Assembly (NCBI GenBank): GCA_004357655.1
Contig: SMVQ01000232.1
Location: 1 to 64,000, forward strand
From: Planctomycetota bacterium
GTDB lineage: Bacteria > Planctomycetota > UBA1135 > GCA-002686595
DNA: 64,000 nucleotides
Reading direction: 5' to 3'
How positions within the stretch are numbered: the stretch's first letter is position 1; every line of letters starts with the position of its first letter. Shown one piece after another: positions 1-64,000 of this stretch. The position numbers were made by a program, and so were the translations under genes. The notes under the pieces were generated by a model. It ran no database searches. It was not told the DNA's origin and saw nothing but the letters and a program-made list of their open reading frames with translations.

Positions 1-1
1 C

Positions 2-1321
2 GTGGCCCAGGGCACGCGGATGAACAAGGTGACACAGCTCAGCCAGGAGATCGCGGCCACGCTACGGGCGCGGAGCGTGCGCATCATCGCGCCGATCCCC
101 GGCAAGTCGACGATCGGCATCGAGGTGCCGAACGCCAAGCGCCGCACGGTCCGTATCTCCGAGCTGATCACGCAGAAGGCCTACGACAAGAAGCTCATGG
201 CGCTGCCGCTCTTCCTCGGCATGGACGCGGAGGGCAACGTGATCGTCGAGGACCTCGCCCGCATGCCGCACCTCCTGATCGCGGGGACGACGGGCTCGGG
301 CAAGTCGGTCTGCATCAACACGATCCTCGCGAGCATCCTCCTGACGCGCTCGCCCCACGACGTCCGGCTGATCCTCGTCGACCCGAAGATGGTCGAGTTG
401 CAGGTGTTCGCGAGAGTCCCGCACCTCGAGCTGCCCGTCGTGTCGGACATGCGCCAGGCGACGCAGGTCATGCTCTGGGCCGTCGAGAAGATGGAAGGAC
501 GCTACGAGCTCTTCAAGAACGCCGGCGTCAAGAACATCAAGAGCTACAACGCCCTCGGCGAGGACGAGCTGCGCAAGCGACTCGGCGAGGACTTCCACGA
601 GGATCGGACGCCGCGCCACGTGCCGTACATCGTGATCGTGATCGACGAGATGGCGGACCTGATGATGACCTCCAAGAAGGAGGCCGAGCAGGCGATCACG
701 CGCCTCGCGCAGAAGTCGCGCGCGGTCGGTGTCCACGTGATCCTCGCCACGCAACGGCCCTCGACCGACGTCATCACCGGCGTCATCAAGGGCAACCTCC
801 CCAGCCGGATCGCGTTCCAGGTGGCGAGCAAGATCGACAGTCGCGTGATCCTGGACGTGATGGGCGCGGAAAAGCTGCTGGGGCAGGGCGACATGCTCTA
901 CTCGCCGCCCCAGTCGTCCGTGATTCGGCGCGTGCAAGGCGCCCTGGTCGAGGATCACGAGCTCGAGGCGCTCGTCGACTTCGTCTGCACGGAGTCGGTG
1001 CAGACGTTCAACCAGGAGCTCGTCCAGACGACCACGGGGACGGCGGGGGCGGGCACGCCCGTCGAGCAGGGGATGGCGCAGGACGACATGTTCGACGAAG
1101 CCGTCCGGGTCATTCTCAAGACCCGGCGCGGTTCCGCCAGCCTGCTCCAGCGTGCGCTGGGCATCGGATACACTCGCGCGTCGCGCCTCATCGACATGAT
1201 GACGGACGCCGGGATCGTTGGTGAGCACAAGGGCTCGAAGGCGCGCGAGATCCTCATGGACCTCGCGGATTGGGAGGAGATGAACCCGTCTCCTGCGGAG
1301 CAAGGGGTGAACGATGGTTGA
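2..1321 (+). CDS. ftsK: DNA translocase FtsK, C-terminal part (5' end outside window)
   Basis: This is the motor part of FtsK/SpoIIIE, the membrane-anchored hexameric DNA pump that clears chromosome termini from the division septum and activates XerCD. The visible 439 residues start inside the alpha domain. They then show the Walker A motif GTTGSGKS (residues 95-102), Walker B VIVIDE (211-216), and a C-terminal winged-helix gamma domain (about 365-425) containing SLLQRALGIGYTRASRLID. FtsK proteins are usually 700-900 residues, so the N-terminal membrane domain must lie to the left of the window. The GTG at position 2 is probably internal, not the start. The 3' end overlaps the next gene by 8 bp. 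The family assignment is secure; only completeness is unknown. Confidence 0.95.
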   Translation: MAQGTRMNKVTQLSQEIAATLRARSVRIIAPIPGKSTIGIEVPNAKRRTVRISELITQKAYDKKLMALPLFLGMDAEGNVIVEDLARMPHLLIAGTTGSGKSVCINTILASILLTRSPHDVRLILVDPKMVELQVFARVPHLELPVVSDMRQATQVMLWAVEKMEGRYELFKNAGVKNIKSYNALGEDELRKRLGEDFHEDRTPRHVPYIVIVIDEMADLMMTSKKEAEQAITRLAQKSRAVGVHVILATQRPSTDVITGVIKGNLPSRIAFQVASKIDSRVILDVMGAEKLLGQGDMLYSPPQSSVIRRVQGALVEDHELEALVDFVCTESVQTFNQELVQTTTGTAGAGTPVEQGMAQDDMFDEAVRVILKTRRGSASLLQRALGIGYTRASRLIDMMTDAGIVGEHKGSKAREILMDLADWEEMNPSPAEQGVNDG

Positions 1322-3194
1322 GCAACCGAAGAAGTCCGAGATGACGCGCGACCTGGTCGGGGGGGCCCTGTTCATGATCGGGTCCTTCTCCCTCGTGCTC
1401 GTCAGCATGTCCCTGTTCGCCGAGTCCGGCCCGGGCCGGGCACCCCGCGGAACCGCCGCTCTCGCGGCCCGGATCGTCGCTGCCGGGGGGCACGCCGCGC
1501 CCATGCTCGGCGGACTCGGTCTGATCGTCCTCGGGGCGCTCATCGTGCTCCGGTCCCGTGCGTTCCCGGTCGGCCGGCACCTCCTCGGTTGCCTGGGGAC
1601 CGCGCTGGGGCTGTGCGTCTTGCTCGGTGCGGTCACGGCTACGGGTGGGGGCGCGGTCGGCGCTGCGATCGGGGGGAGCGTGACCGGTGCGCTCTCGATC
1701 GCCGTCGGCGTGGTCGTGGGCTTCGCCGCGCTCATCGTGCCGGCATGGTTGGCCTGGTCGAGGGAAGTCGGGCGGATCACCCGGAATTACACACAAGGCC
1801 GCACCGTCGACCTGGCGAATACGGATGTGGATGGCCAAGGCGACGGCGTTTCCGCTGCGGAAGCGGAAGCGTTGGTACCCGACGCCAAGACGCTCGCCTA
1901 TATGGAACAGGCGCTGCAGGAGGCCCGGGCCCACCAGCCGCCTGCCGTTCCCCTGGACGACCCACGATCGCAAGGCCATGTGCCCGAGGGGGCCACGGCG
2001 CTCGACCCGACAGATGCAGAAGAGCTCCTACACCGTTCGCCTCAAGCTGCTGCCAATCGTTGGCGCCCCGCCAAAGCCGGCGACGGGCCCGACGTCGCCG
2101 TTGGCGCGGATCTGGCTGCCGAAGCACCGGCAGCTCCCGCTGCTCGCGCAGAGCAAGCCAGCGAGCTGCCGGCCCAAGCGGACGTAGCGGAGGCCGAGGA
2201 GCGGGTCGAGATCGCGCCCGAGGTCCGGGCCGCCGCCGCCGAGCCCGTCACTCGCGGCGCCGCGACCCCGATCAAGGAGACCCACGTGCTCCTGAGTGAC
2301 GGACCTCCAACCCCGTCGTGGGAACAGCCGGATCTGTTCGGTGAGGGCGAGTCGGAATCCGTGGCTGAGGTCGCGGGAACCCCCAAAGAGGATGCCGACG
2401 AGGCCGAGCCCGAGGCCGCTGTCGCCGAGGTGCCCGAAGTCGTCGACGAAGAGGACGACGAAGAGTACGAGGACGACGAGGACGACGAAGAGTACGAAGA
2501 GGACGACGACGAGGACGAGTACGAAGAGGACGACGAGGAGGAAGAGGAAGACGCGGAGGCCGCCGAGGACGAAGAAGAGGACGAAGAAGACGAAGAGGAG
2601 GACGAAGAAGAGGACGAGGAGGAAGAGGACGACGCGGAGGCCGCCGAGTACGAAGAGGAGGACGAAGAAGAAGACGAGGAGGACGACGAGGACGCTGCCG
2701 AGGACGAAGAGGAAGCCGCCGAGGCGAGCGAAGTGGAAGAGGGCGAGGCCGAGGAGCAGCTCCCCGAGGTCCCCGCTGCTCCGGAACCCGAGCTAGCAGC
2801 GGAGAACGAATCCCTCCCGCCTGGCGAATCGTCGGCGAGTGAGGCCGCGTCCACCGGCGACGAGCCGAATTCCGGCGAGCGCGAGGTCGTTCTCGTGCCC
2901 TCACCCGCGCGTGCTCCGGAGCCGGTCCTGAAAGCCGCGGCCGACCCGCCCCGTCCCGAGCGCACCCCCGCCGAGCTCGAGGACCTCGTGTACCAGGCGG
3001 GAGCCCTGTTCCTGGAGCGCGGTCGCGTCGCCGTCTCGCTCCTGCAGCGGAACTTCAACCTCGAGTTCGACGACGCCTGCGAAGTGCTCGACGAGCTCCA
3101 GACGCGCGGGCTCATCGGCCCGTACCTGGGAGGGCAGCGGCGCGATATACTCTTGACCCTCGAAGAGTGGACGGAAAAAGTGACGAGCGCCTGA
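1314..3194 (+). CDS. Motorless FtsK-like protein: 4 TM helices, acidic linker, gamma-type winged helix
   Basis: The 626-residue product resembles FtsK with the ATPase removed. Four hydrophobic segments lie in the first 150 residues (about 12-35, 61-80, 93-117, 125-148), and the last two have the Gly-rich spacing of the FtsK N-terminal domain. A long Ala/Pro/Glu linker follows, then an almost pure Glu/Asp tract (about 375-480). The last 75 residues form a winged helix resembling FtsK gamma, with GRVAVSLLQRNFNLEF and a terminal DILLTLEEW that matches the EILMDLADWEE tail of the upstream ftsK. No Walker motifs are present. ATG 1314 overlaps the ftsK stop, so translation is probably coupled. I infer a membrane-tethered DNA-binding partner of FtsK; no experimental function is known to me. 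Confidence 0.85.
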   Translation: MVEQPKKSEMTRDLVGGALFMIGSFSLVLVSMSLFAESGPGRAPRGTAALAARIVAAGGHAAPMLGGLGLIVLGALIVLRSRAFPVGRHLLGCLGTALGLCVLLGAVTATGGGAVGAAIGGSVTGALSIAVGVVVGFAALIVPAWLAWSREVGRITRNYTQGRTVDLANTDVDGQGDGVSAAEAEALVPDAKTLAYMEQALQEARAHQPPAVPLDDPRSQGHVPEGATALDPTDAEELLHRSPQAAANRWRPAKAGDGPDVAVGADLAAEAPAAPAARAEQASELPAQADVAEAEERVEIAPEVRAAAAEPVTRGAATPIKETHVLLSDGPPTPSWEQPDLFGEGESESVAEVAGTPKEDADEAEPEAAVAEVPEVVDEEDDEEYEDDEDDEEYEEDDDEDEYEEDDEEEEEDAEAAEDEEEDEEDEEEDEEEDEEEEDDAEAAEYEEEDEEEDEEDDEDAAEDEEEAAEASEVEEGEAEEQLPEVPAAPEPELAAENESLPPGESSASEAASTGDEPNSGEREVVLVPSPARAPEPVLKAAADPPRPERTPAELEDLVYQAGALFLERGRVAVSLLQRNFNLEFDDACEVLDELQTRGLIGPYLGGQRRDILLTLEEWTEKVTSA

Positions 3195-3246
3195 CCCTCC
3201 CTCTGGCCCAAGCCGCCGCCCCAACGGGCGGTGCTCTGTTCCGATC

Positions 3247-4614
3247 GTGAGCACCTCCGCCCTCGTCTCCCTGGTCCATCTCGGATGCGCCAGGAACCTC
3301 ATCGATTCCGAGCTCATGCTCGCGAGGTTGGCGGAACAGGGCCTCGTCGTCACGGACGACCCCGCGGCGGCGCACACGGTCGTCCTCAACACCTGCTCCT
3401 TCATCGGCCCGGCGCGCGAAGAGTCGTACGCCTCCATCCGCGAGCTGCTGGATCGCAAGCAGCGGGGCGAGATCCAGGCGGTCGTCGTCGCCGGGTGTCT
3501 CGTCCAGCGCTACAAGCAATCGCTCGCGCAGGAGTTCCCCGGCGTCGACCTCTTCGCGGAGATTTCCGACTACCGGGCCCTCGCCGAGTCCGTCCGCGAG
3601 ATTGTCGACGGGAAGACGGTGCCCGCGTACCTCGCGAGCCCTGGCCTGCGCCCGGCGGAGCGGGAGGGCTCGCGGCTGCTGGCGACCCCCGGCTCGTACG
3701 CCTACCTGCGCATCTCGCACGGGTGCGACCACACGTGCTCCTTCTGCGCCATACCCTCCATCCGCGGGCCGCATCGTTCGAAGCGGCCCGGAGCGGTCCT
3801 CTCGGAGGCGGAGGAGCTCATCGGCGCGGGCGTGCGCGAACTCGTCGTCGTCGCCGAGGACTCGACGGCCTGGGGCCGGGAGTTCGGGCTGGAGCTCCCG
3901 ATGGTGATCGAGGGCCTCGCCGAGCTCGACGGGCCGCACACCGTGCGCGTAATGTACGCGTACCCCAACCGCTTCCCGTGGGACCTCACGCGGCTCCTCC
4001 GCGAGCACCCGCGCGTCGTGCCCTACCTGGACATCCCCATTCAGCATGCAGCCACGCCCGTTCTCCGCGCCATGCAGCGCGCGGGCAGCGGCGAACAGGT
4101 GCGCGCAACCCTCGATCGGCTGCTCGAGGAGGTGCCCGGGATCACGATCCGGACGACGGTGCTGCTCGGGTTCCCCGGCGAGCGCGACGAGGACGCCGAG
4201 GAGCTCGCGCAACTCGTGCGCGAGTACCGGCTATCGCGCCTCGGCGCATTCACGTACTCACCGGAGCAGGGTACCTCCGGGTACGAGCTCGAGGGTCGCG
4301 TCTCCGCGAGTGTGGCGCAGGCGCGTTGCGACGCCGTCCTGGCGGCGCGCGACGAGGTCCTGGCCGCCGATCAGGAGGCGCGCATCGGGAGCACGATCGA
4401 AGTACTCGTGGACGAGGTGTCCGACGACCTCGGGCGCGCCGTCGCGCGCGGGGACATGGACGCGCCCGAAGTCGACATGCTCGCCTTCATCGAACGCGCG
4501 AACGTGAGCGTGGGCGACCGGCTCGCAGTCCGGGTCGAGGGGCTGGACGCGGAATTCAACCTGATCTGCCGCCCGGTTCAGAGCTCCCGGAATACAGGGG
4601 AAGCGCCCGCATGA
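3247..4614 (+). CDS. rimO: Ribosomal protein S12 methylthiotransferase RimO
   Basis: RimO is a radical-SAM enzyme that adds a methylthio group to an aspartate of ribosomal protein S12. The 455-residue product has the N-terminal UPF0004 domain with cluster cysteines C14 (in GCARNLIDSE, the RimO-type signature), C50 and C84. Its radical-SAM CxxxCxxC is at C160, C164 and C167 (HGCDHTCSFC). A C-terminal TRAM-like region follows. The GCxxNLxDSE signature and the CDHxCxFC loop favour RimO over the tRNA enzyme MiaB. The start is a GTG at 3247, 52 bp after the preceding gene. It lies in the same-strand run that continues to pgsA and pgpA. Confidence 0.95.
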   Translation: MSTSALVSLVHLGCARNLIDSELMLARLAEQGLVVTDDPAAAHTVVLNTCSFIGPAREESYASIRELLDRKQRGEIQAVVVAGCLVQRYKQSLAQEFPGVDLFAEISDYRALAESVREIVDGKTVPAYLASPGLRPAEREGSRLLATPGSYAYLRISHGCDHTCSFCAIPSIRGPHRSKRPGAVLSEAEELIGAGVRELVVVAEDSTAWGREFGLELPMVIEGLAELDGPHTVRVMYAYPNRFPWDLTRLLREHPRVVPYLDIPIQHAATPVLRAMQRAGSGEQVRATLDRLLEEVPGITIRTTVLLGFPGERDEDAEELAQLVREYRLSRLGAFTYSPEQGTSGYELEGRVSASVAQARCDAVLAARDEVLAADQEARIGSTIEVLVDEVSDDLGRAVARGDMDAPEVDMLAFIERANVSVGDRLAVRVEGLDAEFNLICRPVQSSRNTGEAPA

Positions 4615-4657
4615 GATCGGAACAGAGCCACCCCAGACCTCCGCGGGAGCCTTGATC

Positions 4658-5263
4658 ATGGGCGTCTTCGCACATTGGCCGAACCGCATCACGGCCCTCC
4701 GATTCGCGGGGGCCATGGTCCTCTTCGTGGTGCTCGCGGTGTATGGAGAGTGCGACCCGGAAGAGGTTCGCGGCGCACTCTGCATGGCGTTCTGGCTGTT
4801 CATCGTCACGGCGCTGACCGACTTCGTCGACGGGTACCTCGCGCGGCGCGACAACTACGTGACGGCCTTCGGCCGCATCGCGGACCCGTTCACGGACAAG
4901 GTCCTCATCCTGGGCACGATGATCTTCCTCTGCGTGATCCCTTGGACGCGCGAGCTGCTCCCGGCGTGGATGGTCGTCATCATCCTCGCCCGCGAGTTTC
5001 TCGTCACGGGGATCCGCGGCTACGTCGAGAGTGTCGGCGGCGAATTTCCGGCGGATGGGTTCGGCAAGATCAAGATGGTCGTGCAGTGCTTCGCGGTCGG
5101 TGGATTGCTCTGGCTCGAGGCGTACGACTGGCCGGACGCGTGGTTCACGTTCTGGCACGAGCTCGCGCGCTGGCTCGTGTATGCCACCCTGTTCGCGACC
5201 GTCGGGTCCGGCATCACGTACGTCATGAAGACGGGCAAGGTGCTCGCCAAGGCTGATCGATGA
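4658..5263 (+). CDS. pgsA: CDP-diacylglycerol-glycerol-3-phosphate 3-phosphatidyltransferase
   Basis: PgsA makes phosphatidylglycerophosphate, the committed step to phosphatidylglycerol, in the cytoplasmic membrane. The 201-residue protein is mostly hydrophobic and carries the complete CDP-alcohol phosphotransferase motif D58-G59-xx-A62-R63-x8-G72-xxx-D76-xxx-D80. I chose ATG 4658 over an in-frame TTG at 4652 because GGGAG at 4645-4649 is 8 nt from the ATG and only 2 nt from the TTG. Its last codons overlap pgpA in an ATGA, so the synthase and the phosphatase for consecutive steps are translationally coupled. Confidence 0.93.
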   Translation: MGVFAHWPNRITALRFAGAMVLFVVLAVYGECDPEEVRGALCMAFWLFIVTALTDFVDGYLARRDNYVTAFGRIADPFTDKVLILGTMIFLCVIPWTRELLPAWMVVIILAREFLVTGIRGYVESVGGEFPADGFGKIKMVVQCFAVGGLLWLEAYDWPDAWFTFWHELARWLVYATLFATVGSGITYVMKTGKVLAKADR

Positions 5264-5766
5264 ACTTCCTGAAGCTCGCGGTCGTCTCGTTCTTCTTCCT
5301 CGGATGCTCGCCGCTCATTCCCGGGACGGTAGGGACGCTCGGGGGCGTGCTCATCGCCTGGGCGCTGTCGGGGACGGAGTACTACCTCGCGTGGGTGCTC
5401 GTCACTTGCGCGGGGTTGTACCTCGTCACGCGCCCGCTGGGCGCCTGGGCGGAGGAGTACGCCGGCAAGAAGGACCCCGGCATCTTCGTCGTGGACGAGG
5501 TCATCGGCTACCTCATCACGGTCGCGTGGATCGCCGGGCCGAGCCCGCTCGCGCTCGTCGTGGCGTTCTTCGTCTTCCGGTTCTTCGACATCCTGAAACC
5601 ACGCCTCGCCCGGCGCATGGAGGCGATCGGTGGGGGGCACGGCATCCTGCTCGACGATGTCGTCTCGGGCCTGTACGGTCTTGCCGTCATGGTCGCCGCC
5701 CGGCTCCTCCTGGGTGGCGCCGATGTCTGGAACCGCGGCCCGGACGCTTGGCCGTTCGGAGGGTAG
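5260..5766 (+). CDS. pgpA: Phosphatidylglycerophosphatase A
   Basis: PgpA removes the terminal phosphate of phosphatidylglycerophosphate, completing phosphatidylglycerol synthesis begun by the upstream pgsA product. The 168-residue membrane protein shows the family landmarks: an N-terminal SPLIPGTVGTLGG, KDPGIFVVDEVIGYL in the middle, then FRFFDILKP and GGGHGILLDDVVSGLYG. The acidic residues of the DE and DD motifs are the expected metal ligands. The start ATG overlaps the pgsA stop (ATGA). Length and motif order match the family. Confidence 0.93.
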   Translation: MNFLKLAVVSFFFLGCSPLIPGTVGTLGGVLIAWALSGTEYYLAWVLVTCAGLYLVTRPLGAWAEEYAGKKDPGIFVVDEVIGYLITVAWIAGPSPLALVVAFFVFRFFDILKPRLARRMEAIGGGHGILLDDVVSGLYGLAVMVAARLLLGGADVWNRGPDAWPFGG

Positions 5767-5769
5767 AGC

Positions 5770-7386
5770 TTGGCGCGAACTCGGAAGGATGAGACACCCC
5801 GCAGGGGGCTGGGGCTCGCCGCCCGATTCGGGCTGGCCATGACGATCGCGCTGGCCGTCGTCATGGGGCTGTTCGGTTTCTCCCTTTTCAGTGCGACCCA
5901 GGGCATCGTCGACCGGTCGGTCGAGTCAGCGCTTCAGGCCTCCGCGCGGGCGATGGCCGAGGACCAGGGGCTGGAGATCTTCCAAACGGATTCCTCGGTG
6001 GTCGTGGCTGCTCCAGGCGGCAGGCCCGGCAAGCGCATCGGCATCAAGTTCATGGCAGGCGAGTTCAAGGGCTCTTCGGGCTACCTGTACCAATGGGACG
6101 ACCGGGGCAACCTGGTCATCCCTGTCCGGTACGTCGACTCGCGGAGCGAGGACGTGGAACGAGCGCTGTGGTCGGCGGCTCAGGCGATGTCCGAGAACCA
6201 GCAGAGCAGGACGTATCGGCAGGAAGGCGAGAATGCGATCGTCTTCGGAGAGCAGAGTCTCGGCAACCGTTTTGACATCGTCTTCGAGTCCGGGAAGTTC
6301 GAGGGCGAGCCCGGACACCTGTACAAGTTCGACAAACGCGGCAACGTGGTCGTTCCCGTCCAGAGCCAGAGTCGGATCCACCGGAATCTCATCCGGCTCT
6401 TCTTGGCAGCGACGCTCACGGTGATCCTCGTGGGAGCCGGCGTGGCCTATTGGATCGCGCGCAAGGTGTCGATGCCGATCGAGGGCCTCGTCGACGACGT
6501 CCGGAACATCAGCCACGGGAACCTGCAGCACCGCACGCGCGTGCGGGGCGGCGGCGAGGTCGCCCTGCTCGCCCGCTCCATCGATCGGATGGCGAGCTCG
6601 CTCGAGGAGGCGCAGGATGCCGAGATCGAGCTCGGTATCCGCGAACGGGAGATCGAGGTTGCCCAGGAGGTCCGCGAGGCGCTCCTACCCGAGGGACAGC
6701 CCGTGCTCGAAGGCTACCGGTTCGGTGACCTCATGCTCGGATCGCCCGAGCCCGGCGGGGACTTCTACGACTACGTCGTCGCCGAGGGGCAGGTCGTCCT
6801 GCTCGTCTGCGAAGTCAGCGGCCAGGGCGTACCGGGGGCGCTGGTCGGCGCGACCGCCCGCGCCTACTTGCGGAACGAGCTGGCGCGCGGGGGCGAGCTC
6901 GTGGACACGCTCAAGCGCGTGAACCGGGACCTGGCGCGGGACGTGCGGCGCGGCATGTACGTGACCGCGCTCTGCGCCTCGATCGATCCTGAAGAGAACG
7001 TCGCGACCGTCGCGTGCGCCGGGCACAAGATCCCGCTGATTCGCTACTCGGCCGCCGAGCAGAAGGTGCGCGTCGTGCAACCGGAGGGGATCGCCCTCGG
7101 CTTCGACAAGGGCGCCGTCTTCGATCGCGGACTCGCCGTTCAGCGTGTGCCCCTCGAGCCGGGCGACCGCCTCGTGCTCGCGAACACGGGCACGGTTCGC
7201 GTCGTGAACTCCCACGGCGTGGAGCTCGGGGAGAAGGCCTTCTATCGCATGGTTCGCCAGGTAGCGCGCCTCGCCCCGGACGCGATGATCGAGCGGCTGC
7301 AGGCCGGGCTCGAGGAGTACGCCGAGGACGAGGATTTTCCCGCGGACATCTCCATCCTGATCCTGGCGCGGGAGGCCTTACCGTGA
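5770..7386 (+). CDS. HAMP-domain RsbU/SpoIIE-like PP2C phosphatase with altered metal sites
   Basis: This 538-residue membrane signalling protein probably belongs to the partner-switching phosphatases (RsbU/SpoIIE type). It has TM1 (about 19-42), an extracytoplasmic sensor, TM2 (about 212-232), a HAMP segment (FRxNISHGNL-like region about 235-285) and a PP2C domain to the end. PGGDFYDY keeps the first metal aspartate. The usual DVSGKG reads EVSGQG and the usual TDG reads NTG, so catalysis may be weakened or lost. The sensor holds two copies of a unit ending in GYLYQWDDRGNLVIPV and GHLYKFDKRGNVVVPV. The TTG start at 5770 is supported by GGAGGG (5758-5763), which overlaps the pgpA stop region. 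The next in-frame ATG (5839) lies inside TM1. The 3' end overlaps the next gene in GTGA. Confidence 0.82.
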   Translation: MARTRKDETPRRGLGLAARFGLAMTIALAVVMGLFGFSLFSATQGIVDRSVESALQASARAMAEDQGLEIFQTDSSVVVAAPGGRPGKRIGIKFMAGEFKGSSGYLYQWDDRGNLVIPVRYVDSRSEDVERALWSAAQAMSENQQSRTYRQEGENAIVFGEQSLGNRFDIVFESGKFEGEPGHLYKFDKRGNVVVPVQSQSRIHRNLIRLFLAATLTVILVGAGVAYWIARKVSMPIEGLVDDVRNISHGNLQHRTRVRGGGEVALLARSIDRMASSLEEAQDAEIELGIREREIEVAQEVREALLPEGQPVLEGYRFGDLMLGSPEPGGDFYDYVVAEGQVVLLVCEVSGQGVPGALVGATARAYLRNELARGGELVDTLKRVNRDLARDVRRGMYVTALCASIDPEENVATVACAGHKIPLIRYSAAEQKVRVVQPEGIALGFDKGAVFDRGLAVQRVPLEPGDRLVLANTGTVRVVNSHGVELGEKAFYRMVRQVARLAPDAMIERLQAGLEEYAEDEDFPADISILILAREALP

Positions 7387-7667
7387 AGATCGCCGAGTTC
7401 CAGCAGCTCATCGAGAAGATCTACTTCGAGAAGGACTCCGCGCGCGGTCTGGCGGGTACGCACATGTGGTTTTGCGAAGAGGTCGGCGAGCTGACCCGCG
7501 CGCTCCGGCGCGGGAACTCCGAAGAGCTCGAGGGCGAGTTCGCGGACGTCCTGGCGTGGCTCTCGACCTTGGCTTCCATCGCGGGGATCGACCTGCAAGC
7601 GGCGGCGCACAAGAAATACGCGCAGGGCTGTCCGCGCTGCGCTGGCACGCCCTGCGCTTGCGGCTGA
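7383..7667 (+). CDS. Small MazG-like nucleotide pyrophosphohydrolase with Cys-rich tail
   Basis: The 94-residue product has the compact MazG fold signature: an EEVGEL helix (E-E-x-G-E-L) followed by an EFADVLAWLSTLA helix. These supply the acidic metal ligands used to hydrolyse nucleoside triphosphates to monophosphates. The tail CPRCAGTPCACG holds four cysteines and looks like a small metal site, as seen in some short MazG-like proteins. GTG 7383 overlaps the preceding stop (GTGA), which fixes the start. The reading frame extends further upstream only as a shadow inside the phosphatase gene. Its substrate cannot be read from the sequence. Confidence 0.82.
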   Translation: MKIAEFQQLIEKIYFEKDSARGLAGTHMWFCEEVGELTRALRRGNSEELEGEFADVLAWLSTLASIAGIDLQAAAHKKYAQGCPRCAGTPCACG

Positions 7668-7677
7668 GGGTCCCGCC

Positions 7678-9990
7678 GTGGCGCGCCCCCCCGACCCCTG
7701 GCTCTTCGCGGTCGAGTCACCCGCGGCTCAGCCGGTCGAGCCGGAGCCGGACGCCGATTCCGCGCCGGCACTCTACGCGGACGTCGCCGTCAACCGCCCG
7801 ATGCGATGCGAGTTCACGTACCGCGTCCCGGCGGAGCTCGTCGGGCGGATCGCGCCGGGTGTGCGCGTACTGGCGCCCTTCTCCGGGCGGCGCGAGGTGG
7901 CGGTCGTCGTCGGCCTGCGCGGCTCGACGGACGTCCCGGCGGCGCGGATCAAGCCGATCGCGGAAGTGCTCGACCCGGAACCCGTGGTCGACGAGGGGCT
8001 CCTCGAGCTCACGAAGTGGATGGCGTCGTACTACGCCTGCTCCTGGGGCGAGGCGCTGGCCGCGATCCTGCCGGCGGCGCTGAAGCGCGTGCGGCAACGT
8101 CGCAAGGTGGTCCAGCTCTCCGTCGCGGAAGGGGTGGGCGCCACGGAGCTCGCGACGCTCGCGGAGAGGCACGAGAAGCAGCACCGCCTGCTCCGCACGC
8201 TTCTCGAGCTCGACGCGCCGATCGAGATGGCGGAGGTGTTGCGCAGGCTCAAGCTGTCCGACTCGCCGGCGCGGACTCTCGCGCAGAAGGGCTGGATACG
8301 GATGGAGCGCGTCGTGGCGGAGACCGACGAGCTGCTCTCCTCGGCGCGCGACCTCGCGCGGGAGCGACCGGAGCGGCTCACACCCGAGCAGGGCGCGGCC
8401 ATCGCGACGATCCTCGAGCGCCTCGAGGCGGGGACCTTCGGCGCCTTCCTCCTCCACGGCGTCACCGGCAGCGGGAAGACGGAGGTCTACCTGCGCGTGA
8501 TCGAGGAGGCGCTCGCCCAGGGCAAGGGTGCGATCGTGCTCGTCCCGGAAATCGCCCTCACTCCGCAGACCGTCGGCTGGTTCCGGTCGCGGTTCGGGGA
8601 GATCGCGGTCCTGCACAGCAAGATGACGGACGCGCAGCGGCTCGAGATGTGGATGCGTGTCAAGCACGGCCAGGCGCGCGTCGTGGTCGGGGCGCGCTCC
8701 GCCGTGTTCGCGCCGGTCGCGAACCTGGGTGTGATCGTGGTCGACGAGGAGCACGAGAACTCGTTCAAGCAGGGCAACGTGCCGCGCTACCACGGCCGCG
8801 ACGTGGCCGTCGTGCGCGCGAAGAACGCGAACGCGGTCTGCATCCTCGGCTCGGCGACGCCCTCGCTCGAGAGCTGGGAAAACGCCCGCCGCGGCCGGTA
8901 CGAGCGGATCGAATTGACGAAGCGCGTCAAGGGCGGTCGCATGCCGCGCATCGACATCGTGGACATGCGGCTGGAGAAACCCGAGCGCGCCGAGACCTCG
9001 CTCTTCTCGCGCCACTTGCGCCGCTTGCTCGAGGGCGCCTTCGAACGCAAGGAGCAGTCGATTCTCTTCATGAACCGGCGCGGTTTCTCGCCGGTGCTGT
9101 GGTGCCGCGAATGCGGCCTCACCGTGCGCTGCTCACAGTGCGACGTCGCGCTCACGTTCCACCGCCGGATCGACCGCGCCGTCTGCCACACCTGTTGCGA
9201 GGAGACCCGCCCGCCGAAAGCGTGCCCGACGTGCACGGCTCCGGCGCTCCGCTTCCTGGGCGCCGGCTCCGAGCGCATCGAGCAGGCGATCGCGACAGTC
9301 CTCCCGAACGCGCGCGTCCGCCGCATGGACTCCGACACGATGCTCCGCCGCACGGACTACGAGGAGACGCTCGACGCGTTCGGTCGCGGCGAGGTCGACG
9401 TGCTCGTCGGCACGCAGATGATCGCGAAGGGCCTCGACTTCCCGCGCGTCACCGTGGTCGGCATCGTCTCGGCCGATTCTTCTCTGCACCTGCCCGACTT
9501 CCGCGCCTCGGAGCGCACTTTCCAACTCATCTCCCAGGTCTCCGGCCGCGCGGGCCGCGGCGACCTCGAAGGCCACATCGTCGTGCAGACGATCACCCCC
9601 GACCACCCGGCGATCGTGCAGGCCGCGCGCCACGACCACGAGAACTTCGCGCGGCTCGAGAGCGACCTGCGCCGCGAGCTCGGCTACCCGCCCTACGGCC
9701 GGCTCATCCGCGTCGTGTTCGAGGACGAGGACGACGCGCGCGTCCGAGCCGCGGCCGATCGGTTTGCGTCCGCCCTGACGGACGGACTCGCGGGCGAGCC
9801 GGTCACGGTGCTCGGACCGGCGCCGGCGCCGATCGCCTTGATCCGGGGCCGCCACCGCCAGCACGTGCTCGTCAAGACCGCCACAGACGGCACGGGCGCC
9901 GCCCGCGCCCGAGCGATCCTCGTCCGACTCTCCGCTGAGTGCGCCCGGCCGCGCGTCATCATCGATGTGGACCCGGTCGGGATGCTGTGA
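7678..9990 (+). CDS. priA: Primosomal protein N' (replication restart helicase PriA)
   Basis: PriA recognises stalled or repaired forks and reloads the replicative helicase. The 770-residue product contains an N-terminal DNA-binding region, Walker A GVTGSGKT (about residue 260), the DEAH-like VVDEEH box (about 354) and helicase C-terminal motifs (SGRAGRGDLEG). Two paired-cysteine zinc sites between about 475 and 525 begin with CRECGLTVRCSQC and end with CPTC. All family landmarks are present and the length is normal. The start is GTG 7678, 10 bp after the MazG-like gene. It closes the plus-strand run that began with ftsK. Confidence 0.95.
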   Translation: MARPPDPWLFAVESPAAQPVEPEPDADSAPALYADVAVNRPMRCEFTYRVPAELVGRIAPGVRVLAPFSGRREVAVVVGLRGSTDVPAARIKPIAEVLDPEPVVDEGLLELTKWMASYYACSWGEALAAILPAALKRVRQRRKVVQLSVAEGVGATELATLAERHEKQHRLLRTLLELDAPIEMAEVLRRLKLSDSPARTLAQKGWIRMERVVAETDELLSSARDLARERPERLTPEQGAAIATILERLEAGTFGAFLLHGVTGSGKTEVYLRVIEEALAQGKGAIVLVPEIALTPQTVGWFRSRFGEIAVLHSKMTDAQRLEMWMRVKHGQARVVVGARSAVFAPVANLGVIVVDEEHENSFKQGNVPRYHGRDVAVVRAKNANAVCILGSATPSLESWENARRGRYERIELTKRVKGGRMPRIDIVDMRLEKPERAETSLFSRHLRRLLEGAFERKEQSILFMNRRGFSPVLWCRECGLTVRCSQCDVALTFHRRIDRAVCHTCCEETRPPKACPTCTAPALRFLGAGSERIEQAIATVLPNARVRRMDSDTMLRRTDYEETLDAFGRGEVDVLVGTQMIAKGLDFPRVTVVGIVSADSSLHLPDFRASERTFQLISQVSGRAGRGDLEGHIVVQTITPDHPAIVQAARHDHENFARLESDLRRELGYPPYGRLIRVVFEDEDDARVRAAADRFASALTDGLAGEPVTVLGPAPAPIALIRGRHRQHVLVKTATDGTGAARARAILVRLSAECARPRVIIDVDPVGML

Positions 9991-10435
9991 GTCTCCACCC
10001 AGGCGTCCCAGCGCGCGTGGTTGGCGCGAGTGCGTTGATGCTCAGTCTGCTCGAGAACCGGCAGCACCTTCCAGTCATCGAGCTGCGACGGGTTGCCTGA
10101 CGTGCGAGGTCGTCACCGTCGCGATCGGTGGCCGCGCTCGATCGGGACAGCGCCATGCCTGCAGCGCCCGGAGCTCCTCTCGATCGGCGAGGATTCAGGC
10201 GGCACGGTCTCCGGCCGTCGCTGGGCCACGGCACCTTCACCCCCTCCTTCAGCATCTTCGGCGACTTCAGTGTGCAGGCGATCGCGAGCGAGCGGCGGCC
10301 CGTCAGCCGATTCCTGCCCAGCCCCGTCCGAAGTCGCCCATCAGCTTCCTGTGCCATTCTGAATGAGACGCGAAGTCCATTTCGCGTGGGACACTGCCGC
10401 GTCGCGTCTCGGCCCGGTGCGCGAGTGCGAAACCG
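9991..10435. other. Intergenic stretch between convergent priA and carA; no convincing gene
   Basis: About 445 bp separate the 3' ends of priA (plus) and carA (minus). Several open frames cross it on both strands. None has a plausible start context, hydrophobicity pattern or recognisable family, and their composition is the Arg/Pro/Ser-rich type expected of random high-GC frames. No long palindrome of the kind found at six other 3' ends in the window is visible here. I see no RNA gene. Confidence 0.5.
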
Positions 10436-11593
10436 CTAGCTGGTCGGCGACGCGACCTTGTCGGGTTGCGCCAGCACCATGTCGCGGAACCGGAGGAAGA
10501 GGTGCGCCGAGTCCAGGGGTCCCGGGGCGGCCTCCGGGTGGTATTGCACGCTGAAGAGCGGGGCGGTCGTGTGCCGGCAGCCCTCGACCGTCTGGTCGTT
10601 CAGGTTGACGTGCGTGAGCTCGAGGCTCTCCGGCAAGCTCGCGGGGTCCACGGCAAACGAGTGGTTCTGGGACGTGATCTCGACGCGGTTCGTCAGCATG
10701 TCGCGCACGGGGTGGTTCGCGCCGTGGTGGCCGAACGGCATCTTGTGCGTCTTCGCGCCGAGCACGAGCGAGAGGATCTGGTGGCCGAGGCAGATGCCGA
10801 AGATCGGCAGCTTGCCGACGAGGTAGCCGACCGCGTCCAGCGCCGGCTTCACCGCTTCCGGGTCCCCGGGGCCGTTCGACAGGAACACCGCGGCGGGATC
10901 CATGCCCAGCACGTCGCTGGCCGGCGTCCAGGCGGGGACGACGGTCACGTCGAAGCCGCAGTGCACGAGGCTGCGGAGGATGTTGCGCTTGGCGCCGAAG
11001 TCGTACGCGACGACGCGGATGGGCTCGTCCGAGGTCACGCGTGCAATCTCCGCGGGGTACGAGTCCGGGTAGGGCTCGCTCCACGAGTACGGCGCCTCGC
11101 ACGACACGACGGAAGCGAGGTCGCGGCCATCGGTCGATGTCGTCGCCCGCGCCTTGGCCACGAGCGAGTCGTGGTCCGTGTCGATGGTCGAGACGACGCA
11201 GCGCAGGCAGCCCTCGGTCCGGACGGTCTTGGTGAGGAGGCGTGTGTCCACGCCTTCTATCGCGACGACGTCGTTCTTCCTGAGCCACTCGGGGAGGGTG
11301 AGGTCCGAGCGGTGATTGCTCGCGATCGAGGACATCTCCTTGACGACGAACGCTTCGGGCCACGCGCGTCCGCTCTCCGCGTCCTCCTCGGCCACGCCGC
11401 AGTTCCCGATCAAGGGATAGGTCATGAGCACGACCTGGCCGGCGTACGAGGGATCCGTGAGGATCTCGTGGTAGCCGGTCATCGCGGTGTTGAAGACGAG
11501 GTCGCCGCCCTTCTCGCCGCTCGCGCCGACGGCGCGGCCTTCGAGCACGAGCCCGTTCTCGAGCGCGAGGAATGCCCGGTTCGAATCACTCAT
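10436..11593 (-). CDS. carA: Carbamoyl-phosphate synthase small (glutaminase) chain
   Basis: CarA hydrolyses glutamine and feeds ammonia to CarB for carbamoyl phosphate, the precursor of arginine and pyrimidines. The 385-residue product has the N-terminal CPSase small-chain domain ([17 protein letters not shown]) and a class I glutamine amidotransferase domain. The nucleophilic Cys is in FGICLGHQ (about residue 268) and the catalytic His/Glu in YHPEAAPGP (about 352). NGPGDP is also present. The start ATG 11593 overlaps the larB stop (ATGA). carB is not in the window, so the two subunits are not adjacent on this side. Confidence 0.95.
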
Positions 11594-12357
11594 GCCTGGC
11601 GTGTCGCTTGCGTCGTCCTGTTGATGAGCGCGGCCGCGTAGCCCGCGCCGAAGCCGTTGTCGATGTTGACCACCGTCACGCCGGAGGCGCAGGAGTTGAG
11701 CATCGCCAGGAGCGCCGCGATGCCCCCGAAGGACGCACCATAGCCGACGGAGGTGGGGACTGCGATCACCGGGCGGTCGACGAGGCCCCCCACGACACTC
11801 GGCAGGGCGCCTTCCATGCCGGCGACGACGATGAGGACGTTGGCCTCGCGCAGGCGCTCCGTGCGCGCGAGGAGCCGGTGGATGCCCGCTACGCCGACGT
11901 CGTAGAGGTGCTCGACCTCCGCGCCGAGCATGCGTGCCGTGATGACGGCCTCTTCGGCCACGCCTTGGTCGGAGGTCCCGGCGCTCACGACGAGGACGAG
12001 GCCGGTCGCCTCGCGCTCCGGGGCGCGGTCCACGGTCACGACGCGCGCGACAGTGTGGTGCTCCGCGTCGGGCAGGGCGGAGAGCAGGGCCGCGGCGCCG
12101 GTCTCGGGCACGCGCGTGACGAGCAGGCGCTCGTGCGCGGCGAGGATGGCCGTCGCGATTTCGACGAGCTGTTCGGGCGTCTTCCCCGCGCCGTAGACCA
12201 CCTCGGGGTGTCCGCAGCGGAGCTCGCGCTGCAAGTCCAGCGTGGAATGGCCGAGGTCCTGAGACGGCCAGTGCGCGAGGCGTCGGACGCCCTCCGCGAC
12301 GGTCAGGTGACCGGTGCTGACCGAGGCGAGGAGGGTTTCGAGTTCCTGGGGACCCAA
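11590..12357 (-). CDS. larB: Nickel pincer cofactor biosynthesis protein LarB
   Basis: LarB carboxylates nicotinic acid adenine dinucleotide and splits it to the P2CMN precursor of the nickel-pincer cofactor of lactate racemase-type enzymes. The 255-residue product shows the PurE-like C-terminal half: [46 protein letters not shown] and [20 protein letters not shown], the usual LarB landmarks. LarC, LarE and LarA are not seen nearby. The gene lies between tsaD and carA on the same strand and overlaps carA in ATGA. Biochemistry is taken from the family; the local context adds nothing specific to nickel. Confidence 0.9.
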
Positions 12358-12415
12358 GGCGGGAGCGCGCGTGCGCGGATTCGGCGCGACAGCTTACCGG
12401 AGCCGGGCCGGTAGG

Positions 12416-13432
12416 TCAGCGCGGGCTCGCGTCGAGGCTCCAGTCCGCCGCCTGGCCGGCCGCGAGGGCCTGCCAGCCGAGGCCGGCGATCATCACCGCG
12501 TTGTCCGTGCAGTAGGCGGGTGAGGGGAAGACCGTCCGGATCCCCTCCGCTGTCCCGCGGCGCGCCGTCACTTCGCGCAGGCGCCGGTTGCAGGCCACGC
12601 CACCCACGACGAAGAGGGTCTCCAGACCCTCCGCGTGAACGGCGCGGAAGGCGTTGTCCACGAGCGTGTCGACGACGGCCTCCTGGAAGGATGCCGCGAC
12701 GTCCGCGCGGTCCGGAATCGACTCGGGCGCGGGCGTCGGCGCGCGGGCGTCGCCACCGCGGAGGTGGTACAGCACGGCCGTCTTCAGCCCGCTGAACGAG
12801 AAGCCCGGCTTGCCGTCCTTCGCCCGGTACCGCGTGAACTGGATCGCGCGCGGGTCGCCTTCCTCGGCGAGCGCCGACACCGAAGGGCCGCCAGGGTAGG
12901 GGAGGCCGAGCAGGTACGCGACCTTGTCGAAGGCTTCCCCAGCGGCGTCGTCGAGCGTCGTCGCAAGGAGCGTAAGAGCGAGCGGCGACTCCGCGCGGTA
13001 GAGCGCCGTGTGGCCGCCCGAGACGACGAGCGACACGTTCGGATACGGAGCGTCCTCGAGCTCCATCGCCGCGGCGTAGACGTGCGCCTCGATGTGGTGT
13101 ACGCCGACGATCGGCAATCCACGGGTGAACGCGAGCGCCTTTGCGGTCGAGAGCCCGACGAGCAACGAGCCGATGAGCCCGGGGCGCGTGGTCACGGCGA
13201 TCCCGCCGAGGTCGTCGAGCGTGAGCTCCGCTCCCGCGAGCGCGCGATCGACGACGGGCAGGATCGCGGCGAGGTGCGAGCGCCCGGCGAGCTCGGGCAC
13301 GACGCCGCCGTAGACCGCGTGCTCCGCCGCCTGGCTCACGACCTCCGAGGACAGGATCTCGCGTCCCGCGCGGACCACCGCGGCCGCGGTCTCGTCGCAC
13401 GAGGACTCGATGCCCAGCACGAGCTCGCTCAC
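12416..13432 (-). CDS. tsaD: tRNA N6-adenosine threonylcarbamoyltransferase TsaD
   Basis: TsaD transfers the threonylcarbamoyl group to A37 of ANN-decoding tRNAs with TsaB and TsaE. The 338-residue ASKHA-fold protein starts with LGIESSCDETAAAVV and has the metal-binding histidines H112 and H116 in VGVHHIEAH. It also has the nucleotide-binding VSGGHT segment, SFSGLKTA and VVGGVACNRRLRE. Its start ATG overlaps the stop of the upstream protease gene (ATGA). It is followed by 58 bp and then larB. Length and motifs are normal. Confidence 0.96.
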   Translation of the reverse strand: MSELVLGIESSCDETAAAVVRAGREILSSEVVSQAAEHAVYGGVVPELAGRSHLAAILPVVDRALAGAELTLDDLGGIAVTTRPGLIGSLLVGLSTAKALAFTRGLPIVGVHHIEAHVYAAAMELEDAPYPNVSLVVSGGHTALYRAESPLALTLLATTLDDAAGEAFDKVAYLLGLPYPGGPSVSALAEEGDPRAIQFTRYRAKDGKPGFSFSGLKTAVLYHLRGGDARAPTPAPESIPDRADVAASFQEAVVDTLVDNAFRAVHAEGLETLFVVGGVACNRRLREVTARRGTAEGIRTVFPSPAYCTDNAVMIAGLGWQALAAGQAADWSLDASPR

Positions 13433-14733
13433 TTGTCCTCCAGCGCGGGCTGCGGGCCCGGTCGGTGGCCGGCGAGCAGCGCGATGGCCGCGTCGAGCTG
13501 GGCGTCCGCGGGGTGGCGCTCGATCAGCTTCGTACCTTCGGCGGCCTCCCAGGCCTCGATGGCGGGGATCGCATCGAGCGGCGGACTGTAGCGCGCGAGG
13601 AAGGAGTGGATCTCGCGCTGCTCGAGCGCTCCGATCGGGATCTCGACGTCGGGCAGGATGCCGTGCTCGCGGCCGGGGTCCACCGTCCGCTCGAAGTTCC
13701 TGTGCGTCGGTGAGTAGTAGTAGGCGGTCGTCACCTTCGCGCGCGTCTCTGTCTCGCGGAACTTCCGGATCGTCTGCACCATCCCCTTGCCGTAGGTGGG
13801 ACTGCCGACGACGACGGCCGTGAGGTGGTCCTGGAGCGCCCCGGCGAGCACCTCGCTCGCACTGGCCGATCCGCCGTCGACGAGGAGCACGAGGGGCAAG
13901 TGCCCGTCCTGGCCCGCGGAGCTTCCGGACCGCCGCACGACGGGCTCGCCGCGACCCTCCACGGAGACGATCACCGCGCCCGGAGGGATGAACCGATTCG
14001 CGATCTCCTCCGCCGAGTCGAGCACTCCGCCGTAGTTCCGGCGCAGGTCGATGACGAGCGCCTGCATGCCGCGCTCAGTCAGGAACTCGAAAGCGCGCCC
14101 GAACTCCGCGGGGGTCTGGCGACTGAAGGACAGGATCGAGACGTATCCGATCGAACGGGTCTCGCCGATCAGGCGCGCATGCCTGACCGTGGGATCCACG
14201 ACTGAGTCCGGCCGGATGCGCAGCTCGCGCCGCGCGCCGTCGAGCCCGAGCACGACGATCTCCAGCGCGCCCTGCTCGGGATCGTCGATGAGCTCCCGGA
14301 GCTCGGTCTCCGTGATCCCCGGGATGGGTCGGCCGTCGACCGCGAGGAAACGATCCCCGACGCGCACCCCCGCGCGCTCGGCCGGCGAGTCCGCGAGGGC
14401 GAAGAGCACCTGCCCATCCGCGATCGGCCGGCGGAAGACGACGCCGATCCCCGTGTATCGCCCCGTGGTCTCGCGCTCGAGCTCGATCGACTCGGCCCGG
14501 TTGTAATAGCGCGAATACTCATCGAGGGCCGCGACCATCCCGTGGAGGGCGTGATCGAGGAGCTCCTCGTTCGAGACCTCGCGCACGAACGACTCCCGCA
14601 CGAAATCGCGCACGTCGCGGTAGTGCTCGATATCGGGCTCGCCCGCCGCCGGCCACACCTCCTCGACGATCAAGGCCACGAGCACGCCCGCGACCATTCC
14701 GCCGACGAACAGGGTGGAGCCGGAGCGGGTCAT
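13429..14733 (-). CDS. S41-family C-terminal processing protease
   Basis: This is a PDZ-containing carboxyl-terminal protease of the cell envelope. The 434-residue product has an N-terminal membrane anchor or signal (about 6-24), a PDZ domain (about 90-175, GVRVGDRFLAVDGRPI) and the S41 catalytic domain. The serine lies in GGSASASE (288-294) and the lysine is K316 in PTYGKGMVQ. The usual C-terminal variable region follows. I placed the start at ATG 14733. The reading frame runs on through the neighbouring palindrome to 14817, but that extension encodes only palindrome sequence. The gene overlaps tsaD (ATGA) and begins 10 bp from the palindrome. Confidence 0.92.
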   Translation of the reverse strand: MTRSGSTLFVGGMVAGVLVALIVEEVWPAAGEPDIEHYRDVRDFVRESFVREVSNEELLDHALHGMVAALDEYSRYYNRAESIELERETTGRYTGIGVVFRRPIADGQVLFALADSPAERAGVRVGDRFLAVDGRPIPGITETELRELIDDPEQGALEIVVLGLDGARRELRIRPDSVVDPTVRHARLIGETRSIGYVSILSFSRQTPAEFGRAFEFLTERGMQALVIDLRRNYGGVLDSAEEIANRFIPPGAVIVSVEGRGEPVVRRSGSSAGQDGHLPLVLLVDGGSASASEVLAGALQDHLTAVVVGSPTYGKGMVQTIRKFRETETRAKVTTAYYYSPTHRNFERTVDPGREHGILPDVEIPIGALEQREIHSFLARYSPPLDAIPAIEAWEAAEGTKLIERHPADAQLDAAIALLAGHRPGPQPALEDK

Positions 14734-14743
14734 GGCGGGATGA

Positions 14744-14846
14744 TACGGAGTCAGGACAAAATCCGCCGGCACTTGCGGCTGGCGGTCCGGTGCCGAGCAC
14801 CGGACCGCCAGCCGCAAGTGCCGGCGGATTTTGTCCTGACTCCGTA
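14744..14846. repeat. Long perfect palindrome, element 1 (103 bp)
   Basis: The two arms are reverse complements of each other: TACGGAGTCAGGACAAAATC and the following bases at the left return at the right as GATTTTGTCCTGACTCCGTA. Each arm is about 50 bp, with a 3-base turn (CGA). The right end abuts the TAG stop codon (14847-14849, complement) of the transketolase N-subunit, so on the minus strand the sequence reads TAG directly followed by TACGGAG. It belongs to a six-member family in the window. There is no T-tract, so it is not a classical intrinsic terminator, though such a stem would block 3' exonucleases. Confidence 0.95.
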
Positions 14847-15671
14847 CTACGCGAGCTCCGCGAGCGCCAACTCGGCCTGCTCGTCGTTCGGGGCGACGCC
14901 GTGCCAGCCGGACTGGTTCTCCATGAAGGACACGCCCTTGCCGATCACCGTCTCGGCGATGATCGCGCTCGGGCGCTCCGTCTCCGCGGCGGCGGCGCAG
15001 AGCGCGGCGTCCACGGCGTCGATGTCGTGTCCGTCCACGTCGACGGCGTGCCAGCCGAATGCGGCGTACTTCTCACGCAGGTCGCGCACGTTCATCACTT
15101 CGCGCATGACGCCGTCGATCTGGATGTTGTTGAAGTCGACGATGACCGTGAGATTGGCGAGCCCGTAGTGCGCGGCGCTCGTCGCAGCCTCCCAGATCTG
15201 GCCCTCCTGGCTCTCGCCGTCGGAGGACGTGCTGTAGACGCGCGTGCTCCAGCCGTTGAGCTTGGCGGCGAGGGCCATGCCCGAGGCGACGGAGAGGCTG
15301 TTGCCGAGGCTGCCCGTGCTGAAGTCGATGCCGAGCTCGGCGTTCCGGTGCGGGTGGCCCTGCAGCGGCGATCCGAGCTTGCGGAACCGGAGCAACTCGT
15401 CACGTGGGATCAGCCCCTTCTGTGCCAGGAGGGCGTAGTACCCGGCGCACGTGTGCCCGTTGCCGAGGATGAACCGGTCGCGGTCGGCCGCGTGCAGGTT
15501 GGACCTGGTGAGCTTCAGGTGCGCGAGGAACAGGGTCGACATGAAGTCCGCCATGCCGAGCGGCCCCCCTGGATGACCACAGCCCGCGGCGTGCACCATC
15601 CGGATCACGTCGCGTCGGACCTCGTTCGCGGTCTCCCGGATCTCCGTTCTCTGCTCGTCGGTCAGCGTCAC
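14847..15671 (-). CDS. Transketolase, N-terminal (thiamine diphosphate-binding) subunit
   Basis: This is the first half of a two-polypeptide transketolase, which moves two-carbon ketol units in the pentose-phosphate pathway. The 274-residue product shows GHPGGPLGMADFM near the N-terminus and the diphosphate/Mg motif SSDGESQEGQIWEA followed by NNIQIDG. HGVAPN lies near the end. GTG 15671 is the start. It lies 2 bp after the stop of the C-terminal subunit gene and has AAAGGG about 7 nt upstream. The open frame continues far into the upstream gene only by chance. It ends directly at palindrome 1. Split transketolases are known in many bacteria. Confidence 0.92.
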   Translation of the reverse strand: MTLTDEQRTEIRETANEVRRDVIRMVHAAGCGHPGGPLGMADFMSTLFLAHLKLTRSNLHAADRDRFILGNGHTCAGYYALLAQKGLIPRDELLRFRKLGSPLQGHPHRNAELGIDFSTGSLGNSLSVASGMALAAKLNGWSTRVYSTSSDGESQEGQIWEAATSAAHYGLANLTVIVDFNNIQIDGVMREVMNVRDLREKYAAFGWHAVDVDGHDIDAVDAALCAAAAETERPSAIIAETVIGKGVSFMENQSGWHGVAPNDEQAELALAELA

Positions 15672-15673
15672 GG

Positions 15674-16672
15674 TCAGCCCTTTCTCGCAATGAGGTCCTT
15701 GGCGGCGGCGGCGATCGATGCGCCGTCGAGCCCGTAGTGCGCGATGAGCTCGCCCGCCTTGCCGCTCTGTCCGAACTCGCCGCGCATGCCGACCATGTGC
15801 ATCGGTACCGGCCGACTCTCCACCAGGACGTGAGCCACGGCCTCGCCGAGCCCGCCGTTCACCTGGTGCTCTTCGGCCGTCAGGATCGCGCCGCATTCTT
15901 CGGCGGCCTGCCGGATCAGCTCGCCATCGATCGGGTCGATCGACGCGAGGCCGAGCACTCGCGCCTCGATACCCTCCCTGGCCAGGATCTCCGCCGCCTC
16001 CAGCACCTCGGCCACCTCGACTCCGCAAGCGGCGAGAGCGACGTCGCCGCCGTCTCGGAGGAGCGTCCCGCGCCCGATCTCGAACTGGTACTCGTCCGCG
16101 AGCACGACCGGCGTCGCCGCGCGCGACAAGCGCACGTACACGGGCCCCGGCGTCTCCGCCGCCACGCGGATCACCTGGCGCGCCTCGACGGCGTCGGCCG
16201 GCACGAACACCTTCATGTTGGGGAGGACGCGCATGAGCGCGATGTCCTCGAGCATCTGGTGCGACTTGCCGTCCTCGCCCACGGTGAGCCCCGCGTGCGT
16301 CGCGCAGATCTTCACGGACAGGTTCGGCACGCAGACGCTCTGCCGCAGTTGCTCCCAGGCCTTGCCCGCGGCGAACATCGCGAAGGAGCTCGCGAAGACC
16401 GTCTTGCCCATGGCGGCGAGGCCGGCGGCGGTGCCCATCATGTTCGCCTCGGCCACGCCCATGTTGAAGAAGCGCTCGGGATGCTTCGCACCGAAGGCCC
16501 TGGTCTTCGTCGAGCCGGAGAGGTCCGCGTCGAGGACCACGATGTCCTCGCGCTCGTCGCCGAGTTGGAGCAGCGCCTCGCCGTAGGCCTCACGGGTGGC
16601 CACTCTGCGTACGTCGCCGGTGGCGCGCGGGGCGATGTTGATTGACGGGCTCGACACGGATGTCCCAGACAT
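15674..16672 (-). CDS. Transketolase, C-terminal (pyrimidine-binding) subunit
   Basis: This is the second half of the split transketolase. The 332-residue product holds the pyrimidine-binding domain (DADLSGSTKT, ERFFNMGVAEANMMGTAAGLA with the activating Glu, HAGLTVGEDGKSHQ) and the C-terminal transketolase domain (LTAEEHQVNGGLGEAVA, FGQSGKAGELI). It is transcribed before the N-terminal subunit, an order opposite to the fused enzyme. ATG 16672 is the only good start. It heads a minus-strand run of transketolase C, transketolase N, protease, tsaD, larB and carA. Confidence 0.92.
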   Translation of the reverse strand: MSGTSVSSPSINIAPRATGDVRRVATREAYGEALLQLGDEREDIVVLDADLSGSTKTRAFGAKHPERFFNMGVAEANMMGTAAGLAAMGKTVFASSFAMFAAGKAWEQLRQSVCVPNLSVKICATHAGLTVGEDGKSHQMLEDIALMRVLPNMKVFVPADAVEARQVIRVAAETPGPVYVRLSRAATPVVLADEYQFEIGRGTLLRDGGDVALAACGVEVAEVLEAAEILAREGIEARVLGLASIDPIDGELIRQAAEECGAILTAEEHQVNGGLGEAVAHVLVESRPVPMHMVGMRGEFGQSGKAGELIAHYGLDGASIAAAAKDLIARKG

Positions 16673-17147
16673 GGGTTCTCAGGGGTGGGGTGTTCGCGGG
16701 GGGCGGCGGACCCGTGGGAAGAGCATTCGCGCGTTCGGCCCAGGCGATAGGATCGCTGGCGAGGGGATGGAATCGGGCTGCCGGGGTCCGTGCCAGGGGT
16801 TTCGAGCGCGGCGCGGGGGTCTCCACGGTCTTGTACTCCCGCCCGGAGGCCAAGGCAAACGCTCACCCGGGCAAGTTCGCGGGCTCGGGCGCCCGGCGGA
16901 GCCCGCTGCCCCGCGGGCCCCCGAGCCAGTTTTTTCGGGGTAGCTATTGGGCTCGGACCTCACTGTCCCCGATGGAGGACGGAGGAAGGACGGTGGAAGG
17001 TCACGTCCCTGTGGGCTCCTCAGGCTAAGCCCTTGCACCTCCGCTCGTTACGCCCGAATGTCCCGAAACCGAAGGCCTGGCATGATCCTCGCTGCACCGA
17101 ACCCCTGGAATCAGTCGGGGCGGCAAGATCGTCATGGAGCAATGGTA
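16673..17147. other. Divergent intergenic region between transketolase and EF-hand protein genes
   Basis: These 475 bp separate two divergently transcribed genes, so both promoters should lie here. I could not pick out a convincing -35/-10 pair for either direction. The overlapping open frames are Arg/Pro-rich and unlike any family I know. A GGAG at 17135-17138 lies 9 nt before the chosen start of the plus-strand gene. Confidence 0.45.
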
Positions 17148-18731
17148 ATGAAGAGCAAGATCATCCTGACCACCCTCGTGGGCGGCCTCCTCCTCTCGTC
17201 GGCCGCCTTGGGGCAGGAATCGAGCCAGGGCGTCTCCCTGGCGACCGTGCGGGGCACGTTCCGCAAGGCCGATGCCGATGGGGACGGCGCGATCTCCGCG
17301 CGCGAAGCGGCCCGGGCGCGGATCCCGGCCAAGCACTTCGTCGCCCACGACATCGACGCCAATCGCAGCCTCACCCAGGAGGAGTTCGTCGCCTACTACC
17401 GGGAGCTGCTCGTGAAGGCCCGGCGCCCGGTGGGCAAGGACCTCGAGGCCGAGGTCGCGCGCGTCGAGACGCTCCGGCGCGCCAAGCTCGTGGAGCTGGA
17501 GCGGCAGCGCGCGGCCGACGAGTCCGGGACGACCGTGTCGCCGGCGGTCGCTCAGGGGACGGCCGAGAAGCTCAAGGCCGCGCAGGGCACCCTCGCGAAG
17601 CGCGGGCAGGCCTCCGGCGGTTCGCGGACGGAGATCCAGCAGGCCATCGATACGCTCGGGGACACCGGCACCAGCTCGCTCACGACGAGCGAGAAGCTGA
17701 AGCGGGCCAAGGACGCGCTCGAAGGCCGCTGGCAGGGGACGGGGTCGCCGCGGGAGAAAGTGCAGCGGGCCGTCGATGTCATGGAGGAGCGCGCGGCAGC
17801 CGTGGAGACGCCCGTCCAGAAGCCGGCGCGCGTCGAGGCGCCCGCGAGCGCCGAGGCGCCCGCGCTGAAGCAGGTCGCCGCAGCGGGCGTCGCCCCGGAT
17901 TCCGAGACGACTGCCGCGGGTGAGACCGGCGACTCCAGCGGGCTGTCGGATGCCCGTCGCAAGCTGATCGAGCGGGCGCGCAACGCCCGGGCGAACGACG
18001 CTCCAGCGGGCAACCCGACGGCGAATGCGACGACCGCGCCGCCGAGCGAACGGGCCCGCGCGATCCTGAGGCGGCTCGTCGAGAGTGGCCGGATCACCCC
18101 TGACCAGGCGCGTGATTTCGACGCGATGCTCGCGGATCGCGCCGCCGCGACGACCGTGGGCAACGCGACGCCGATCGCCGACGAGAACGCCCTGCGGGCA
18201 GCCCTGCTGCGGGCGCAGGCCCAGGTCAAGGGCCAGCACCAGTCGGGTGCGATGACGGCGGAAGAGGCACGGCTCGTGAACTACGCCCTGGTGGCGCGGG
18301 CGCGCGTCATCGCTTCGACGCTGCGTCCGGCAGCGCGGGCCTCGGTGCCGGTCGAGCCGAAATCGGTCCGCCAGGAGACCCGACGGGTCACCACGGCGGC
18401 CGAGAGCACCCGCCCCGAGCGCAAGGCCCGCCCCGCGCAGGAGCAGCCAGCCCCCCCGCAGAGCGCGGAGCCCGCCCGGGCACGCGACAGAGCGGGACGG
18501 AAGGTCGGGCCCAAGGACGCGGAAGTCCGCGACCGGCCCGCGACGGAGCGGTCGACCCCGGAGGTGGAAGGCGTGAAGCCCGACACGCGGAGGGCACCCG
18601 GGGTGAAGAAGACGGATACCCCGCCCCCGGTCCGCGGCGCGGGTCAGCGCAGTGACGGCGGTCAGGACAGCGGTGCTCGGCGCAGTGGCGACGCGGGCAC
18701 GGGCGGTCGTCGCGTCGGTGGCGAGGTCTGA
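17148..18731 (+). CDS. Secreted EF-hand protein with long low-complexity helical tail
   Basis: The 527-residue product begins with a signal peptide (MKSKIILTTLVGGLLLSSAALG, cleavage near residue 22). Two EF-hand-like calcium loops follow: DADGDGAISAREA and DIDANRSLTQEEF. The rest is Ala/Arg/Glu-rich. It contains three loose copies of a unit of the type KL-xx-A-xxx-L-xx-R-x-Q-x-G (about residues 140-220), then charged and Pro-rich sequence. ATG 17148 was chosen over ATG 17142 because GGAG (17135-17138) is 9 nt from it. It may be an extracytoplasmic calcium-binding structural or sensor protein. No family name is justified. It ends before a strong bidirectional hairpin. Confidence 0.75.
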   Translation: MKSKIILTTLVGGLLLSSAALGQESSQGVSLATVRGTFRKADADGDGAISAREAARARIPAKHFVAHDIDANRSLTQEEFVAYYRELLVKARRPVGKDLEAEVARVETLRRAKLVELERQRAADESGTTVSPAVAQGTAEKLKAAQGTLAKRGQASGGSRTEIQQAIDTLGDTGTSSLTTSEKLKRAKDALEGRWQGTGSPREKVQRAVDVMEERAAAVETPVQKPARVEAPASAEAPALKQVAAAGVAPDSETTAAGETGDSSGLSDARRKLIERARNARANDAPAGNPTANATTAPPSERARAILRRLVESGRITPDQARDFDAMLADRAAATTVGNATPIADENALRAALLRAQAQVKGQHQSGAMTAEEARLVNYALVARARVIASTLRPAARASVPVEPKSVRQETRRVTTAAESTRPERKARPAQEQPAPPQSAEPARARDRAGRKVGPKDAEVRDRPATERSTPEVEGVKPDTRRAPGVKKTDTPPPVRGAGQRSDGGQDSGARRSGDAGTGGRRVGGEV

Positions 18732-18748
18732 CTCTTCGGAGAGTGAAT

Positions 18749-18789
18749 GGAGAGCGGGCCGCCTCGATCAACGAGGCGGCCCGCTCTCC
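18749..18789. terminator. Bidirectional hairpin between convergent genes
   Basis: An 18-bp perfect stem, starting GGAGAGCGGGCCGCCTCG (18749-18766) and returning at 18772-18789, encloses a 5-base loop (ATCAA). It lies between the 3' ends of the EF-hand gene (plus, stop 18731) and the DUF2203 gene (minus, stop 18814), so it can serve both. No T-run follows on either strand. A smaller ACTCT/AGAGT hairpin lies at 18731-18744. It does not share the TACGG motif of the long palindromes. Confidence 0.7.
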
Positions 18790-18813
18790 GTTCGTACGGT
18801 AGTCCGTGCAGGC

Positions 18814-19173
18814 TCAGCTCGGCGTCGACTCGGGAGTCGCGTGGCGAATGGTCGAGTCGCCCGCCTCCCATCGGAAGCCGCTATCGATCCTGCCGTTCGA
18901 GCCGGGGATGTAGATCCGCGTCGGCTGGCCTTGCTCGAGCACGCAGCCGAGTCCCTCGCACTCCTTCTTCGCGAGGCGCAGCTCGCGGCGGTGCGTAGCG
19001 AGCTCCGCCAGCAGGTTGAGGTATCGCGTGGTCTCGAGCTTATCCTCGAATAGTGCCGTCGCCTTGGCGTCCAGCTCGCGAACCGACGCGAGGCGCTCGC
19101 GGATCTCCGCCGCGATGGACTCCAGGAGGGGCACCAACTTCTTCGCGTTCTCGAGGTCGTAGGACTTCTTCAT
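18814..19173 (-). CDS. DUF2203-like protein
   Basis: The 119-residue product starts with MKKSYDLENAKKLVPLLESI, the typical opening of DUF2203 proteins. A charged helical region follows (about 20-75), then a short beta segment around GCVLEQGQPTRIYIPG and GFRWEAGD. This resembles the W-x-x-G-E-x-x-I end of the family, but the match is only moderate. The tail after about residue 105 is unstructured. The function of the family is unknown. AGGAGGC lies about 8 nt upstream of the ATG on the minus strand. It has no operon partner; the nearest gene upstream, queD, is divergent. Confidence 0.65.
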   Translation of the reverse strand: MKKSYDLENAKKLVPLLESIAAEIRERLASVRELDAKATALFEDKLETTRYLNLLAELATHRRELRLAKKECEGLGCVLEQGQPTRIYIPGSNGRIDSGFRWEAGDSTIRHATPESTPS

Positions 19174-19435
19174 GGCTTTGAGCCTCCTTGGCTACTCTCC
19201 TCTAGCCGACAGTACTACCGTTCCGAAGGTGTATTCCAACGGACGACAGAAGCGTGACCGGGAGTGCCCCAAAAGGCCCTGCTCAGCGATCCTCGGCGGT
19301 TTCCCCGGGCGCGATCGAGAATGAAATTCCCGTCATGTCCACCGTAGTGAACATGCCCTCTTCGGCCGACGACGGTGGCGGGAAGGAGCGTTCGAGGTTA
19401 GATTCTCGGGCCGCCGAGCGCGAGGCCCCACAACC

Positions 19436-19863
19436 ATGTCCCAGCACATCGTCGAGATCGTACACAGGGAGGAGTTCTCTTCCGCCCACCGGCTGGTCAG
19501 CGCTTCGCTCACCGATGAAGAGAACCGGGCGCTGTACGGCCCGTGCTATTCACTCCACGGTCACAACTACGCCGTCGAGGTGACCGTGCGCGGTCCGGTG
19601 CGAGCGGAGACCGGCATGGTCATGGACCTCAATCGCTTGATGGCGTTGATGCAGGAGCACATCGTGAGCGAGGTCGACCACAAGTACCTGAACGACGATG
19701 TGCCCTATCTCGAGGGCGTCATCACCACGGCCGAAAACCTTGCCATCGCTTTCTGGCGGCGGCTCCACCCGCACATCGCAGCATTCGAACCATGCCTTCT
19801 ACACCGGATACGCGTCTACGAGAGCCGGCTGAACTTCGCGGACTACCACGGGCCGACCGCGGG

Positions 19864-19867
<4 letters not shown>
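19436..19867 (+). CDS. queD: 6-pyruvoyl tetrahydropterin synthase / 6-carboxytetrahydropterin synthase (QueD family)
   Basis: QueD converts dihydroneopterin triphosphate to 6-carboxy-tetrahydropterin on the way to queuosine and archaeosine-type bases. The 143-residue product has the zinc histidines in EEFSSAHRL and YSLHGHNY, the catalytic region [14 protein letters not shown] and the substrate-binding Glu in RVYES. The downstream gene encodes GTP cyclohydrolase I, which supplies the substrate. The two genes overlap in TTGA, so they form a two-step pterin unit. The exact product (queuosine path or biopterin-type) cannot be told from sequence alone. Confidence 0.9.
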
Positions 19868-20415
<548 letters not shown>

Positions 20416-20518
20416 TACGGAGCCAGAGCAAATTCCGCCGGCCATCGCGACGGTTGGTCCGGTGCCATGCACCGGACCAACCGTCGCGATGGCCGGCGGA
20501 ATTTGCTCTGGCTCCGTA
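20416..20518. repeat. Long perfect palindrome, element 2 (103 bp)
   Basis: This 103-bp palindrome starts TACGGAGCCAGAGCAAATTC and ends with its reverse complement, with a turn at CAT near the centre. It fits exactly between two convergent genes. On the plus strand folE ends TAG and the next base is the first of the palindrome. On the minus strand the dehydrogenase gene ends TAG (20519-20521) and is likewise followed at once by TACGGAGCC. The inner arm sequence differs from element 1 but is matched in the opposite arm. Confidence 0.95.
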
Positions 20519-21205
20519 CTACACGTCCAGGTCTTCGTAGCCCGAGTCCATGTGGTAAGCCTTCCAGACGACTTCGGCCACGTCCTCCGGCTGGTTCAGC
20601 TTGCTCTTGTCCCAGTCGCCGGGCACGCCCGCGAGCATCGATGTGTCGGTTGCCGATGGGTAGATCGTCGATACGCGGATGCCCTTCGCGCGGAGGTCCT
20701 CGCGGAGGGCGTCGCTGAAGCCGCGCAGGCCGTACTTGGAGGCGCAATACCCCACATTGCCGGCGAAGCCCTGCTTCGCGGCGATCGAGCACATGTTGAT
20801 GATGTGCGGGCGCTCGCTCTCCTGGAGGGCGCCGAGGGCCTCGAGCGTCACGACGAAGGGGCCCGTGAGGTTGATGTTCAGGAAGCGCTGCCAGACGTCG
20901 AGCGTCAGCTCCTCGAACGGCTGCATGCTGAAGATGCCGGCGTTGTTCACGAGGAGGTCCATCGTGCCGTCAAAAAATTCGGTGGCGCGAAAGACGGCGG
21001 CCTCCGCGGAGTTGTGGTCGGCGATGTCCATCTGCACGGCGTAACCTTCGCCGCCGGCGGCATCGATCTCCGCGACCACGGCATCGAGCTGTTCCGAGTT
21101 GCGCGCCGCGATGGCCACTTTCGCACCCTCGCGGGCGAAGCGCACGGCGATGGAGCGGCCGATGCCGCGACCGCCGCCAGTGATGAATACACGAAGCTGG
21201 GTCAT
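20519..21205 (-). CDS. Short-chain dehydrogenase/reductase (SDR)
   Basis: The 228-residue product is a classical SDR oxidoreductase. It has the Rossmann glycine motif TGGGRGIG (about 9-16), NNAG (about 87-90), the catalytic Ser in NMCSIAA, and the YCASK motif giving Tyr and Lys. The Asp/Arg pattern after beta2 (AARNSEQ) suggests NADP use, but this is not certain. Its substrate is unknown. The gene is alone on the minus strand and ends at palindrome 2. Length is normal for the family. Confidence 0.9.
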   Translation of the reverse strand: MTQLRVFITGGGRGIGRSIAVRFAREGAKVAIAARNSEQLDAVVAEIDAAGGEGYAVQMDIADHNSAEAAVFRATEFFDGTMDLLVNNAGIFSMQPFEELTLDVWQRFLNINLTGPFVVTLEALGALQESERPHIINMCSIAAKQGFAGNVGYCASKYGLRGFSDALREDLRAKGIRVSTIYPSATDTSMLAGVPGDWDKSKLNQPEDVAEVVWKAYHMDSGYEDLDV

Positions 21206-21330
21206 GTCTGGCTGGGGGATTGCGTGGATCGACGGAGCCCGATTCCGCGGAGAGCATACCTTCTGCGACTACCGGCACCCGGCCAAAAAGACGCCGTGGC
21301 GCGCCGCGGTCTCAGCACTAGAATGCGCGC

Positions 21331-22116
21331 ATGGAGTGGAGCGCCCTCGGTACTCAGTTCTGCCTCGAGCTCGCTTTCGGAGTGCTCCTCGGACTCACCC
21401 TCATCCCGAAGGCGCCGCTCGGCGTGTTCTTCTATCGCCTGATGGGGACGACTGCGTTCCTCCCCCTCGCGGCCGCCGCCGTCCTCCCGGCCCTCTACGG
21501 GACGAGCCCGAGGGCGGACGGTGCGGTGCTCGCCGCGGCGGCCGGAGCGCTGGCGTTTCCCGTCGTGGTCGCTCCCGTCCGAGCCAGGACCCGGTTCCGG
21601 GCTCTCGCGTGGGCCACGGCCTGCACGGGTGTGGCGCTCGTGCTCACCGTCCGCGAGGCGCCTGAGGTGACGGGCGTGGGAGCGCTCGTGCTCGGCAGCC
21701 TGTCGGCGATGGCGACGGGCACCGTCGCCGGGGTGGTGGGGCTCGCGATGGTGGTCGGGCACTGGTACCTGACGGTGCCCCAGCTCCCGATCTCTTTTCT
21801 CCGGCGGCTCAACCGGATCGCGGTCGTCGCCATGATCGCTTCCGCGGTGTTCGTCGCGCTCTCCTGCGTCACCCATGCGGACGCGCTCCGCGACGCTGCG
21901 ACTCCGCTGTTCTCCTCGTTCGGGCTCTTCTTCCTCAGTGCGCGGGTCGCGGTCGGGCTGGCGTTGCCGCTCCTGTTCGCATGGATGGCGGCCGGTTCAC
22001 TCGCGTACGAGAACACGCGCTCCGCGACGGGCATCCTCTACGCCTCCACGGTCCTCGTGCTCATCGGCGCGGCGGTGTCCATCTCGCTTCAGGACACCTA
22101 CGGCATACCGCTGTGA
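21331..22116 (+). CDS. Polytopic membrane protein, about 8 TM helices, unknown function
   Basis: The 261-residue product is almost entirely hydrophobic, with about eight helices starting from FCLELAFGVLLGLTLI. Short basic loops (RARTRFR, RRLNR) are likely cytoplasmic, and HWYLTVPQLPI is an unusual polar patch in the middle. I recognise no family. It overlaps the next gene, a zinc-ribbon membrane protein, in GTGA, so the two probably work together. The start ATG 21331 follows a 125-bp divergent gap to the dehydrogenase gene. Confidence 0.75.
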   Translation: MEWSALGTQFCLELAFGVLLGLTLIPKAPLGVFFYRLMGTTAFLPLAAAAVLPALYGTSPRADGAVLAAAAGALAFPVVVAPVRARTRFRALAWATACTGVALVLTVREAPEVTGVGALVLGSLSAMATGTVAGVVGLAMVVGHWYLTVPQLPISFLRRLNRIAVVAMIASAVFVALSCVTHADALRDAATPLFSSFGLFFLSARVAVGLALPLLFAWMAAGSLAYENTRSATGILYASTVLVLIGAAVSISLQDTYGIPL

Positions 22117-22640
22117 CCGTCACCGACGTCTCCGGCCGCGTCCGCATCGACCTGCCCTGTTCCGGGGATCACGACCGGTTCGCGGTCGTCTACGCGGAGG
22201 GCGCGCCGCGCGTGCCCGCTGTCGTCCCATGTCCGGAGTGCGCCGCAGAGCTCCCCCTGCACCTCGAGCGCCTCACGGAATCCGGGGGCCTCACGGGCTG
22301 TCTCGCCTGCGGGCACCCCGAGCTCTCCACCCGCAAGGACTTCCCACGCGCGCTCGGGATCGGCATCGTCGTCCTCGCGGCGGTGCTCGTGCCGTTCCTG
22401 CCCAAGTGGTACCCGAGCCTGATCGCGGCCGCGATACTCGACCTCCTCTTGCATCGGTTCGCGCCCGAGGTCGTCGTCTGCTACGTGTGCGAGGCCGAGC
22501 ACCGCGGCTTCCCGACGAGCCCGCGCCACCCGCGCTTCGACCGCACGATCGAGGAGCGCCTGCGCTACGGCGACCGCGCCGTGATGGGCAGTCCGATGCG
22601 ACCGGGGGGAACCGCGGACGCCCCCGAACCGGAGCACTGA
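22113..22640 (+). CDS. Membrane protein with zinc-ribbon-like cysteines, unknown function
   Basis: The 175-residue product has CPEC and CLAC pairs near residues 43 and 65, typical of a zinc ribbon. A hydrophobic hairpin follows (about 75-115, GIGIVVLAAVLVPFL and LIAAAILDLLL). A CYVCEAEHRGFP motif comes next, and the tail is polar. GTG 22113 overlaps the preceding stop in GTGA, which sets the start; the frame upstream of this is a shadow inside the previous gene. It is coupled with the 8-TM protein before it. No function can be assigned. Confidence 0.75.
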   Translation: MTVTDVSGRVRIDLPCSGDHDRFAVVYAEGAPRVPAVVPCPECAAELPLHLERLTESGGLTGCLACGHPELSTRKDFPRALGIGIVVLAAVLVPFLPKWYPSLIAAAILDLLLHRFAPEVVVCYVCEAEHRGFPTSPRHPRFDRTIEERLRYGDRAVMGSPMRPGGTADAPEPEH

Positions 22641-22660
22641 CGTCGGGTGGCCGGAGCGGC

Positions 22661-24727
<2,067 letters not shown>

Positions 24728-24803
24728 GGGGGGGGCCGGGCGGCCAGGATAGCGCGGTGACCGGAGCGCCCGCGACGACGCCCGTGGAATCCCCAAATAG
24801 AGG

Positions 24804-24832
24804 AAAGGCCCCGCGTCGCGCGCGGGGCCTTT
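24804..24832 (-). terminator. Rho-independent-like terminator of the porin gene
   Basis: A 12-bp perfect stem AAAGGCCCCGCG (24804-24815) pairs with CGCGGGGCCTTT (24821-24832) around a 5-base loop. Read on the minus strand, it lies about 60 bp after the porin stop and continues into CCTCTATTTGG, a weak T-containing tail. It also lies just upstream of the YyaL-type gene, insulating that gene from porin transcription. Confidence 0.75.
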
Positions 24833-24890
24833 GTGTTTCACCGTTCCGGGCGCGACGCGCGCTCCCGGTGGGCTGATCGTCGAAATCCGA

Positions 24891-25994
24891 TCAGAAACCG
24901 ACCGTGAGGGTCACCGTGATGAGGTCGACGTCGGCGCCGTCGTTATCGGTCGTCGTCCAGTGGAGGCCGTACTTCAAGTCGTGCCCGTCGATGTAGCGAT
25001 TGACGCCGACCGAGATGACCGTCGTGTCATTGGCGTCGTCCCAGTCCTGGTAGCGGACGCCACCTTCCCACTCGTCGGGGGTGAACATGTAGGTACCGGC
25101 GACCGACCACGGATTCGAGTCGTCCCTGAGGGCCCCGGCTCCCGAGAAGGCATTGGCTGCCGAGGAGCTGCTGCTGTTCCCGTAGCCGCCGACGCCGCGG
25201 CTGACCGTGTTGTTGCCGATGTCCACGTACTCTCCACTGAAGGAGTACGTGTTGCTGGCGAAGTAGGCATCGACCGTGAAGCCGTCGCTGTTGCTCGCCT
25301 CGCCGTCGTCGTAGTAGGCGGCACCGATGGTTCCGGACGGGCTGTCGGGACCGCCGTAGGCGCCCTCGACCATGCCGGCGCCTTCGCCCATCAGGGTGAC
25401 TTCCACGCGCGCGGCGAGGAACAACTCGTCACCCTGGCCGTCGGTCCCGTTCTGACCGGCGATGTACCAGCCGACGGTGTCGAAGTCGCCGCTGAGCATG
25501 ACGCCCTGGTCCCGCTGGGTCCAAGCCTGGCTGTTCGCCGTCTTGTAGGGGAAGAACGTGTCGCGGGCCGACATCGCCGCTCCGTGGAGGACCGGTGCCT
25601 TGAACTGGCCCACCGTGCCCGTGATGCTCCCGCCGATCGGGAACGTCGCGAAGGCGTCCAGCAGCGCGTCATCGCCGGTCTCGGCAAAGTCGTACTGGAT
25701 GGTGAACCCGTAGTCGCCGTGACTACCGTCCCAGATCAGACGGGCGTCCGAGACGTCGAAGCCGCCCAGATCGTTGCTATCAATGCCGCCCCCGTCGTCA
25801 AAGAAGACATCGATGTCGGAGGAATAGTTGTAGTTCGTACGGAGCCAGCCGCTGAGGCCGATGCCATCAGCCAAGCTGAGACTCGAGGTAAGTGCCTCGA
25901 CCTCCCGGTCGAGCTGTGACCACTCGTCCTCGGACGCTTGTCCGAGGCCGGCGGTCAGTGCCAGCGCGAATGCGCTGGGAACGAGCTTCTTCAT
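24891..25994 (-). CDS. Outer-membrane beta-barrel porin, phosphate-selective (O/P) porin-like
   Basis: The 367-residue product starts with a signal peptide ([20 protein letters not shown]). A short coiled region follows ([17 protein letters not shown]), like the N-terminal coil of planctomycete and O/P-type porins. Alternating beta strands rich in Asp, Gly and aromatics come next ([28 protein letters not shown]). It ends in a phenylalanine (TVTLTVGF), the classical outer-membrane assembly signal. [11 protein letters not shown] is typical of O/P porins. A GGAG about 10 nt before the ATG supports the start. The substrate is not known. Confidence 0.82.
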
Positions 25995-26343
25995 GGGGTT
26001 GATACTCCAAAGAAGAGAGAAAACAGACAGAGAGATGAGGGATGGGGGTCTAGAGCGCGCAGAGCATGCCGCGCCGCCTACCCAAGGGAAAGAGGCGACG
26101 CGTGTTTTTCGCAGTTATGTCCGCAATCTCCTGCGGCGGTGGGTGTGAAAGGATGTCCCCAAAAACGGGCCGAGCACCCCCAAGACTGGCGTAACATGCT
26201 GGTGTCAATACACTTGCAGCGTTGTACGCGAAGCGCTCCGCGATCCCCTTCCGGGCGGATTCCGGTGCGATTTGGGTGGTCGGCGCCATGCTTGGAACTT
26301 GTACGGAACGGACCTCCGAATGGGACGGGCGGGGCCTGACACC
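25995..26343. other. Intergenic region between porin and arfB genes
   Basis: These 349 bp lie upstream of the porin gene (minus) and downstream of arfB's stop (also minus). The porin promoter and leader should be here; the leader next to the start is rich in pyrimidines on the minus strand (TCTCTCTGTCTGTTTTCTCT). No clear -35/-10 pair, RNA gene or long palindrome was found. The open frames that cross it look random. Confidence 0.45.
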
Positions 26344-26763
26344 CTATTCCTCGGCTCCGCGCCGACGTTTCAGCTCCCCCCGGCGGCGCTTCGCTTCGAG
26401 CCGCCGCCGCTTGGAGCCCGCCGTCGGGCGCGTCGCGCGCCGGGGGCGCTGCACCTGGAGGGCTTCCCGGAGGATCGCGGCCAGACGCTCGCGCGCATCG
26501 GCCAGGTTGCGGCCCCGCTCCCGATAGCGCGAGGCCTGTACGAGCAGTTCGCCCGAGCCCGTGAGTCGGCTGGCGAGGCGCCCGAGGAGCCGGGCGCGGC
26601 GCGTCTCGCCCAGGCTGGCGCTCGCTTCGATCGAAAAGCGCAGCACGACCTTGGTCGCGACCTTGTTCACGTTCTGACCGCCCGGGCCGCCCGAGCGGGC
26701 GAAAGCGACGGAGAGCTCCTCGGGCGGCAGGACCAGGCGCTCGTTCACCCGGAGCGGCTCCAC
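26344..26763 (-). CDS. arfB: Alternative ribosome-rescue factor / class I release factor-like protein (ArfB type)
   Basis: ArfB (YaeJ) hydrolyses peptidyl-tRNA on stalled ribosomes lacking a stop codon. The 139-residue product has the GGQ peptidyl-hydrolase loop at residues 28-30 (SGGPGGQNVNKV) and no codon-recognition domain. It ends in a very basic tail (SKRRRLEAKRRRGELKRRR) of the type that enters the empty mRNA channel. Length and layout match ArfB. The gene lies 4 bp after the DUF971 gene on the same strand. Confidence 0.92.
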   Translation of the reverse strand: MEPLRVNERLVLPPEELSVAFARSGGPGGQNVNKVATKVVLRFSIEASASLGETRRARLLGRLASRLTGSGELLVQASRYRERGRNLADARERLAAILREALQVQRPRRATRPTAGSKRRRLEAKRRRGELKRRRGAEE

Positions 26764-26767
26764 CCGT

Positions 26768-27073
26768 TCACGTCCCCTGCGGGTCGTTCTTGCGCAGGTA
26801 CGGGAACGGGAAGATCCCGGTTTCGTGACCGTCCGAGAACCGCAGGGCGATGGCGTAGTTGCCGACGAGGCGCAGATCCTGTTGCTCCAGGTCGTCGGAC
26901 ACGGAGCTCGGGTCGAGCATCCGCCGTCCGGTGGTCTCGCTGACGCAGTTGGCGCAGGGGCAGAGCCGCCTCAACTCCGCCGCCGTGTAGGACGTCGAGT
27001 GCCCATCGTCCCAATCGATCGCGATCCGCGCCGGATCCTTGCGGTGGATGACCTTGGGCGAGCTGCTGGACAT
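26768..27073 (-). CDS. DUF971 (GBBH-like N-terminal domain) protein
   Basis: The 101-residue product is a stand-alone DUF971 domain, related to the N-terminal zinc-binding domain of gamma-butyrobetaine hydroxylase. It shows the family pattern of a short beta region (IAIDWDDGHST), the cysteine motif LRRLCPCANC, then LVGNYAIALRFSDGHETGIF and FPYLR. Such stand-alone domains are often linked to Fe-S or Mrp/ParA-type proteins, but none is encoded here. It is 4 bp from arfB and probably co-transcribed. Molecular function is unsettled. Confidence 0.88.
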   Translation of the reverse strand: MSSSSPKVIHRKDPARIAIDWDDGHSTSYTAAELRRLCPCANCVSETTGRRMLDPSSVSDDLEQQDLRLVGNYAIALRFSDGHETGIFPFPYLRKNDPQGT

Positions 27074-27164
27074 GGTCGGGCGGGGGCTGGCGGCGGGTGG
27101 GACTAGCGGCCCGTGGTGGAGCGCACGGTCCGCTCGGGCGTGGCGGAATTCGAGCTGCCAGGGC

Positions 27165-27240
27165 TGGTGGCCAGGACCAGACTTGAACTGGTGACCCCTT
27201 GATTTTCAGTCAAGTGCTCTACCAACTGAGCTACCTGGCC
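27165..27240 (-). tRNA. tRNA-Phe (anticodon GAA)
   Basis: Read on the minus strand, the sequence starts GGCCAGG, has a D-arm AGCTCAGTTGGTAGAGC, an anticodon stem CTTGA/TCAAG with loop CTGAAAA (anticodon GAA), a T-arm ending GTTCAAGTC, and the matching acceptor strand CCTGGCC. A discriminator A and an encoded CCA follow. All four stems pair. It sits in the gap between ribF and the DUF971 gene on the same strand. Confidence 0.97.
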
Positions 27241-27306
27241 GGTGTCCCTGGTCCGGCGCGAGGTCGCCGAAGCGGCGGGAGATTATCACGACGGCCCCGG
27301 GGATCG

Positions 27307-28269
27307 TCAAAGGGAAGGGCCGGATTCCCGCGCGAGCACGCGGCGCGCGTCCGCCACGTCCCGCGCGATCTGCTCGCCGAGGGCCTCCAGCCCGTCGAAC
27401 CGGACCTCGCCCCGCAGGCACGCCACGAATTCGAGCTCGAGGTGTTCGCCGTAGAGGTCGCCCTCGAAATCGAGCAGGTGGACCTCGACGAGGGGGCGCT
27501 CGGGGCGCGTGCCCGCGACCGTCGGCCGGTAACCGATGTTGGCGACCGCTGGATGGGCGGCCGGGAGCTCGGATCGATCGGCGGGGTTCCGGCGGCGGGC
27601 GAGGCAGGCGTAGACTCCCGTGGGGGGGTGAAGCTCGTGGTGCAGGTCGAGGTTCGCCGTCGGAAACCCGATCTGGCGGCCCAGGGCGTCGCCCCTGACC
27701 ACTTCGCCGAACACGCTGACGGCCCGCCCGAGCATCCGCGCGGCCCCTGCGAGATCGCCGAGCTCCACGGCCTCGCGGATGGCCGTGCTGGACACGGCGC
27801 GCCGGTCGACGTCGACCTCCGGCACCACCTGGACGTCGAAGCCCAGCTCCATGAGGAACTCGGGTCCGCCCTCGCGATCCCGACCGAACTTGCTGTCGAA
27901 GCCGAGCACGAAGCTCTTCGCCCCCAGCTCCGCGACCAGGAGCTCGCGGGTGAAGTCCTCCGCGGAAACCCGCCGGAGGTCCGCATCGAACTGCAACGCC
28001 AGGGTGTGTTCGATCCCGGCCCGCTGGAAGAGCTGGAGCCGGTGTTCGAGGGTCGTGAGCGTCCGCGGGGCGCGCCCGAGCAGCACGCGTTTCGGGTGGT
28101 CGCGGAACGTCACGACGGTCGGCACCGCGCCGAGCTCGGCGGCGCGGCACACGTTGGCCGCCAGGATGGCCTGGTGGCCGAGGTGCACGCCATCGAAGAC
28201 GCCGATGCTGACCACCGACGGGGCCGCGTCCCCCCGGCCGAGCTCGGCCCGCTCGAACGTCGTCCTCAC
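27307..28269 (-). CDS. ribF: Bifunctional riboflavin kinase / FMN adenylyltransferase
   Basis: RibF phosphorylates riboflavin and adenylates FMN to FAD. The 320-residue product has the N-terminal FAD synthetase domain (IGVFDGVHLGHQAIL with the HxGH nucleotidyl motif, VTFRDHPKRVL, SSTAIREAVELGD). The C-terminal flavokinase domain follows (GRQIGFPTANLDL, GVYACL, VANIGYRPTV, VEVHLLDFEGDLYG). GTG 28269 overlaps the def stop (GTGA) and gives the correct N-terminus. The long frame upstream of it is a shadow inside def. It is co-transcribed with def. Confidence 0.94.
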   Translation of the reverse strand: MRTTFERAELGRGDAAPSVVSIGVFDGVHLGHQAILAANVCRAAELGAVPTVVTFRDHPKRVLLGRAPRTLTTLEHRLQLFQRAGIEHTLALQFDADLRRVSAEDFTRELLVAELGAKSFVLGFDSKFGRDREGGPEFLMELGFDVQVVPEVDVDRRAVSSTAIREAVELGDLAGAARMLGRAVSVFGEVVRGDALGRQIGFPTANLDLHHELHPPTGVYACLARRRNPADRSELPAAHPAVANIGYRPTVAGTRPERPLVEVHLLDFEGDLYGEHLELEFVACLRGEVRFDGLEALGEQIARDVADARRVLARESGPSL

Positions 28270-28796
28270 CGGCCCTTCGCGGCCTTGTACGCCTCGATCA
28301 GGTCCTCGAGCGCCAGCTTGTTCTTGAGCTTGTCCGCCGGTGACATCCGATCGACGAGAAGGACGCCCTCGAGGTGGTCGTACTCGTGCTGGATGATGCG
28401 GCTCACGAAGCCCTCGTACCCGCCCGAGATCGGGTTGCCCTGGATGTCGAAGGCCTCGACCTTGCACCGCTCGGGGCGCTCGATCTCGGCGTAGATCTCG
28501 GGGAACGAGAGGCAGCCCTCCTCGAGCTTCACCCGTGGACCGTTCTTCTCGACCAGCGTCGGGTTGATGAGCGTGATGTCGTCCTCTGGCTCGCCCGTGG
28601 GATTCAGGACGAGAATCCGCTGCTTCAGCCCGACCTGCGGGGCGGCCAGGCCCACGCCGTTGCTCTCCCGCATCCGGGCGAGCATGCCCTCCACGATGCG
28701 CGCCAGCTCGTCGTCGAAGGCCTCGACGGGCCCGGCGACCTTGCGCAGCACGGGCTGGGGGTAGAGGGCGAGGTCGAACTGCAGGGCTTCGGGCAT
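28266..28796 (-). CDS. def: Peptide deformylase
   Basis: Def removes the formyl group from nascent proteins, using a metal ion. The 176-residue product contains all three motifs: GVGLAAPQVG, EGCLSFP and QHEYDHLEGVL (HExxH plus the Cys ligand in motif 2). ATG 28796 gives the usual start MPEALQFDLALYPQPVLR; the frame continues upstream to 28877 but crosses the promoter region of the divergent TPR gene. It overlaps ribF in GTGA. Confidence 0.96.
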   Translation of the reverse strand: MPEALQFDLALYPQPVLRKVAGPVEAFDDELARIVEGMLARMRESNGVGLAAPQVGLKQRILVLNPTGEPEDDITLINPTLVEKNGPRVKLEEGCLSFPEIYAEIERPERCKVEAFDIQGNPISGGYEGFVSRIIQHEYDHLEGVLLVDRMSPADKLKNKLALEDLIEAYKAAKGR

Positions 28797-28878
28797 GGAT
28801 CCGGAGCGTGGGCCGAGTGCGGGGGGAGGGGCGCCGCGGAAGACCCCCTCCGGTCGCGGGCCGGAGGATAGCCGCACG

Positions 28879-28905
28879 TTGACGCCCCGGAGCCCCCTCT
28901 ATAGT
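28879..28905 (+). promoter_or_regulatory. Sigma-70-type promoter for the TPR-rpsT unit
   Basis: TTGACG (28879-28884) is followed after 15 bases by TATAGT (28900-28905), a short but plausible spacing. It lies in the divergent gap between def and the TPR gene, in the only AT-richer patch of the region (CTATAGTATTTT). It would give a leader of about 150 nt before the GTG at 29063. No other good pair is visible nearby. Confidence 0.5.
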
Positions 28906-29062
28906 ATTTTCCGCCTCAACTTCCGCGTGGACGCCGTCCGGAGCGGGTCGCGAGCGCATCGGGCGTGCGTCGGGCGTGCATCTGGCGTGCCCGCGGCAGT
29001 GCTCCGCGCGCGACGTGGTGCCCTCCGATCCGTGGAGCCCGGCGCCGCACGATCGTTTTCCA

Positions 29063-30394
29063 GTGGACTTCTCGAAGCATATCCAGAAGGCGGAAGAAGC
29101 CGCCCGCAAGCGGAACTACGACTTCGCCGTGCAGCTCTACCAGCAACTGCTCGAGATCGACCCCGACCAGGGCGAGGCGCGCGGCGGGCTGCGGCGCGCA
29201 CTGAAGAAGCGGTTCGAGTCGAAGAAGCGCGGCAAGCTGCTCACTGCGCTGAGAGGCGCGACGCCCCTGGCCTTGGCGAAGACGCTGGCCAAGGCCGGCA
29301 AGCACGCGGCCGCGGCCCGCTCCTTGGAGACGTACCTGGCCTCCAACCCCCTGGACGTGGATGCGAACCTGCTCCTCGGGGTCTCGCTCGAGTCGGCGGG
29401 GTACTACGGCTCCGCCCTCGCCGTGTACGAATTCCTGGCGGAGATCGCGCCGCGCAACGCGGCGGGGCTGAAGCGCGCCGGGGCGATGATGCACCGCAAG
29501 GCGGACCACGCGAAGGCGCTCGAGTACTACGAGCGCGCGCTCGAGGCCGATCCCCGGGACCGGGACGCCCTCAAGGCGCGCAAGGACCTCGCCGCCGAGG
29601 CGGCCCTCACCGCCTCCCACGCGGGCTCGGTGGACCACAGCCGCGACCAGATCAAGGACAAGGAGGAGGCCCAGCGGCTGGAGCGTGCGCAGCGCATGCA
29701 CCTGTCCGACGAGGAGCTCCAGGATCAGCTCGCGAAGCTCCAGGACCGGTACGCCGAGGAACCGACGAGCGTCGACCTTCTGATCGAGATGGCCGACGTC
29801 CACGAGAAGTTGCGGGACGCGGAGGCGGCCGTCGACGTCCTCGAGCGGGCTCTGCAGTACCGGAAGGACTCGATCGACCTCCGAGCGCGGGTCGGCACGC
29901 TGAAGTTGAAGGTCCTGAAGAAGGCCGTGGCGCGGGCGGACAAGGCCGGCGACCGGGCCGCGGCCGACCGGCTCGAGCGCGAGCTGCGGGAGTTCGAGGT
30001 CAAAGAGTACCGGCGCGGCCTCGAGCTACACCCCGCCGACGCTGCCCTGAGGCTCCAGCTCGGTCGCGCACTCCTGCGCCAGGAGCTCTTCGACGAGGCG
30101 GCCGCGGAGCTGCAGAAGGCCGTGCACGACCCGCGCCTGCAGGCGGACGCGCTCTTCCACCTCGCTCTCTGCTTCCAGAAGAAGGGCTTTCTCGATCTCG
30201 CCCGCAAGGAGTACTTGCGGGCCCTCGATGGACACCAGAGCGTGGACGAGCGCGCGCGGGAGATCCTGTACAATCTCGGGGCGATCGCCGAGGCCGAAGG
30301 AGACACGGCCGAAGCACGCTCCTGCTACGCGCGGGTGTACGCCGTCGACATCGGCTACCGCGACGTGGCGACCAAGATGGAGCAACTGAAGTAA
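29063..30394 (+). CDS. TPR-repeat protein
   Basis: The 443-residue product is built of tetratricopeptide repeats with charged linkers. A first repeat starts at the N-terminus (KAEEAARKRNYDFAVQLYQQLLEIDPDQ), and more follow around ALEYYERALEADP, AVDVLERALQY and LARKEYLRALDGH. Between the repeats, about residues 190-240 look like a coiled coil (RDQIKDKEEAQRLERAQRM). It has no signal peptide and is probably a cytoplasmic scaffold. The start is uncertain: GTG 29063 opens directly on the first helix, while an in-frame upstream start at 28976 would add 29 unusual residues. It is followed 2 bp later by rpsT. Confidence 0.8.
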   Translation: MDFSKHIQKAEEAARKRNYDFAVQLYQQLLEIDPDQGEARGGLRRALKKRFESKKRGKLLTALRGATPLALAKTLAKAGKHAAAARSLETYLASNPLDVDANLLLGVSLESAGYYGSALAVYEFLAEIAPRNAAGLKRAGAMMHRKADHAKALEYYERALEADPRDRDALKARKDLAAEAALTASHAGSVDHSRDQIKDKEEAQRLERAQRMHLSDEELQDQLAKLQDRYAEEPTSVDLLIEMADVHEKLRDAEAAVDVLERALQYRKDSIDLRARVGTLKLKVLKKAVARADKAGDRAAADRLERELREFEVKEYRRGLELHPADAALRLQLGRALLRQELFDEAAAELQKAVHDPRLQADALFHLALCFQKKGFLDLARKEYLRALDGHQSVDERAREILYNLGAIAEAEGDTAEARSCYARVYAVDIGYRDVATKMEQLK

Positions 30395-30396
30395 CC

Positions 30397-30645
30397 ATGC
30401 CCAACAACAAGCAAGCGAAGAAGCGGGTGACCCAGGACGAGGGGCGTAGCGCGGCCAACAAGGTCGTGCGCTCCCGGATGCGTTCCGCGATGAAGAAGGT
30501 TCTGCAGGCCGAGTCGCCCGAAGCGGCGCGCGAGGCCCTGTCCGAGGCCACGAAGCGCGTGGACAAGGCGGCCAAGAAGAGAGTCATCCACGCCAACTCG
30601 GCCGCGCGCAAGAAGGCCCAGCTCACCCGCGCCACGAAAGGCTGA
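30397..30645 (+). CDS. rpsT: 30S ribosomal protein S20
   Basis: S20 binds the 5' domain of 16S rRNA. The 82-residue, very basic helical product starts MPNNKQAKKRVTQDEGRSAA and ends with VIHANSAARKKAQLTRA, the standard S20 pattern (N-x-A-x-x-K-K-x-x-L). It starts 2 bp after the TPR stop, which places S20 expression under the TPR promoter or a promoter inside that gene. Length is normal. Confidence 0.95.
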   Translation: MPNNKQAKKRVTQDEGRSAANKVVRSRMRSAMKKVLQAESPEAAREALSEATKRVDKAAKKRVIHANSAARKKAQLTRATKG

Positions 30646-30657
30646 TCCGCCTCGCCC

Positions 30658-30996
30658 ATGGGTGTCTTCGAGACGAGCGACGATCACCCCGGACGTTTCC
30701 ACCGGCCCGTTCGCGTCCCCGTGGCCAAGCGAGACGTCTTCGGCGCCGCGCAGGAGATGTGCGCGGACCTCGCCTGGACCGTCCGGGAGGTCGACGATGA
30801 GAGTCTGACCATCGTCTGCGAACGCAGCGGTGGTCTGCTCGGCGGCACGTCCAGGATCACGGTCCGGGTGGACGGACCCGACGGCATCCCGTCATCGACG
30901 ACGACCGTGCGCTCCGAGTCCACGGGCGGCGTGCTCTCGCGCGACAAGTCGATCGTGGCCGAGTTCGTGAAGAAGTTCACGAATCGGGTCTGCTGA
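30658..30996 (+). CDS. Small conserved-looking protein, unknown function
   Basis: The 112-residue product has no signal peptide or membrane segment. A beta-rich pattern runs through DLAWTVREVDDESLTIVCE, SRITVRVDG and TTTVRSEST, followed by a helix SIVAEFVKKFTNRV. The layout loosely recalls DUF1499-type domains, but I cannot confirm that. It starts 12 bp after rpsT on the same strand and its TGA stop is directly followed by palindrome 3. Confidence 0.65.
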   Translation: MGVFETSDDHPGRFHRPVRVPVAKRDVFGAAQEMCADLAWTVREVDDESLTIVCERSGGLLGGTSRITVRVDGPDGIPSSTTTVRSESTGGVLSRDKSIVAEFVKKFTNRVC

Positions 30997-31089
30997 TACG
31001 GAGCCAGGACAAAATCCGCCGCCACTTCCGACTGCCGGTGCGGAGCACCGGCAGTCGGAAGTGGCGGCGGATTTTGTCCTGGCTCCGTA
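30997..31089. repeat. Long perfect palindrome, element 3 (93 bp)
   Basis: The palindrome starts TACGGAGCCAGGACAAAATC directly after the TGA stop of the preceding gene, turns at CGG, and ends with the exact reverse complement at 31089. Each arm is 45 bp. It is identical over all 93 bp to element 4, which lies on the other side of the neighbouring toroid gene. The convergent gene's stop is 31 bp away on the right. Confidence 0.95.
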
Positions 31090-31120
31090 CTCTCAGCTAG
31101 CGACGACTCGACGGAGGGCC

Positions 31121-32392
31121 CTAAGGCGTCCTCCCATACCGAAACGGCGTCTCGAGGCACAGCGCCATCAGCGCCGTCGAATACACGCGCCCCCCCGCGT
31201 ACCCCCACGGCCCGATCGGATCCCAGGACCCTGCATCCTCCCCGGTCTTCACCTGGTTGGGGAGGAGCGCGCGCTCCATCGCCGCGTGCCACGCATCCCA
31301 GAGCTCGCCCCCCATCTGGTGCATCGCGTACGACCCGAAGTACCAGTAGACCATGTCGCAGCCGTACCCCTCCGTATCCCACTCGGGCAGCTTCTTCAGG
31401 ATGAGCTGCGCGTGCTTGGCGAGCATCGGCTGCCGCTCGGCCCGCTCGCCGAGTTGGATGCGGACCGCGAGACCCACCGCCGTCATCGCCTCGCCCCGCT
31501 CGGGGGGCATGTGCAAGTTCACGCCCACGACGCGCGAGCTCACCGAGCCCCGCGAGTCGTAGCCGACGCGGCCGGACTCCGGGTCGGTGACCGCGCGGAT
31601 CCAGGCGAGCGCGCCCTCGTACGCGTCGTCGTCCATTTCCGCCAAGGCAACCCCGGCGTGTTCCGCGGCGGTGAGGGCCGTCACCATCCAGCCCGTGACG
31701 GAAGTGTCGTTGTCGCCGACCGGTGGTACGTCGTAGCGCCAGGCACCGTAGGGGTTGCGCGCGCGCACGATCAGCTTCACCGCTCTCCGCAGGCTGGACT
31801 CGAGCCGCGCCGAGGGGGAGAGGTCCTGCGCCTCCGCCACGGCGAGGGTCGCGATGGCGTGGTTGTAGAGGAACATGTAGCCCCGTTGCTCGCCGAAGAG
31901 TCCCGTCTCGAGGTCCTGGTGATCACCGAGCCAGGCGAGGGCGCGCGCGACCGTCGCGGCGTGGCGACCCTCGGCCTGTGTGTCCCCGTTGCCCAGGAAC
32001 GCGAGGATGGCGAGCCCCGTCAGGCCTACGTCGTTGACCGAGGGATACCGCGTGATGGCGGGCGGTGGACCGGCCGTTTTCCACGAGCCGTCCGGTTGTT
32101 GCAGCTCCGCGAGCGAGGGGCGCCTGCGCTCGAGCTTCCACGAGCCGTCCGACTCCTGCTGCGCGGCGAGCCACGCGAGCCCGCGCTCCAGGGCCAACTC
32201 GGCGCCGGCGCGGCAGTTCGTCCGCATGAGCTCCCGATCGGCGAAGCGTCCCGCGAAGCGCGCGCGCTCGGTCTCCGTGCGCGCTCGTTCGGGGGCCGCG
32301 CCGGACGCAGGCGTGTCCTGAGCGGACACCGCCTGAGCGACCGAGCCCGCGAGGAACAGGACGACGCACGACAGGATGGCTCGAGAGCCCAT
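31121..32392 (-). CDS. Secreted squalene-cyclase/prenyltransferase-like alpha-toroid protein
   Basis: The 423-residue product has a signal peptide (MGSRAILSCVVLFLAGSVAQAVSA) and then the (alpha/alpha) toroid repeats of the prenyltransferase/squalene cyclase superfamily. QW-type motifs (Q-xxx-G-x-W) appear in QESDGSW and QQPDGSW, and AWRYDVPPVGDNDTSVTGW and SWDPIGPWGYAGGRVYSTAL are strongly kept among the three paralogues here. The canonical catalytic DxDD is not visible, so it is probably not a terpene cyclase. It lacks the N-terminal anchor of its two neighbours. It is flanked on both sides by identical palindromes (3 and 4). Confidence 0.85.
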   Translation of the reverse strand: MGSRAILSCVVLFLAGSVAQAVSAQDTPASGAAPERARTETERARFAGRFADRELMRTNCRAGAELALERGLAWLAAQQESDGSWKLERRRPSLAELQQPDGSWKTAGPPPAITRYPSVNDVGLTGLAILAFLGNGDTQAEGRHAATVARALAWLGDHQDLETGLFGEQRGYMFLYNHAIATLAVAEAQDLSPSARLESSLRRAVKLIVRARNPYGAWRYDVPPVGDNDTSVTGWMVTALTAAEHAGVALAEMDDDAYEGALAWIRAVTDPESGRVGYDSRGSVSSRVVGVNLHMPPERGEAMTAVGLAVRIQLGERAERQPMLAKHAQLILKKLPEWDTEGYGCDMVYWYFGSYAMHQMGGELWDAWHAAMERALLPNQVKTGEDAGSWDPIGPWGYAGGRVYSTALMALCLETPFRYGRTP

Positions 32393-32458
32393 GGGGTCTC
32401 CTTTCGGTCAGGATTGCGTGACGATGACCCCTAACGACCGAGGCGGCGCGAAGTTCAG

Positions 32459-32551
32459 TACGGAGCCAGGACAAAATCCGCCGCCACTTCCGACTGCCGG
32501 TGCGGAGCACCGGCAGTCGGAAGTGGCGGCGGATTTTGTCCTGGCTCCGTA
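32459..32551. repeat. Long perfect palindrome, element 4 (93 bp), identical to element 3
   Basis: This 93-bp palindrome repeats element 3 base for base, including the loop. Outside it the flanks differ (CAG on the left and CTTG on the right), so only the palindrome is shared. It lies 15 bp beyond the stop of the anchored toroid gene (minus, stop at 32567) and 66 bp upstream of the secreted toroid gene. Confidence 0.95.
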
Positions 32552-32566
32552 CTTGCCGGGCCCGGA

Positions 32567-34129
32567 TCACCGGGCCCCGAGCACGCGCGCATACCGGAAG
32601 TACACCTCGAGGCAGAGCACGGAGAGCGCGGTCGAGTAGACGCGCCCCCCGTAGTGGCCCCAGGGGCCGAGCGGGTCCCACGAACCCTTCGCGTCGCCCG
32701 TCTCGATCTGCGAATCGAGCACGGCTTTCTTCATGGCCCGGTTCCAGCTCTTCCACCACTTGCCGCCCATCTGGTACATGGCGTACGACCCGTAGTACCA
32801 GTAGTACATGTCGCAGCCGCCGGCCTCGGGCTCCCACACCGGCAGGGACCTCAGCATCAGGTCGGCGTGCTTGGCCATGATCGCGTGGTCCCGCGGGTTC
32901 TGGCCGAGGAAGAAGCGACAGAGCAGGCCCACGGCCGTCATCGCCTCCCCTTTCTCCGGCGGGAAGTGGTCGTTGATGCCGACGACGCGCGAGCTGAGCG
33001 AACCCGGCGAGTCGTAGCCGACGCGGCCGCTCGCGGGGTCCGTGGCTTCGTCGAGCCACTGCAGGGCGCCGGCGAACGCGTCGCCCTCGACCGCGAGTCC
33101 GGCCTCCTCCGCGGACTTCAGGGCGAACACCATCCAGCCCGTGATCGAGGTGTCGTTGTCGCCCACGGGCGGCACGTCGTAGCGCCAGGCGCCGTACGGG
33201 TTGCGCGCCTGCATGATGTAGTTGGCGGCCTTCTGCGCGGTGTTCTTGATGAGCGGCGACTTCGAGAAGTAGTACGCCTCGCAAATCGCGAGCGTGGCGA
33301 TGCCGTGGTTGTAGAGGAAGGTGGTGCCGAGCTCCTCGCCGAACAGACCCGTCTCGTAGTCCTGCTGCTCGCGCAGCCACTTGATGCCGCGGGTGACGGT
33401 CTCCTTGTAGGCCCCCTGGCGCATCGTGCTGCCGTCGCCCAGGAAGGCGAGCAGGGCGAGGCCGGTGAGCCCGACGTCGTGGAGCGCTTCGCCGCCGTTC
33501 TCGCAGACGTCCGAGCCCAGCTTCCCGCAGTTCTGCATGAACCCGTCGGAGTCCCACGAGCCGTCTGGCGACTGGTGCCGAGCGAGCCACTCGAGCCCGT
33601 CCTCGAGCGCTTTCTGAGTGCCCACCCCACCGTTCCCGCGCCCGCGCCCCCGACCGAAGCGCATGCCGAGCTTGCCCCTGCCCCCGCCGAACCCGAGGAC
33701 GCCGTTGAACGCCACATCGTCGAACGGCGTGTCCAGCAGGGAATCGGACGGGTCGCCCAGCGCCGGCTCGATGTCCGTGTCCGTGTCGTCGGGAGTCTCA
33801 TTGATGTCGACATCCTGCACGACCGGCTCGTCATCGGGCTCCTCCGCCGGCTCGATCACCGGTTGGGGCTCCTCGTGTGGCTCCTCGTAGACCTCGGGCG
33901 GCGTGGTGAGCGTGGCGCGGATCTCCACGGGTTCCTCATCCGTGAACAGGGCCCAGGGGATCGCCTGGATGATGAGGAAGAGTACGAGGTGCGCCGCCGC
34001 CGAGATGGCGAGCCAGGGAGCGCGACTCATCCAGTCGTACAGGACGTCGTTGAACGACTCCTCCTGCTCCCAGGACTTCGGCAGCGTCGTCTCGACGCGG
34101 AGCTCGGAATAGACGGATTCCCTGCGCAT
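32567..34129 (-). CDS. TonB-like membrane anchor fused to squalene-cyclase-like toroid (paralogue A)
   Basis: The 520-residue product has a cytoplasmic N-terminus, one membrane helix (about 38-60) containing AISAAAHLVLFLII with S43 and H47, then an acidic, Pro-containing periplasmic linker (about 65-140) and a Gly/Arg-rich hinge. The toroid domain follows from about 155 (QSPDGSWDSDGF, AWRYDVPPVGDNDTSITGW). The SxxxH spacing in the helix is that of TonB, where it couples to ExbB/ExbD, and the linker also recalls TonB. I take ATG 34129, with GGAGG 5 nt upstream; an in-frame TTG at 34141 overlaps that Shine-Dalgarno. DxDD is not visible. The role is inferred: a force-coupled envelope toroid protein. 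Confidence 0.83.
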   Translation of the reverse strand: MRRESVYSELRVETTLPKSWEQEESFNDVLYDWMSRAPWLAISAAAHLVLFLIIQAIPWALFTDEEPVEIRATLTTPPEVYEEPHEEPQPVIEPAEEPDDEPVVQDVDINETPDDTDTDIEPALGDPSDSLLDTPFDDVAFNGVLGFGGGRGKLGMRFGRGRGRGNGGVGTQKALEDGLEWLARHQSPDGSWDSDGFMQNCGKLGSDVCENGGEALHDVGLTGLALLAFLGDGSTMRQGAYKETVTRGIKWLREQQDYETGLFGEELGTTFLYNHGIATLAICEAYYFSKSPLIKNTAQKAANYIMQARNPYGAWRYDVPPVGDNDTSITGWMVFALKSAEEAGLAVEGDAFAGALQWLDEATDPASGRVGYDSPGSLSSRVVGINDHFPPEKGEAMTAVGLLCRFFLGQNPRDHAIMAKHADLMLRSLPVWEPEAGGCDMYYWYYGSYAMYQMGGKWWKSWNRAMKKAVLDSQIETGDAKGSWDPLGPWGHYGGRVYSTALSVLCLEVYFRYARVLGAR

Positions 34130-34248
34130 TGGAGCCTCCAAGTTGATTCGCGGGCCCGTCCTGTTCGGAGCGGGCCGGGAGAGGAGCGGAGGAGCGAACT
34201 CCTCCGGGCTTGGAACTATCCGAACGTCGCAGGGCGCGGGGGGTTCAG

Positions 34249-34382
34249 TACGGAGGCGGGAACGAATCCGCCGCCACCGTGCGATCTCGCACCACCCCGA
34301 TCAGGAAGAAACCCTAGGGTTTCTTTCTGATCGGGGTGGTGCGAGATCGCACGGTGGCGGCGGATTCGTTCCCGCCTCCGTA
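34249..34382. repeat. Long palindrome, element 5 (134 bp, longest of the family)
   Basis: It starts TACGGAGGCGGGAACGAATC and ends with its reverse complement. The 66-bp arms have one G-T type mismatch close to the centre (GGAAGAAACCC against GGGTTTCTTTC) and no real loop (TA at the turn). It keeps the terminal TACGGAG and the shared CCGCCGCCAC block but has a longer unique inner part. It lies between the two anchored toroid genes, 10 bp beyond the stop of paralogue B on the minus strand. Confidence 0.93.
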
Positions 34383-34391
34383 CTGGCGGTA

Positions 34392-35957
34392 CTAGCGGGC
34401 GCCGAGCACGCGGGCGTACCGGAAGTACACCTCGAGGCAGAGCACGCTGAGCGCGGTCGAGTAGACGCGGCCGCCGTAATGGCCCCAGGGTCCGAGCGGG
34501 TCCCACGAGCCCTTGGCGTCGCCCGTCTTGACCTGCGACTCGAGCACGGCCTTCTTCATGGACACGTTCCAGCCCTTCCACCACTTGCCGCCCATCTGGT
34601 ACATCGCGTAGGTGCCGTAGTACCAGTAGTACATGTCGCAGCCGTACTTCTCCGGATCCCACACGGGCAGCGACTTCAGCATCAGGTCGGCATGCTTGGC
34701 CATGATCGACTCGTCCTTCGGATCCTGGCCGAGGAAGAAGCGGCACAGCAGGGCTACCGAGGTCATCGCCTCCGCCTTCTCCGGCGGGAAGTGATCGTTG
34801 ATGCCGATGACACGCGAGCTCATGGAGCCCTCCGAGTCGTAGCCGACGCGGCCGTTCGCGGGATCGGTGACCTCGTCGATCCACTGCAGCGCACCGACGA
34901 ACGCGTCCTGCTCGACCAGCAGCCCGGCATCCTCGCCCGACGTCAGGGCGAACACCATCCAGCCCGTCATCGAGGTGTCGTTGTCCCCGACGGGCGGCAC
35001 GTCGTAGCGCCAGGCGCCGTACGGGTTGCGCGCCCGCATGATGTAGTTCAGGGACTTCTGCGCCGTGCTCCTGATGAGCGGCGACTTCGAGAAGTAGTAC
35101 GCCTCACAGACGGCGAGCGCGGCGATGCCATGGTTGTAGAGGAATGCGTGGCCGATCTCCTCGCCGAACAGACCCGTCTCGTAGTCCTGCTGCTCGCGGA
35201 GCCACTTGATGCCGCGGGTGACGACCTCCTTGTAGGGCCCCCGGCGCATCGTATTGCCGTCGCCCAGGAAGGCGAGGAGCGCGAGGCCGGTGAGCCCTAC
35301 GTCGTGGAGCGCTTCGCCGCCGTTCTCGCAGACGTCCGAGCCGATCTTCCCGCAGTTCTGCATGAAGTTGTCGGAGTCCCACGAGCCGTCCGGCGACTGA
35401 TGGTGCTTCAGCCACTCGAGCCCGTCCTTGAGCGCCTGCTGGGTGCCCGACCCGCCGGCCGCGCGCAGGTTGCGTCGCCCGCCGAACCGCCCACCGAACT
35501 TGCCGCCCGCGCCGCCACCGATTCCGATGACGTCGTTGAACGCCTTGTCGTCGAACGGGGAGTCGCTGAACATGTCCGGGTCGCCCTCGACCGACTCGTA
35601 GTCCTCGTCCACGTCCTCTTCGTTGTGGTCCGAGATCTCGAAGTCCTGGACGATGGGCTCCTCCTCGACCTCCTCTTCCTCGATCTCCTCCTCGATCTCC
35701 TCGGGGGGGTCTTCGAAGATCTCCGGCGGCACGTCGAGGCGCGCTTGGATCTCCGTGGGGTCCTCGTTCGAGAAGAGCGCCCACGGAACCGCCTGAATGA
35801 TCAGGAAGATGACCAGGTGGGCGGCCGCGGAAATCGCGAGCCAGGGGGCGCGACTCATCCAGTCGTAGAGGACGTCGTTGAAGGTCTCCTCCTGCTCCCA
35901 CGCCTTCGGCAGAGTGGTCTCGATGTGGATGTCGTCGTAGGCGTGGTTAATGCTCAT
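34392..35957 (-). CDS. TonB-like membrane anchor fused to squalene-cyclase-like toroid (paralogue B)
   Basis: The 521-residue product parallels paralogue A domain for domain: the membrane helix again has S43 and H47 (AISAAAHLVIFLII), then an even more acidic linker (EEIEEEIEEEEVEEE, about 76-115), a Gly-rich hinge, and the toroid with QSPDGSWDSDNF, WRYDVPPVGDNDTSMTGW and SWDPLGPWGHYGG. The toroid domains of A and B are nearly the same and end identically (ARVLGAR), pointing to a recent tandem duplication. The linkers have diverged much more. No exbB or exbD is present in the window. The start ATG 35957 has GGAG about 10 nt upstream. Confidence 0.83.
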   Translation of the reverse strand: MSINHAYDDIHIETTLPKAWEQEETFNDVLYDWMSRAPWLAISAAAHLVIFLIIQAVPWALFSNEDPTEIQARLDVPPEIFEDPPEEIEEEIEEEEVEEEPIVQDFEISDHNEEDVDEDYESVEGDPDMFSDSPFDDKAFNDVIGIGGGAGGKFGGRFGGRRNLRAAGGSGTQQALKDGLEWLKHHQSPDGSWDSDNFMQNCGKIGSDVCENGGEALHDVGLTGLALLAFLGDGNTMRRGPYKEVVTRGIKWLREQQDYETGLFGEEIGHAFLYNHGIAALAVCEAYYFSKSPLIRSTAQKSLNYIMRARNPYGAWRYDVPPVGDNDTSMTGWMVFALTSGEDAGLLVEQDAFVGALQWIDEVTDPANGRVGYDSEGSMSSRVIGINDHFPPEKAEAMTSVALLCRFFLGQDPKDESIMAKHADLMLKSLPVWDPEKYGCDMYYWYYGTYAMYQMGGKWWKGWNVSMKKAVLESQVKTGDAKGSWDPLGPWGHYGGRVYSTALSVLCLEVYFRYARVLGAR

Positions 35958-36158
35958 GTTCGGAGGCTCCAGCTGGGCTCCTGGCCCCGTGGGTGGGGCC
36001 GCTCGGGGCAGCCTTGAATGACTAACGCGCCCGGGCGGAAAGGGTTCAGAGTATATCCAGGGCGTGTGACGGGGACTACGACCGCCGCGATCGCAGTCCC
36101 TTCAGTCCGAGCCCGGTTCCGTCGAGCGCCGGCGGGCAGGCCTGCTGTCCCGCCCCCG

Positions 36159-37253
36159 CTACTCCTCCCCGGTCGGCCGCAAGCTCGGCGGCCACACGTA
36201 CACCGAATTGGCGACGCCCTTCAGGGCCACCCGCAGGCGGAGCTGGTCGAGCGAGCGCAGGATCCCCGCCCGGACCCGCCTCTGCAGCGCGGCGTCGAGG
36301 TAGTCCCTGGCCGAAGTGCTCTCGATGCGTTCGCGCATCAGGTAGACCCACACGCCGGACAGCCCCCTCTGCCAGCCAAGCATGGGGGCGGAGAACTCGC
36401 CCACCGCGGCCGTCGACGCGAACTCCCAGAGGGCGGCCGAGCGGTGCAAGAAACGCGAGGTCTGTTCGAGCTCGGTCAGCGTCCGCGGCTCCAGGATCCC
36501 GTCATCCGGCGCCGCGCCCCACAGTCGGGTGAGGTCCGTGAAATCCGTGCCGCTCCGCGCCTCCTCGATGAGCGTCCGCGCGAGCTCCAACGTGCTCTCC
36601 TCCCCCCCGTTATCCTCGACCAGCAGCACGAGCTGCTGGAGCACGACTTGGAGCGGCATCATCCCGACCATCGCCCGCTCTGCCGGGTCCGGCGACTTCA
36701 ACGCGAGCTGGTAGGCGGACCAGTTCTGGCCGGGCCGCAGGTTCCGGTCGACGCTGACGCGGCCCGACGCACCGGCCGCCCTGCCCGTCTGCGCCCACTC
36801 CCAGCTCTGGATGTAGAGCCGCTGGCGGAGAAACTTCTGCAATTGCTCGGGCCGCTGTCCGAGGGCCGCGAACTCCTTGGATGCCGCGACGGGCCCACCC
36901 CGCAGCTCGACCTCCTCCGCGAACAGGCGCTGCTCCCCGCGCCGTACCAGCTCGGGATCGAAACCCATGTCCTGGCCCGCCTGCACCTTGAGCAGCAACA
37001 GGTAGCGTTCCTCGAGGTAACCAAGCCGGATCCGCGCCAGATCCTCGGGCCGCGAGAGCCCCATGGCGTTCGCCCTCTGCGCGGTGAACTCTTCGAGCTC
37101 GCGCAAGGTCACGATCTGGTCGCCGACGACCGCTGCGACCCCATCGACGGTCACCTCCACGGGGGCCTGGGCCGGGTCCGCCGGATTCCGGACGGGCCCC
37201 TGGCCCTGAGCGAGGCCGAGGCTCAGACAGCCGGTCGCAATGAGGTAGATCAT
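36159..37253 (-). CDS. SurA-like periplasmic chaperone / degenerate parvulin
   Basis: The 364-residue product has a signal peptide (about 1-16) and a SurA-type N-terminal domain starting VDGVAAVVGDQIVTLRELEEF. A helical region follows, then a parvulin-like segment (ARTLIEEARSGTDFTDLTRLWG and VGEFSAPMLG) in which several usual parvulin positions are altered. It probably helps fold envelope proteins; isomerase activity is doubtful. ATG 37253 overlaps the mfd stop (ATGA), so it is the third gene of the rnc-mfd unit. Confidence 0.75.
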   Translation of the reverse strand: MIYLIATGCLSLGLAQGQGPVRNPADPAQAPVEVTVDGVAAVVGDQIVTLRELEEFTAQRANAMGLSRPEDLARIRLGYLEERYLLLLKVQAGQDMGFDPELVRRGEQRLFAEEVELRGGPVAASKEFAALGQRPEQLQKFLRQRLYIQSWEWAQTGRAAGASGRVSVDRNLRPGQNWSAYQLALKSPDPAERAMVGMMPLQVVLQQLVLLVEDNGGEESTLELARTLIEEARSGTDFTDLTRLWGAAPDDGILEPRTLTELEQTSRFLHRSAALWEFASTAAVGEFSAPMLGWQRGLSGVWVYLMRERIESTSARDYLDAALQRRVRAGILRSLDQLRLRVALKGVANSVYVWPPSLRPTGEE

Positions 37254-40200
37254 GGTTCGTTCGCACCCATTCCCACGGGGTGAGGTTCGGCCGGCAACAA
37301 GCCCTCGAACCAGTCCAGGGCCGCTTCCGCGGTCTTTATACCCGCTGGCACGACGAGGTTGGCGACGCCGCGCCGGATCTTGCGGAGCTCGACGTCCAGG
37401 CCGCTGAAGAGCCGCTCGAGCGCGACGGGGTCCTCGTACTGGACGAGGTAGGCGGTTTCCTGCCAGGCGAGGCGCGTCAAGTGATAGGGCGCGAGCCGGG
37501 CCGCCAGGCGGAACATCCGGAGGAGCGTGAGCGCCTCGGGCGGCATGCGGCCGAAGCGGTCACGCAGGGTCGCCTGCATGCGATCCCGGTCCTCGTCCGT
37601 CGCGATCTGGGCCATCTGGCGCAGGAGCTCGAGGCGCGTCTCCTCGCTGGGGATCCAGGCCTCGGGGAGGAACGAGGCGAGGCCGAGCTCGAGCTCGACG
37701 CCGCCGTCGCGCTCCTCGGGTCGGCGCTGCACCGCATCGAGCGGCTCGCCCGACTGCAGGCGCTCGATCGTCAGTTTCAGGAGGCGGCAGAACATGTCGT
37801 AGCCGACCGCGGCGATGTGTCCCGACTGCTCGGCGCCGAGGATGTTGCCCGCGCCGCGGAGCTCGAGGTCCTTCACGCTGATGCCGAAGCCGGCGCCGAG
37901 GTGGTTCAGCTCCTCGAGCGCCTTCAGGCGCTGGCGCGCGATGTCCCGGATAGGCTTGTGCCGCTCGAGGAGCAGGTAGCAGTAGGCCTTGTGTTCGCCG
38001 CGTCCGACGCGCCCCCGTAGCTGGTGCAGCTCGGAGAGGCCGAAGCGGTCCGCGTCGTCGATCAGGATCGTGCCGGCCGTCGGGATGTCGAGGCCGTTCT
38101 CGATGATCGTCGTCGCGACGAGCACGTCGGTCTCGCCGCTCCCGACCGAGTCCATCACCGCTCGCAGGTCGCGCGAGCTCATCTGTCCGTGGCCTACTGC
38201 GAACGTGCAGTTCGGCGCGAGGTGCTGCAAGCGGCGCGCCACCGCTTCGATCGAGGACACGCGGTTGTGGAGGAAGAACACCTGCCCGCCGCGGTTCGTC
38301 TCGCGCAGGATCGCCTCGCGCACCAGGTCGTCGTCGTCGGAGTAGCCGAGCAGGGTCTCGATCTCCTGGCGGCCCTCCGGGGGCACGGTGAGGGCGGAGA
38401 TGTCGCGGATGCCCGACAGGGACATGTGGAGCGTGCGCGGGATCGGCGTCGCGGTCAGCGTCAGCATGTCGATCTCGGCCCGGAGCCGCTTGAAGTGCTC
38501 CTTGTGAGCGACCCCGAAGCGCTGCTCCTCGTCGATGATGACGAGGCCGAGCCGCTTCCATGCGATGTCCTGCGAGAGGATGCGATGCGTGCCGATCAGG
38601 ATGTCGACGGCGCCGCGCGCCGTCCGCTCCACGACGTCCTTCGCCGCCTTGCCGGTGACGTAGCGGCTGAGCATGGCGACCTCGACCGGGAAGTCGGCGA
38701 GCCGCTCGGAGAACGTCTCGAAGTGTTGCTGCGCCAGCACGGTCGTGGGCACGAGCACGGCCACCTGCCCGCCGCCGTTCACGACGCGGAACGCGGCGCG
38801 CACGGCGAGCTCCGTCTTCCCGAAGCCGACGTCGCCGCAGAGGAGGCGGTCCATGGGCCGCGGGCCGTAGAGGTCGGCGCTGATCTCGATGTCGACCTGC
38901 GCCTGGTCGACGGTGTCCTCCCAGGGAAACGAGCCGAGGAGCTCCTTCACGAGCTCCTCGTCGGCGCTCCACGAGGGGCGCTCCTTCATGGCACGTTGCG
39001 CCTGGATCCCGATCAGGTCGCTGGCGAGATCGAAGAGGCCGCGCTCGACCCGCTCCTTGCGCTTCCGGAACGTCGTGCCGCCGATCTTGTCGAGCGCGAG
39101 CGTCGAGGCGCCGGCGCCGATGTAGCGCTGCACCATGTCGATGCGTCCGGCGGGTACGAAGAGGCTCACCCCATCTGCGAACTCGAGGTGCAGGTGCTCT
39201 TCGTTGCCGCCACCGCGCTCCACGCGCTCGAGCCCGATGAAACGCGCGAGGCCGTGGACGGCGTGGACGACGAGGTCGCCCGCGCGCAGCTCGAAGAACG
39301 ACTGGAGCGCGCGCACGCGGTGGTGGTGCTTCTTGCGCGCGAGGCGGCGCGTGCCCATGAGCCCCTTCAGCTCCCGGTGGTTGACGACGACGAGCCCGAG
39401 GGCGGGCAGGCGGAAGCCCTTCGTCACGGTCCCGAGCGCCGTCTCGAGCCCGGGCACGCCGCCCTGCTCGTCCAGGTATTCGCGGAAGCGCCGCGCCTCC
39501 ATGGCGGTGTTGCAGAGCGCGAGGACGCGCGTACCCTTGGCGAGCTCCGCGCGCAGGGCGCCCGCGGCCTGGCGCATCCCGAGCTCGAGGCCCTGGACCG
39601 AGCGCGTGTCGAAGGACAGATCCTCGCCGGGCAGGCTCTGGAGCGCGAGTCGGCGGTGTGCGGCGCGCGTGCCCACGAACAGCCGCAGTTCGCGCTCGTG
39701 TGCCGGCGACTGGATGCGCAGCGCCTCGGCGCGCTCCTCGACGCGCAACGGCTCGATCTCGACGAACACCGTGTCGGCCGAGAGGAGCTGCCCCGCCTGC
39801 ACGCCCGCACCGTCCTCGATGCTGCCCGTGTCCGCCGCGAGGCATAGCTCGAGCTCCGGGCTCGACTCGATCGAGCGCTGGTCGGCGGGTTCGAACGTGC
39901 GGAGGGATTCGATCTCGTCCTCGAACAACTCGATGCGGACGGGGAGCTCGGAGGCGAACGGGTAGAGGTCGAGGATGTCGCCGCGCAGGGAGACTTCGCC
40001 CGGCGCCTCGGCGAGCGGCTGCCGTGTGTAGCCGAGCCCGACGAGGCGGGCGAGCAGCTCTCCGGCGTCGAGCAGGTCGCCGACCCGCAACTTCAGGAAC
40101 TCGTGCTCCAGGTCGCGTACGGTCGGGATCGGCTGGAGCATCGCCAGCACCGACGCGACGAGCACGCGCGGCCGCTCCGCGGGCTGTCCGGCGAGGCGCC

Positions 40201-40549
40201 CCGCCACGACGAGTCGCGCGCGGATGGCCTCGACGTCGGCGTGCGCGCCCCGGCCGCCGCCGCTGTAGCTCTCGCGCGCCGGGAAGAGCGTCGCCTCCAG
40301 CCCGAACGCGAGGAGGTCGTCTCGAAACGCGTCGGCCTCGTTGTCGGTCGAGGTGACGACGAGCAGGGGCGCTTGCGAGCGCGCCGCGAGGGCGGCGAGC
40401 GCGAGCGCCTGCGACGAGCCCCACAGGTTGCCGGCGCAGACGGCTGCCTGCTGCGCGTGCACGCGCTCGAGCCGCGAGATGTCCGGCCAGGCCGGCAGGG
40501 CCGCGGCGTCGAGGACGACCCCGGGCTGCCCGTCGTCCGACGCGCTCAC
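37250..40549 (-). CDS. mfd: Transcription-repair coupling factor
   Basis: Mfd removes RNA polymerase stalled at DNA damage and recruits UvrA. The 1099-residue product has the UvrB-like N-terminal domains ([20 protein letters not shown]), the RNA polymerase-interacting CarD-like region ([20 protein letters not shown]) and the RecG-like translocase motor. In the motor, [16 protein letters not shown] is Walker [10 protein letters not shown] is the DEEQ box, and [17 protein letters not shown] is motif VI. The TRCF C-terminal domain follows. GTG 40549 overlaps the rnc stop (GTGA); reading upstream of it falls inside rnc. Length is normal. Confidence 0.96.
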
Positions 40550-41214
40550 GCCGGCTCCTGTTCCTCGAGCACGAGCAGCGCCTCGTACGCCGCCCACTGC
40601 TCCGCTTCCTTGCGCGTGCGGCCCCATGCGGGTGGAAAGCGCTCATCCCGGTCCCCGGTCCGGACCTGGGCGCACACGAGGAACGCCCGCGCGTGCGCGA
40701 GTCCACGGCGCTCGAGCTCGACGTACTCCGGCGGCGTCCCCCAGTGCTTCTGGCTGAGCTCCTGGAGCGCCTGTTTCGAGTTCACGCCGCACCGCTGCTC
40801 GCGCACTTCGGTGAGCGGCTCGGCCAGCGTCGTCATCACGAACGCATGCGCGCGCTCGAGCCCGCCGTCGAGGTAGACGGCGCCGAGCACGGCCTCGTAC
40901 AGGTTGGCGAGCACCGAGCGGGAGAGCGTCCGGTTCGAGAGTCCGCGTCCGACCCGGGCCAGGCGCTCCAGCCCGAGCTTCCGCGCCGCCTCCGCCAGCG
41001 TCTTGCGCGACACCACCCACGCCTTGAGCTCGGTGAGGTCACCCTCCGCGAGGTCCGGGTGGTGCCGGAAGAGCTCCTCGGCCACGATCAGATCGAGGGC
41101 GGCGTCACCCAGGAATTCGAGCCGCTCGTTGTCCGCTCGCGACTCCATGGATGAGTGCGTGAGCGCGAGCTCGAGCAGCGCGGGATCGCGGAAATCGTGG
41201 GGGAGCGCTGACAT
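40546..41214 (-). CDS. rnc: Ribonuclease III
   Basis: RNase III cuts double-stranded RNA, including rRNA precursors. The 222-residue product has the signature NERLEFLGDAALDLI (residues 29-43, with E33 and D37), the second acidic site near NLYEAVLGAVYLDGG, and a C-terminal double-stranded RNA-binding domain (NSKQALQELSQKHWG to RKEAEQWAAYEALLVL). It overlaps mfd in GTGA and is the first gene of a three-gene unit. It could also process the long palindromic hairpins found at 3' ends in this window; that is inference only. Confidence 0.95.
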   Translation of the reverse strand: MSALPHDFRDPALLELALTHSSMESRADNERLEFLGDAALDLIVAEELFRHHPDLAEGDLTELKAWVVSRKTLAEAARKLGLERLARVGRGLSNRTLSRSVLANLYEAVLGAVYLDGGLERAHAFVMTTLAEPLTEVREQRCGVNSKQALQELSQKHWGTPPEYVELERRGLAHARAFLVCAQVRTGDRDERFPPAWGRTRKEAEQWAAYEALLVLEEQEPA

Positions 41215-41276
41215 CGGAGACCGCGGTTCCCGCGCCGGGAATCGCGGGGCCGAGTCCGCACATGCTACCCAGGCGT

Positions 41277-42926
41277 CTACGGCACGAATACGATCTCGAG
41301 CCCGTCCGAGAGGTTGAAGAGCTCGCCGCCCGCCGGCGGGTCACGGAACCAGTACTGGAATTCGGACGTCCCGGGCATGAGCCCGAAGGTGGGCAGGTCC
41401 ACGACGCGCGTCGCGAGGTTGCCCACGGCCATGCTGGGGGGATTGATGCGCACGATCGGGTTGCCGACGCACAGGAAGCCATTGCCGAAGGGCACCTGAA
41501 CCTGGGAGGGTCCGAAGAAGAAGAGGCCGGGTTGGTCGGGGACGGGCCCGGCCGTGAGGGTGAGGTTGTTCGCGCTCACGCTGTCACTGCCGGTGGCACC
41601 CATGAGCCCGCCTTGTCCGGTGGAGTTGACCGAGGTCGCGCAGTAGTTCGTGCCGAGGTCGGACGGTCCTCCGAGGACGCTGATGTCGAGTACGCCGGTG
41701 CCCGTGGCGCCCGCCCAGCCGTCGACCTGGATCAGGTAGGTCGTGAAGGGCGTGAGGCCGGCGAGGTCGATCTCGACGTCGTGAATGTCGTTCGAGCCGC
41801 AGCCCCCGATGTCGTCGCAGGCGAGCTCGCTGCCGCCGCAGGCGTCCCAGACCGCCATCATCACGTCGTACGAGGCGCCGCAGATCCGGAAAGTGTAGTC
41901 GGTCTCCGCGGCCGAGGTCCACTCGTACCAGACGTCGGCGGTGTTGCCGAAATTGCACGATGCCGTGACCTCGGACGTGGCCTGGCCGTTGTCGACGGGA
42001 AAGCTCCCCAGGCCGGCGATGGGGCTCGCGTTGGCGCACTCGTCGTTCGGGGGCGGAGTGTACGTCGCGATGTCCAGCTCGCCGGTGCCGGTCGCGCCGT
42101 CCCAGCCATCGATCTGGAGCAGATAGGTCGTGCCTCCCGTGAGGAAGGGCAGGCGGATCACCACGTCGAAGGCCGTGCCCGAGCACGTGCCCACGCCATC
42201 GCCACCGGCATCGTCACAGGCGAGCTCGATCCCGCCGCAGATGTCGTAGGCCGCGAGGACGACGTCGAAGCTGGCGCCGCAGATGGAGAGCTCGTAGCTG
42301 TCCGAGGTCGCCGGCGTCCAGGCGTACCAGGTATCGGCGCTCGTGACATTGTTGCACGCCGCGATCAGCCCGCTGTCCGTGGCGCTGAGGGTCGCGAAGG
42401 GGATGCTGCCCGTGCCGGAGATGGGCATCGCATTCGCGCAATCGTCGTTCGGCGGCGTGAGGGAGCCCGTTGCGATGTCGAGCGTCCCCGCGCCGGTCGC
42501 GCCGTTCCAACCGTCGAGCTGAATGAGGTAGGTCGTCCCGCCCACGAGTCCCGGCAGGTCGAGCGCGACGTCGAAGATCGTTCCAGAGCACGCTCCGGGG
42601 CCGATGGCGAAGCCGTCGTCACAGGCGAGGAGTGTGCCGCCGCACGCGTCGTACGCGGCCAGGACGATGTCGTAGCTCGCGCCGCAGACGGAGAGCGTGT
42701 AGTTCCCCGACGCCGTGGGGGTCCACGCGAACCAGACGTCGGCGCTCGCCATCGACGCCTGGTTGTTGCAGTCGGCGATCAGGCCGCTGTCGGTCGCGCC
42801 GATCGTCGCGAAGGGGAAGCTGCCCGTGTCGGCGATGGGCGTCGCCAGCGCACAGTCGTCGTCCTGGGCGAGGGCCGGGACAGCGGCGAGAGCGACCGAG
42901 ATGGAGGCGAAAAGGGCCTTGATCAT
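41277..42926 (-). CDS. Secreted surface protein: three PPC-like repeats plus GTNYC module
   Basis: The 549-residue product has a signal peptide (MIKALFASISVALAAVPALA). Three tandem beta-sandwich repeats of about 125 residues follow, each opening with a form of NDDCANAMPIxGTGSxPFAT and containing YxLSxCGASxDxVLAAYDACGG and GGTTYLIQLDGWNGATG. The spacing resembles bacterial pre-peptidase C-terminal (PPC) domains with extra paired cysteines. The last 120 residues are the GTNYC module (GTNYCATSVNSTGQGG, VQVPFGNGFLCVG, FNLSDGLEIVFVP) shared with the gene at 43430. Planctomycetes of one lineage carry many such proteins, by my recollection. It is probably surface-exposed and disulfide-rich; its ligand is unknown. 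Confidence 0.8.
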   Translation of the reverse strand: MIKALFASISVALAAVPALAQDDDCALATPIADTGSFPFATIGATDSGLIADCNNQASMASADVWFAWTPTASGNYTLSVCGASYDIVLAAYDACGGTLLACDDGFAIGPGACSGTIFDVALDLPGLVGGTTYLIQLDGWNGATGAGTLDIATGSLTPPNDDCANAMPISGTGSIPFATLSATDSGLIAACNNVTSADTWYAWTPATSDSYELSICGASFDVVLAAYDICGGIELACDDAGGDGVGTCSGTAFDVVIRLPFLTGGTTYLLQIDGWDGATGTGELDIATYTPPPNDECANASPIAGLGSFPVDNGQATSEVTASCNFGNTADVWYEWTSAAETDYTFRICGASYDVMMAVWDACGGSELACDDIGGCGSNDIHDVEIDLAGLTPFTTYLIQVDGWAGATGTGVLDISVLGGPSDLGTNYCATSVNSTGQGGLMGATGSDSVSANNLTLTAGPVPDQPGLFFFGPSQVQVPFGNGFLCVGNPIVRINPPSMAVGNLATRVVDLPTFGLMPGTSEFQYWFRDPPAGGELFNLSDGLEIVFVP

Positions 42927-43429
42927 GATTCCGTTCGGGGGGCGGGGGATCCGAGTGTATGCGATATCGTAGCAGGGGTCCCCTGGCTCGCTAGTCGATC
43001 GCGCTTCCCGCGCGTCCTTCCGGCAGCGGGCGGGACGATCACCGCGGTGCCGCCGGAGGCGACCCGTTCACCCTGAACGCCTGGGCGGCGGACGCCGATC
43101 AGGGCATCCCCTGGTACGGACAGAGTCTCGCTGGCGTGTGGTGCGAGGTCCCTGTCCTGGTGGGTATCGCCGGGGTGCTCATCGCGCGCGCCTTCTCGGC
43201 TACCCGGGGCGGGCTCATGGAGGACCCACCCGATAGGTCGCGCGGACGATGCGCTCGGCGGGCTCCCCCGGAGTTTCCAGGAAACCCCCTTGATACTTCC
43301 GGGTGTAAGTGCCAGAGTGCTTCCCACCCCGCGCGAAGCACCGGCGAGACCCGGTGTCGAGCCATGGACCCGATTCCCCTGTAGGGCGGACCTACCCACT
43401 CCTCTCCCCGAACAACGAACGACCTGATC
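42927..43429. other. Divergent intergenic region between two GTNYC surface-protein genes
   Basis: About 500 bp separate the minus-strand PPC/GTNYC gene from the plus-strand GTNYC gene, so two promoters are expected. I found no strong -35/-10 pair and no convincing ORF. The frames that cross it start in unlikely contexts and resemble no family. Confidence 0.45.
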
Positions 43430-44116
43430 ATGAAGATTCGACTCAGCCTCTCGCTCGCCGCCGCGCTCTTCGCGCTCCAGGGCAGCGCCTCCGCCGGCAA
43501 CTTCAGCGGTTGCGGCATCCTCGTCCAGGACGGGGGCGGCTGCATCCTGCTCGAGGTCGCCAACGGCGATCGCTACATCCCGGACGATGGGGGTGGCGGC
43601 TTCCCGCTCGGTTCGATGGTGACCATCACCGGTGACTACGACCCCACCTGCGCCTCGATCTGCTGGGCGAACGTCGGTTGCATCTGGAGCGCGGTCACCA
43701 CGCTCGGATGCTCCAATCCCATCGGTACGAACTACTGCCTCCTGGTCAACAACTCGACCGGCGCCCCGGCGATCATCTCCGGCTCGGGCTCCGACAGCGT
43801 CTCCGCCAACGACCTGGTGCTCTCCGCCACTTCGGTGCCCGACCAGTTCGGTGTCTTCTACTACGGCCCGGCCCAGACCCAGGTCCCCTTCGGCAACGGT
43901 TTCCGCTGCGTCGATGGTGTACTCAATCGTCTCGACATCGTCATGGCGACGGCCAATGAGCTGACCTTCGCGCTCGACAACACGAGCCCGCCCTCCGCGG
44001 GTGGCCAGATCACAGCCGGGTCGACCTGGAACTTCCAGGCGTGGTTCCGCGATCCCGTCGCCGGGGGCGCGTCCTTCAACCTCTCCGACGGCCTCGAGGT
44101 CACCTTCACTCCCTGA
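43430..44116 (+). CDS. Small secreted protein with GTNYC C-terminal module
   Basis: The 228-residue product has a signal peptide (MKIRLSLSLAAALFALQGSASA). A short OB-like or beta domain with paired cysteines follows (CGILVQDGGGCILLEV, GSMVTITGDYDPTC, CWANVGCIW), then the GTNYC module (GTNYCLLVNNSTGAPA, SGSDSVSANDLVLSA, TQVPFGNGFRCV, WFRDPVAGGASFNLSDGLEV). The module is the same as in the divergent neighbour. I expect it to be exported and perhaps attached to the cell surface. No catalytic residues are apparent. Confidence 0.8.
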   Translation: MKIRLSLSLAAALFALQGSASAGNFSGCGILVQDGGGCILLEVANGDRYIPDDGGGGFPLGSMVTITGDYDPTCASICWANVGCIWSAVTTLGCSNPIGTNYCLLVNNSTGAPAIISGSGSDSVSANDLVLSATSVPDQFGVFYYGPAQTQVPFGNGFRCVDGVLNRLDIVMATANELTFALDNTSPPSAGGQITAGSTWNFQAWFRDPVAGGASFNLSDGLEVTFTP

Positions 44117-44132
44117 AGCTCGAGACTCTCAT

Positions 44133-44210
44133 CCCGGCCCGACCCGCGGCGATCCTCTGCGAGGGTCCAGCGGGCCGGGCCGGAGCTCGTTCAAGGGAGC
44201 TCGTTCAAGG
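44133..44210. terminator. Hairpin and short tandem repeat after the GTNYC gene
   Basis: A 9-bp arm CCCGGCCCG (44133-44141) pairs with CGGGCCGGG (44171-44179) across a GC-rich 29-base interval, 16 bp after the stop. It may act as a terminator or be incidental. It is followed by two perfect 14-bp tandem copies of GAGCTCGTTCAAGG (44183-44196 and 44197-44210). Confidence 0.4.
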
Positions 44211-44271
44211 GAGCGACGCGCGCCGATGCCGTTCGAAGCGCGCTCCGAGCGTCCGCCCGCGCCCGCCCGCA

Positions 44272-44415
44272 TCACGGGCGCATCGTGACCTCGAGCCCGT
44301 TGGATCCGTCGACGACGCCCGGGCCCGCCCGCGGGTCGCGGACCCCGGCCTCAGGATCCCGCGTCGAGCTGGGGAGGATCGTCCCGCCGCCCGTGGGGCG
44401 CGTGAAGCCGACCTG
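44272..44415 (-). pseudogene. Decayed C-terminal fragment of a GTNYC-module protein
   Basis: On the minus strand an open frame ends in VRDPRAGPGVVDGSNGLEV followed by TMRP and a stop. This matches the end of the intact modules (WFRDPVAGGASFNLSDGLEV then TFTP) in order and spacing. Upstream, GFTRPTGGGTI fits the PPSAGGQI region. The rest of the module (GTNYC itself, PFGNGF) and the signal peptide are missing, and the frame before it has no good start. It is best read as a relic of a third paralogue between the intact gene and dgt. Confidence 0.5.
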
Positions 44416-44492
44416 CGCGGAGAGCACGTCGAGTCGGCGTACGCCACTCCGGCGCTTCGCTTCGAGCTCGCGCGCCAAGACCGAGCGCGGCC

Positions 44493-45677
44493 TCAGTCGG
44501 CGTCCTCGACCACCGACCGACCCACCAGGCGCGCGTATTCCTGCTCTGCGAACCGGTCGGTCATGCCGGCGATGTAGTCGCAGATCGCGCGCTCCAGGCC
44601 GACCTCATCGGCCCACCCGCGGTACCAGGGCGAGAGCTCTTCGGGTTCGGCGCGGTAGGCCTCGAAGAGACCGCCGAGGATCTTCCGCGCGTAGACGAGG
44701 AAGCGCTGGAGGTGCTCGTGGCGATAGAAGTGCTCGTGCAGGAAGCGCTGGAGCTCGGCGACCTTCGGGTTCATCTCCGGGCCGTGGCCGATCAGCATGC
44801 GCTCCGCTGACTGCACTTCCTGCGGCGAGGCGACGCCCGACTGCTCGATGCGCGCGGCCGACGACTGGATCAGGTCCGTGATGCACGCGCCGATCAGCTC
44901 GTTGGCGATGCGCTGCACGAGGAGCTTGTCGTCGGTCGTCCCGGCGAGGAAACCGGGGTGGCGCGCCTCGACTCGCGCACGGGACTCGCGCCACAGCTCG
45001 GCGCCGGCCTGGAGCGCCTCCTCCGTGAACATCCCGGCGGACAGACCGTCCTCGATGTCGTGCTTGTCGTACGCCGTCGAGTCGGCGAGGTCGACGACCT
45101 GGCCCTCGAGCAGCGGGTGCGCGGGGCGGGGTGCGAACTCCTCGGGCCAATCGGCGCTCCGCTCGTGCTTGAGCAGGGACTCGCGCACCTCGCGCGTGAG
45201 GTTCAGCCCGGGAAAGTCGGGGTGGCGGCGCTCGAGCTGGTCGACGACGCGCAGCACCTGAGAGTTGTGCCGGAAGCCCCCGTGGCCCGCCATGATCGCG
45301 TCGAGCGCGCGCTCGCCGCGGTGGCCGAACGGCGGGTGCCCGAGATCGTGCGCCAGGGCGAGCGCTTCGCACAGGGGCTCATTCAGTCGCAACGCGGACC
45401 CGACGCTGCGCGCCACCTGGCAGACCTCCAGGCTGTGCGAGAGACGCGTGCGGTACTCGTCCCCCTCGGAGTTCACGAACACCTGCGTCTTGTACATGAG
45501 GCGCCGGAACGCGGTGCTGTGCACGACGCGGTCCCGGTCCCGCTCGAAGACGGTGCGCAGGGCATCCGGCTGCTCGGGGTGGCGGCGGCCCAGCGAGCGC
45601 GCGCTGCGCATCGCCCAGGGGGCGAGCTCGCGCTCCTCGCGTGCTTCCTTGGTCGTACGATCGAGCAGGATGTTCAT
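44493..45677 (-). CDS. dgt: dGTPase / HD-domain deoxynucleoside triphosphohydrolase
   Basis: The 394-residue product is a Dgt-like HD hydrolase that splits deoxynucleoside triphosphates to nucleoside and tripolyphosphate. The HD residues are visible in TRLSHSLEV, AHDLGHPPFGHRGE and LADSTAYDKHD. Other kept segments are FRRLMYKTQVF, GFRHNSQ and the C-terminal RMLIGHGPEMNPK. I chose ATG 45677 (MNILLDRTTKEAREERELAPWA, typical of the group). The frame upstream of it is a shadow in the divergent spacer. It is a single gene on the minus strand. Confidence 0.92.
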   Translation of the reverse strand: MNILLDRTTKEAREERELAPWAMRSARSLGRRHPEQPDALRTVFERDRDRVVHSTAFRRLMYKTQVFVNSEGDEYRTRLSHSLEVCQVARSVGSALRLNEPLCEALALAHDLGHPPFGHRGERALDAIMAGHGGFRHNSQVLRVVDQLERRHPDFPGLNLTREVRESLLKHERSADWPEEFAPRPAHPLLEGQVVDLADSTAYDKHDIEDGLSAGMFTEEALQAGAELWRESRARVEARHPGFLAGTTDDKLLVQRIANELIGACITDLIQSSAARIEQSGVASPQEVQSAERMLIGHGPEMNPKVAELQRFLHEHFYRHEHLQRFLVYARKILGGLFEAYRAEPEELSPWYRGWADEVGLERAICDYIAGMTDRFAEQEYARLVGRSVVEDAD

Positions 45678-45824
45678 CGGGGGTCGGTGGAGCGATCGCG
45701 CCGGCGGGATCGCGCCGACGGGTAGGACCGCCCTCGGACTCGTCCGGTGGCGGGCGGAGCGCGCAAGCCCTACTAATAGTCGGCCATTCGCGCCCGTCCA
45801 TAGGAAGACGCGGCCGAAGTTCCC

Positions 45825-46607
45825 ATGCCCCGACCTGCCGGAGAGCCCCGCGACCCGCGACCGTCCACCGACTCCGAGCCCTGGTACGTCACCGCCTTCG
45901 GGTCCGACTACCGGCGCGTCTATCCCCATCGGGACCTCGCGAGCGCGCGCGCGGAGGTCGCGTGGATCCGGGGCCAGGGAATCTCCGGGCGGGTGCTCGA
46001 CCTCTGCTGCGGATTCGGTCGGCACAGCCTCGCGCTCGCCGCGGCCGGCGCCGACGTCTTCGGGCTCGACCTCTCCGCGCAGCTCCTGTCGGAGGCCCGC
46101 ACGCTGCCGGGGGGGGAGCGGCTCGCGGGCCGGCTCGTGCGCGCGGACGCCCGGCTCATCCCCTTCGTCGACGGCGCATTCGATGCGCTCGTGAACCTGT
46201 TCTCATCGTTCGGCTACTTCGGCGACGACGGGGACCGCCGCGTCATCGCGGAGATCGCGCGCGTGCTCCGCCCCGGGGGTCGGGCGCTGCTCGACCTCAT
46301 GAACCCCGCGCGGATCCGCGCGGACCTCGTGCCCGAGTCCACGACGGAGCGCGACGGTGTGATCCTCCACGAGCGCCGCGCGCTCAGGGACGCCGGGCGC
46401 AGGGTGACGAAGATCGTCCACCTCACGCTTCCGGAAGGGGAGGAGCGCACCTGGCGCGAGGACGTGCGCATGTACGAGACGGAGGAGCTGGCGGCGCTCC
46501 TCGCCCCGCGCGGCCTCGCGATCACCGCCGTGCACGGCGCGTTCGGCGGCGCGCCCTACGACGAGCGGGCGGAGCGCCAGATCCTCGTCCTCGAGCGGAA
46601 GCCGTAG
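45825..46607 (+). CDS. Class I SAM-dependent methyltransferase
   Basis: The 260-residue product has the Rossmann-type methyltransferase motif I VLDLCCGFGRHSLAL (about 60-74), motif II DVFGLDLS, an acidic loop near RADARLIPFVDGAFDAL, and motif IV-like FSSFGYF, followed by GGRALLDLMNP. It probably acts on a small molecule, judging by its short size and lack of extra domains. The substrate is unknown. It stands alone between dgt (divergent) and an acyl-CoA dehydrogenase gene. Confidence 0.88.
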   Translation: MPRPAGEPRDPRPSTDSEPWYVTAFGSDYRRVYPHRDLASARAEVAWIRGQGISGRVLDLCCGFGRHSLALAAAGADVFGLDLSAQLLSEARTLPGGERLAGRLVRADARLIPFVDGAFDALVNLFSSFGYFGDDGDRRVIAEIARVLRPGGRALLDLMNPARIRADLVPESTTERDGVILHERRALRDAGRRVTKIVHLTLPEGEERTWREDVRMYETEELAALLAPRGLAITAVHGAFGGAPYDERAERQILVLERKP

Positions 46608-46712
46608 CCCGGAGAGCCGCTGCACGCGTCCAGCGCGTATACTCCCGCCGGATTCTTGGTGCCCCGCGGTCGGGGATCGGCGCTCCACGGAATCAGACCG
46701 AGGTAGCCCACA

Positions 46713-47954
46713 ATGTCCCACAACATCGTCTTCAGCGCGAAGGCACTCGAGCTCCAGGCCACGGCGCGCGAGATTGCCGACAAGCACGTCCGGCCCGCCG
46801 CGGCGCACTACGACAAGGCTCAGGAGTACAACTACGACGCGGCGCGCGCCGTAGCCGAGGCCGGCCTCTTCCGCACGTTCATCCCGGCCGAGTACGGCGG
46901 CTTCGGGGCGGGGATCCTCGCCCTCGCGCTCGTCACGGAGGAGCTCGCCAAGGCCGACTCGGGGTTCGGCGTGGCCTTCGCGGTGAACGCGCTCGGCTCC
47001 TTCCCGATCATCCTCGGAGGGACGGAGGAGCAGAAGCAGCACTGGCTGCCCCAGATTGCGACGGGCGACAAGTTCGTCGCCTTCTGCCTCTCCGAGAAGT
47101 TCGCGGGCTCCGACGCGCAAGCGCTCTCCGTGCGCGCGACCCTGGACGGCGACGACTACGTCATCTGTGGCGAGAAGAAGTGGACCACGAACGGCGGCGT
47201 GGCCGACGTGTACACCGTTTTCTGCGTGACCGACCCGAACTCGAGGTCGCGCCGCATCAGCGCGATCATCGTCGAGAAGGGCACCCCCGGCTTCGAGGTG
47301 AAGAAGGTCGAGGACAAGATGGGCATCCGCTGCGTGCCCGTGGTCGAGACGCACTTCGACCACGTGCGGGTGCCGAAGAAGAACCTGATCGGCGGCCGGC
47401 CGGGCCTGGGCTTCAAACATGCCATGATGACGCTCGACTACGCCCGCCCCGGCGTCGCGGCGCAGGCGTTGGGGGCCGCGCAGGGAGCGTTCGAGTTCGC
47501 CAACGTCTACGCGAATCGCCGCCAGACGTTCGGCGTGCCGATCAGCAAGCACCAGATGGTGCAGCAGCTCCTCGCCGACATGGCGATGAAGACGGAGGCC
47601 GCGCGGTGGCTCGTCTACTCGTCCGCGGCGGCCATCGACCAGCTCGGCCCGAGCCCGGCGAACAGCAAGATGGCCGCGATGGCCAAGTGCTACGCCTCGG
47701 ACGTCGCCATGGAGGTGGCGACCGACGCCGTCCAGGTCTTCGGGGGCTACGGGTACATGGAGGACTACCCCATCGCCAAGTTCTTCCGGGACGCGAAGAT
47801 CCTCCAGATCTACGAGGGCACGAACCAGATTCAGCGCCTCGTCATCGCGCGCCACCTCATCCGGGAGGCGGCCGAGCTCGAGCACCTTCAGGCCTTCATT
47901 CCGATCGAGATACAGAAAACATACGAAGAGGACGAGGTCACCCAGGAGGCGTAG
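46713..47954 (+). CDS. Acyl-CoA dehydrogenase
   Basis: The 413-residue flavoprotein oxidises an acyl-CoA to the 2,3-enoyl form. It has the N-terminal helical domain (EYGGFGAGILALALVTEELAK), the FAD/substrate middle domain (FCLSEKFAGSDAQAL, GEKKWTTNGG) and the C-terminal domain (RQTFGVPISKHQMVQ, QVFGGYGYMEDYP). The catalytic base is probably E368 in IYEGTNQIQRLVIAR. Substrate length cannot be predicted with confidence. There is no fatty-acid operon around it. Confidence 0.93.
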   Translation: MSHNIVFSAKALELQATAREIADKHVRPAAAHYDKAQEYNYDAARAVAEAGLFRTFIPAEYGGFGAGILALALVTEELAKADSGFGVAFAVNALGSFPIILGGTEEQKQHWLPQIATGDKFVAFCLSEKFAGSDAQALSVRATLDGDDYVICGEKKWTTNGGVADVYTVFCVTDPNSRSRRISAIIVEKGTPGFEVKKVEDKMGIRCVPVVETHFDHVRVPKKNLIGGRPGLGFKHAMMTLDYARPGVAAQALGAAQGAFEFANVYANRRQTFGVPISKHQMVQQLLADMAMKTEAARWLVYSSAAAIDQLGPSPANSKMAAMAKCYASDVAMEVATDAVQVFGGYGYMEDYPIAKFFRDAKILQIYEGTNQIQRLVIARHLIREAAELEHLQAFIPIEIQKTYEEDEVTQEA

Positions 47955-48422
47955 GATTCCCACCGGTGCGGAGAATGTCGCACCTCAGCCCGGTTCAGCT
48001 TGCGCTCTGCGCGGGTTCGGATTGGAATCAGCCTGCGGTTTCGGGCCCTGACGGCCGCTCCGGAGCCCTAGGCCGTGCCGCACGGGCACTTGGGAGAAAT
48101 TTCCGGGCCACTGGGTCGTCACTTGCATCGTCATCCGTAGTACAGGTCCGTAGCAAAAAGGAAGGTGCGCGGAACTCTTCCGTGCACGTAAGATATCTAG
48201 GTGGAAGCGGCACCCCCTCCCCCCCACTCGGAGGGTATTGCGAGGGGTTGTGTTCAGCTCGCACGAATGGTCTGGCAGGCCATATCGAGACCAGCTGACC
48301 AACGACCCACCTGCTCACTAACGCCATTGTCACCCTTGGAAACGGTGTTGGGTGAGTAGTACCAAGAGTGGGAACCCCCCGGTCCGCACGGTCAGGACCG
48401 GAAGGCAGGCAGGAGGACCGAC
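47955..48422. other. Leader and promoter region of the sigma-factor gene
   Basis: About 470 bp lie between the acyl-CoA dehydrogenase stop and the sigma-factor start. There is an AT-richer patch at about 48150-48200 (with GTAAGATATCTAG), which may hold the promoter. I cannot defend a specific -35/-10 pair. The 3' part folds into the alternative hairpins listed separately. Open frames here are random in look. Confidence 0.45.
48379..48420 (+). promoter_or_regulatory. Competing hairpins at the Shine-Dalgarno of the sigma-factor gene
   Basis: CCGGTCC (48379-48385) can pair perfectly with GGACCGG (48395-48401) over a 9-base loop, leaving AGGAGG (48411-48416) free. Six of the same bases (CGGTCC, 48380-48385) can instead pair with GGACCG (48415-48420), which covers the end of the Shine-Dalgarno. 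The two pairings exclude each other, as in a simple on/off switch. This is a reading of complementarity only; no conservation can be tested here. Confidence 0.35.
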
Positions 48423-49571
48423 ATGATGAAGATGCTGACGTACGACGGGACCGACGAGAAGCTCGACGCCCTCGCGGTCGACACCGAGACCTTCGCCAAG
48501 AAGGCGCGCCGGCTCGCCGCGCGCCTCAACGCGAAGGGTGTCGACCTGGAGCTCCCCCGACCGGAGAGTTGGCGCGGCAGCGGGCCCAAGCCGCAGTTCT
48601 CGCGGGTCGCCTCGATCGAGGAACAACTCAGGAGCGAGATCGATTCCATCCTCACGCTGGATCGCATCGATGAAGCCCGCCTCGCGCGCCGCATCGAGTT
48701 CGCGCGCTACCGCCTCGCGGACGCCCTCGTGCGCCACGACCTCACGGAAGAGGATCTCGAGGGTGCGATGACCTACCACCCGTCGACCATCTGGGAGCCA
48801 CAGCCCACGGACTGCTCGTTCCCCGCGCCGGTGTGCCGGCGTTGGCGCGAGCTGCACGCGCTCCGTACGGAGCTCGTCGAGCGCAACCTCTACCTCGTCC
48901 TCATCAATGTGGAGCGCTATGCGCACCTCTCGGTCGCGCGCCTCGACCTGATCCAGGAGGGCTCCGCGGCCCTGTTCCGCGCGGTCGACGGCTTCGACTG
49001 GCGGCGCGGGCTCCTGTTCCGCACGTACGCGGTGCACTGGCTGAACCAGGCGTTCCGCAGCCTCCTCTACAACTTCGGCAACACGGTCCGCGTCCCGGTG
49101 TACCTGCAGAAGGCGATGAAGCACGTCAACCAGGCGATCGCCCGGCTCGGGAATCCGAACGCGACGGCCGAGGAGATCGCGGAAGAGGCGGACCTCGGCG
49201 TCAACCTCGTCGAGAGCGCCCTCGCCGCTTCGCGCACCACGCTGTCGATGGATGCGCCGCTGCAGAAGTCCGAGGAAGGCGCCGGCCTCATCGAGCTGCT
49301 CGGGGTCGAGTCGCCCGAGGGCGTCTACTCGACGGACATGGAGGACATCTCCCTCAAGTCGGGAGTGCGCGAGGCCATGGACCGGCTGAGCGAGCGCGAA
49401 CGTTACGTCGTCGAGATGCGCTTCGGCATCGGCATGGAGCGCGAGCACACCCTGTCCGAAGTGGCGAGCGAGCTGGGCGTCAGCCTCGAACGCGTGCGCC
49501 AGATCCAGGTCCGCGCCATCAACAAGATGCGGACGCCGGGCCTCCGCAAGGCGATCGACCCGTTCCTCTAG
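48423..49571 (+). CDS. RNA polymerase sigma-70 factor, primary-type (RpoD/SigA-like regions 2-4)
   Basis: The 382-residue product has sigma region 2 (NLYLVLINVERYAHLSVARL, DLIQEGSAALFRAVDGFDW, and FRTYAVHWLNQAFRSLL in place of the usual FSTYAxWWIRQAI), region 3 (RVPVYLQKAMKHVNQAI) and region 4 with a helix-turn-helix (LSEVASELGVSLERVRQIQVRAI). The first 130 residues differ from RpoD. The overall layout is that of an alternative group 2/3 factor. Start ATG 48423 follows AGGAGG (48411-48416) by 6 nt; a second ATG at 48426 is possible. The gene is directly followed by palindrome 6. Confidence 0.88.
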   Translation: MMKMLTYDGTDEKLDALAVDTETFAKKARRLAARLNAKGVDLELPRPESWRGSGPKPQFSRVASIEEQLRSEIDSILTLDRIDEARLARRIEFARYRLADALVRHDLTEEDLEGAMTYHPSTIWEPQPTDCSFPAPVCRRWRELHALRTELVERNLYLVLINVERYAHLSVARLDLIQEGSAALFRAVDGFDWRRGLLFRTYAVHWLNQAFRSLLYNFGNTVRVPVYLQKAMKHVNQAIARLGNPNATAEEIAEEADLGVNLVESALAASRTTLSMDAPLQKSEEGAGLIELLGVESPEGVYSTDMEDISLKSGVREAMDRLSERERYVVEMRFGIGMEREHTLSEVASELGVSLERVRQIQVRAINKMRTPGLRKAIDPFL

Positions 49572-49580
49572 CGCCGCCGA

Positions 49581-49696
49581 TACGGTGTCGCACACTCCCG
49601 CGCTGCCCAGCGACTGACGCGTGCCGCACAACTCCCGGATGAGAGGTGTGCGGCACGCGTCAGTCGCTGGGCAGCGCGGGAGTGTGCGACACCGTA
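49581..49696. repeat. Long palindrome, element 6 (116 bp), divergent family member
   Basis: It starts TACGGTGTCGCACACTCCCG and ends with the reverse complement. The arms are about 50 bp with an unpaired centre of about 16 bases (ACTCCCGGATGAGAGG). It keeps the TACGG start but reads TGTC where the others read AGCC/AGTC, and it has none of the CAGGACAAAATCC block. It lies 9 bp after the stop of the sigma gene and about 33 bp before the start of the next gene, both on the plus strand. Confidence 0.92.
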
Positions 49697-49729
49697 TCGC
49701 TGGCGGTGGGAAACGCTAGGGTGGTGACC

Positions 49730-50809
49730 ATGGTCAGCCCTCTGGAGCCGCGGCAGGGCCGGCAGGACGACGGCCGGACGCACGCTCGCCCGGCGCGGCC
49801 GCTGGACGCCCACGTCCTCCGCACCCTGAGCCTCGACCTGATCGGGCGCCCGCCGTTCGCCGTCGAGGTGGAGGAGTGGTCCGGGAAGCCCGTGCAGGCG
49901 TTCCTCGACACGGTCCTCGGGTCGCAGGAGTTCTGGGAGCACTGGTACGAGGAGCAGCTCTACTACTTCCTCCTCATCGACAACTTCCGCCCCGCGACGG
50001 ACTCGACGCGCACGATCCCCGCGAAGCTCGTCGAGGGCCGCATGAGCGTTCGCGACGCCCTGCACCGGGTCGCGCTCTCGTCGAGCTTCAACCTGCGCAA
50101 CCCCGGGGCCGACACCTTCGTGACCGTCGTCATGGAGCAGGTCGTCGGGCTGACCGTCCAGAAGCACAAGGCCGAGCTCGAAATCGGTAAGCGGGTCTAC
50201 GACGGCCACAACGGCCTGTTCCTCGGCAGCTTCGGCGAGAACCAGTCCGACGTCGTGCGCATCGCCATCGAGAGCAAAGCCGCCGCCCGCGCCTTCACGG
50301 CGCGGGAGTTCGTGCGTATGACCCACCGCGAGGCGCCGAAGAAGGAGCTCGCCGCTTGGACGCGCAAGCTCCACAAGGACCCCCACACTTTCATCGAGGT
50401 CGTCCGCGAGTGGCTGCTCTCCGAAGCGTACGAAGCGCGCCTCGCGCACCCGGTCCCCCTGGCGAATCGTCTGTTCGTGCGCGCCGTGTTCGTCGACCTG
50501 CTCGGACGGCTGCCGGAACCCGCGGAGGCCGAACCCCTCCGGAACGCCCTCGACGGGCTCTCCGACTCCCGGCCCCTGCGCTCCGTCCTCGTGCGCCTGC
50601 TCCTCGACTCGGGTTCGGTCCCGATTCCCGAGAAAAACTCGATCCGGGACGTGACGGAGTGGGTAGCCGGACTGTTCCCGCGGTTTCTCGGCCGGGAGGC
50701 GACCCCCGAGGAGTTGAAAGCGTTCGTGCTCGCCTTCGGCGAACCCGAGTGCCGACCGAAGACGATTCTCTACGCGATCCTGTCGAACGCCGAGTACCAC
50801 ACCTTCTGA
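49730..50809 (+). CDS. DUF1549-like protein, partner of a DUF1501 gene
   Basis: The 359-residue product contains two related segments resembling the start of DUF1549 domains: LRTLSLDLIGRPPFAVEVEE followed by FLDTVLGSQEFWEHWYEEQL, and near the C-terminus VFVDLLGRLPEPAEAEPL. In planctomycetes DUF1549/DUF1553 proteins sit next to DUF1501 proteins, as here, and their function is unknown. No haem-binding CxxCH and no signal peptide are visible. ATG 49730 is the likely start. The next gene begins 8 bp after the stop. Confidence 0.7.
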   Translation: MVSPLEPRQGRQDDGRTHARPARPLDAHVLRTLSLDLIGRPPFAVEVEEWSGKPVQAFLDTVLGSQEFWEHWYEEQLYYFLLIDNFRPATDSTRTIPAKLVEGRMSVRDALHRVALSSSFNLRNPGADTFVTVVMEQVVGLTVQKHKAELEIGKRVYDGHNGLFLGSFGENQSDVVRIAIESKAAARAFTAREFVRMTHREAPKKELAAWTRKLHKDPHTFIEVVREWLLSEAYEARLAHPVPLANRLFVRAVFVDLLGRLPEPAEAEPLRNALDGLSDSRPLRSVLVRLLLDSGSVPIPEKNSIRDVTEWVAGLFPRFLGREATPEELKAFVLAFGEPECRPKTILYAILSNAEYHTF

Positions 50810-50817
50810 GGCGACCC

Positions 50818-51996
50818 ATGAATCCGAGCGAGACCTCACGCCGCACCTTCCTCAAGACGGCCGCGATCACCGGCGGCGCGCTCGTCGGGACGGGCCTCGT
50901 GCCCGGCCTGTCGCCCCTCGCGTTCGCGCGCGGGCCCCGGAGTCCCCTCCGCGACGACCGGAAGACGAAGCACATCGTCCTCATCGCTTTCGCGGGCGGC
51001 GTGCGCACGAAGGAGACCTTCGGCATGCCCGCGAACGTCCCGAACCTCACGGCGATGGCGGACGAGGGTGTGCTCTTCCCGCGCGTACGGACCGCGAATC
51101 TCGGGCACTTCGGCGCTTCGATGTCGATCTTCACGGGGATCAGCGAGCCGCGTGGGATTCGCGAGAACTCCCGCGGGCCGGACCCCACCCTCTTCGAGTA
51201 CCTGCGCAAGGACCTCGGACTGCCTCAGAGCGATGTCTGGATCACGACCTCCGGCGGCGCGCAGCAGGTGAACTACTCGTACGGCCTGCACGCCGACTAC
51301 GGTCCGAAGTACGGCGCCAACACCCTCGACGGCGACGGGATCTTCAACAAGGAGTTCCAGGAGGTGCTCGAGGCCTACGGCATGCCGAAGCCCATGGGCG
51401 AGGGCGAGAAAGAGATCCTCGACCGGCTCCGCGGGAGCCTCGGCGCCGGCGATGAGGAGTCCGCGCGGGAGGCCGAGGCGCTCGCCCGAGTGGAGCAGTA
51501 CATCCTGGACGAGCTCACGCGCGGCACCTCCGACATCACGGGCGCAGGCGCGGCCGACGCCAAGGCCCTGCGGCTCGCGCGCAACCTGCTCAGTATCTTC
51601 AAGCCGCGCGTCGTCGGCGTCGTGCTGCAGAACGCGGACATCGCCCACGGATCCTTCAACGGCTACATGGAGGTCATCCGGCGCAACGACGCTGCCGTCG
51701 GCGAGCTGTGGAACGCCGTCAAGGACGACGCCGAGCTGGCCGACTCGACCGCATTCATCATCCTGCCCGAGTTCGGGCGGGACGCCGATCTGAACGCCCG
51801 CCGCGGACTCGACCACGGCGATGGCTCCGATGATCTCAACTACGTGAGCTGCGTCGCGTGGGGGCCCGACTTCAAGCGGGGCGCCGTCGTGCGCGACGTC
51901 GTGCGCACGATCGACGTGACGCCCACGATCTGCGACCTTCTCGGAGCCTCCGCCAGGCACTCGCGCGGCGGCCGGATGCCCGGTCTGTACGCTTGA
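50818..51996 (+). CDS. DUF1501 family protein, Tat-exported, phosphatase/sulfatase-like fold
   Basis: The 392-residue product starts with a twin-arginine signal (SRRTFLKTAAITGGALVG). It then has the alkaline-phosphatase-superfamily pattern of DUF1501 proteins: HIVLIAFAGGVRTKETFG, PNLTAMADEGVLF, FGRDADLNARRGLDHGDG and the closing DVVRTIDVTPTICDLLG. The metal ligands of true sulfatases are not evident. DUF1501 proteins are typical of planctomycetes and act outside the cytoplasm; substrates are unknown. ATG 50818 has no strong Shine-Dalgarno; the frame upstream is a shadow in the previous gene. Confidence 0.88.
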   Translation: MNPSETSRRTFLKTAAITGGALVGTGLVPGLSPLAFARGPRSPLRDDRKTKHIVLIAFAGGVRTKETFGMPANVPNLTAMADEGVLFPRVRTANLGHFGASMSIFTGISEPRGIRENSRGPDPTLFEYLRKDLGLPQSDVWITTSGGAQQVNYSYGLHADYGPKYGANTLDGDGIFNKEFQEVLEAYGMPKPMGEGEKEILDRLRGSLGAGDEESAREAEALARVEQYILDELTRGTSDITGAGAADAKALRLARNLLSIFKPRVVGVVLQNADIAHGSFNGYMEVIRRNDAAVGELWNAVKDDAELADSTAFIILPEFGRDADLNARRGLDHGDGSDDLNYVSCVAWGPDFKRGAVVRDVVRTIDVTPTICDLLGASARHSRGGRMPGLYA

Positions 51997-52007
51997 TTCG
52001 GGCCGCG

Positions 52008-55000
52008 ATGGTCGACGTGGGGAACAGTGCGGCGGCGGCGACCGCCGGGCCGACGCGGTGGGTCGCCGGAGGCGCCCTCGTCCTCGCGCTCCTGGCCCTC
52101 GTCGCGGACGCGTTCGAGCCGCAGGAAGGAGCCGCGGGCGTGCGCCGCGGCCCGGCCCCTGTGTCGAGGGCGGCCGGCGGCTGCACGGACTGTCACGAGG
52201 GGATCGAGGCGATGCACCCCGGCGCGGACCTCGCCTGCGTCGACTGCCACGGTGGGGACGCGACGGCGCGCAAGAAGCTCGCGGCGCACGTTCAGCCGAA
52301 GTCTCGGGACCCGGGTGACGAGCGCGTCGTCAAGCTCGACGATGACCTCACGTACCGCCGGTTCGTGAACCCGATGGATCTGCGGATCGTCGACAGGACG
52401 TGCGGGGAGTGCCACGGCGGGCTCGTGCATGACTTGAGGACGAGCCTCCACGGCACGACCGCCGGCCACCTGTCCGACGGCTACTACGAGATGGGCTTGC
52501 TCGAGAAGCGCGGCTCCGTCTACTCGGTGTTCCCCGTGCCCAGGCGCTTGGCGGAAGGGGGCGAGGTCGAGCGCCTCGTACAGGTCCCGCCGTTCCGGCA
52601 CTCGGGGCCGATGGATCGCCTCTCGACGCACTACACCGATCTAGCGCGCAAGGAGTGCATGCAGTGTCACCTCTGGTCCGAGGGGCGCGCCGTCCGCGGC
52701 CGCACGGGCCAGGACGGGGACTACCGCGGCCAGGGCTGCGCGGCGTGTCACGTGCGCTACGCGTTGGACGGCCTCACCGATACGGCCGACCGCGCCGCGG
52801 TGCGCAACGAACCGGGGCACCCCTGGCGGCACGCGATGACGCGCGCGCCGGGCACGGAGACGTGTACCTCGTGCCACTACGGGGACGCCTCGATCGGCCT
52901 GCACTTTCGCGGCCTCTCGCAGCTCCCCCCCGGGGCGCCGGGCGGACCCGATATCCCGGGTACGACGGACTCGCTGCTCAACCGCGTCTTCTACCTCGAC
53001 GACAACGAGATCTGCCCGCCCGACGTGCACCACGAGCGCGGGATGAGCTGCATCGATTGCCACACGCTCGGCGACGTGATGGGGGACGGGCAGCTGCACG
53101 GCCAGATGGAGCACGCGGTCGAGATCTCGTGCCAGGCCTGTCACGGCACGTTCACCGCGCGCTCGACCCTGAAGACCGAACGCGGCACGCCGCTCGAGCA
53201 CCTCTTCCTGGACGAAGTGGGCGACGTGTTCCTGCGCAGCAAGGTCTCGGGCGAAGTACACCGCGTCAAGCAGGTCGTCGACGTGCTCGACCCGGGGCAC
53301 ATCGACTACAACGAGGACGCCGAGCGGGCGATGACGGGCGAGCACGGCCAGGTCGAGTGCTACACCTGCCACGCCGGGTGGAACGCAAACTTCCTCGGCT
53401 TCCACTTCCAGCGCAACGAGGCGCTCTCGCAGCTCGACCTCCTCTCCGGGATGCGGACGCCGGGCCGCGTCACGACGCAGGAGAAGGTTTTTGCCACCTG
53501 GAAGAGCTTCTACGCCGGGCTCAACGAAGCCGGCCGCGTGGCGCCCTACTTGACGGGCTTCTCGACCATGGGCTCGGTCGACGACAAGGATGGCAAGCGG
53601 GTGCTCGACCAGGTGATGCCCGTGACCGCCGCGGGGCTCTCCGGCATGACCATGGTGCACCACCAACTGCACTCGGTGCGCCCGACCGCGCGCTCGTGCG
53701 TGGAGTGCCACCGGACCTCGACTACCTGGGGCATGGGCTCCGCGAACTTCCGCCTTGCGCGCCAGCTCGCGTTCGTCGCCGACCGGCGCGGGATCGAGGT
53801 CGTGGCCCTCAACCGCACGAACCTGTCCGCGTCGATTCCACTCGCGAAGATCGTGCTCCCCGACGTGGTCGACCTCGTGATCGACTGCGATCCCCTGCAA
53901 GGTCACGCGCGCTATCTCTACGCGGCCGAGGGCGGGCGCGGGATCCACGTGATCGACGTGCGCGATCCCACGACTCCCCGGCGGGTCGCGTTCATCGAGT
54001 CCATCGGACCGCGCGGGCTGGAGCTTGCGGGGGACTATCTCTATTCGGCGGACGGAATCGGCGGCCTGCGCATTTACGACGTGTCCGAGCCAGAGCAGAT
54101 CCGACTCGTGGGGCTCGTGCCCATGTTCGACGCGCACGCGGTCACCCTGCAGTGGCCCTACGCGTACGTCGCGGACGGTCCCGGCGGGCTCGCCATCGTC
54201 GACGTGCGCGCCCCGATCGCCCCGCGCTTCCTGGCGGGCATCGACATGCAGCGCGCACGCGGCTCGGTCGCGATGGCGATCGACGTCGCGGTCCTGTTCC
54301 AGTACAGCCGGCCGCGCGCCGGTCCGGACGGCGCGCCGCTCGATTCGCGCTCGAGCGCGCGCAACCTCTGCGCCGTCGTCGACGAGCTCGAGGGCCTCAT
54401 GCTGTTCGACGTGACCGAGCCGAAGCACCCGGAGGTCCTGTGGCCGCGTCCCGACCGCCGGACGGTGGCGCGCCGCAGAAACTCCCCCGAATACCGCGGC
54501 CTGGCGCTGTTGTCGCACGTCGACGTCGCGAGTCCGCAGGGCGGCGCGCGCACCGTGGAGCGCGACTACGTCTACCTGCTCGAGGAGCTTTCGGCGGGCA
54601 ACGGCCGGCGGCGGTCGTTCGTGCGCTCGATCGACGTCACCAACCCGGAGCGGATACGCCTCGTGGGCCGCACCGCGGCCGGGTTCTCGACCGAGATGCT
54701 CGCGCCGATCGCGGTCTACAACCCGCCGTTCCTCCAGCAGATCCTCCTGACGCCGGGCGAGCTCGGGGTGTACGCGACCGACGCCTCCATCTCGGAGGAG
54801 CTGAACCAGCTCGGTGTTTTCTCCGCCCTGCGCAACACCTACGTGGTCGCCATCGAGGAGTTTCCGCTCGACCGGATGATCGACGCGGGCGGCCGGCGTC
54901 TGAAGGACGTGAGTCACCCGGTGTCGCGGTGGCTGTACCGCGCCGAGATCGAGCGCCTGCTCGACGTCTCGGCGGAGGCGCTCGGGACGCTCGAAAAAAA

Positions 55001-55964
55001 CGACGCGGCCCTGCACGAGTCGCCGGGCGTGACGGCACGCAAGTTCTTCGCCCAGTACGACGAGGACCGGAGCGGACTCCTCACCGGCTCGGAGTACGCG
55101 AAGGCCGGGGGCGCGAACATCGACCGCAACGGCGACGGGCGCGTCACCCTGCTCGAGACGGCGCTCATGGGCGGCTACTTCGGCGGCCGAGACACCGCCG
55201 TTGCGGAGGGTCCGCCGCCGGTGTTCCTCGCGACGCGCGTGGACTCCGAAGGCGACCTCGCGCGCCTCCTCGACGGCGTGAACCCCTACGAGTTCGACCG
55301 GGACGACGACGACAAGCTGGACCGGCGCGAGTTGACCGCCGCCTTCTTCGAGGCCCTCGACCTCGACGACGACCACCGGCTCTCGTTCGCCGAGCTCTCG
55401 CGACACCCCGGCAACCTCAGGCAGCTCCGTTACGGCGACCACTCCGCCCTCGCGCGCTTCGATCGCAAGGACCTGAACGACGGCGGCTCGATCAGCCTGC
55501 GCGAGTTCGTGGTGGAGGACCGCGACTGGCGTGCGCTCGACATCGACGCGAGCGGTCACGTCCAACTGCGCGTGGAACCGACGCCGTGGGAACGCGAGTG
55601 GGGCTTCGTGGGCGCCATGACCGAGTGGCCGACGCGCCAACCGAACCGCACCGGCCTCCCCCCTGTGATCACGGCCGAACGCGTGCTCGCTGCCTTCGAC
55701 TCGGATCACAACGAGCGCCTGAGCCAGCGCGAGCTGCGCAAGCGCCCCGATCTCTTCCGGGAGATGGAGCGCAACGGCGACGGCTTCGTCGACCTGCGCG
55801 AGATCCAATACCGCGTCCGCCTCGCCGCCGAACAAGGTGTCGACGTGACCGCCGACGGCTTCGTCGAGCGTTGGGATCTCGACGGCAACGGCCGCGTCGA
55901 AGACGACGAGCTCCCCGAGGGCGCCGAGCTCGTCCTCGCGCGCGAGCGCCAGGCACGCCGCTGA
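52008..55964 (+). CDS. Decahaem cytochrome c with LVIVD propeller repeats and EF-hand tail
   Basis: The 1318-residue exported product starts with an N-terminal hydrophobic signal/anchor (about 16-33). Ten CxxCH c-type haem sites follow between about residues 58 and 570 (first CTDCH, last CVECH). Beta-propeller LVIVD-like repeats follow from about 630 (GGRGIHVIDVRDPTTPRRV, GGLRIYDVSEPEQIRLVG, GGLAIVDVRAPIAPRF). Five or more EF-hand-like loops come after about 1015 (DEDRSGLLTGSE, DRNGDGRVTLLE, DLDDDHRLSFAE, DLDGNGRVEDDE). ATG 52008 was chosen; a TTG at 51993 overlaps the DUF1501 stop. It is the third gene of the DUF1549-DUF1501 unit and is presumably a periplasmic or surface electron-transfer protein. 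Confidence 0.85.
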   Translation: MVDVGNSAAAATAGPTRWVAGGALVLALLALVADAFEPQEGAAGVRRGPAPVSRAAGGCTDCHEGIEAMHPGADLACVDCHGGDATARKKLAAHVQPKSRDPGDERVVKLDDDLTYRRFVNPMDLRIVDRTCGECHGGLVHDLRTSLHGTTAGHLSDGYYEMGLLEKRGSVYSVFPVPRRLAEGGEVERLVQVPPFRHSGPMDRLSTHYTDLARKECMQCHLWSEGRAVRGRTGQDGDYRGQGCAACHVRYALDGLTDTADRAAVRNEPGHPWRHAMTRAPGTETCTSCHYGDASIGLHFRGLSQLPPGAPGGPDIPGTTDSLLNRVFYLDDNEICPPDVHHERGMSCIDCHTLGDVMGDGQLHGQMEHAVEISCQACHGTFTARSTLKTERGTPLEHLFLDEVGDVFLRSKVSGEVHRVKQVVDVLDPGHIDYNEDAERAMTGEHGQVECYTCHAGWNANFLGFHFQRNEALSQLDLLSGMRTPGRVTTQEKVFATWKSFYAGLNEAGRVAPYLTGFSTMGSVDDKDGKRVLDQVMPVTAAGLSGMTMVHHQLHSVRPTARSCVECHRTSTTWGMGSANFRLARQLAFVADRRGIEVVALNRTNLSASIPLAKIVLPDVVDLVIDCDPLQGHARYLYAAEGGRGIHVIDVRDPTTPRRVAFIESIGPRGLELAGDYLYSADGIGGLRIYDVSEPEQIRLVGLVPMFDAHAVTLQWPYAYVADGPGGLAIVDVRAPIAPRFLAGIDMQRARGSVAMAIDVAVLFQYSRPRAGPDGAPLDSRSSARNLCAVVDELEGLMLFDVTEPKHPEVLWPRPDRRTVARRRNSPEYRGLALLSHVDVASPQGGARTVERDYVYLLEELSAGNGRRRSFVRSIDVTNPERIRLVGRTAAGFSTEMLAPIAVYNPPFLQQILLTPGELGVYATDASISEELNQLGVFSALRNTYVVAIEEFPLDRMIDAGGRRLKDVSHPVSRWLYRAEIERLLDVSAEALGTLEKNDAALHESPGVTARKFFAQYDEDRSGLLTGSEYAKAGGANIDRNGDGRVTLLETALMGGYFGGRDTAVAEGPPPVFLATRVDSEGDLARLLDGVNPYEFDRDDDDKLDRRELTAAFFEALDLDDDHRLSFAELSRHPGNLRQLRYGDHSALARFDRKDLNDGGSISLREFVVEDRDWRALDIDASGHVQLRVEPTPWEREWGFVGAMTEWPTRQPNRTGLPPVITAERVLAAFDSDHNERLSQRELRKRPDLFREMERNGDGFVDLREIQYRVRLAAEQGVDVTADGFVERWDLDGNGRVEDDELPEGAELVLARERQARR

Positions 55965-56259
55965 CAGAACCTACCGGCCGCCCCGGGCCTTCGACGTCCC
56001 CGCGGAGCCGACGGGGAGGACGCCGGTGCGCGAAGAGTGCCGGCAGGGGCCGAGTAGGAGCGCTCCGGGTGCTCCTTCATGAGGGACCCCGGCTCGATCG
56101 ATTCAGCGCTGCGTCGCCCCTGGCTGCGAGGGTCCCTGCCGTCCGTCCGCCGGCGAGAGTGCCGGCGAGCGACGGGGCGCCCCCCTCGGGCTCGCTGCAC
56201 GCCGCCGCAACGAGGGCAGGAATGAGGCTACCAGGCCGAGTCGAGCACCGCGGTCCAAC
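55965..56259. other. Gap after the cytochrome gene
   Basis: About 295 bp without a gene. Small imperfect hairpins occur (CCCCG/CGGGG at about 56000-56020 and GGAGC/GCTCC at about 56055-56075), and one may terminate the cytochrome transcript. No palindrome with the TACGG motif is present. Confidence 0.4.
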
Positions 56260-56865
56260 TCAGGGATTCTCCGCGCGACTCTCGACCGGGCCGGTGTGGC
56301 CGGGCGCGGCGGTGACGACTCCGCCGCGGTTCTGGAAGTACTGCGCAGCCGAGGTGACGGACGAGCTCGTCGAGACCGAGTAGTAGCTGATGTTCGCCAC
56401 GCGAGCGCCGTGGTCGGCCGCCCATACGAGCCTCTCGGTGATCGCAGACCAGCTCCCCGTGCCGTCCGGGGCGCTGATGCGGATCGTCATCACCTTGCAG
56501 CTGCACGCCGTGCCCCTGACGCCCAGGGCGTTGTTGCCCACCGCGCCGGCGATACCCGCCATGAAGGTACCGTGGCCGTGGACGTCGCTCGTGTTCGAGT
56601 TGCCGTTGTAGGCGTTCCAGCCGGGGACGAGGTGCCCGACGAGGTCGGGACGGTTGCCATCGACGCCCGTGTCGAGGATCGCGATGGTCACGGTCTGGGC
56701 GCCGGGCGTGATCCCCCACGCGGCCGGCGAGCCGATCTGGCGGTGCTCGGGTTGCATCGGGTAGCGCGGGTCATCAGGGATGACGTCGGCCGCCGGGACG
56801 ATGCGGTCGAGCTCGGCGAACTCGACCTCCGGTCGAGCGCGATCCGCCTCCGCCTGGAGCGGCTC
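56260..56865 (-). pseudogene. Truncated subtilisin-like (S8) protease
   Basis: The minus-strand frame begins in the middle of a pro-domain/linker (VEFAELDRIVPAADVIPDDP). It contains the catalytic Asp motif IAILDTGVDGNRPDL and the His motif DVHGHGTFMAGIAGA, with a weak oxyanion-site region (VVTAAPGHTGP). It then stops before the Ser motif GTSMA. The signal peptide and the catalytic serine are absent. The upstream part is replaced by a fragment on the other strand from about 56900. It cannot be an active protease. Confidence 0.7.
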
Positions 56866-56899
56866 GCTGGCGTCCGAGTGGGTACCCGCGCGCGCAGGG

Positions 56900-57424
56900 G
56901 CCCAGGAGCTCGCCCTCCGTCTCGTGAGTGCGGGGATCATTCGGGGCCGGGTCGTCGATGCGGCGGGCGCGGCCTCCGCCGCGGCCCGAGTGAGCGTCTG
57001 GCGCCTCGACCGCGGCAGGACGGGGGTGGAGGACATCGTCTGGTCCGGACCCCGGGGCGCGTTTCAGGTCGACGGTATGCACGACGGTCGCTACGACCTC
57101 ACCGCCCGCACGGACGACGGCCGCGTCGTGGTCTCACGCGGCCTAGAGGTGCGACCCGGAGTCCTCGTCGATGGCATCGTCCTGACACTCGAGCCAGCCG
57201 CCCGGTGGGTCGTCGGTTACGAGGGGCACGCGGCGTCCGCGACCGTCGAGGTGCTGCTCGATGGCGAAGTCCTCGCCGCCGGCGGTGTCACACGCGGGAC
57301 GCGCTCCGAGTTCTGGGTGCCGCCCGGGCAGGTGCGCGTGCGGTTCTTCGTCGACGGCAAGGATGTCGGTCGTCGGGACGCCCAGACCGTGCTCGAGTCG
57401 CGGTCGGAAGTCGTGTTCGAGTGA
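56900..57424 (+). pseudogene. Fragment with carboxypeptidase-regulatory-like beta domain
   Basis: From about 56906 the plus-strand frame encodes IIRGRVVDAAGAASAAARVS, FQVDGMHDGRYDLTART and a second beta unit ending RFFVDGKDVGRRDAQTVLES. This is the pattern of carboxypeptidase regulatory-like repeats seen in the sigma-fusion protein at 59477. The earlier part of the frame overlaps the protease relic on the other strand and lacks a signal peptide or start, so only the 3' end of a gene remains. Confidence 0.5.
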
Positions 57425-57586
57425 GGATTCCCGCCCCGCTCGGCGCCAGTCCTCGATATTCCGCCGGAATCGGCGCAACTGGATCGCGCTGGGGGAGGTC
57501 TTTGCTCCACGCGTGCGGGCCCCATGCGGGCTCGCGGGCGACATGCGGGCTCAACCCATTCCTACGCACAAGTACAGGAGGCAACC

Positions 57587-58348
57587 ATGCAGAGAGCCAT
57601 ACTCGGGGCGATCATCCTCGCCCTTTCCTCATTCGTTCAGGCAGGCACCACACCGGCCGTCCCGGCTGGCTACAACTACTACACCTCGGGTCTGTCGAAC
57701 GCGACGAACACGGGCACCTACAGGGTGACGTTCAAGCTCCACGACCCCAACGGACCGGACACCCATACGACGATCACGCTCGATCTCAGCGTGCCTGCCA
57801 CGGGTGAGCAGAAAGCGGCCGAGCTCGCGGCGAAGATCAACGCCGACTCGAGTAACGGGCTCTCGGCCGCTTCGGTGGGAAACGTGATCACGGTCCAACC
57901 GACAACGGTGCCCCAGGGCGGCCACGGCATGCTCTCCGTGAAGGCGAAGGACAAGACCGGTCAGCGGGATTCCTGGACGAAAGTGCGTAACCCCGGCTCC
58001 GCCGCCGCCCTGCAGTGGCCTGCGACGGGAAGCGTGCCGGCGGTCGACGTCGTGCCGCAGCAGAGCCTTGGAATCTTCCGCGTCGAAGGCCTCGCCACGG
58101 GCGTTCACGGGCTCGGCGGGCAGAGCGAGGTCGTCTTCGGCGGGGACGACATCGTTGTGTCGGTCTTCCCGTTGCCGGGCGCAACCCCGGTGGAGATCGC
58201 GGCGGCCCTGTCGGCCGAGCTCACTCTCGCCGGGGCTCCGCACGTCCTCTTCGATGACGTCCTGATCCTGTTCCTGCGCCGGGACGCGCCCTCCATCGAG
58301 GCCGGGGCCATGGATAGGGGCCTCATGGCCATCTACAGTCTGCAGTAG
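57587..58348 (+). CDS. Secreted protein of unknown function
   Basis: The 253-residue product has a clear signal peptide (MQRAILGAIILALSSFVQA). A beta-rich mature part follows (TYRVTFKLHDPNGPDTHTTI, AAELAAKINADSS, SLGIFRVEGLATGVHG, DIVVSVFPLPGATP). The AAxLAAKINAD and AAALSAELTLAG segments repeat a helix-strand unit. AGGAGG at 57576-57581, 5 nt before the ATG, makes this a well-supported gene. I recognise no family. Confidence 0.75.
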   Translation: MQRAILGAIILALSSFVQAGTTPAVPAGYNYYTSGLSNATNTGTYRVTFKLHDPNGPDTHTTITLDLSVPATGEQKAAELAAKINADSSNGLSAASVGNVITVQPTTVPQGGHGMLSVKAKDKTGQRDSWTKVRNPGSAAALQWPATGSVPAVDVVPQQSLGIFRVEGLATGVHGLGGQSEVVFGGDDIVVSVFPLPGATPVEIAAALSAELTLAGAPHVLFDDVLILFLRRDAPSIEAGAMDRGLMAIYSLQ

Positions 58349-58469
58349 CGATCGGACGCTCACCCGTGGGTTGGGCTCGGCGCTCTCCGGCGCCGGGCTC
58401 ACTCCGGGCACGGCACCGAGGGCTCGCGGCGGGCTCGGAGGAGCATCTATTCCAGGAGGCTCTGGAGCG

Positions 58470-58715
58470 CGTCGCGAGCGGTTTCCGAAGTCGGAGCGCA
58501 ATCGGTTCGCGGGCCTGGATCGCTCTCAGCACCTGCACCGCACCGGTGCCCTCGAACGGCCGGAACAGGACCGACGACTCGTACAGCGTGACTCCGAGCG
58601 AGTAGACGTCGGTGCGCGCGTCGACCCCACGCGCCGCCCCCGCGAGCTGCTCGGGGCAGATGTAGCAAGGCGTTCCTGTGAAGTCGCCCGAGCGCAGCAT
58701 GATGTTGGATACTCG
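58470..58715 (-). pseudogene. Relic of a PknB-type Ser/Thr kinase
   Basis: The minus-strand frame encodes GDFTGTPCYICPEQLAG, DARTDVYSLGVTLYESSV and RPFEGTGAVQVLRAIQ, which is the activation-loop end and helices after it (subdomains VIII-X) of planctomycete PknB-type kinases. The ATP-binding loop, catalytic HRD and DFG parts are missing, and the usual ELL after LYE is altered. It is a broken piece of a larger kinase gene. Confidence 0.6.
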
Positions 58716-59476
58716 GAGGAGGTGCGACGCAACGAGGGGCGTCCAAGTGGCTCGACATATCTGCTGAACCATGGACCCACCCCACTGGCCACGTATCCCG
58801 ACGACCTCGTCGGGACGTGGCACGCCTTCATGATCCGGCCGGCCTGGGAATCATGCCCCAGCCGGCGCGCGAGGGCCCATAGCCAGGCTTCGGTCGAGTT
58901 CATCTCGGAGGCGGGCACGGGTGGCTCTGGAATGCCACAGGGGTTCGGAATCCTTCGGCAAGCCTCCATTACTCTCGGTTTCCGTGAGAATTGCGGTGGC
59001 CGCGGGGAACTCGAGTATGGAAGCCGTGGCCTCGCGCCGGCATCCCCTCGCCCAAGGAGCCCCGTGCAACAGCCTCACTGCCCTACCCGCTGCGAAGCGA
59101 TCGCCCTCACCGCAGGCCTGGGGAGCGCGCCCGCAGTCGCGCCAGCCCAGTCCGTCGCACTCTACGCCATTCGGCTTCCGGCCCCGTTCGCTCGGCATCT
59201 TCCCCTGCCGCCAGCGATCGTCGACGCGGGCCTGGTGCTGGGGCGTCCGAGCACCGATCGGACCGTTGGCACCGGGTGGGCCTGCCACGTCTCTCCCCGG
59301 CCGGAGGGTGCCCTGTTCGACCTGTACACGCTGCCCGGCGAGGAGTCCTCGAGCGCCCTCGCGATCGACGCGGTGGGACGGATCGTCGAGCACGGTCACC
59401 TGGCCGGAATGACGCGCGTCTTCCCGCTCACGCCTCCGAAAGGGTGACCGCTGGCGCGCGGTGGTTAGCAGAAGCC
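58716..59476. other. Non-coding or decayed stretch before the sigma-fusion gene
   Basis: This part of the degenerate region shows no intact gene. A plus-strand frame from about 59063 (GTG) to 59447 reads AIALTAGLGSAPAVAPAQS, like a late signal peptide, then about 100 residues ending in MTRVFPLTPPKG. It could be a decayed secreted protein, but has no strong start. Neighbouring frames on the minus strand show only short kinase-linker-like scraps. Confidence 0.35.
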
Positions 59477-62400
59477 ATGACGTCTCCCCTGTCTCCCACG
59501 GTCGAAGTCCTCCTCGCGGACGTGAGCTGGGTTCGCGGCCTCGCACGCGGCCTGGTGCGCGATGCGGCTCTGGCCGATGACGCGGGCCAGGAGGCCTGGC
59601 TCGCGGCGCTGCGGCGAACGCGCACGTCACGCTCACCGCTGCGCGGCTGGCTCGCGGGTGCGACGCGCAACGCGGTGCTCAAGGCGCGCCGCTCGGAGGG
59701 ACGGCGGCGCGCTCACGAGGAGATCGCCGCGAAGGCGGAGCGCACACCTTCGACGGCGGAGGTCGTGGAGGGCATCTCGACGCAGCTCGCCGTCGCGGAG
59801 GCCGTGCACGAGTTGGAGGAGCCGTATCGCGCGACGATCCTCCTGCGCTACTACGAGGACCTCTCCCTCAAGGCGATTGCGGTGCGCATGGACGCGCCGG
59901 TTCCGACCGTCGCGGCGCGCGTGCAGCGTGGACTCCGGATGCTGCAGCGCGTGCTCGAGCGGCGGCTCGGCGTGGATGGCGGAAACTGGATTTGCGCGCT
60001 GCTCCCGCTGCTCGAACGGGATGCCTCGATCGAGCCGAGGACGCCGCCGACCCCGCTCGTCGCCACCGCTGGAAAGGCCGCTATCCTTGCTGCCGCAATC
60101 GTCGCCGGGGGCTTCGGACTGCGGGCGATCCTGGTGCGGGATGCCGAACCCGTGCCCGCCCTGGTGACCCGCGCGGCGCTGGAAGAATCGGCCGTTGCGG
60201 ATGTGGCTCCCACGGGCACCGAGCTCCCGGTCCCGGACCGTGCGACGAGGCGCGCGGCGATCGGTGCCGCGTCCCTCTCGAGCGCGGCAGACGACGAGGC
60301 CGCGCTGAGCGGCTCGCTGCTGGCGCGCATCGTGGACTCCGATGGCACGCCGGCTGCGGAACTCTTCGTGGAGGTGCGTCACGCCGATGCGCTCGATCCC
60401 TCCCGACCTGTCTTCCGGGTGCGAACCGGACGGCACGGCCGCCTGACCCTCGACGGCCTGTCGCCGGGCGAGTGGGTCGTCGCGCCGGCGCTCGGGGGGG
60501 CGATGGCGGTGAACGTCTCGGCGTCGGAGACCGCCAGCGTCACACTCCATCTGCCCCCGGGGCCTGCGCTCTCGGGTGTCGTGGTCGACGCCCGCGGTAC
60601 GCCGGTGCCCCACGCGGGCGTGTGGCTCTCGCTCTCCCCACCACGGTCGATCACGGTCGATCGTCTCGTGCAATCGACGGTTGCCGACGAGTTCGTCGTG
60701 CGCGCCGACGAACGCGGGGCCTTTCGGCTGAGCACGATCGGGGCGGCCCGCACGGTCGGCGCGCGCGCCGCAGGACACTCTCCGTCGCCCGCCTACTCGC
60801 TGCGGGAACGCGGAGGGACCGAGCTCGAGATGCGCCTGGTGCTCGCCGGGGAGGGCGGCTCGGTCTCCGGCGTGGTGTCGGGCCCGGACGGGGCCCCGAT
60901 CGCCGCCGCTGCGATCCTGCTCGACGTCGGCAGCACGGAGACGTCGCTCCCGGACGGACGGCGCTTCACCAGCTCCCTGCCACTCGTCCACGCCCGTAGT
61001 GACGCGAGCGGTCGCTTCCGCGTCTTCGGTGTGCGCCCGGGATCCCGGAGGCTGCTTGTCCGCGCGGCGGGTCTCGCCCCGTGGCGGGGTGAGGTGGAGG
61101 TTCGCGGCCACGATGAGGTGCGAGTCGACGTCCGTCTCCAGCGGGGCTTGACCGTCACAGGCACGATCACGGACGCCGGCGGCGCTCCGCTCGAAGGCGT
61201 CCTGGTCTGGGCCGCGCGCCGACACTGGACCGCCGCGCCCGACCCGCCCCATGCCATCGGAACGCGCACGGATCCGAACGGGCGCTACCGGCTCCGTGGG
61301 ATCGAAGCGGGCTACTGCTGGATTACCGTCGATGGCGGCCGGAGGGGACGCGCCGCAGAAGTGCTCGTGGGCGGCGGGGAGCGCGAGCTCGTCCACGATG
61401 TGAGCTTGACGCCCGGCACCGACCTGCGCGGTCGCGTGCTCGACGCGGACGGAACGGGGCTCGCGGGCCTCTCGGTGCGGGCGAGGAGGCTGAACGACTG
61501 GCGTTCCATCGGCACCATCACGGACGAGGCTGGCGCGTTCACGATCTTCGGCCTGGGGGAACACGCGTACGCGCTCCGGGTCGCCGAGGGTGACGTCACG
61601 CTGGTCCGCGACCTTCGCGTGCGGCCGGGTGACGGCGAGACGATCATCCGGGTCGGAGCGGGGCTGCGCCCGAGTGCGAGGATCACGGGCGTCGTGACCG
61701 AGGCGGACGGAAGTGCTGCGGCGCTGAAGGGCGTACGCCTGGAACGGGTTGGCGACGACTGGACGCTCGAGTTGGGCGTCGAGCGCGGGGCCGGCGGGAC
61801 CTTCCGCACGCACGCCTGCCCTCCGGGCGTCTGGCGGGTCGCCCTGCGGATCGCCGGGCATCCGGACCTGCCGATCGGAGCGGAGCACACGCTCGCGCCC
61901 CATCAGGTGCTGGACCTCGGTCGCATCCGCCTCGAGCCGGCGGGTTCCCTTCGGCTGCGCTTTCCGCCGGCCATGTCCGGCCAACTGTTCGATCTGGGCC
62001 TGAACATCCTCGACGCGGAGGGCCGGCTCGTCCACGACCTGCGGCTGGCCGAGCCCGAGCGCCACCTGCCGCTGACGCTCCCCGTGAACGCGGGCGTCCT
62101 CACGGTACGCGCCTTTGCGGCGGGCTTCGCGCCGAGCATCCAGAGCGTTCGCGTTCGCGAGCACGTAGTCGAGCCCGTCGAGCTGCGGCTCGAGCCCGGC
62201 ACCGCGTGTACGCTGCGCTTCCACACGGTGGAAGGCGCGCGCGACCCCGCGCGGCTCCGGCTCCTCGTCCGTACCGAGTCCGGTGACGTACTCCTCGAGC
62301 GCAGGGTCCTTCGTACCGTCAATGCGCCGGACTTCCCGTTCGTCGAGACGATCGACCTGCTCGCGGGCGTGTACGAGGTCGAAGCCGGTACGCAGAAGCT

Positions 62401-62485
62401 CGTGGCCCATGGCGTTCTGATCGTCCATCAGGGTGTGATCGGACCACCCCTCGACCTACTTCTCGAACCAAGAGGATCCAGATGA
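59477..62485 (+). CDS. ECF sigma factor fused through a TM helix to carboxypeptidase-regulatory-like repeats
   Basis: The 1002-residue product starts with an ECF-type sigma factor: a sigma-2 region (LARGLVRDAALADDAGQEAW, about 20-41) and a sigma-4 helix-turn-helix (LEEPYRATILLRYYEDLSLK then IAVRMDAPVPTVAARVQRGL, about 113-152). A single membrane helix follows (about 199-220, AAILAAAIVAGGFGLRAILV). The rest lies outside the cytoplasm and consists of repeated beta domains of carboxypeptidase regulatory type (VSGVVSGPDGAPIAAAAILL, VTGTITDAGGAPLEGVLVWA, LRGRVLDADGTGLAGLSVRA). Such fusions suggest a membrane-tethered sigma factor released or regulated by an outside signal. It overlaps the next gene in ATGA. 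No anti-sigma gene is near. Confidence 0.88.
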   Translation: MTSPLSPTVEVLLADVSWVRGLARGLVRDAALADDAGQEAWLAALRRTRTSRSPLRGWLAGATRNAVLKARRSEGRRRAHEEIAAKAERTPSTAEVVEGISTQLAVAEAVHELEEPYRATILLRYYEDLSLKAIAVRMDAPVPTVAARVQRGLRMLQRVLERRLGVDGGNWICALLPLLERDASIEPRTPPTPLVATAGKAAILAAAIVAGGFGLRAILVRDAEPVPALVTRAALEESAVADVAPTGTELPVPDRATRRAAIGAASLSSAADDEAALSGSLLARIVDSDGTPAAELFVEVRHADALDPSRPVFRVRTGRHGRLTLDGLSPGEWVVAPALGGAMAVNVSASETASVTLHLPPGPALSGVVVDARGTPVPHAGVWLSLSPPRSITVDRLVQSTVADEFVVRADERGAFRLSTIGAARTVGARAAGHSPSPAYSLRERGGTELEMRLVLAGEGGSVSGVVSGPDGAPIAAAAILLDVGSTETSLPDGRRFTSSLPLVHARSDASGRFRVFGVRPGSRRLLVRAAGLAPWRGEVEVRGHDEVRVDVRLQRGLTVTGTITDAGGAPLEGVLVWAARRHWTAAPDPPHAIGTRTDPNGRYRLRGIEAGYCWITVDGGRRGRAAEVLVGGGERELVHDVSLTPGTDLRGRVLDADGTGLAGLSVRARRLNDWRSIGTITDEAGAFTIFGLGEHAYALRVAEGDVTLVRDLRVRPGDGETIIRVGAGLRPSARITGVVTEADGSAAALKGVRLERVGDDWTLELGVERGAGGTFRTHACPPGVWRVALRIAGHPDLPIGAEHTLAPHQVLDLGRIRLEPAGSLRLRFPPAMSGQLFDLGLNILDAEGRLVHDLRLAEPERHLPLTLPVNAGVLTVRAFAAGFAPSIQSVRVREHVVEPVELRLEPGTACTLRFHTVEGARDPARLRLLVRTESGDVLLERRVLRTVNAPDFPFVETIDLLAGVYEVEAGTQKLVAHGVLIVHQGVIGPPLDLLLEPRGSR

Positions 62486-63522
62486 TCGCCAGCATCACGT
62501 GTCTACTGCTCACCTGCCTCGGCCCGTGGACCGGTACGCCGACTGCGCTGCGGCAGGGCGTCCAAGTCGCCGACGTCCCGCGCTACGAGTTTCAAAGACC
62601 CTTGCTCAACGGCATGGGCACGGCGAGTCTCGAGGACTTGCGCGGGAAGCCGGTCCTCCTGGAGTTCTGGGGCACCCAGGCCGCCGCGTTGGACGACACG
62701 ATGCGCGAGGCGCTCGTGTGGCAGGCAGCCTACGGTGACGATCTCACCGTGCTGTTCGTCGAGGTCAAGGATGCGACCGATCTCCTGGTCACGAGCCTGG
62801 CCTTGAAGAAAAAGTGGCTCGGGGGTCGGGCCATGTGGACGACGGAGTCGCCCTGTCGTGTCGGCTTGAAGGGCGCGTTGCCGCAGTTCGTGCTGCTCTC
62901 GAGCGAGGGCGTCGTCCTGCTCAAGGGTACGACGGAATCCTACGAGCTCGGTTTTCGCGACGAACTGGTGGAAGCGATCGAGGACGAGTTGCGCGGTGAG
63001 GTCGAACGGCGGCGCCGTGGACCCGCGGACCATCCGGCGCGCCTGGCCCAGGCCTGGGACCTGTTCTCGCAAGGGCGCATCGAAGCGGCGTTCGACCTGG
63101 CTCTGTCGTTGGCTGCCGACCCGGAGAGCGACGGGACAGGAGCGGCGGCCGCCGGAACAACCCTGGACGTGTTCCGCGCGCGCGTCGAGCGACGCCTCCG
63201 GCGCGCCGCGTGGCAGATCGAGAACGGCTTCCTGCTGCAGGCCGAGGAAGCGCTCGCCCAGCTCGAGGGACAACTCGCCTCCGAAGCGTCCTTGGCATCC
63301 CAGCAAGCCGAGCTGAGTGCGGCTCTGCACGACGAGTCGCTGCGGGCGGAATGGAAGGCGGCCAAGGATCTCGCCAAGTTGGAGCAGAAGCTCTACGCCA
63401 AGGGCTCGAAGTCCGTCCTCGTCAGGCAGCTTGCAAGGCTGGCGAAGAAGCACTCCGGAACGAAGAGCGGCGAGCGCGCCGAGCACCTCTTCGAGGCCGC
63501 TCGAGTGTCGCCTTACAAGTGA
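62482..63522 (+). CDS. Secreted thioredoxin-fold protein lacking the CxxC pair
   Basis: The 346-residue product has a signal peptide (MIASITCLLLTCLGPWTG) and a TlpA/AhpC-like thioredoxin region opening LEDLRGKPVLLEFWGT. The expected WCxxC is replaced by WGTQAAAL. A helical charged second half follows (about 190-340, coiled-coil-like, RVERRLRRAAWQIENGFLLQ). Without cysteines it cannot act as a disulfide reductase; it may be a binding or structural module. ATG 62482 overlaps the sigma-fusion stop (ATGA), so the two are expressed together and probably act in one pathway. Confidence 0.72.
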   Translation: MIASITCLLLTCLGPWTGTPTALRQGVQVADVPRYEFQRPLLNGMGTASLEDLRGKPVLLEFWGTQAAALDDTMREALVWQAAYGDDLTVLFVEVKDATDLLVTSLALKKKWLGGRAMWTTESPCRVGLKGALPQFVLLSSEGVVLLKGTTESYELGFRDELVEAIEDELRGEVERRRRGPADHPARLAQAWDLFSQGRIEAAFDLALSLAADPESDGTGAAAAGTTLDVFRARVERRLRRAAWQIENGFLLQAEEALAQLEGQLASEASLASQQAELSAALHDESLRAEWKAAKDLAKLEQKLYAKGSKSVLVRQLARLAKKHSGTKSGERAEHLFEAARVSPYK

Positions 63523-63710
63523 TCCTCCGGCCGGCCCTGGTCCGTGGACGACACTCCAGGGACAGCCAGGCAGAAACGTCTCTTCGTCGCACGAGCCCGC
63601 GATTCGTAGGACGCCGGGAGCGCGACACGACCCGCGGCGCTGGAGCCCGGCGAACGAGTCGAGCTCAGCGAAGCCGGAGTGAACCTGCCTCGCGACTTGC
63701 CTCGGCGCAA

Positions 63711-64000
63711 TCAGATACGGGCCGCCCTGGCGCTCGCCCGCAACGCCCGCGCCGTCATGCGCAGGCGAGTGGCTCCCCGTCGTCGGCGAATTGCGAGGAC
63801 GATCAAGACGGCCTCGGCGAGCAGGACGAGCAGCGTAGCGCTCCTATAGGAGAGCATGATCCGCCCCAGCCCGTCGCGGTGCGCGGGGCGTTCGATGCGC
63901 GCGAACGGGCCCTCGGTCCAGTAGGCGTCCTCGTGCTCGTAGATGTTCACGAGGCAGTACGAGCGAAAGTCGATGGGGTCGGGGCAGGCGGCGAAGCAGC
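63711..64000 (-). CDS. C-terminal end of a membrane protein (5' end outside window)
   Basis: On the minus strand the frame is open from the right window edge to the stop at 63711. The visible residues include ACPDPIDFRSYCL, an acidic-aromatic segment NIYEHEDAYWTEGPFARIE, one hydrophobic helix (SATLLVLLAEAVLIVLAI) and a basic tail (RRRRGATRLRMTARALR). The frame has no stop up to position 64000, so an internal GTG at 63950 is unlikely to be the true start. No family is recognisable from this piece. Confidence 0.5.
   Translation of the reverse strand, partial: CFAACPDPIDFRSYCLVNIYEHEDAYWTEGPFARIERPAHRDGLGRIMLSYRSATLLVLLAEAVLIVLAIRRRRGATRLRMTARALRASARAARI

Follow-up and report, generated by a model that had tools for sequence, protein, structure and literature searches.

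Tandem toroid genes with a predicted TonB-like anchor

The window analysed (64,000 nucleotides of a Planctomycetota genome assembly, contig SMVQ01000232.1, positions 1 to 64,000) contains three tandem toroid genes on the minus strand, downstream of genes which we read as rnc, mfd and a SurA-like chaperone (36159-37253, minus strand, no Pfam hit). The first encodes a 521 aa protein (34392-35957, hereafter protein 1) and the second, 78% identical to it, encodes protein 2, of 520 aa if translation begins at the ATG at 34129 (32567-34129) or 524 codons if it begins at an upstream TTG at 34141. Both read RAPWLAISAAAHLV and carry PWLAISAAAH, which places Ser and His at residues 43 and 47 in each protein (counting protein 2 from the ATG), within a membrane helix lying at 35790-35843 in protein 1 (S43 at 35829-35831, H47 at 35817-35819) and 33962-34015 in protein 2 (S43 at 34001-34003, H47 at 33989-33991). 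The single helix with S43 and H47 in both proteins was noted in a preliminary description of the sequence and is confirmed here. The third paralogue (31121-32392, 423 aa), which that description missed, is 53–55% identical to protein 1 and begins with a signal peptide in place of the anchor, and we interpret it as a soluble periplasmic protein. Anchorless paralogues also lie in tandem with anchored ones at two other loci (L195:10970-12130, where the signal peptide was also read, and L080:5601-6696), suggesting a mixed assembly. The order rnc-mfd-SurA-like-toroid, converging on a TPR gene and rpsT (window 28976-41214; loci L118, L119 and L120), appears to be kept between two of the families compared, f1 and f5.

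An AlphaFold2 model of protein 1 based on 38 homologues predicts a short N-terminal helix at residues 26–36, a single membrane helix at 39–56, disorder over 68–168 (pLDDT below 50) and a helical toroid at 170–517 (34407-35450) with pLDDT of about 90. The disordered linker (residues 62–168, 35454-35774) is rich in Glu and Pro. The only Pfam domain exceeding its cut-off is SQHop_cyclase_C, and this only just (29.0 and 30.2 bits for the two proteins against a cut-off of 26.1), while the full-length squalene-hopene cyclase model TIGR01507 scores 24–25 bits against a cut-off of 431. The DxDD catalytic motif of these cyclases was not seen on reading the toroids, as the preliminary description had noted, the equivalent stretch being GDNDTS. 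The fold assignment is supported by structural comparison using Foldseek, in which the nearest solved structures are (alpha/alpha) toroids including AprG, GH76 mannanases, squalene-hopene cyclases and sugar epimerases, and by a profile of the family, which matches squalene-hopene cyclase (2sqc) with E = 2.5e-9.

Conservation of the SxxxH helix

Among 94 full-length homologues identified in two searches (some being copies of one locus retrieved twice, leaving 90 unique segments), Pro38 and His47 are invariant (94/94) and Ser43 is conserved in 91, the remaining three having Ala, while the positions between and around them vary freely. By contrast, only 4 of 411 other membrane-helix segments in the same loci contain SxxxH, two of these being in what appear to be respiratory-complex subunits. 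Phylum-wide, the toroid was found in 111 of 119 genomes and the motif in over 30 families; in 128 alignable unique helices the His position is always His, with 119 Ser and 9 Ala. However this profile-based count omits seven helices identified by eye, in which His is replaced by Asn (four sequences in family f8 and one in f29) or lost (f43 and f66). Some of these lie inside ExbBD clusters, and may reflect either altered docking or loss of coupling. It is interesting to note that Asn is the substitution reported to replace His20 of TonB fully (Swayne & Postle 2011, cited in PMC8928145), and that true TonBs of the same order carry the same SxxxH. Three other large toroid ORFs (L085, L087 and L094) lack the motif helix, and no relatives were found in phage records.

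TonB and TolA possess a strand just after the helix, the motor box, which engages ExbD or TolR (PMC12204202). In the toroid family the residues 23, 25 and 27 positions after the His are hydrophobic in 93%, 77% and 78% of the 90 unique segments, with mostly polar residues between them, followed by Pro and acidic residues; in protein 1 this corresponds to residues 69–76 (EIQARLDV, 35730-35753), with Ile70 lying 23 residues after H47. The position is similar to that in E. coli TonB, in which the corresponding sequence is probably ISVTMVTPADLEPP, starting 25 residues after His20. AlphaFold2 did not model a strand here, thus we regard this as a motor-box-like pattern rather than a structure. Profile comparison with the N-termini of true TonBs aligned Ser and His exactly, but the segment is too short to prove homology (hhalign probability 34%), and a BLAST search with the anchor listed matches only on toroid-sized ORFs (the first nine residues of the query were not those of the protein, but nearly all listed matches start at residue 10 or later). 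We therefore propose that the anchor works like that of TonB, not that it is a TonB.

Co-occurrence and linkage with ExbB and ExbD

The genome containing the window (78% complete, in 357 contigs) has four ExbB and four ExbD hits, and all 61 genomes sampled from the order contain the toroid, ExbB and ExbD. In the smallest of these (about 2–2.5 Mb) there is typically one ExbB with two ExbD and two or three toroid hits. Co-occurrence alone is weak evidence, however, since true TonB (PF03544, 56/61 genomes) and TonB-dependent receptors (60/61) are also present. The partner ExbB and ExbD proteins match solved TolQ/ExbB and TolR/ExbD over the pore segments, including the PxIDV aspartate of ExbD, thus the motor looks intact, although Trp38 of ExbB, a TonB contact in E. 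coli, reads Leu in these proteins by our alignment.

Toroid genes are linked to exbB and exbD in two arrangements. In the first, found in several families, the order toroid-TPR (about 950–1000 aa)-TPR (about 370 aa)-ExbB-ExbD-ExbD occurs on one strand in three genomes (G007, G019 and G097), with the same layout less completely read in G012, G049, G055 and contig C90 of G003; on contig C102 of G003 a toroid pair lies head-to-head with TPR-TPR-ExbB-ExbD-secretin. Of these linked toroids, those of G019 and G055 have SxxxH, those of G049 and G003 have AxxxH, those of G007 and G012 have Asn for His, and that of G097 has neither residue; the His is also lost in the toroid of G155. In f5 genomes the toroids remain next to mfd and the ExbBD cluster is flanked by TPR-fused secretins (PF00263). 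Such secretins lie beside the TPR-TPR-ExbB-ExbD-ExbD cluster at loci L112 to L117 (on both sides in L112, L113, L115, L116 and L117) and L110:2516-5164, several being matched by tblastn only, forming a proton-motor plus secretin cluster. The genome containing the window has the same cluster on contig C84, reading secretin tail (L097:2-193, also matched by tblastn only), TPR, TPR, ExbB, ExbD and contig end. In most genomes, however, the window-type pair is not beside exbBD, and no exbB or exbD was found in the flanks examined (up to 5 kb) around its closest orthologues.

In the second arrangement, on contig C89 of the genome containing the window, TPR-ExbB-ExbD is followed directly by a 1249 aa protein (L096:6032-9781) with TolB-like PD40 beta-propeller repeats, two adjacent membrane helices (the second being FLVSVVVHLLLMWW), a long linker and a toroid. 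In this architecture a strand-like segment similar to that described above starts about 26 residues after the His. The same protein, or its N-terminal part where a contig ends, was read in more than 20 other genomes of the order, with His kept in all those whose helix was read and Ser in most, the three f5 genomes G030, G041 and G050 having Ala. These loci were selected because ExbB and ExbD were adjacent, thus the linkage count is not an unbiased frequency, although the motif count was not subject to this selection.

Possible role as force transducers

The preliminary description had suggested an envelope protein driven by the proton motive force (PMF) through ExbB/ExbD, with a toroid as its working end. 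This interpretation is supported: the genome contains both motor proteins and SxxxH is conserved in orthologues, while the linkage in two arrangements and the motor-box-like pattern add support that was not available to that description. We consider it probable, although inferred without experiment, that these proteins are PMF-driven envelope force transducers of TonB/TolA design. In this view the N-terminus is cytoplasmic, the helix docks on the outside of an ExbB pentamer through His47 and Ser43 (Ser16 and His20 of TonB contact ExbB TM1 in cryo-EM, PMC12215075), the strand-like segment pairs with the periplasmic part of ExbD, and proton flow through ExbBD pulls or turns the helix. The linker would pass this force across the periplasm to the toroid, which would grip a ligand or partner at the wall or outer membrane (a glycan, a lipid, or the TPR/secretin proteins of the same cluster), although such transmission is one step further than coupling to the motor. 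A glycan or lipid ligand is no more than plausible given the invariant Trp, Tyr, Arg, Asp and Glu residues of the toroid and the sugar enzymes among its structural neighbours. In the genome containing the window the likeliest motor partner is the cluster on contig C84, while the motor on contig C89 would drive its own toroid transducer with a built-in propeller.

The proteins share with TonB a single N-terminal helix with PW....SxxxH, a Pro/acid-rich linker and the presence of ExbB/ExbD in the genome, and may share a motor-box strand about 25 residues after the His, but the toroid replaces the TonB_C domain (PF03544) and no linkage to TonB-dependent receptors was seen in the loci read. They share the SHLS helix with TolA, although only its Ser/His half is conserved, the last Ser position being mostly Pro, and they lack the TolA C-terminal domain. 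The second arrangement adds a PD40 propeller (as in TolB) and a TPR protein (as CpoB) beside ExbB/ExbD, but here propeller, motor helix and toroid form one polypeptide. The nearest precedent is a 2025 survey (PMC12204202) describing vWA-domain force transducers of the PVC group, which combine an SHLS helix, disordered linker and non-TonB globular end and are encoded near TPR-TolQ-TolR-TolR genes. The idea of a swapped effector domain is therefore not new, but the effector here is a predicted alpha/alpha-toroid rather than vWA, and that paper does not mention toroids or squalene-cyclase-like domains; nor did literature searches for ExbB with squalene-type proteins return anything relevant. Compared to squalene-hopene cyclase and prenyltransferase toroids, which share the fold and weak sequence similarity, these proteins have one toroid, no DxDD, and are tethered and, by inferred topology, periplasmic.

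It is possible, though we think unlikely, that the helix docks on ExbBD as proposed but the protein is a passive or regulatory subunit, such as a scaffold or sensor, which bears no force. The tandem copies, the soluble paralogue and the accompanying TPR proteins do resemble subunits of an assembly; however a disordered linker of about 100 residues between motor helix and domain is the layout of TonB, TolA and vWA transducers (PMC12204202) and is not needed for a scaffold. Less likely still is a membrane-tethered enzyme acting on terpenoids or glycans, with an SxxxH unrelated to ExbBD. The enzyme-like conserved residues of the toroid and its structural neighbours would fit, but this does not explain the invariant His and near-invariant Ser in an otherwise free helix, the motor-box-like pattern, or exbBD adjacency in two arrangements, and there is no DxDD; an active toroid would in any case not exclude motor coupling. 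Binding of a cofactor such as haem, or of another membrane partner such as the protein's own paralogue, by the intramembrane His/Ser could account for an invariant His and for the occurrence in pairs, but is very unlikely given the natural His to Asn changes and the same spacing in true TonBs of the order.

A more speculative reading, which we regard as doubtful but not excluded, is that a phylum-wide class of toroid force transducers exists in Planctomycetota in two forms, a stand-alone tandem set and a single-polypeptide 'Tol machine' (propeller, motor helix and toroid) in the operon TPR-ExbB-ExbD, with the stand-alone set working with an ExbBD-TPR-secretin cluster so that proton force acting through a toroid opens or loads an outer-membrane secretin.

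If the transducer interpretation is correct, it adds a second non-TonB working end to proton-driven transducers and gives a function to a protein family found in 111 of the 119 Planctomycetota genomes sampled, for which we found no functional report. It also offers a concrete candidate for what does work across the wide planctomycete periplasm.
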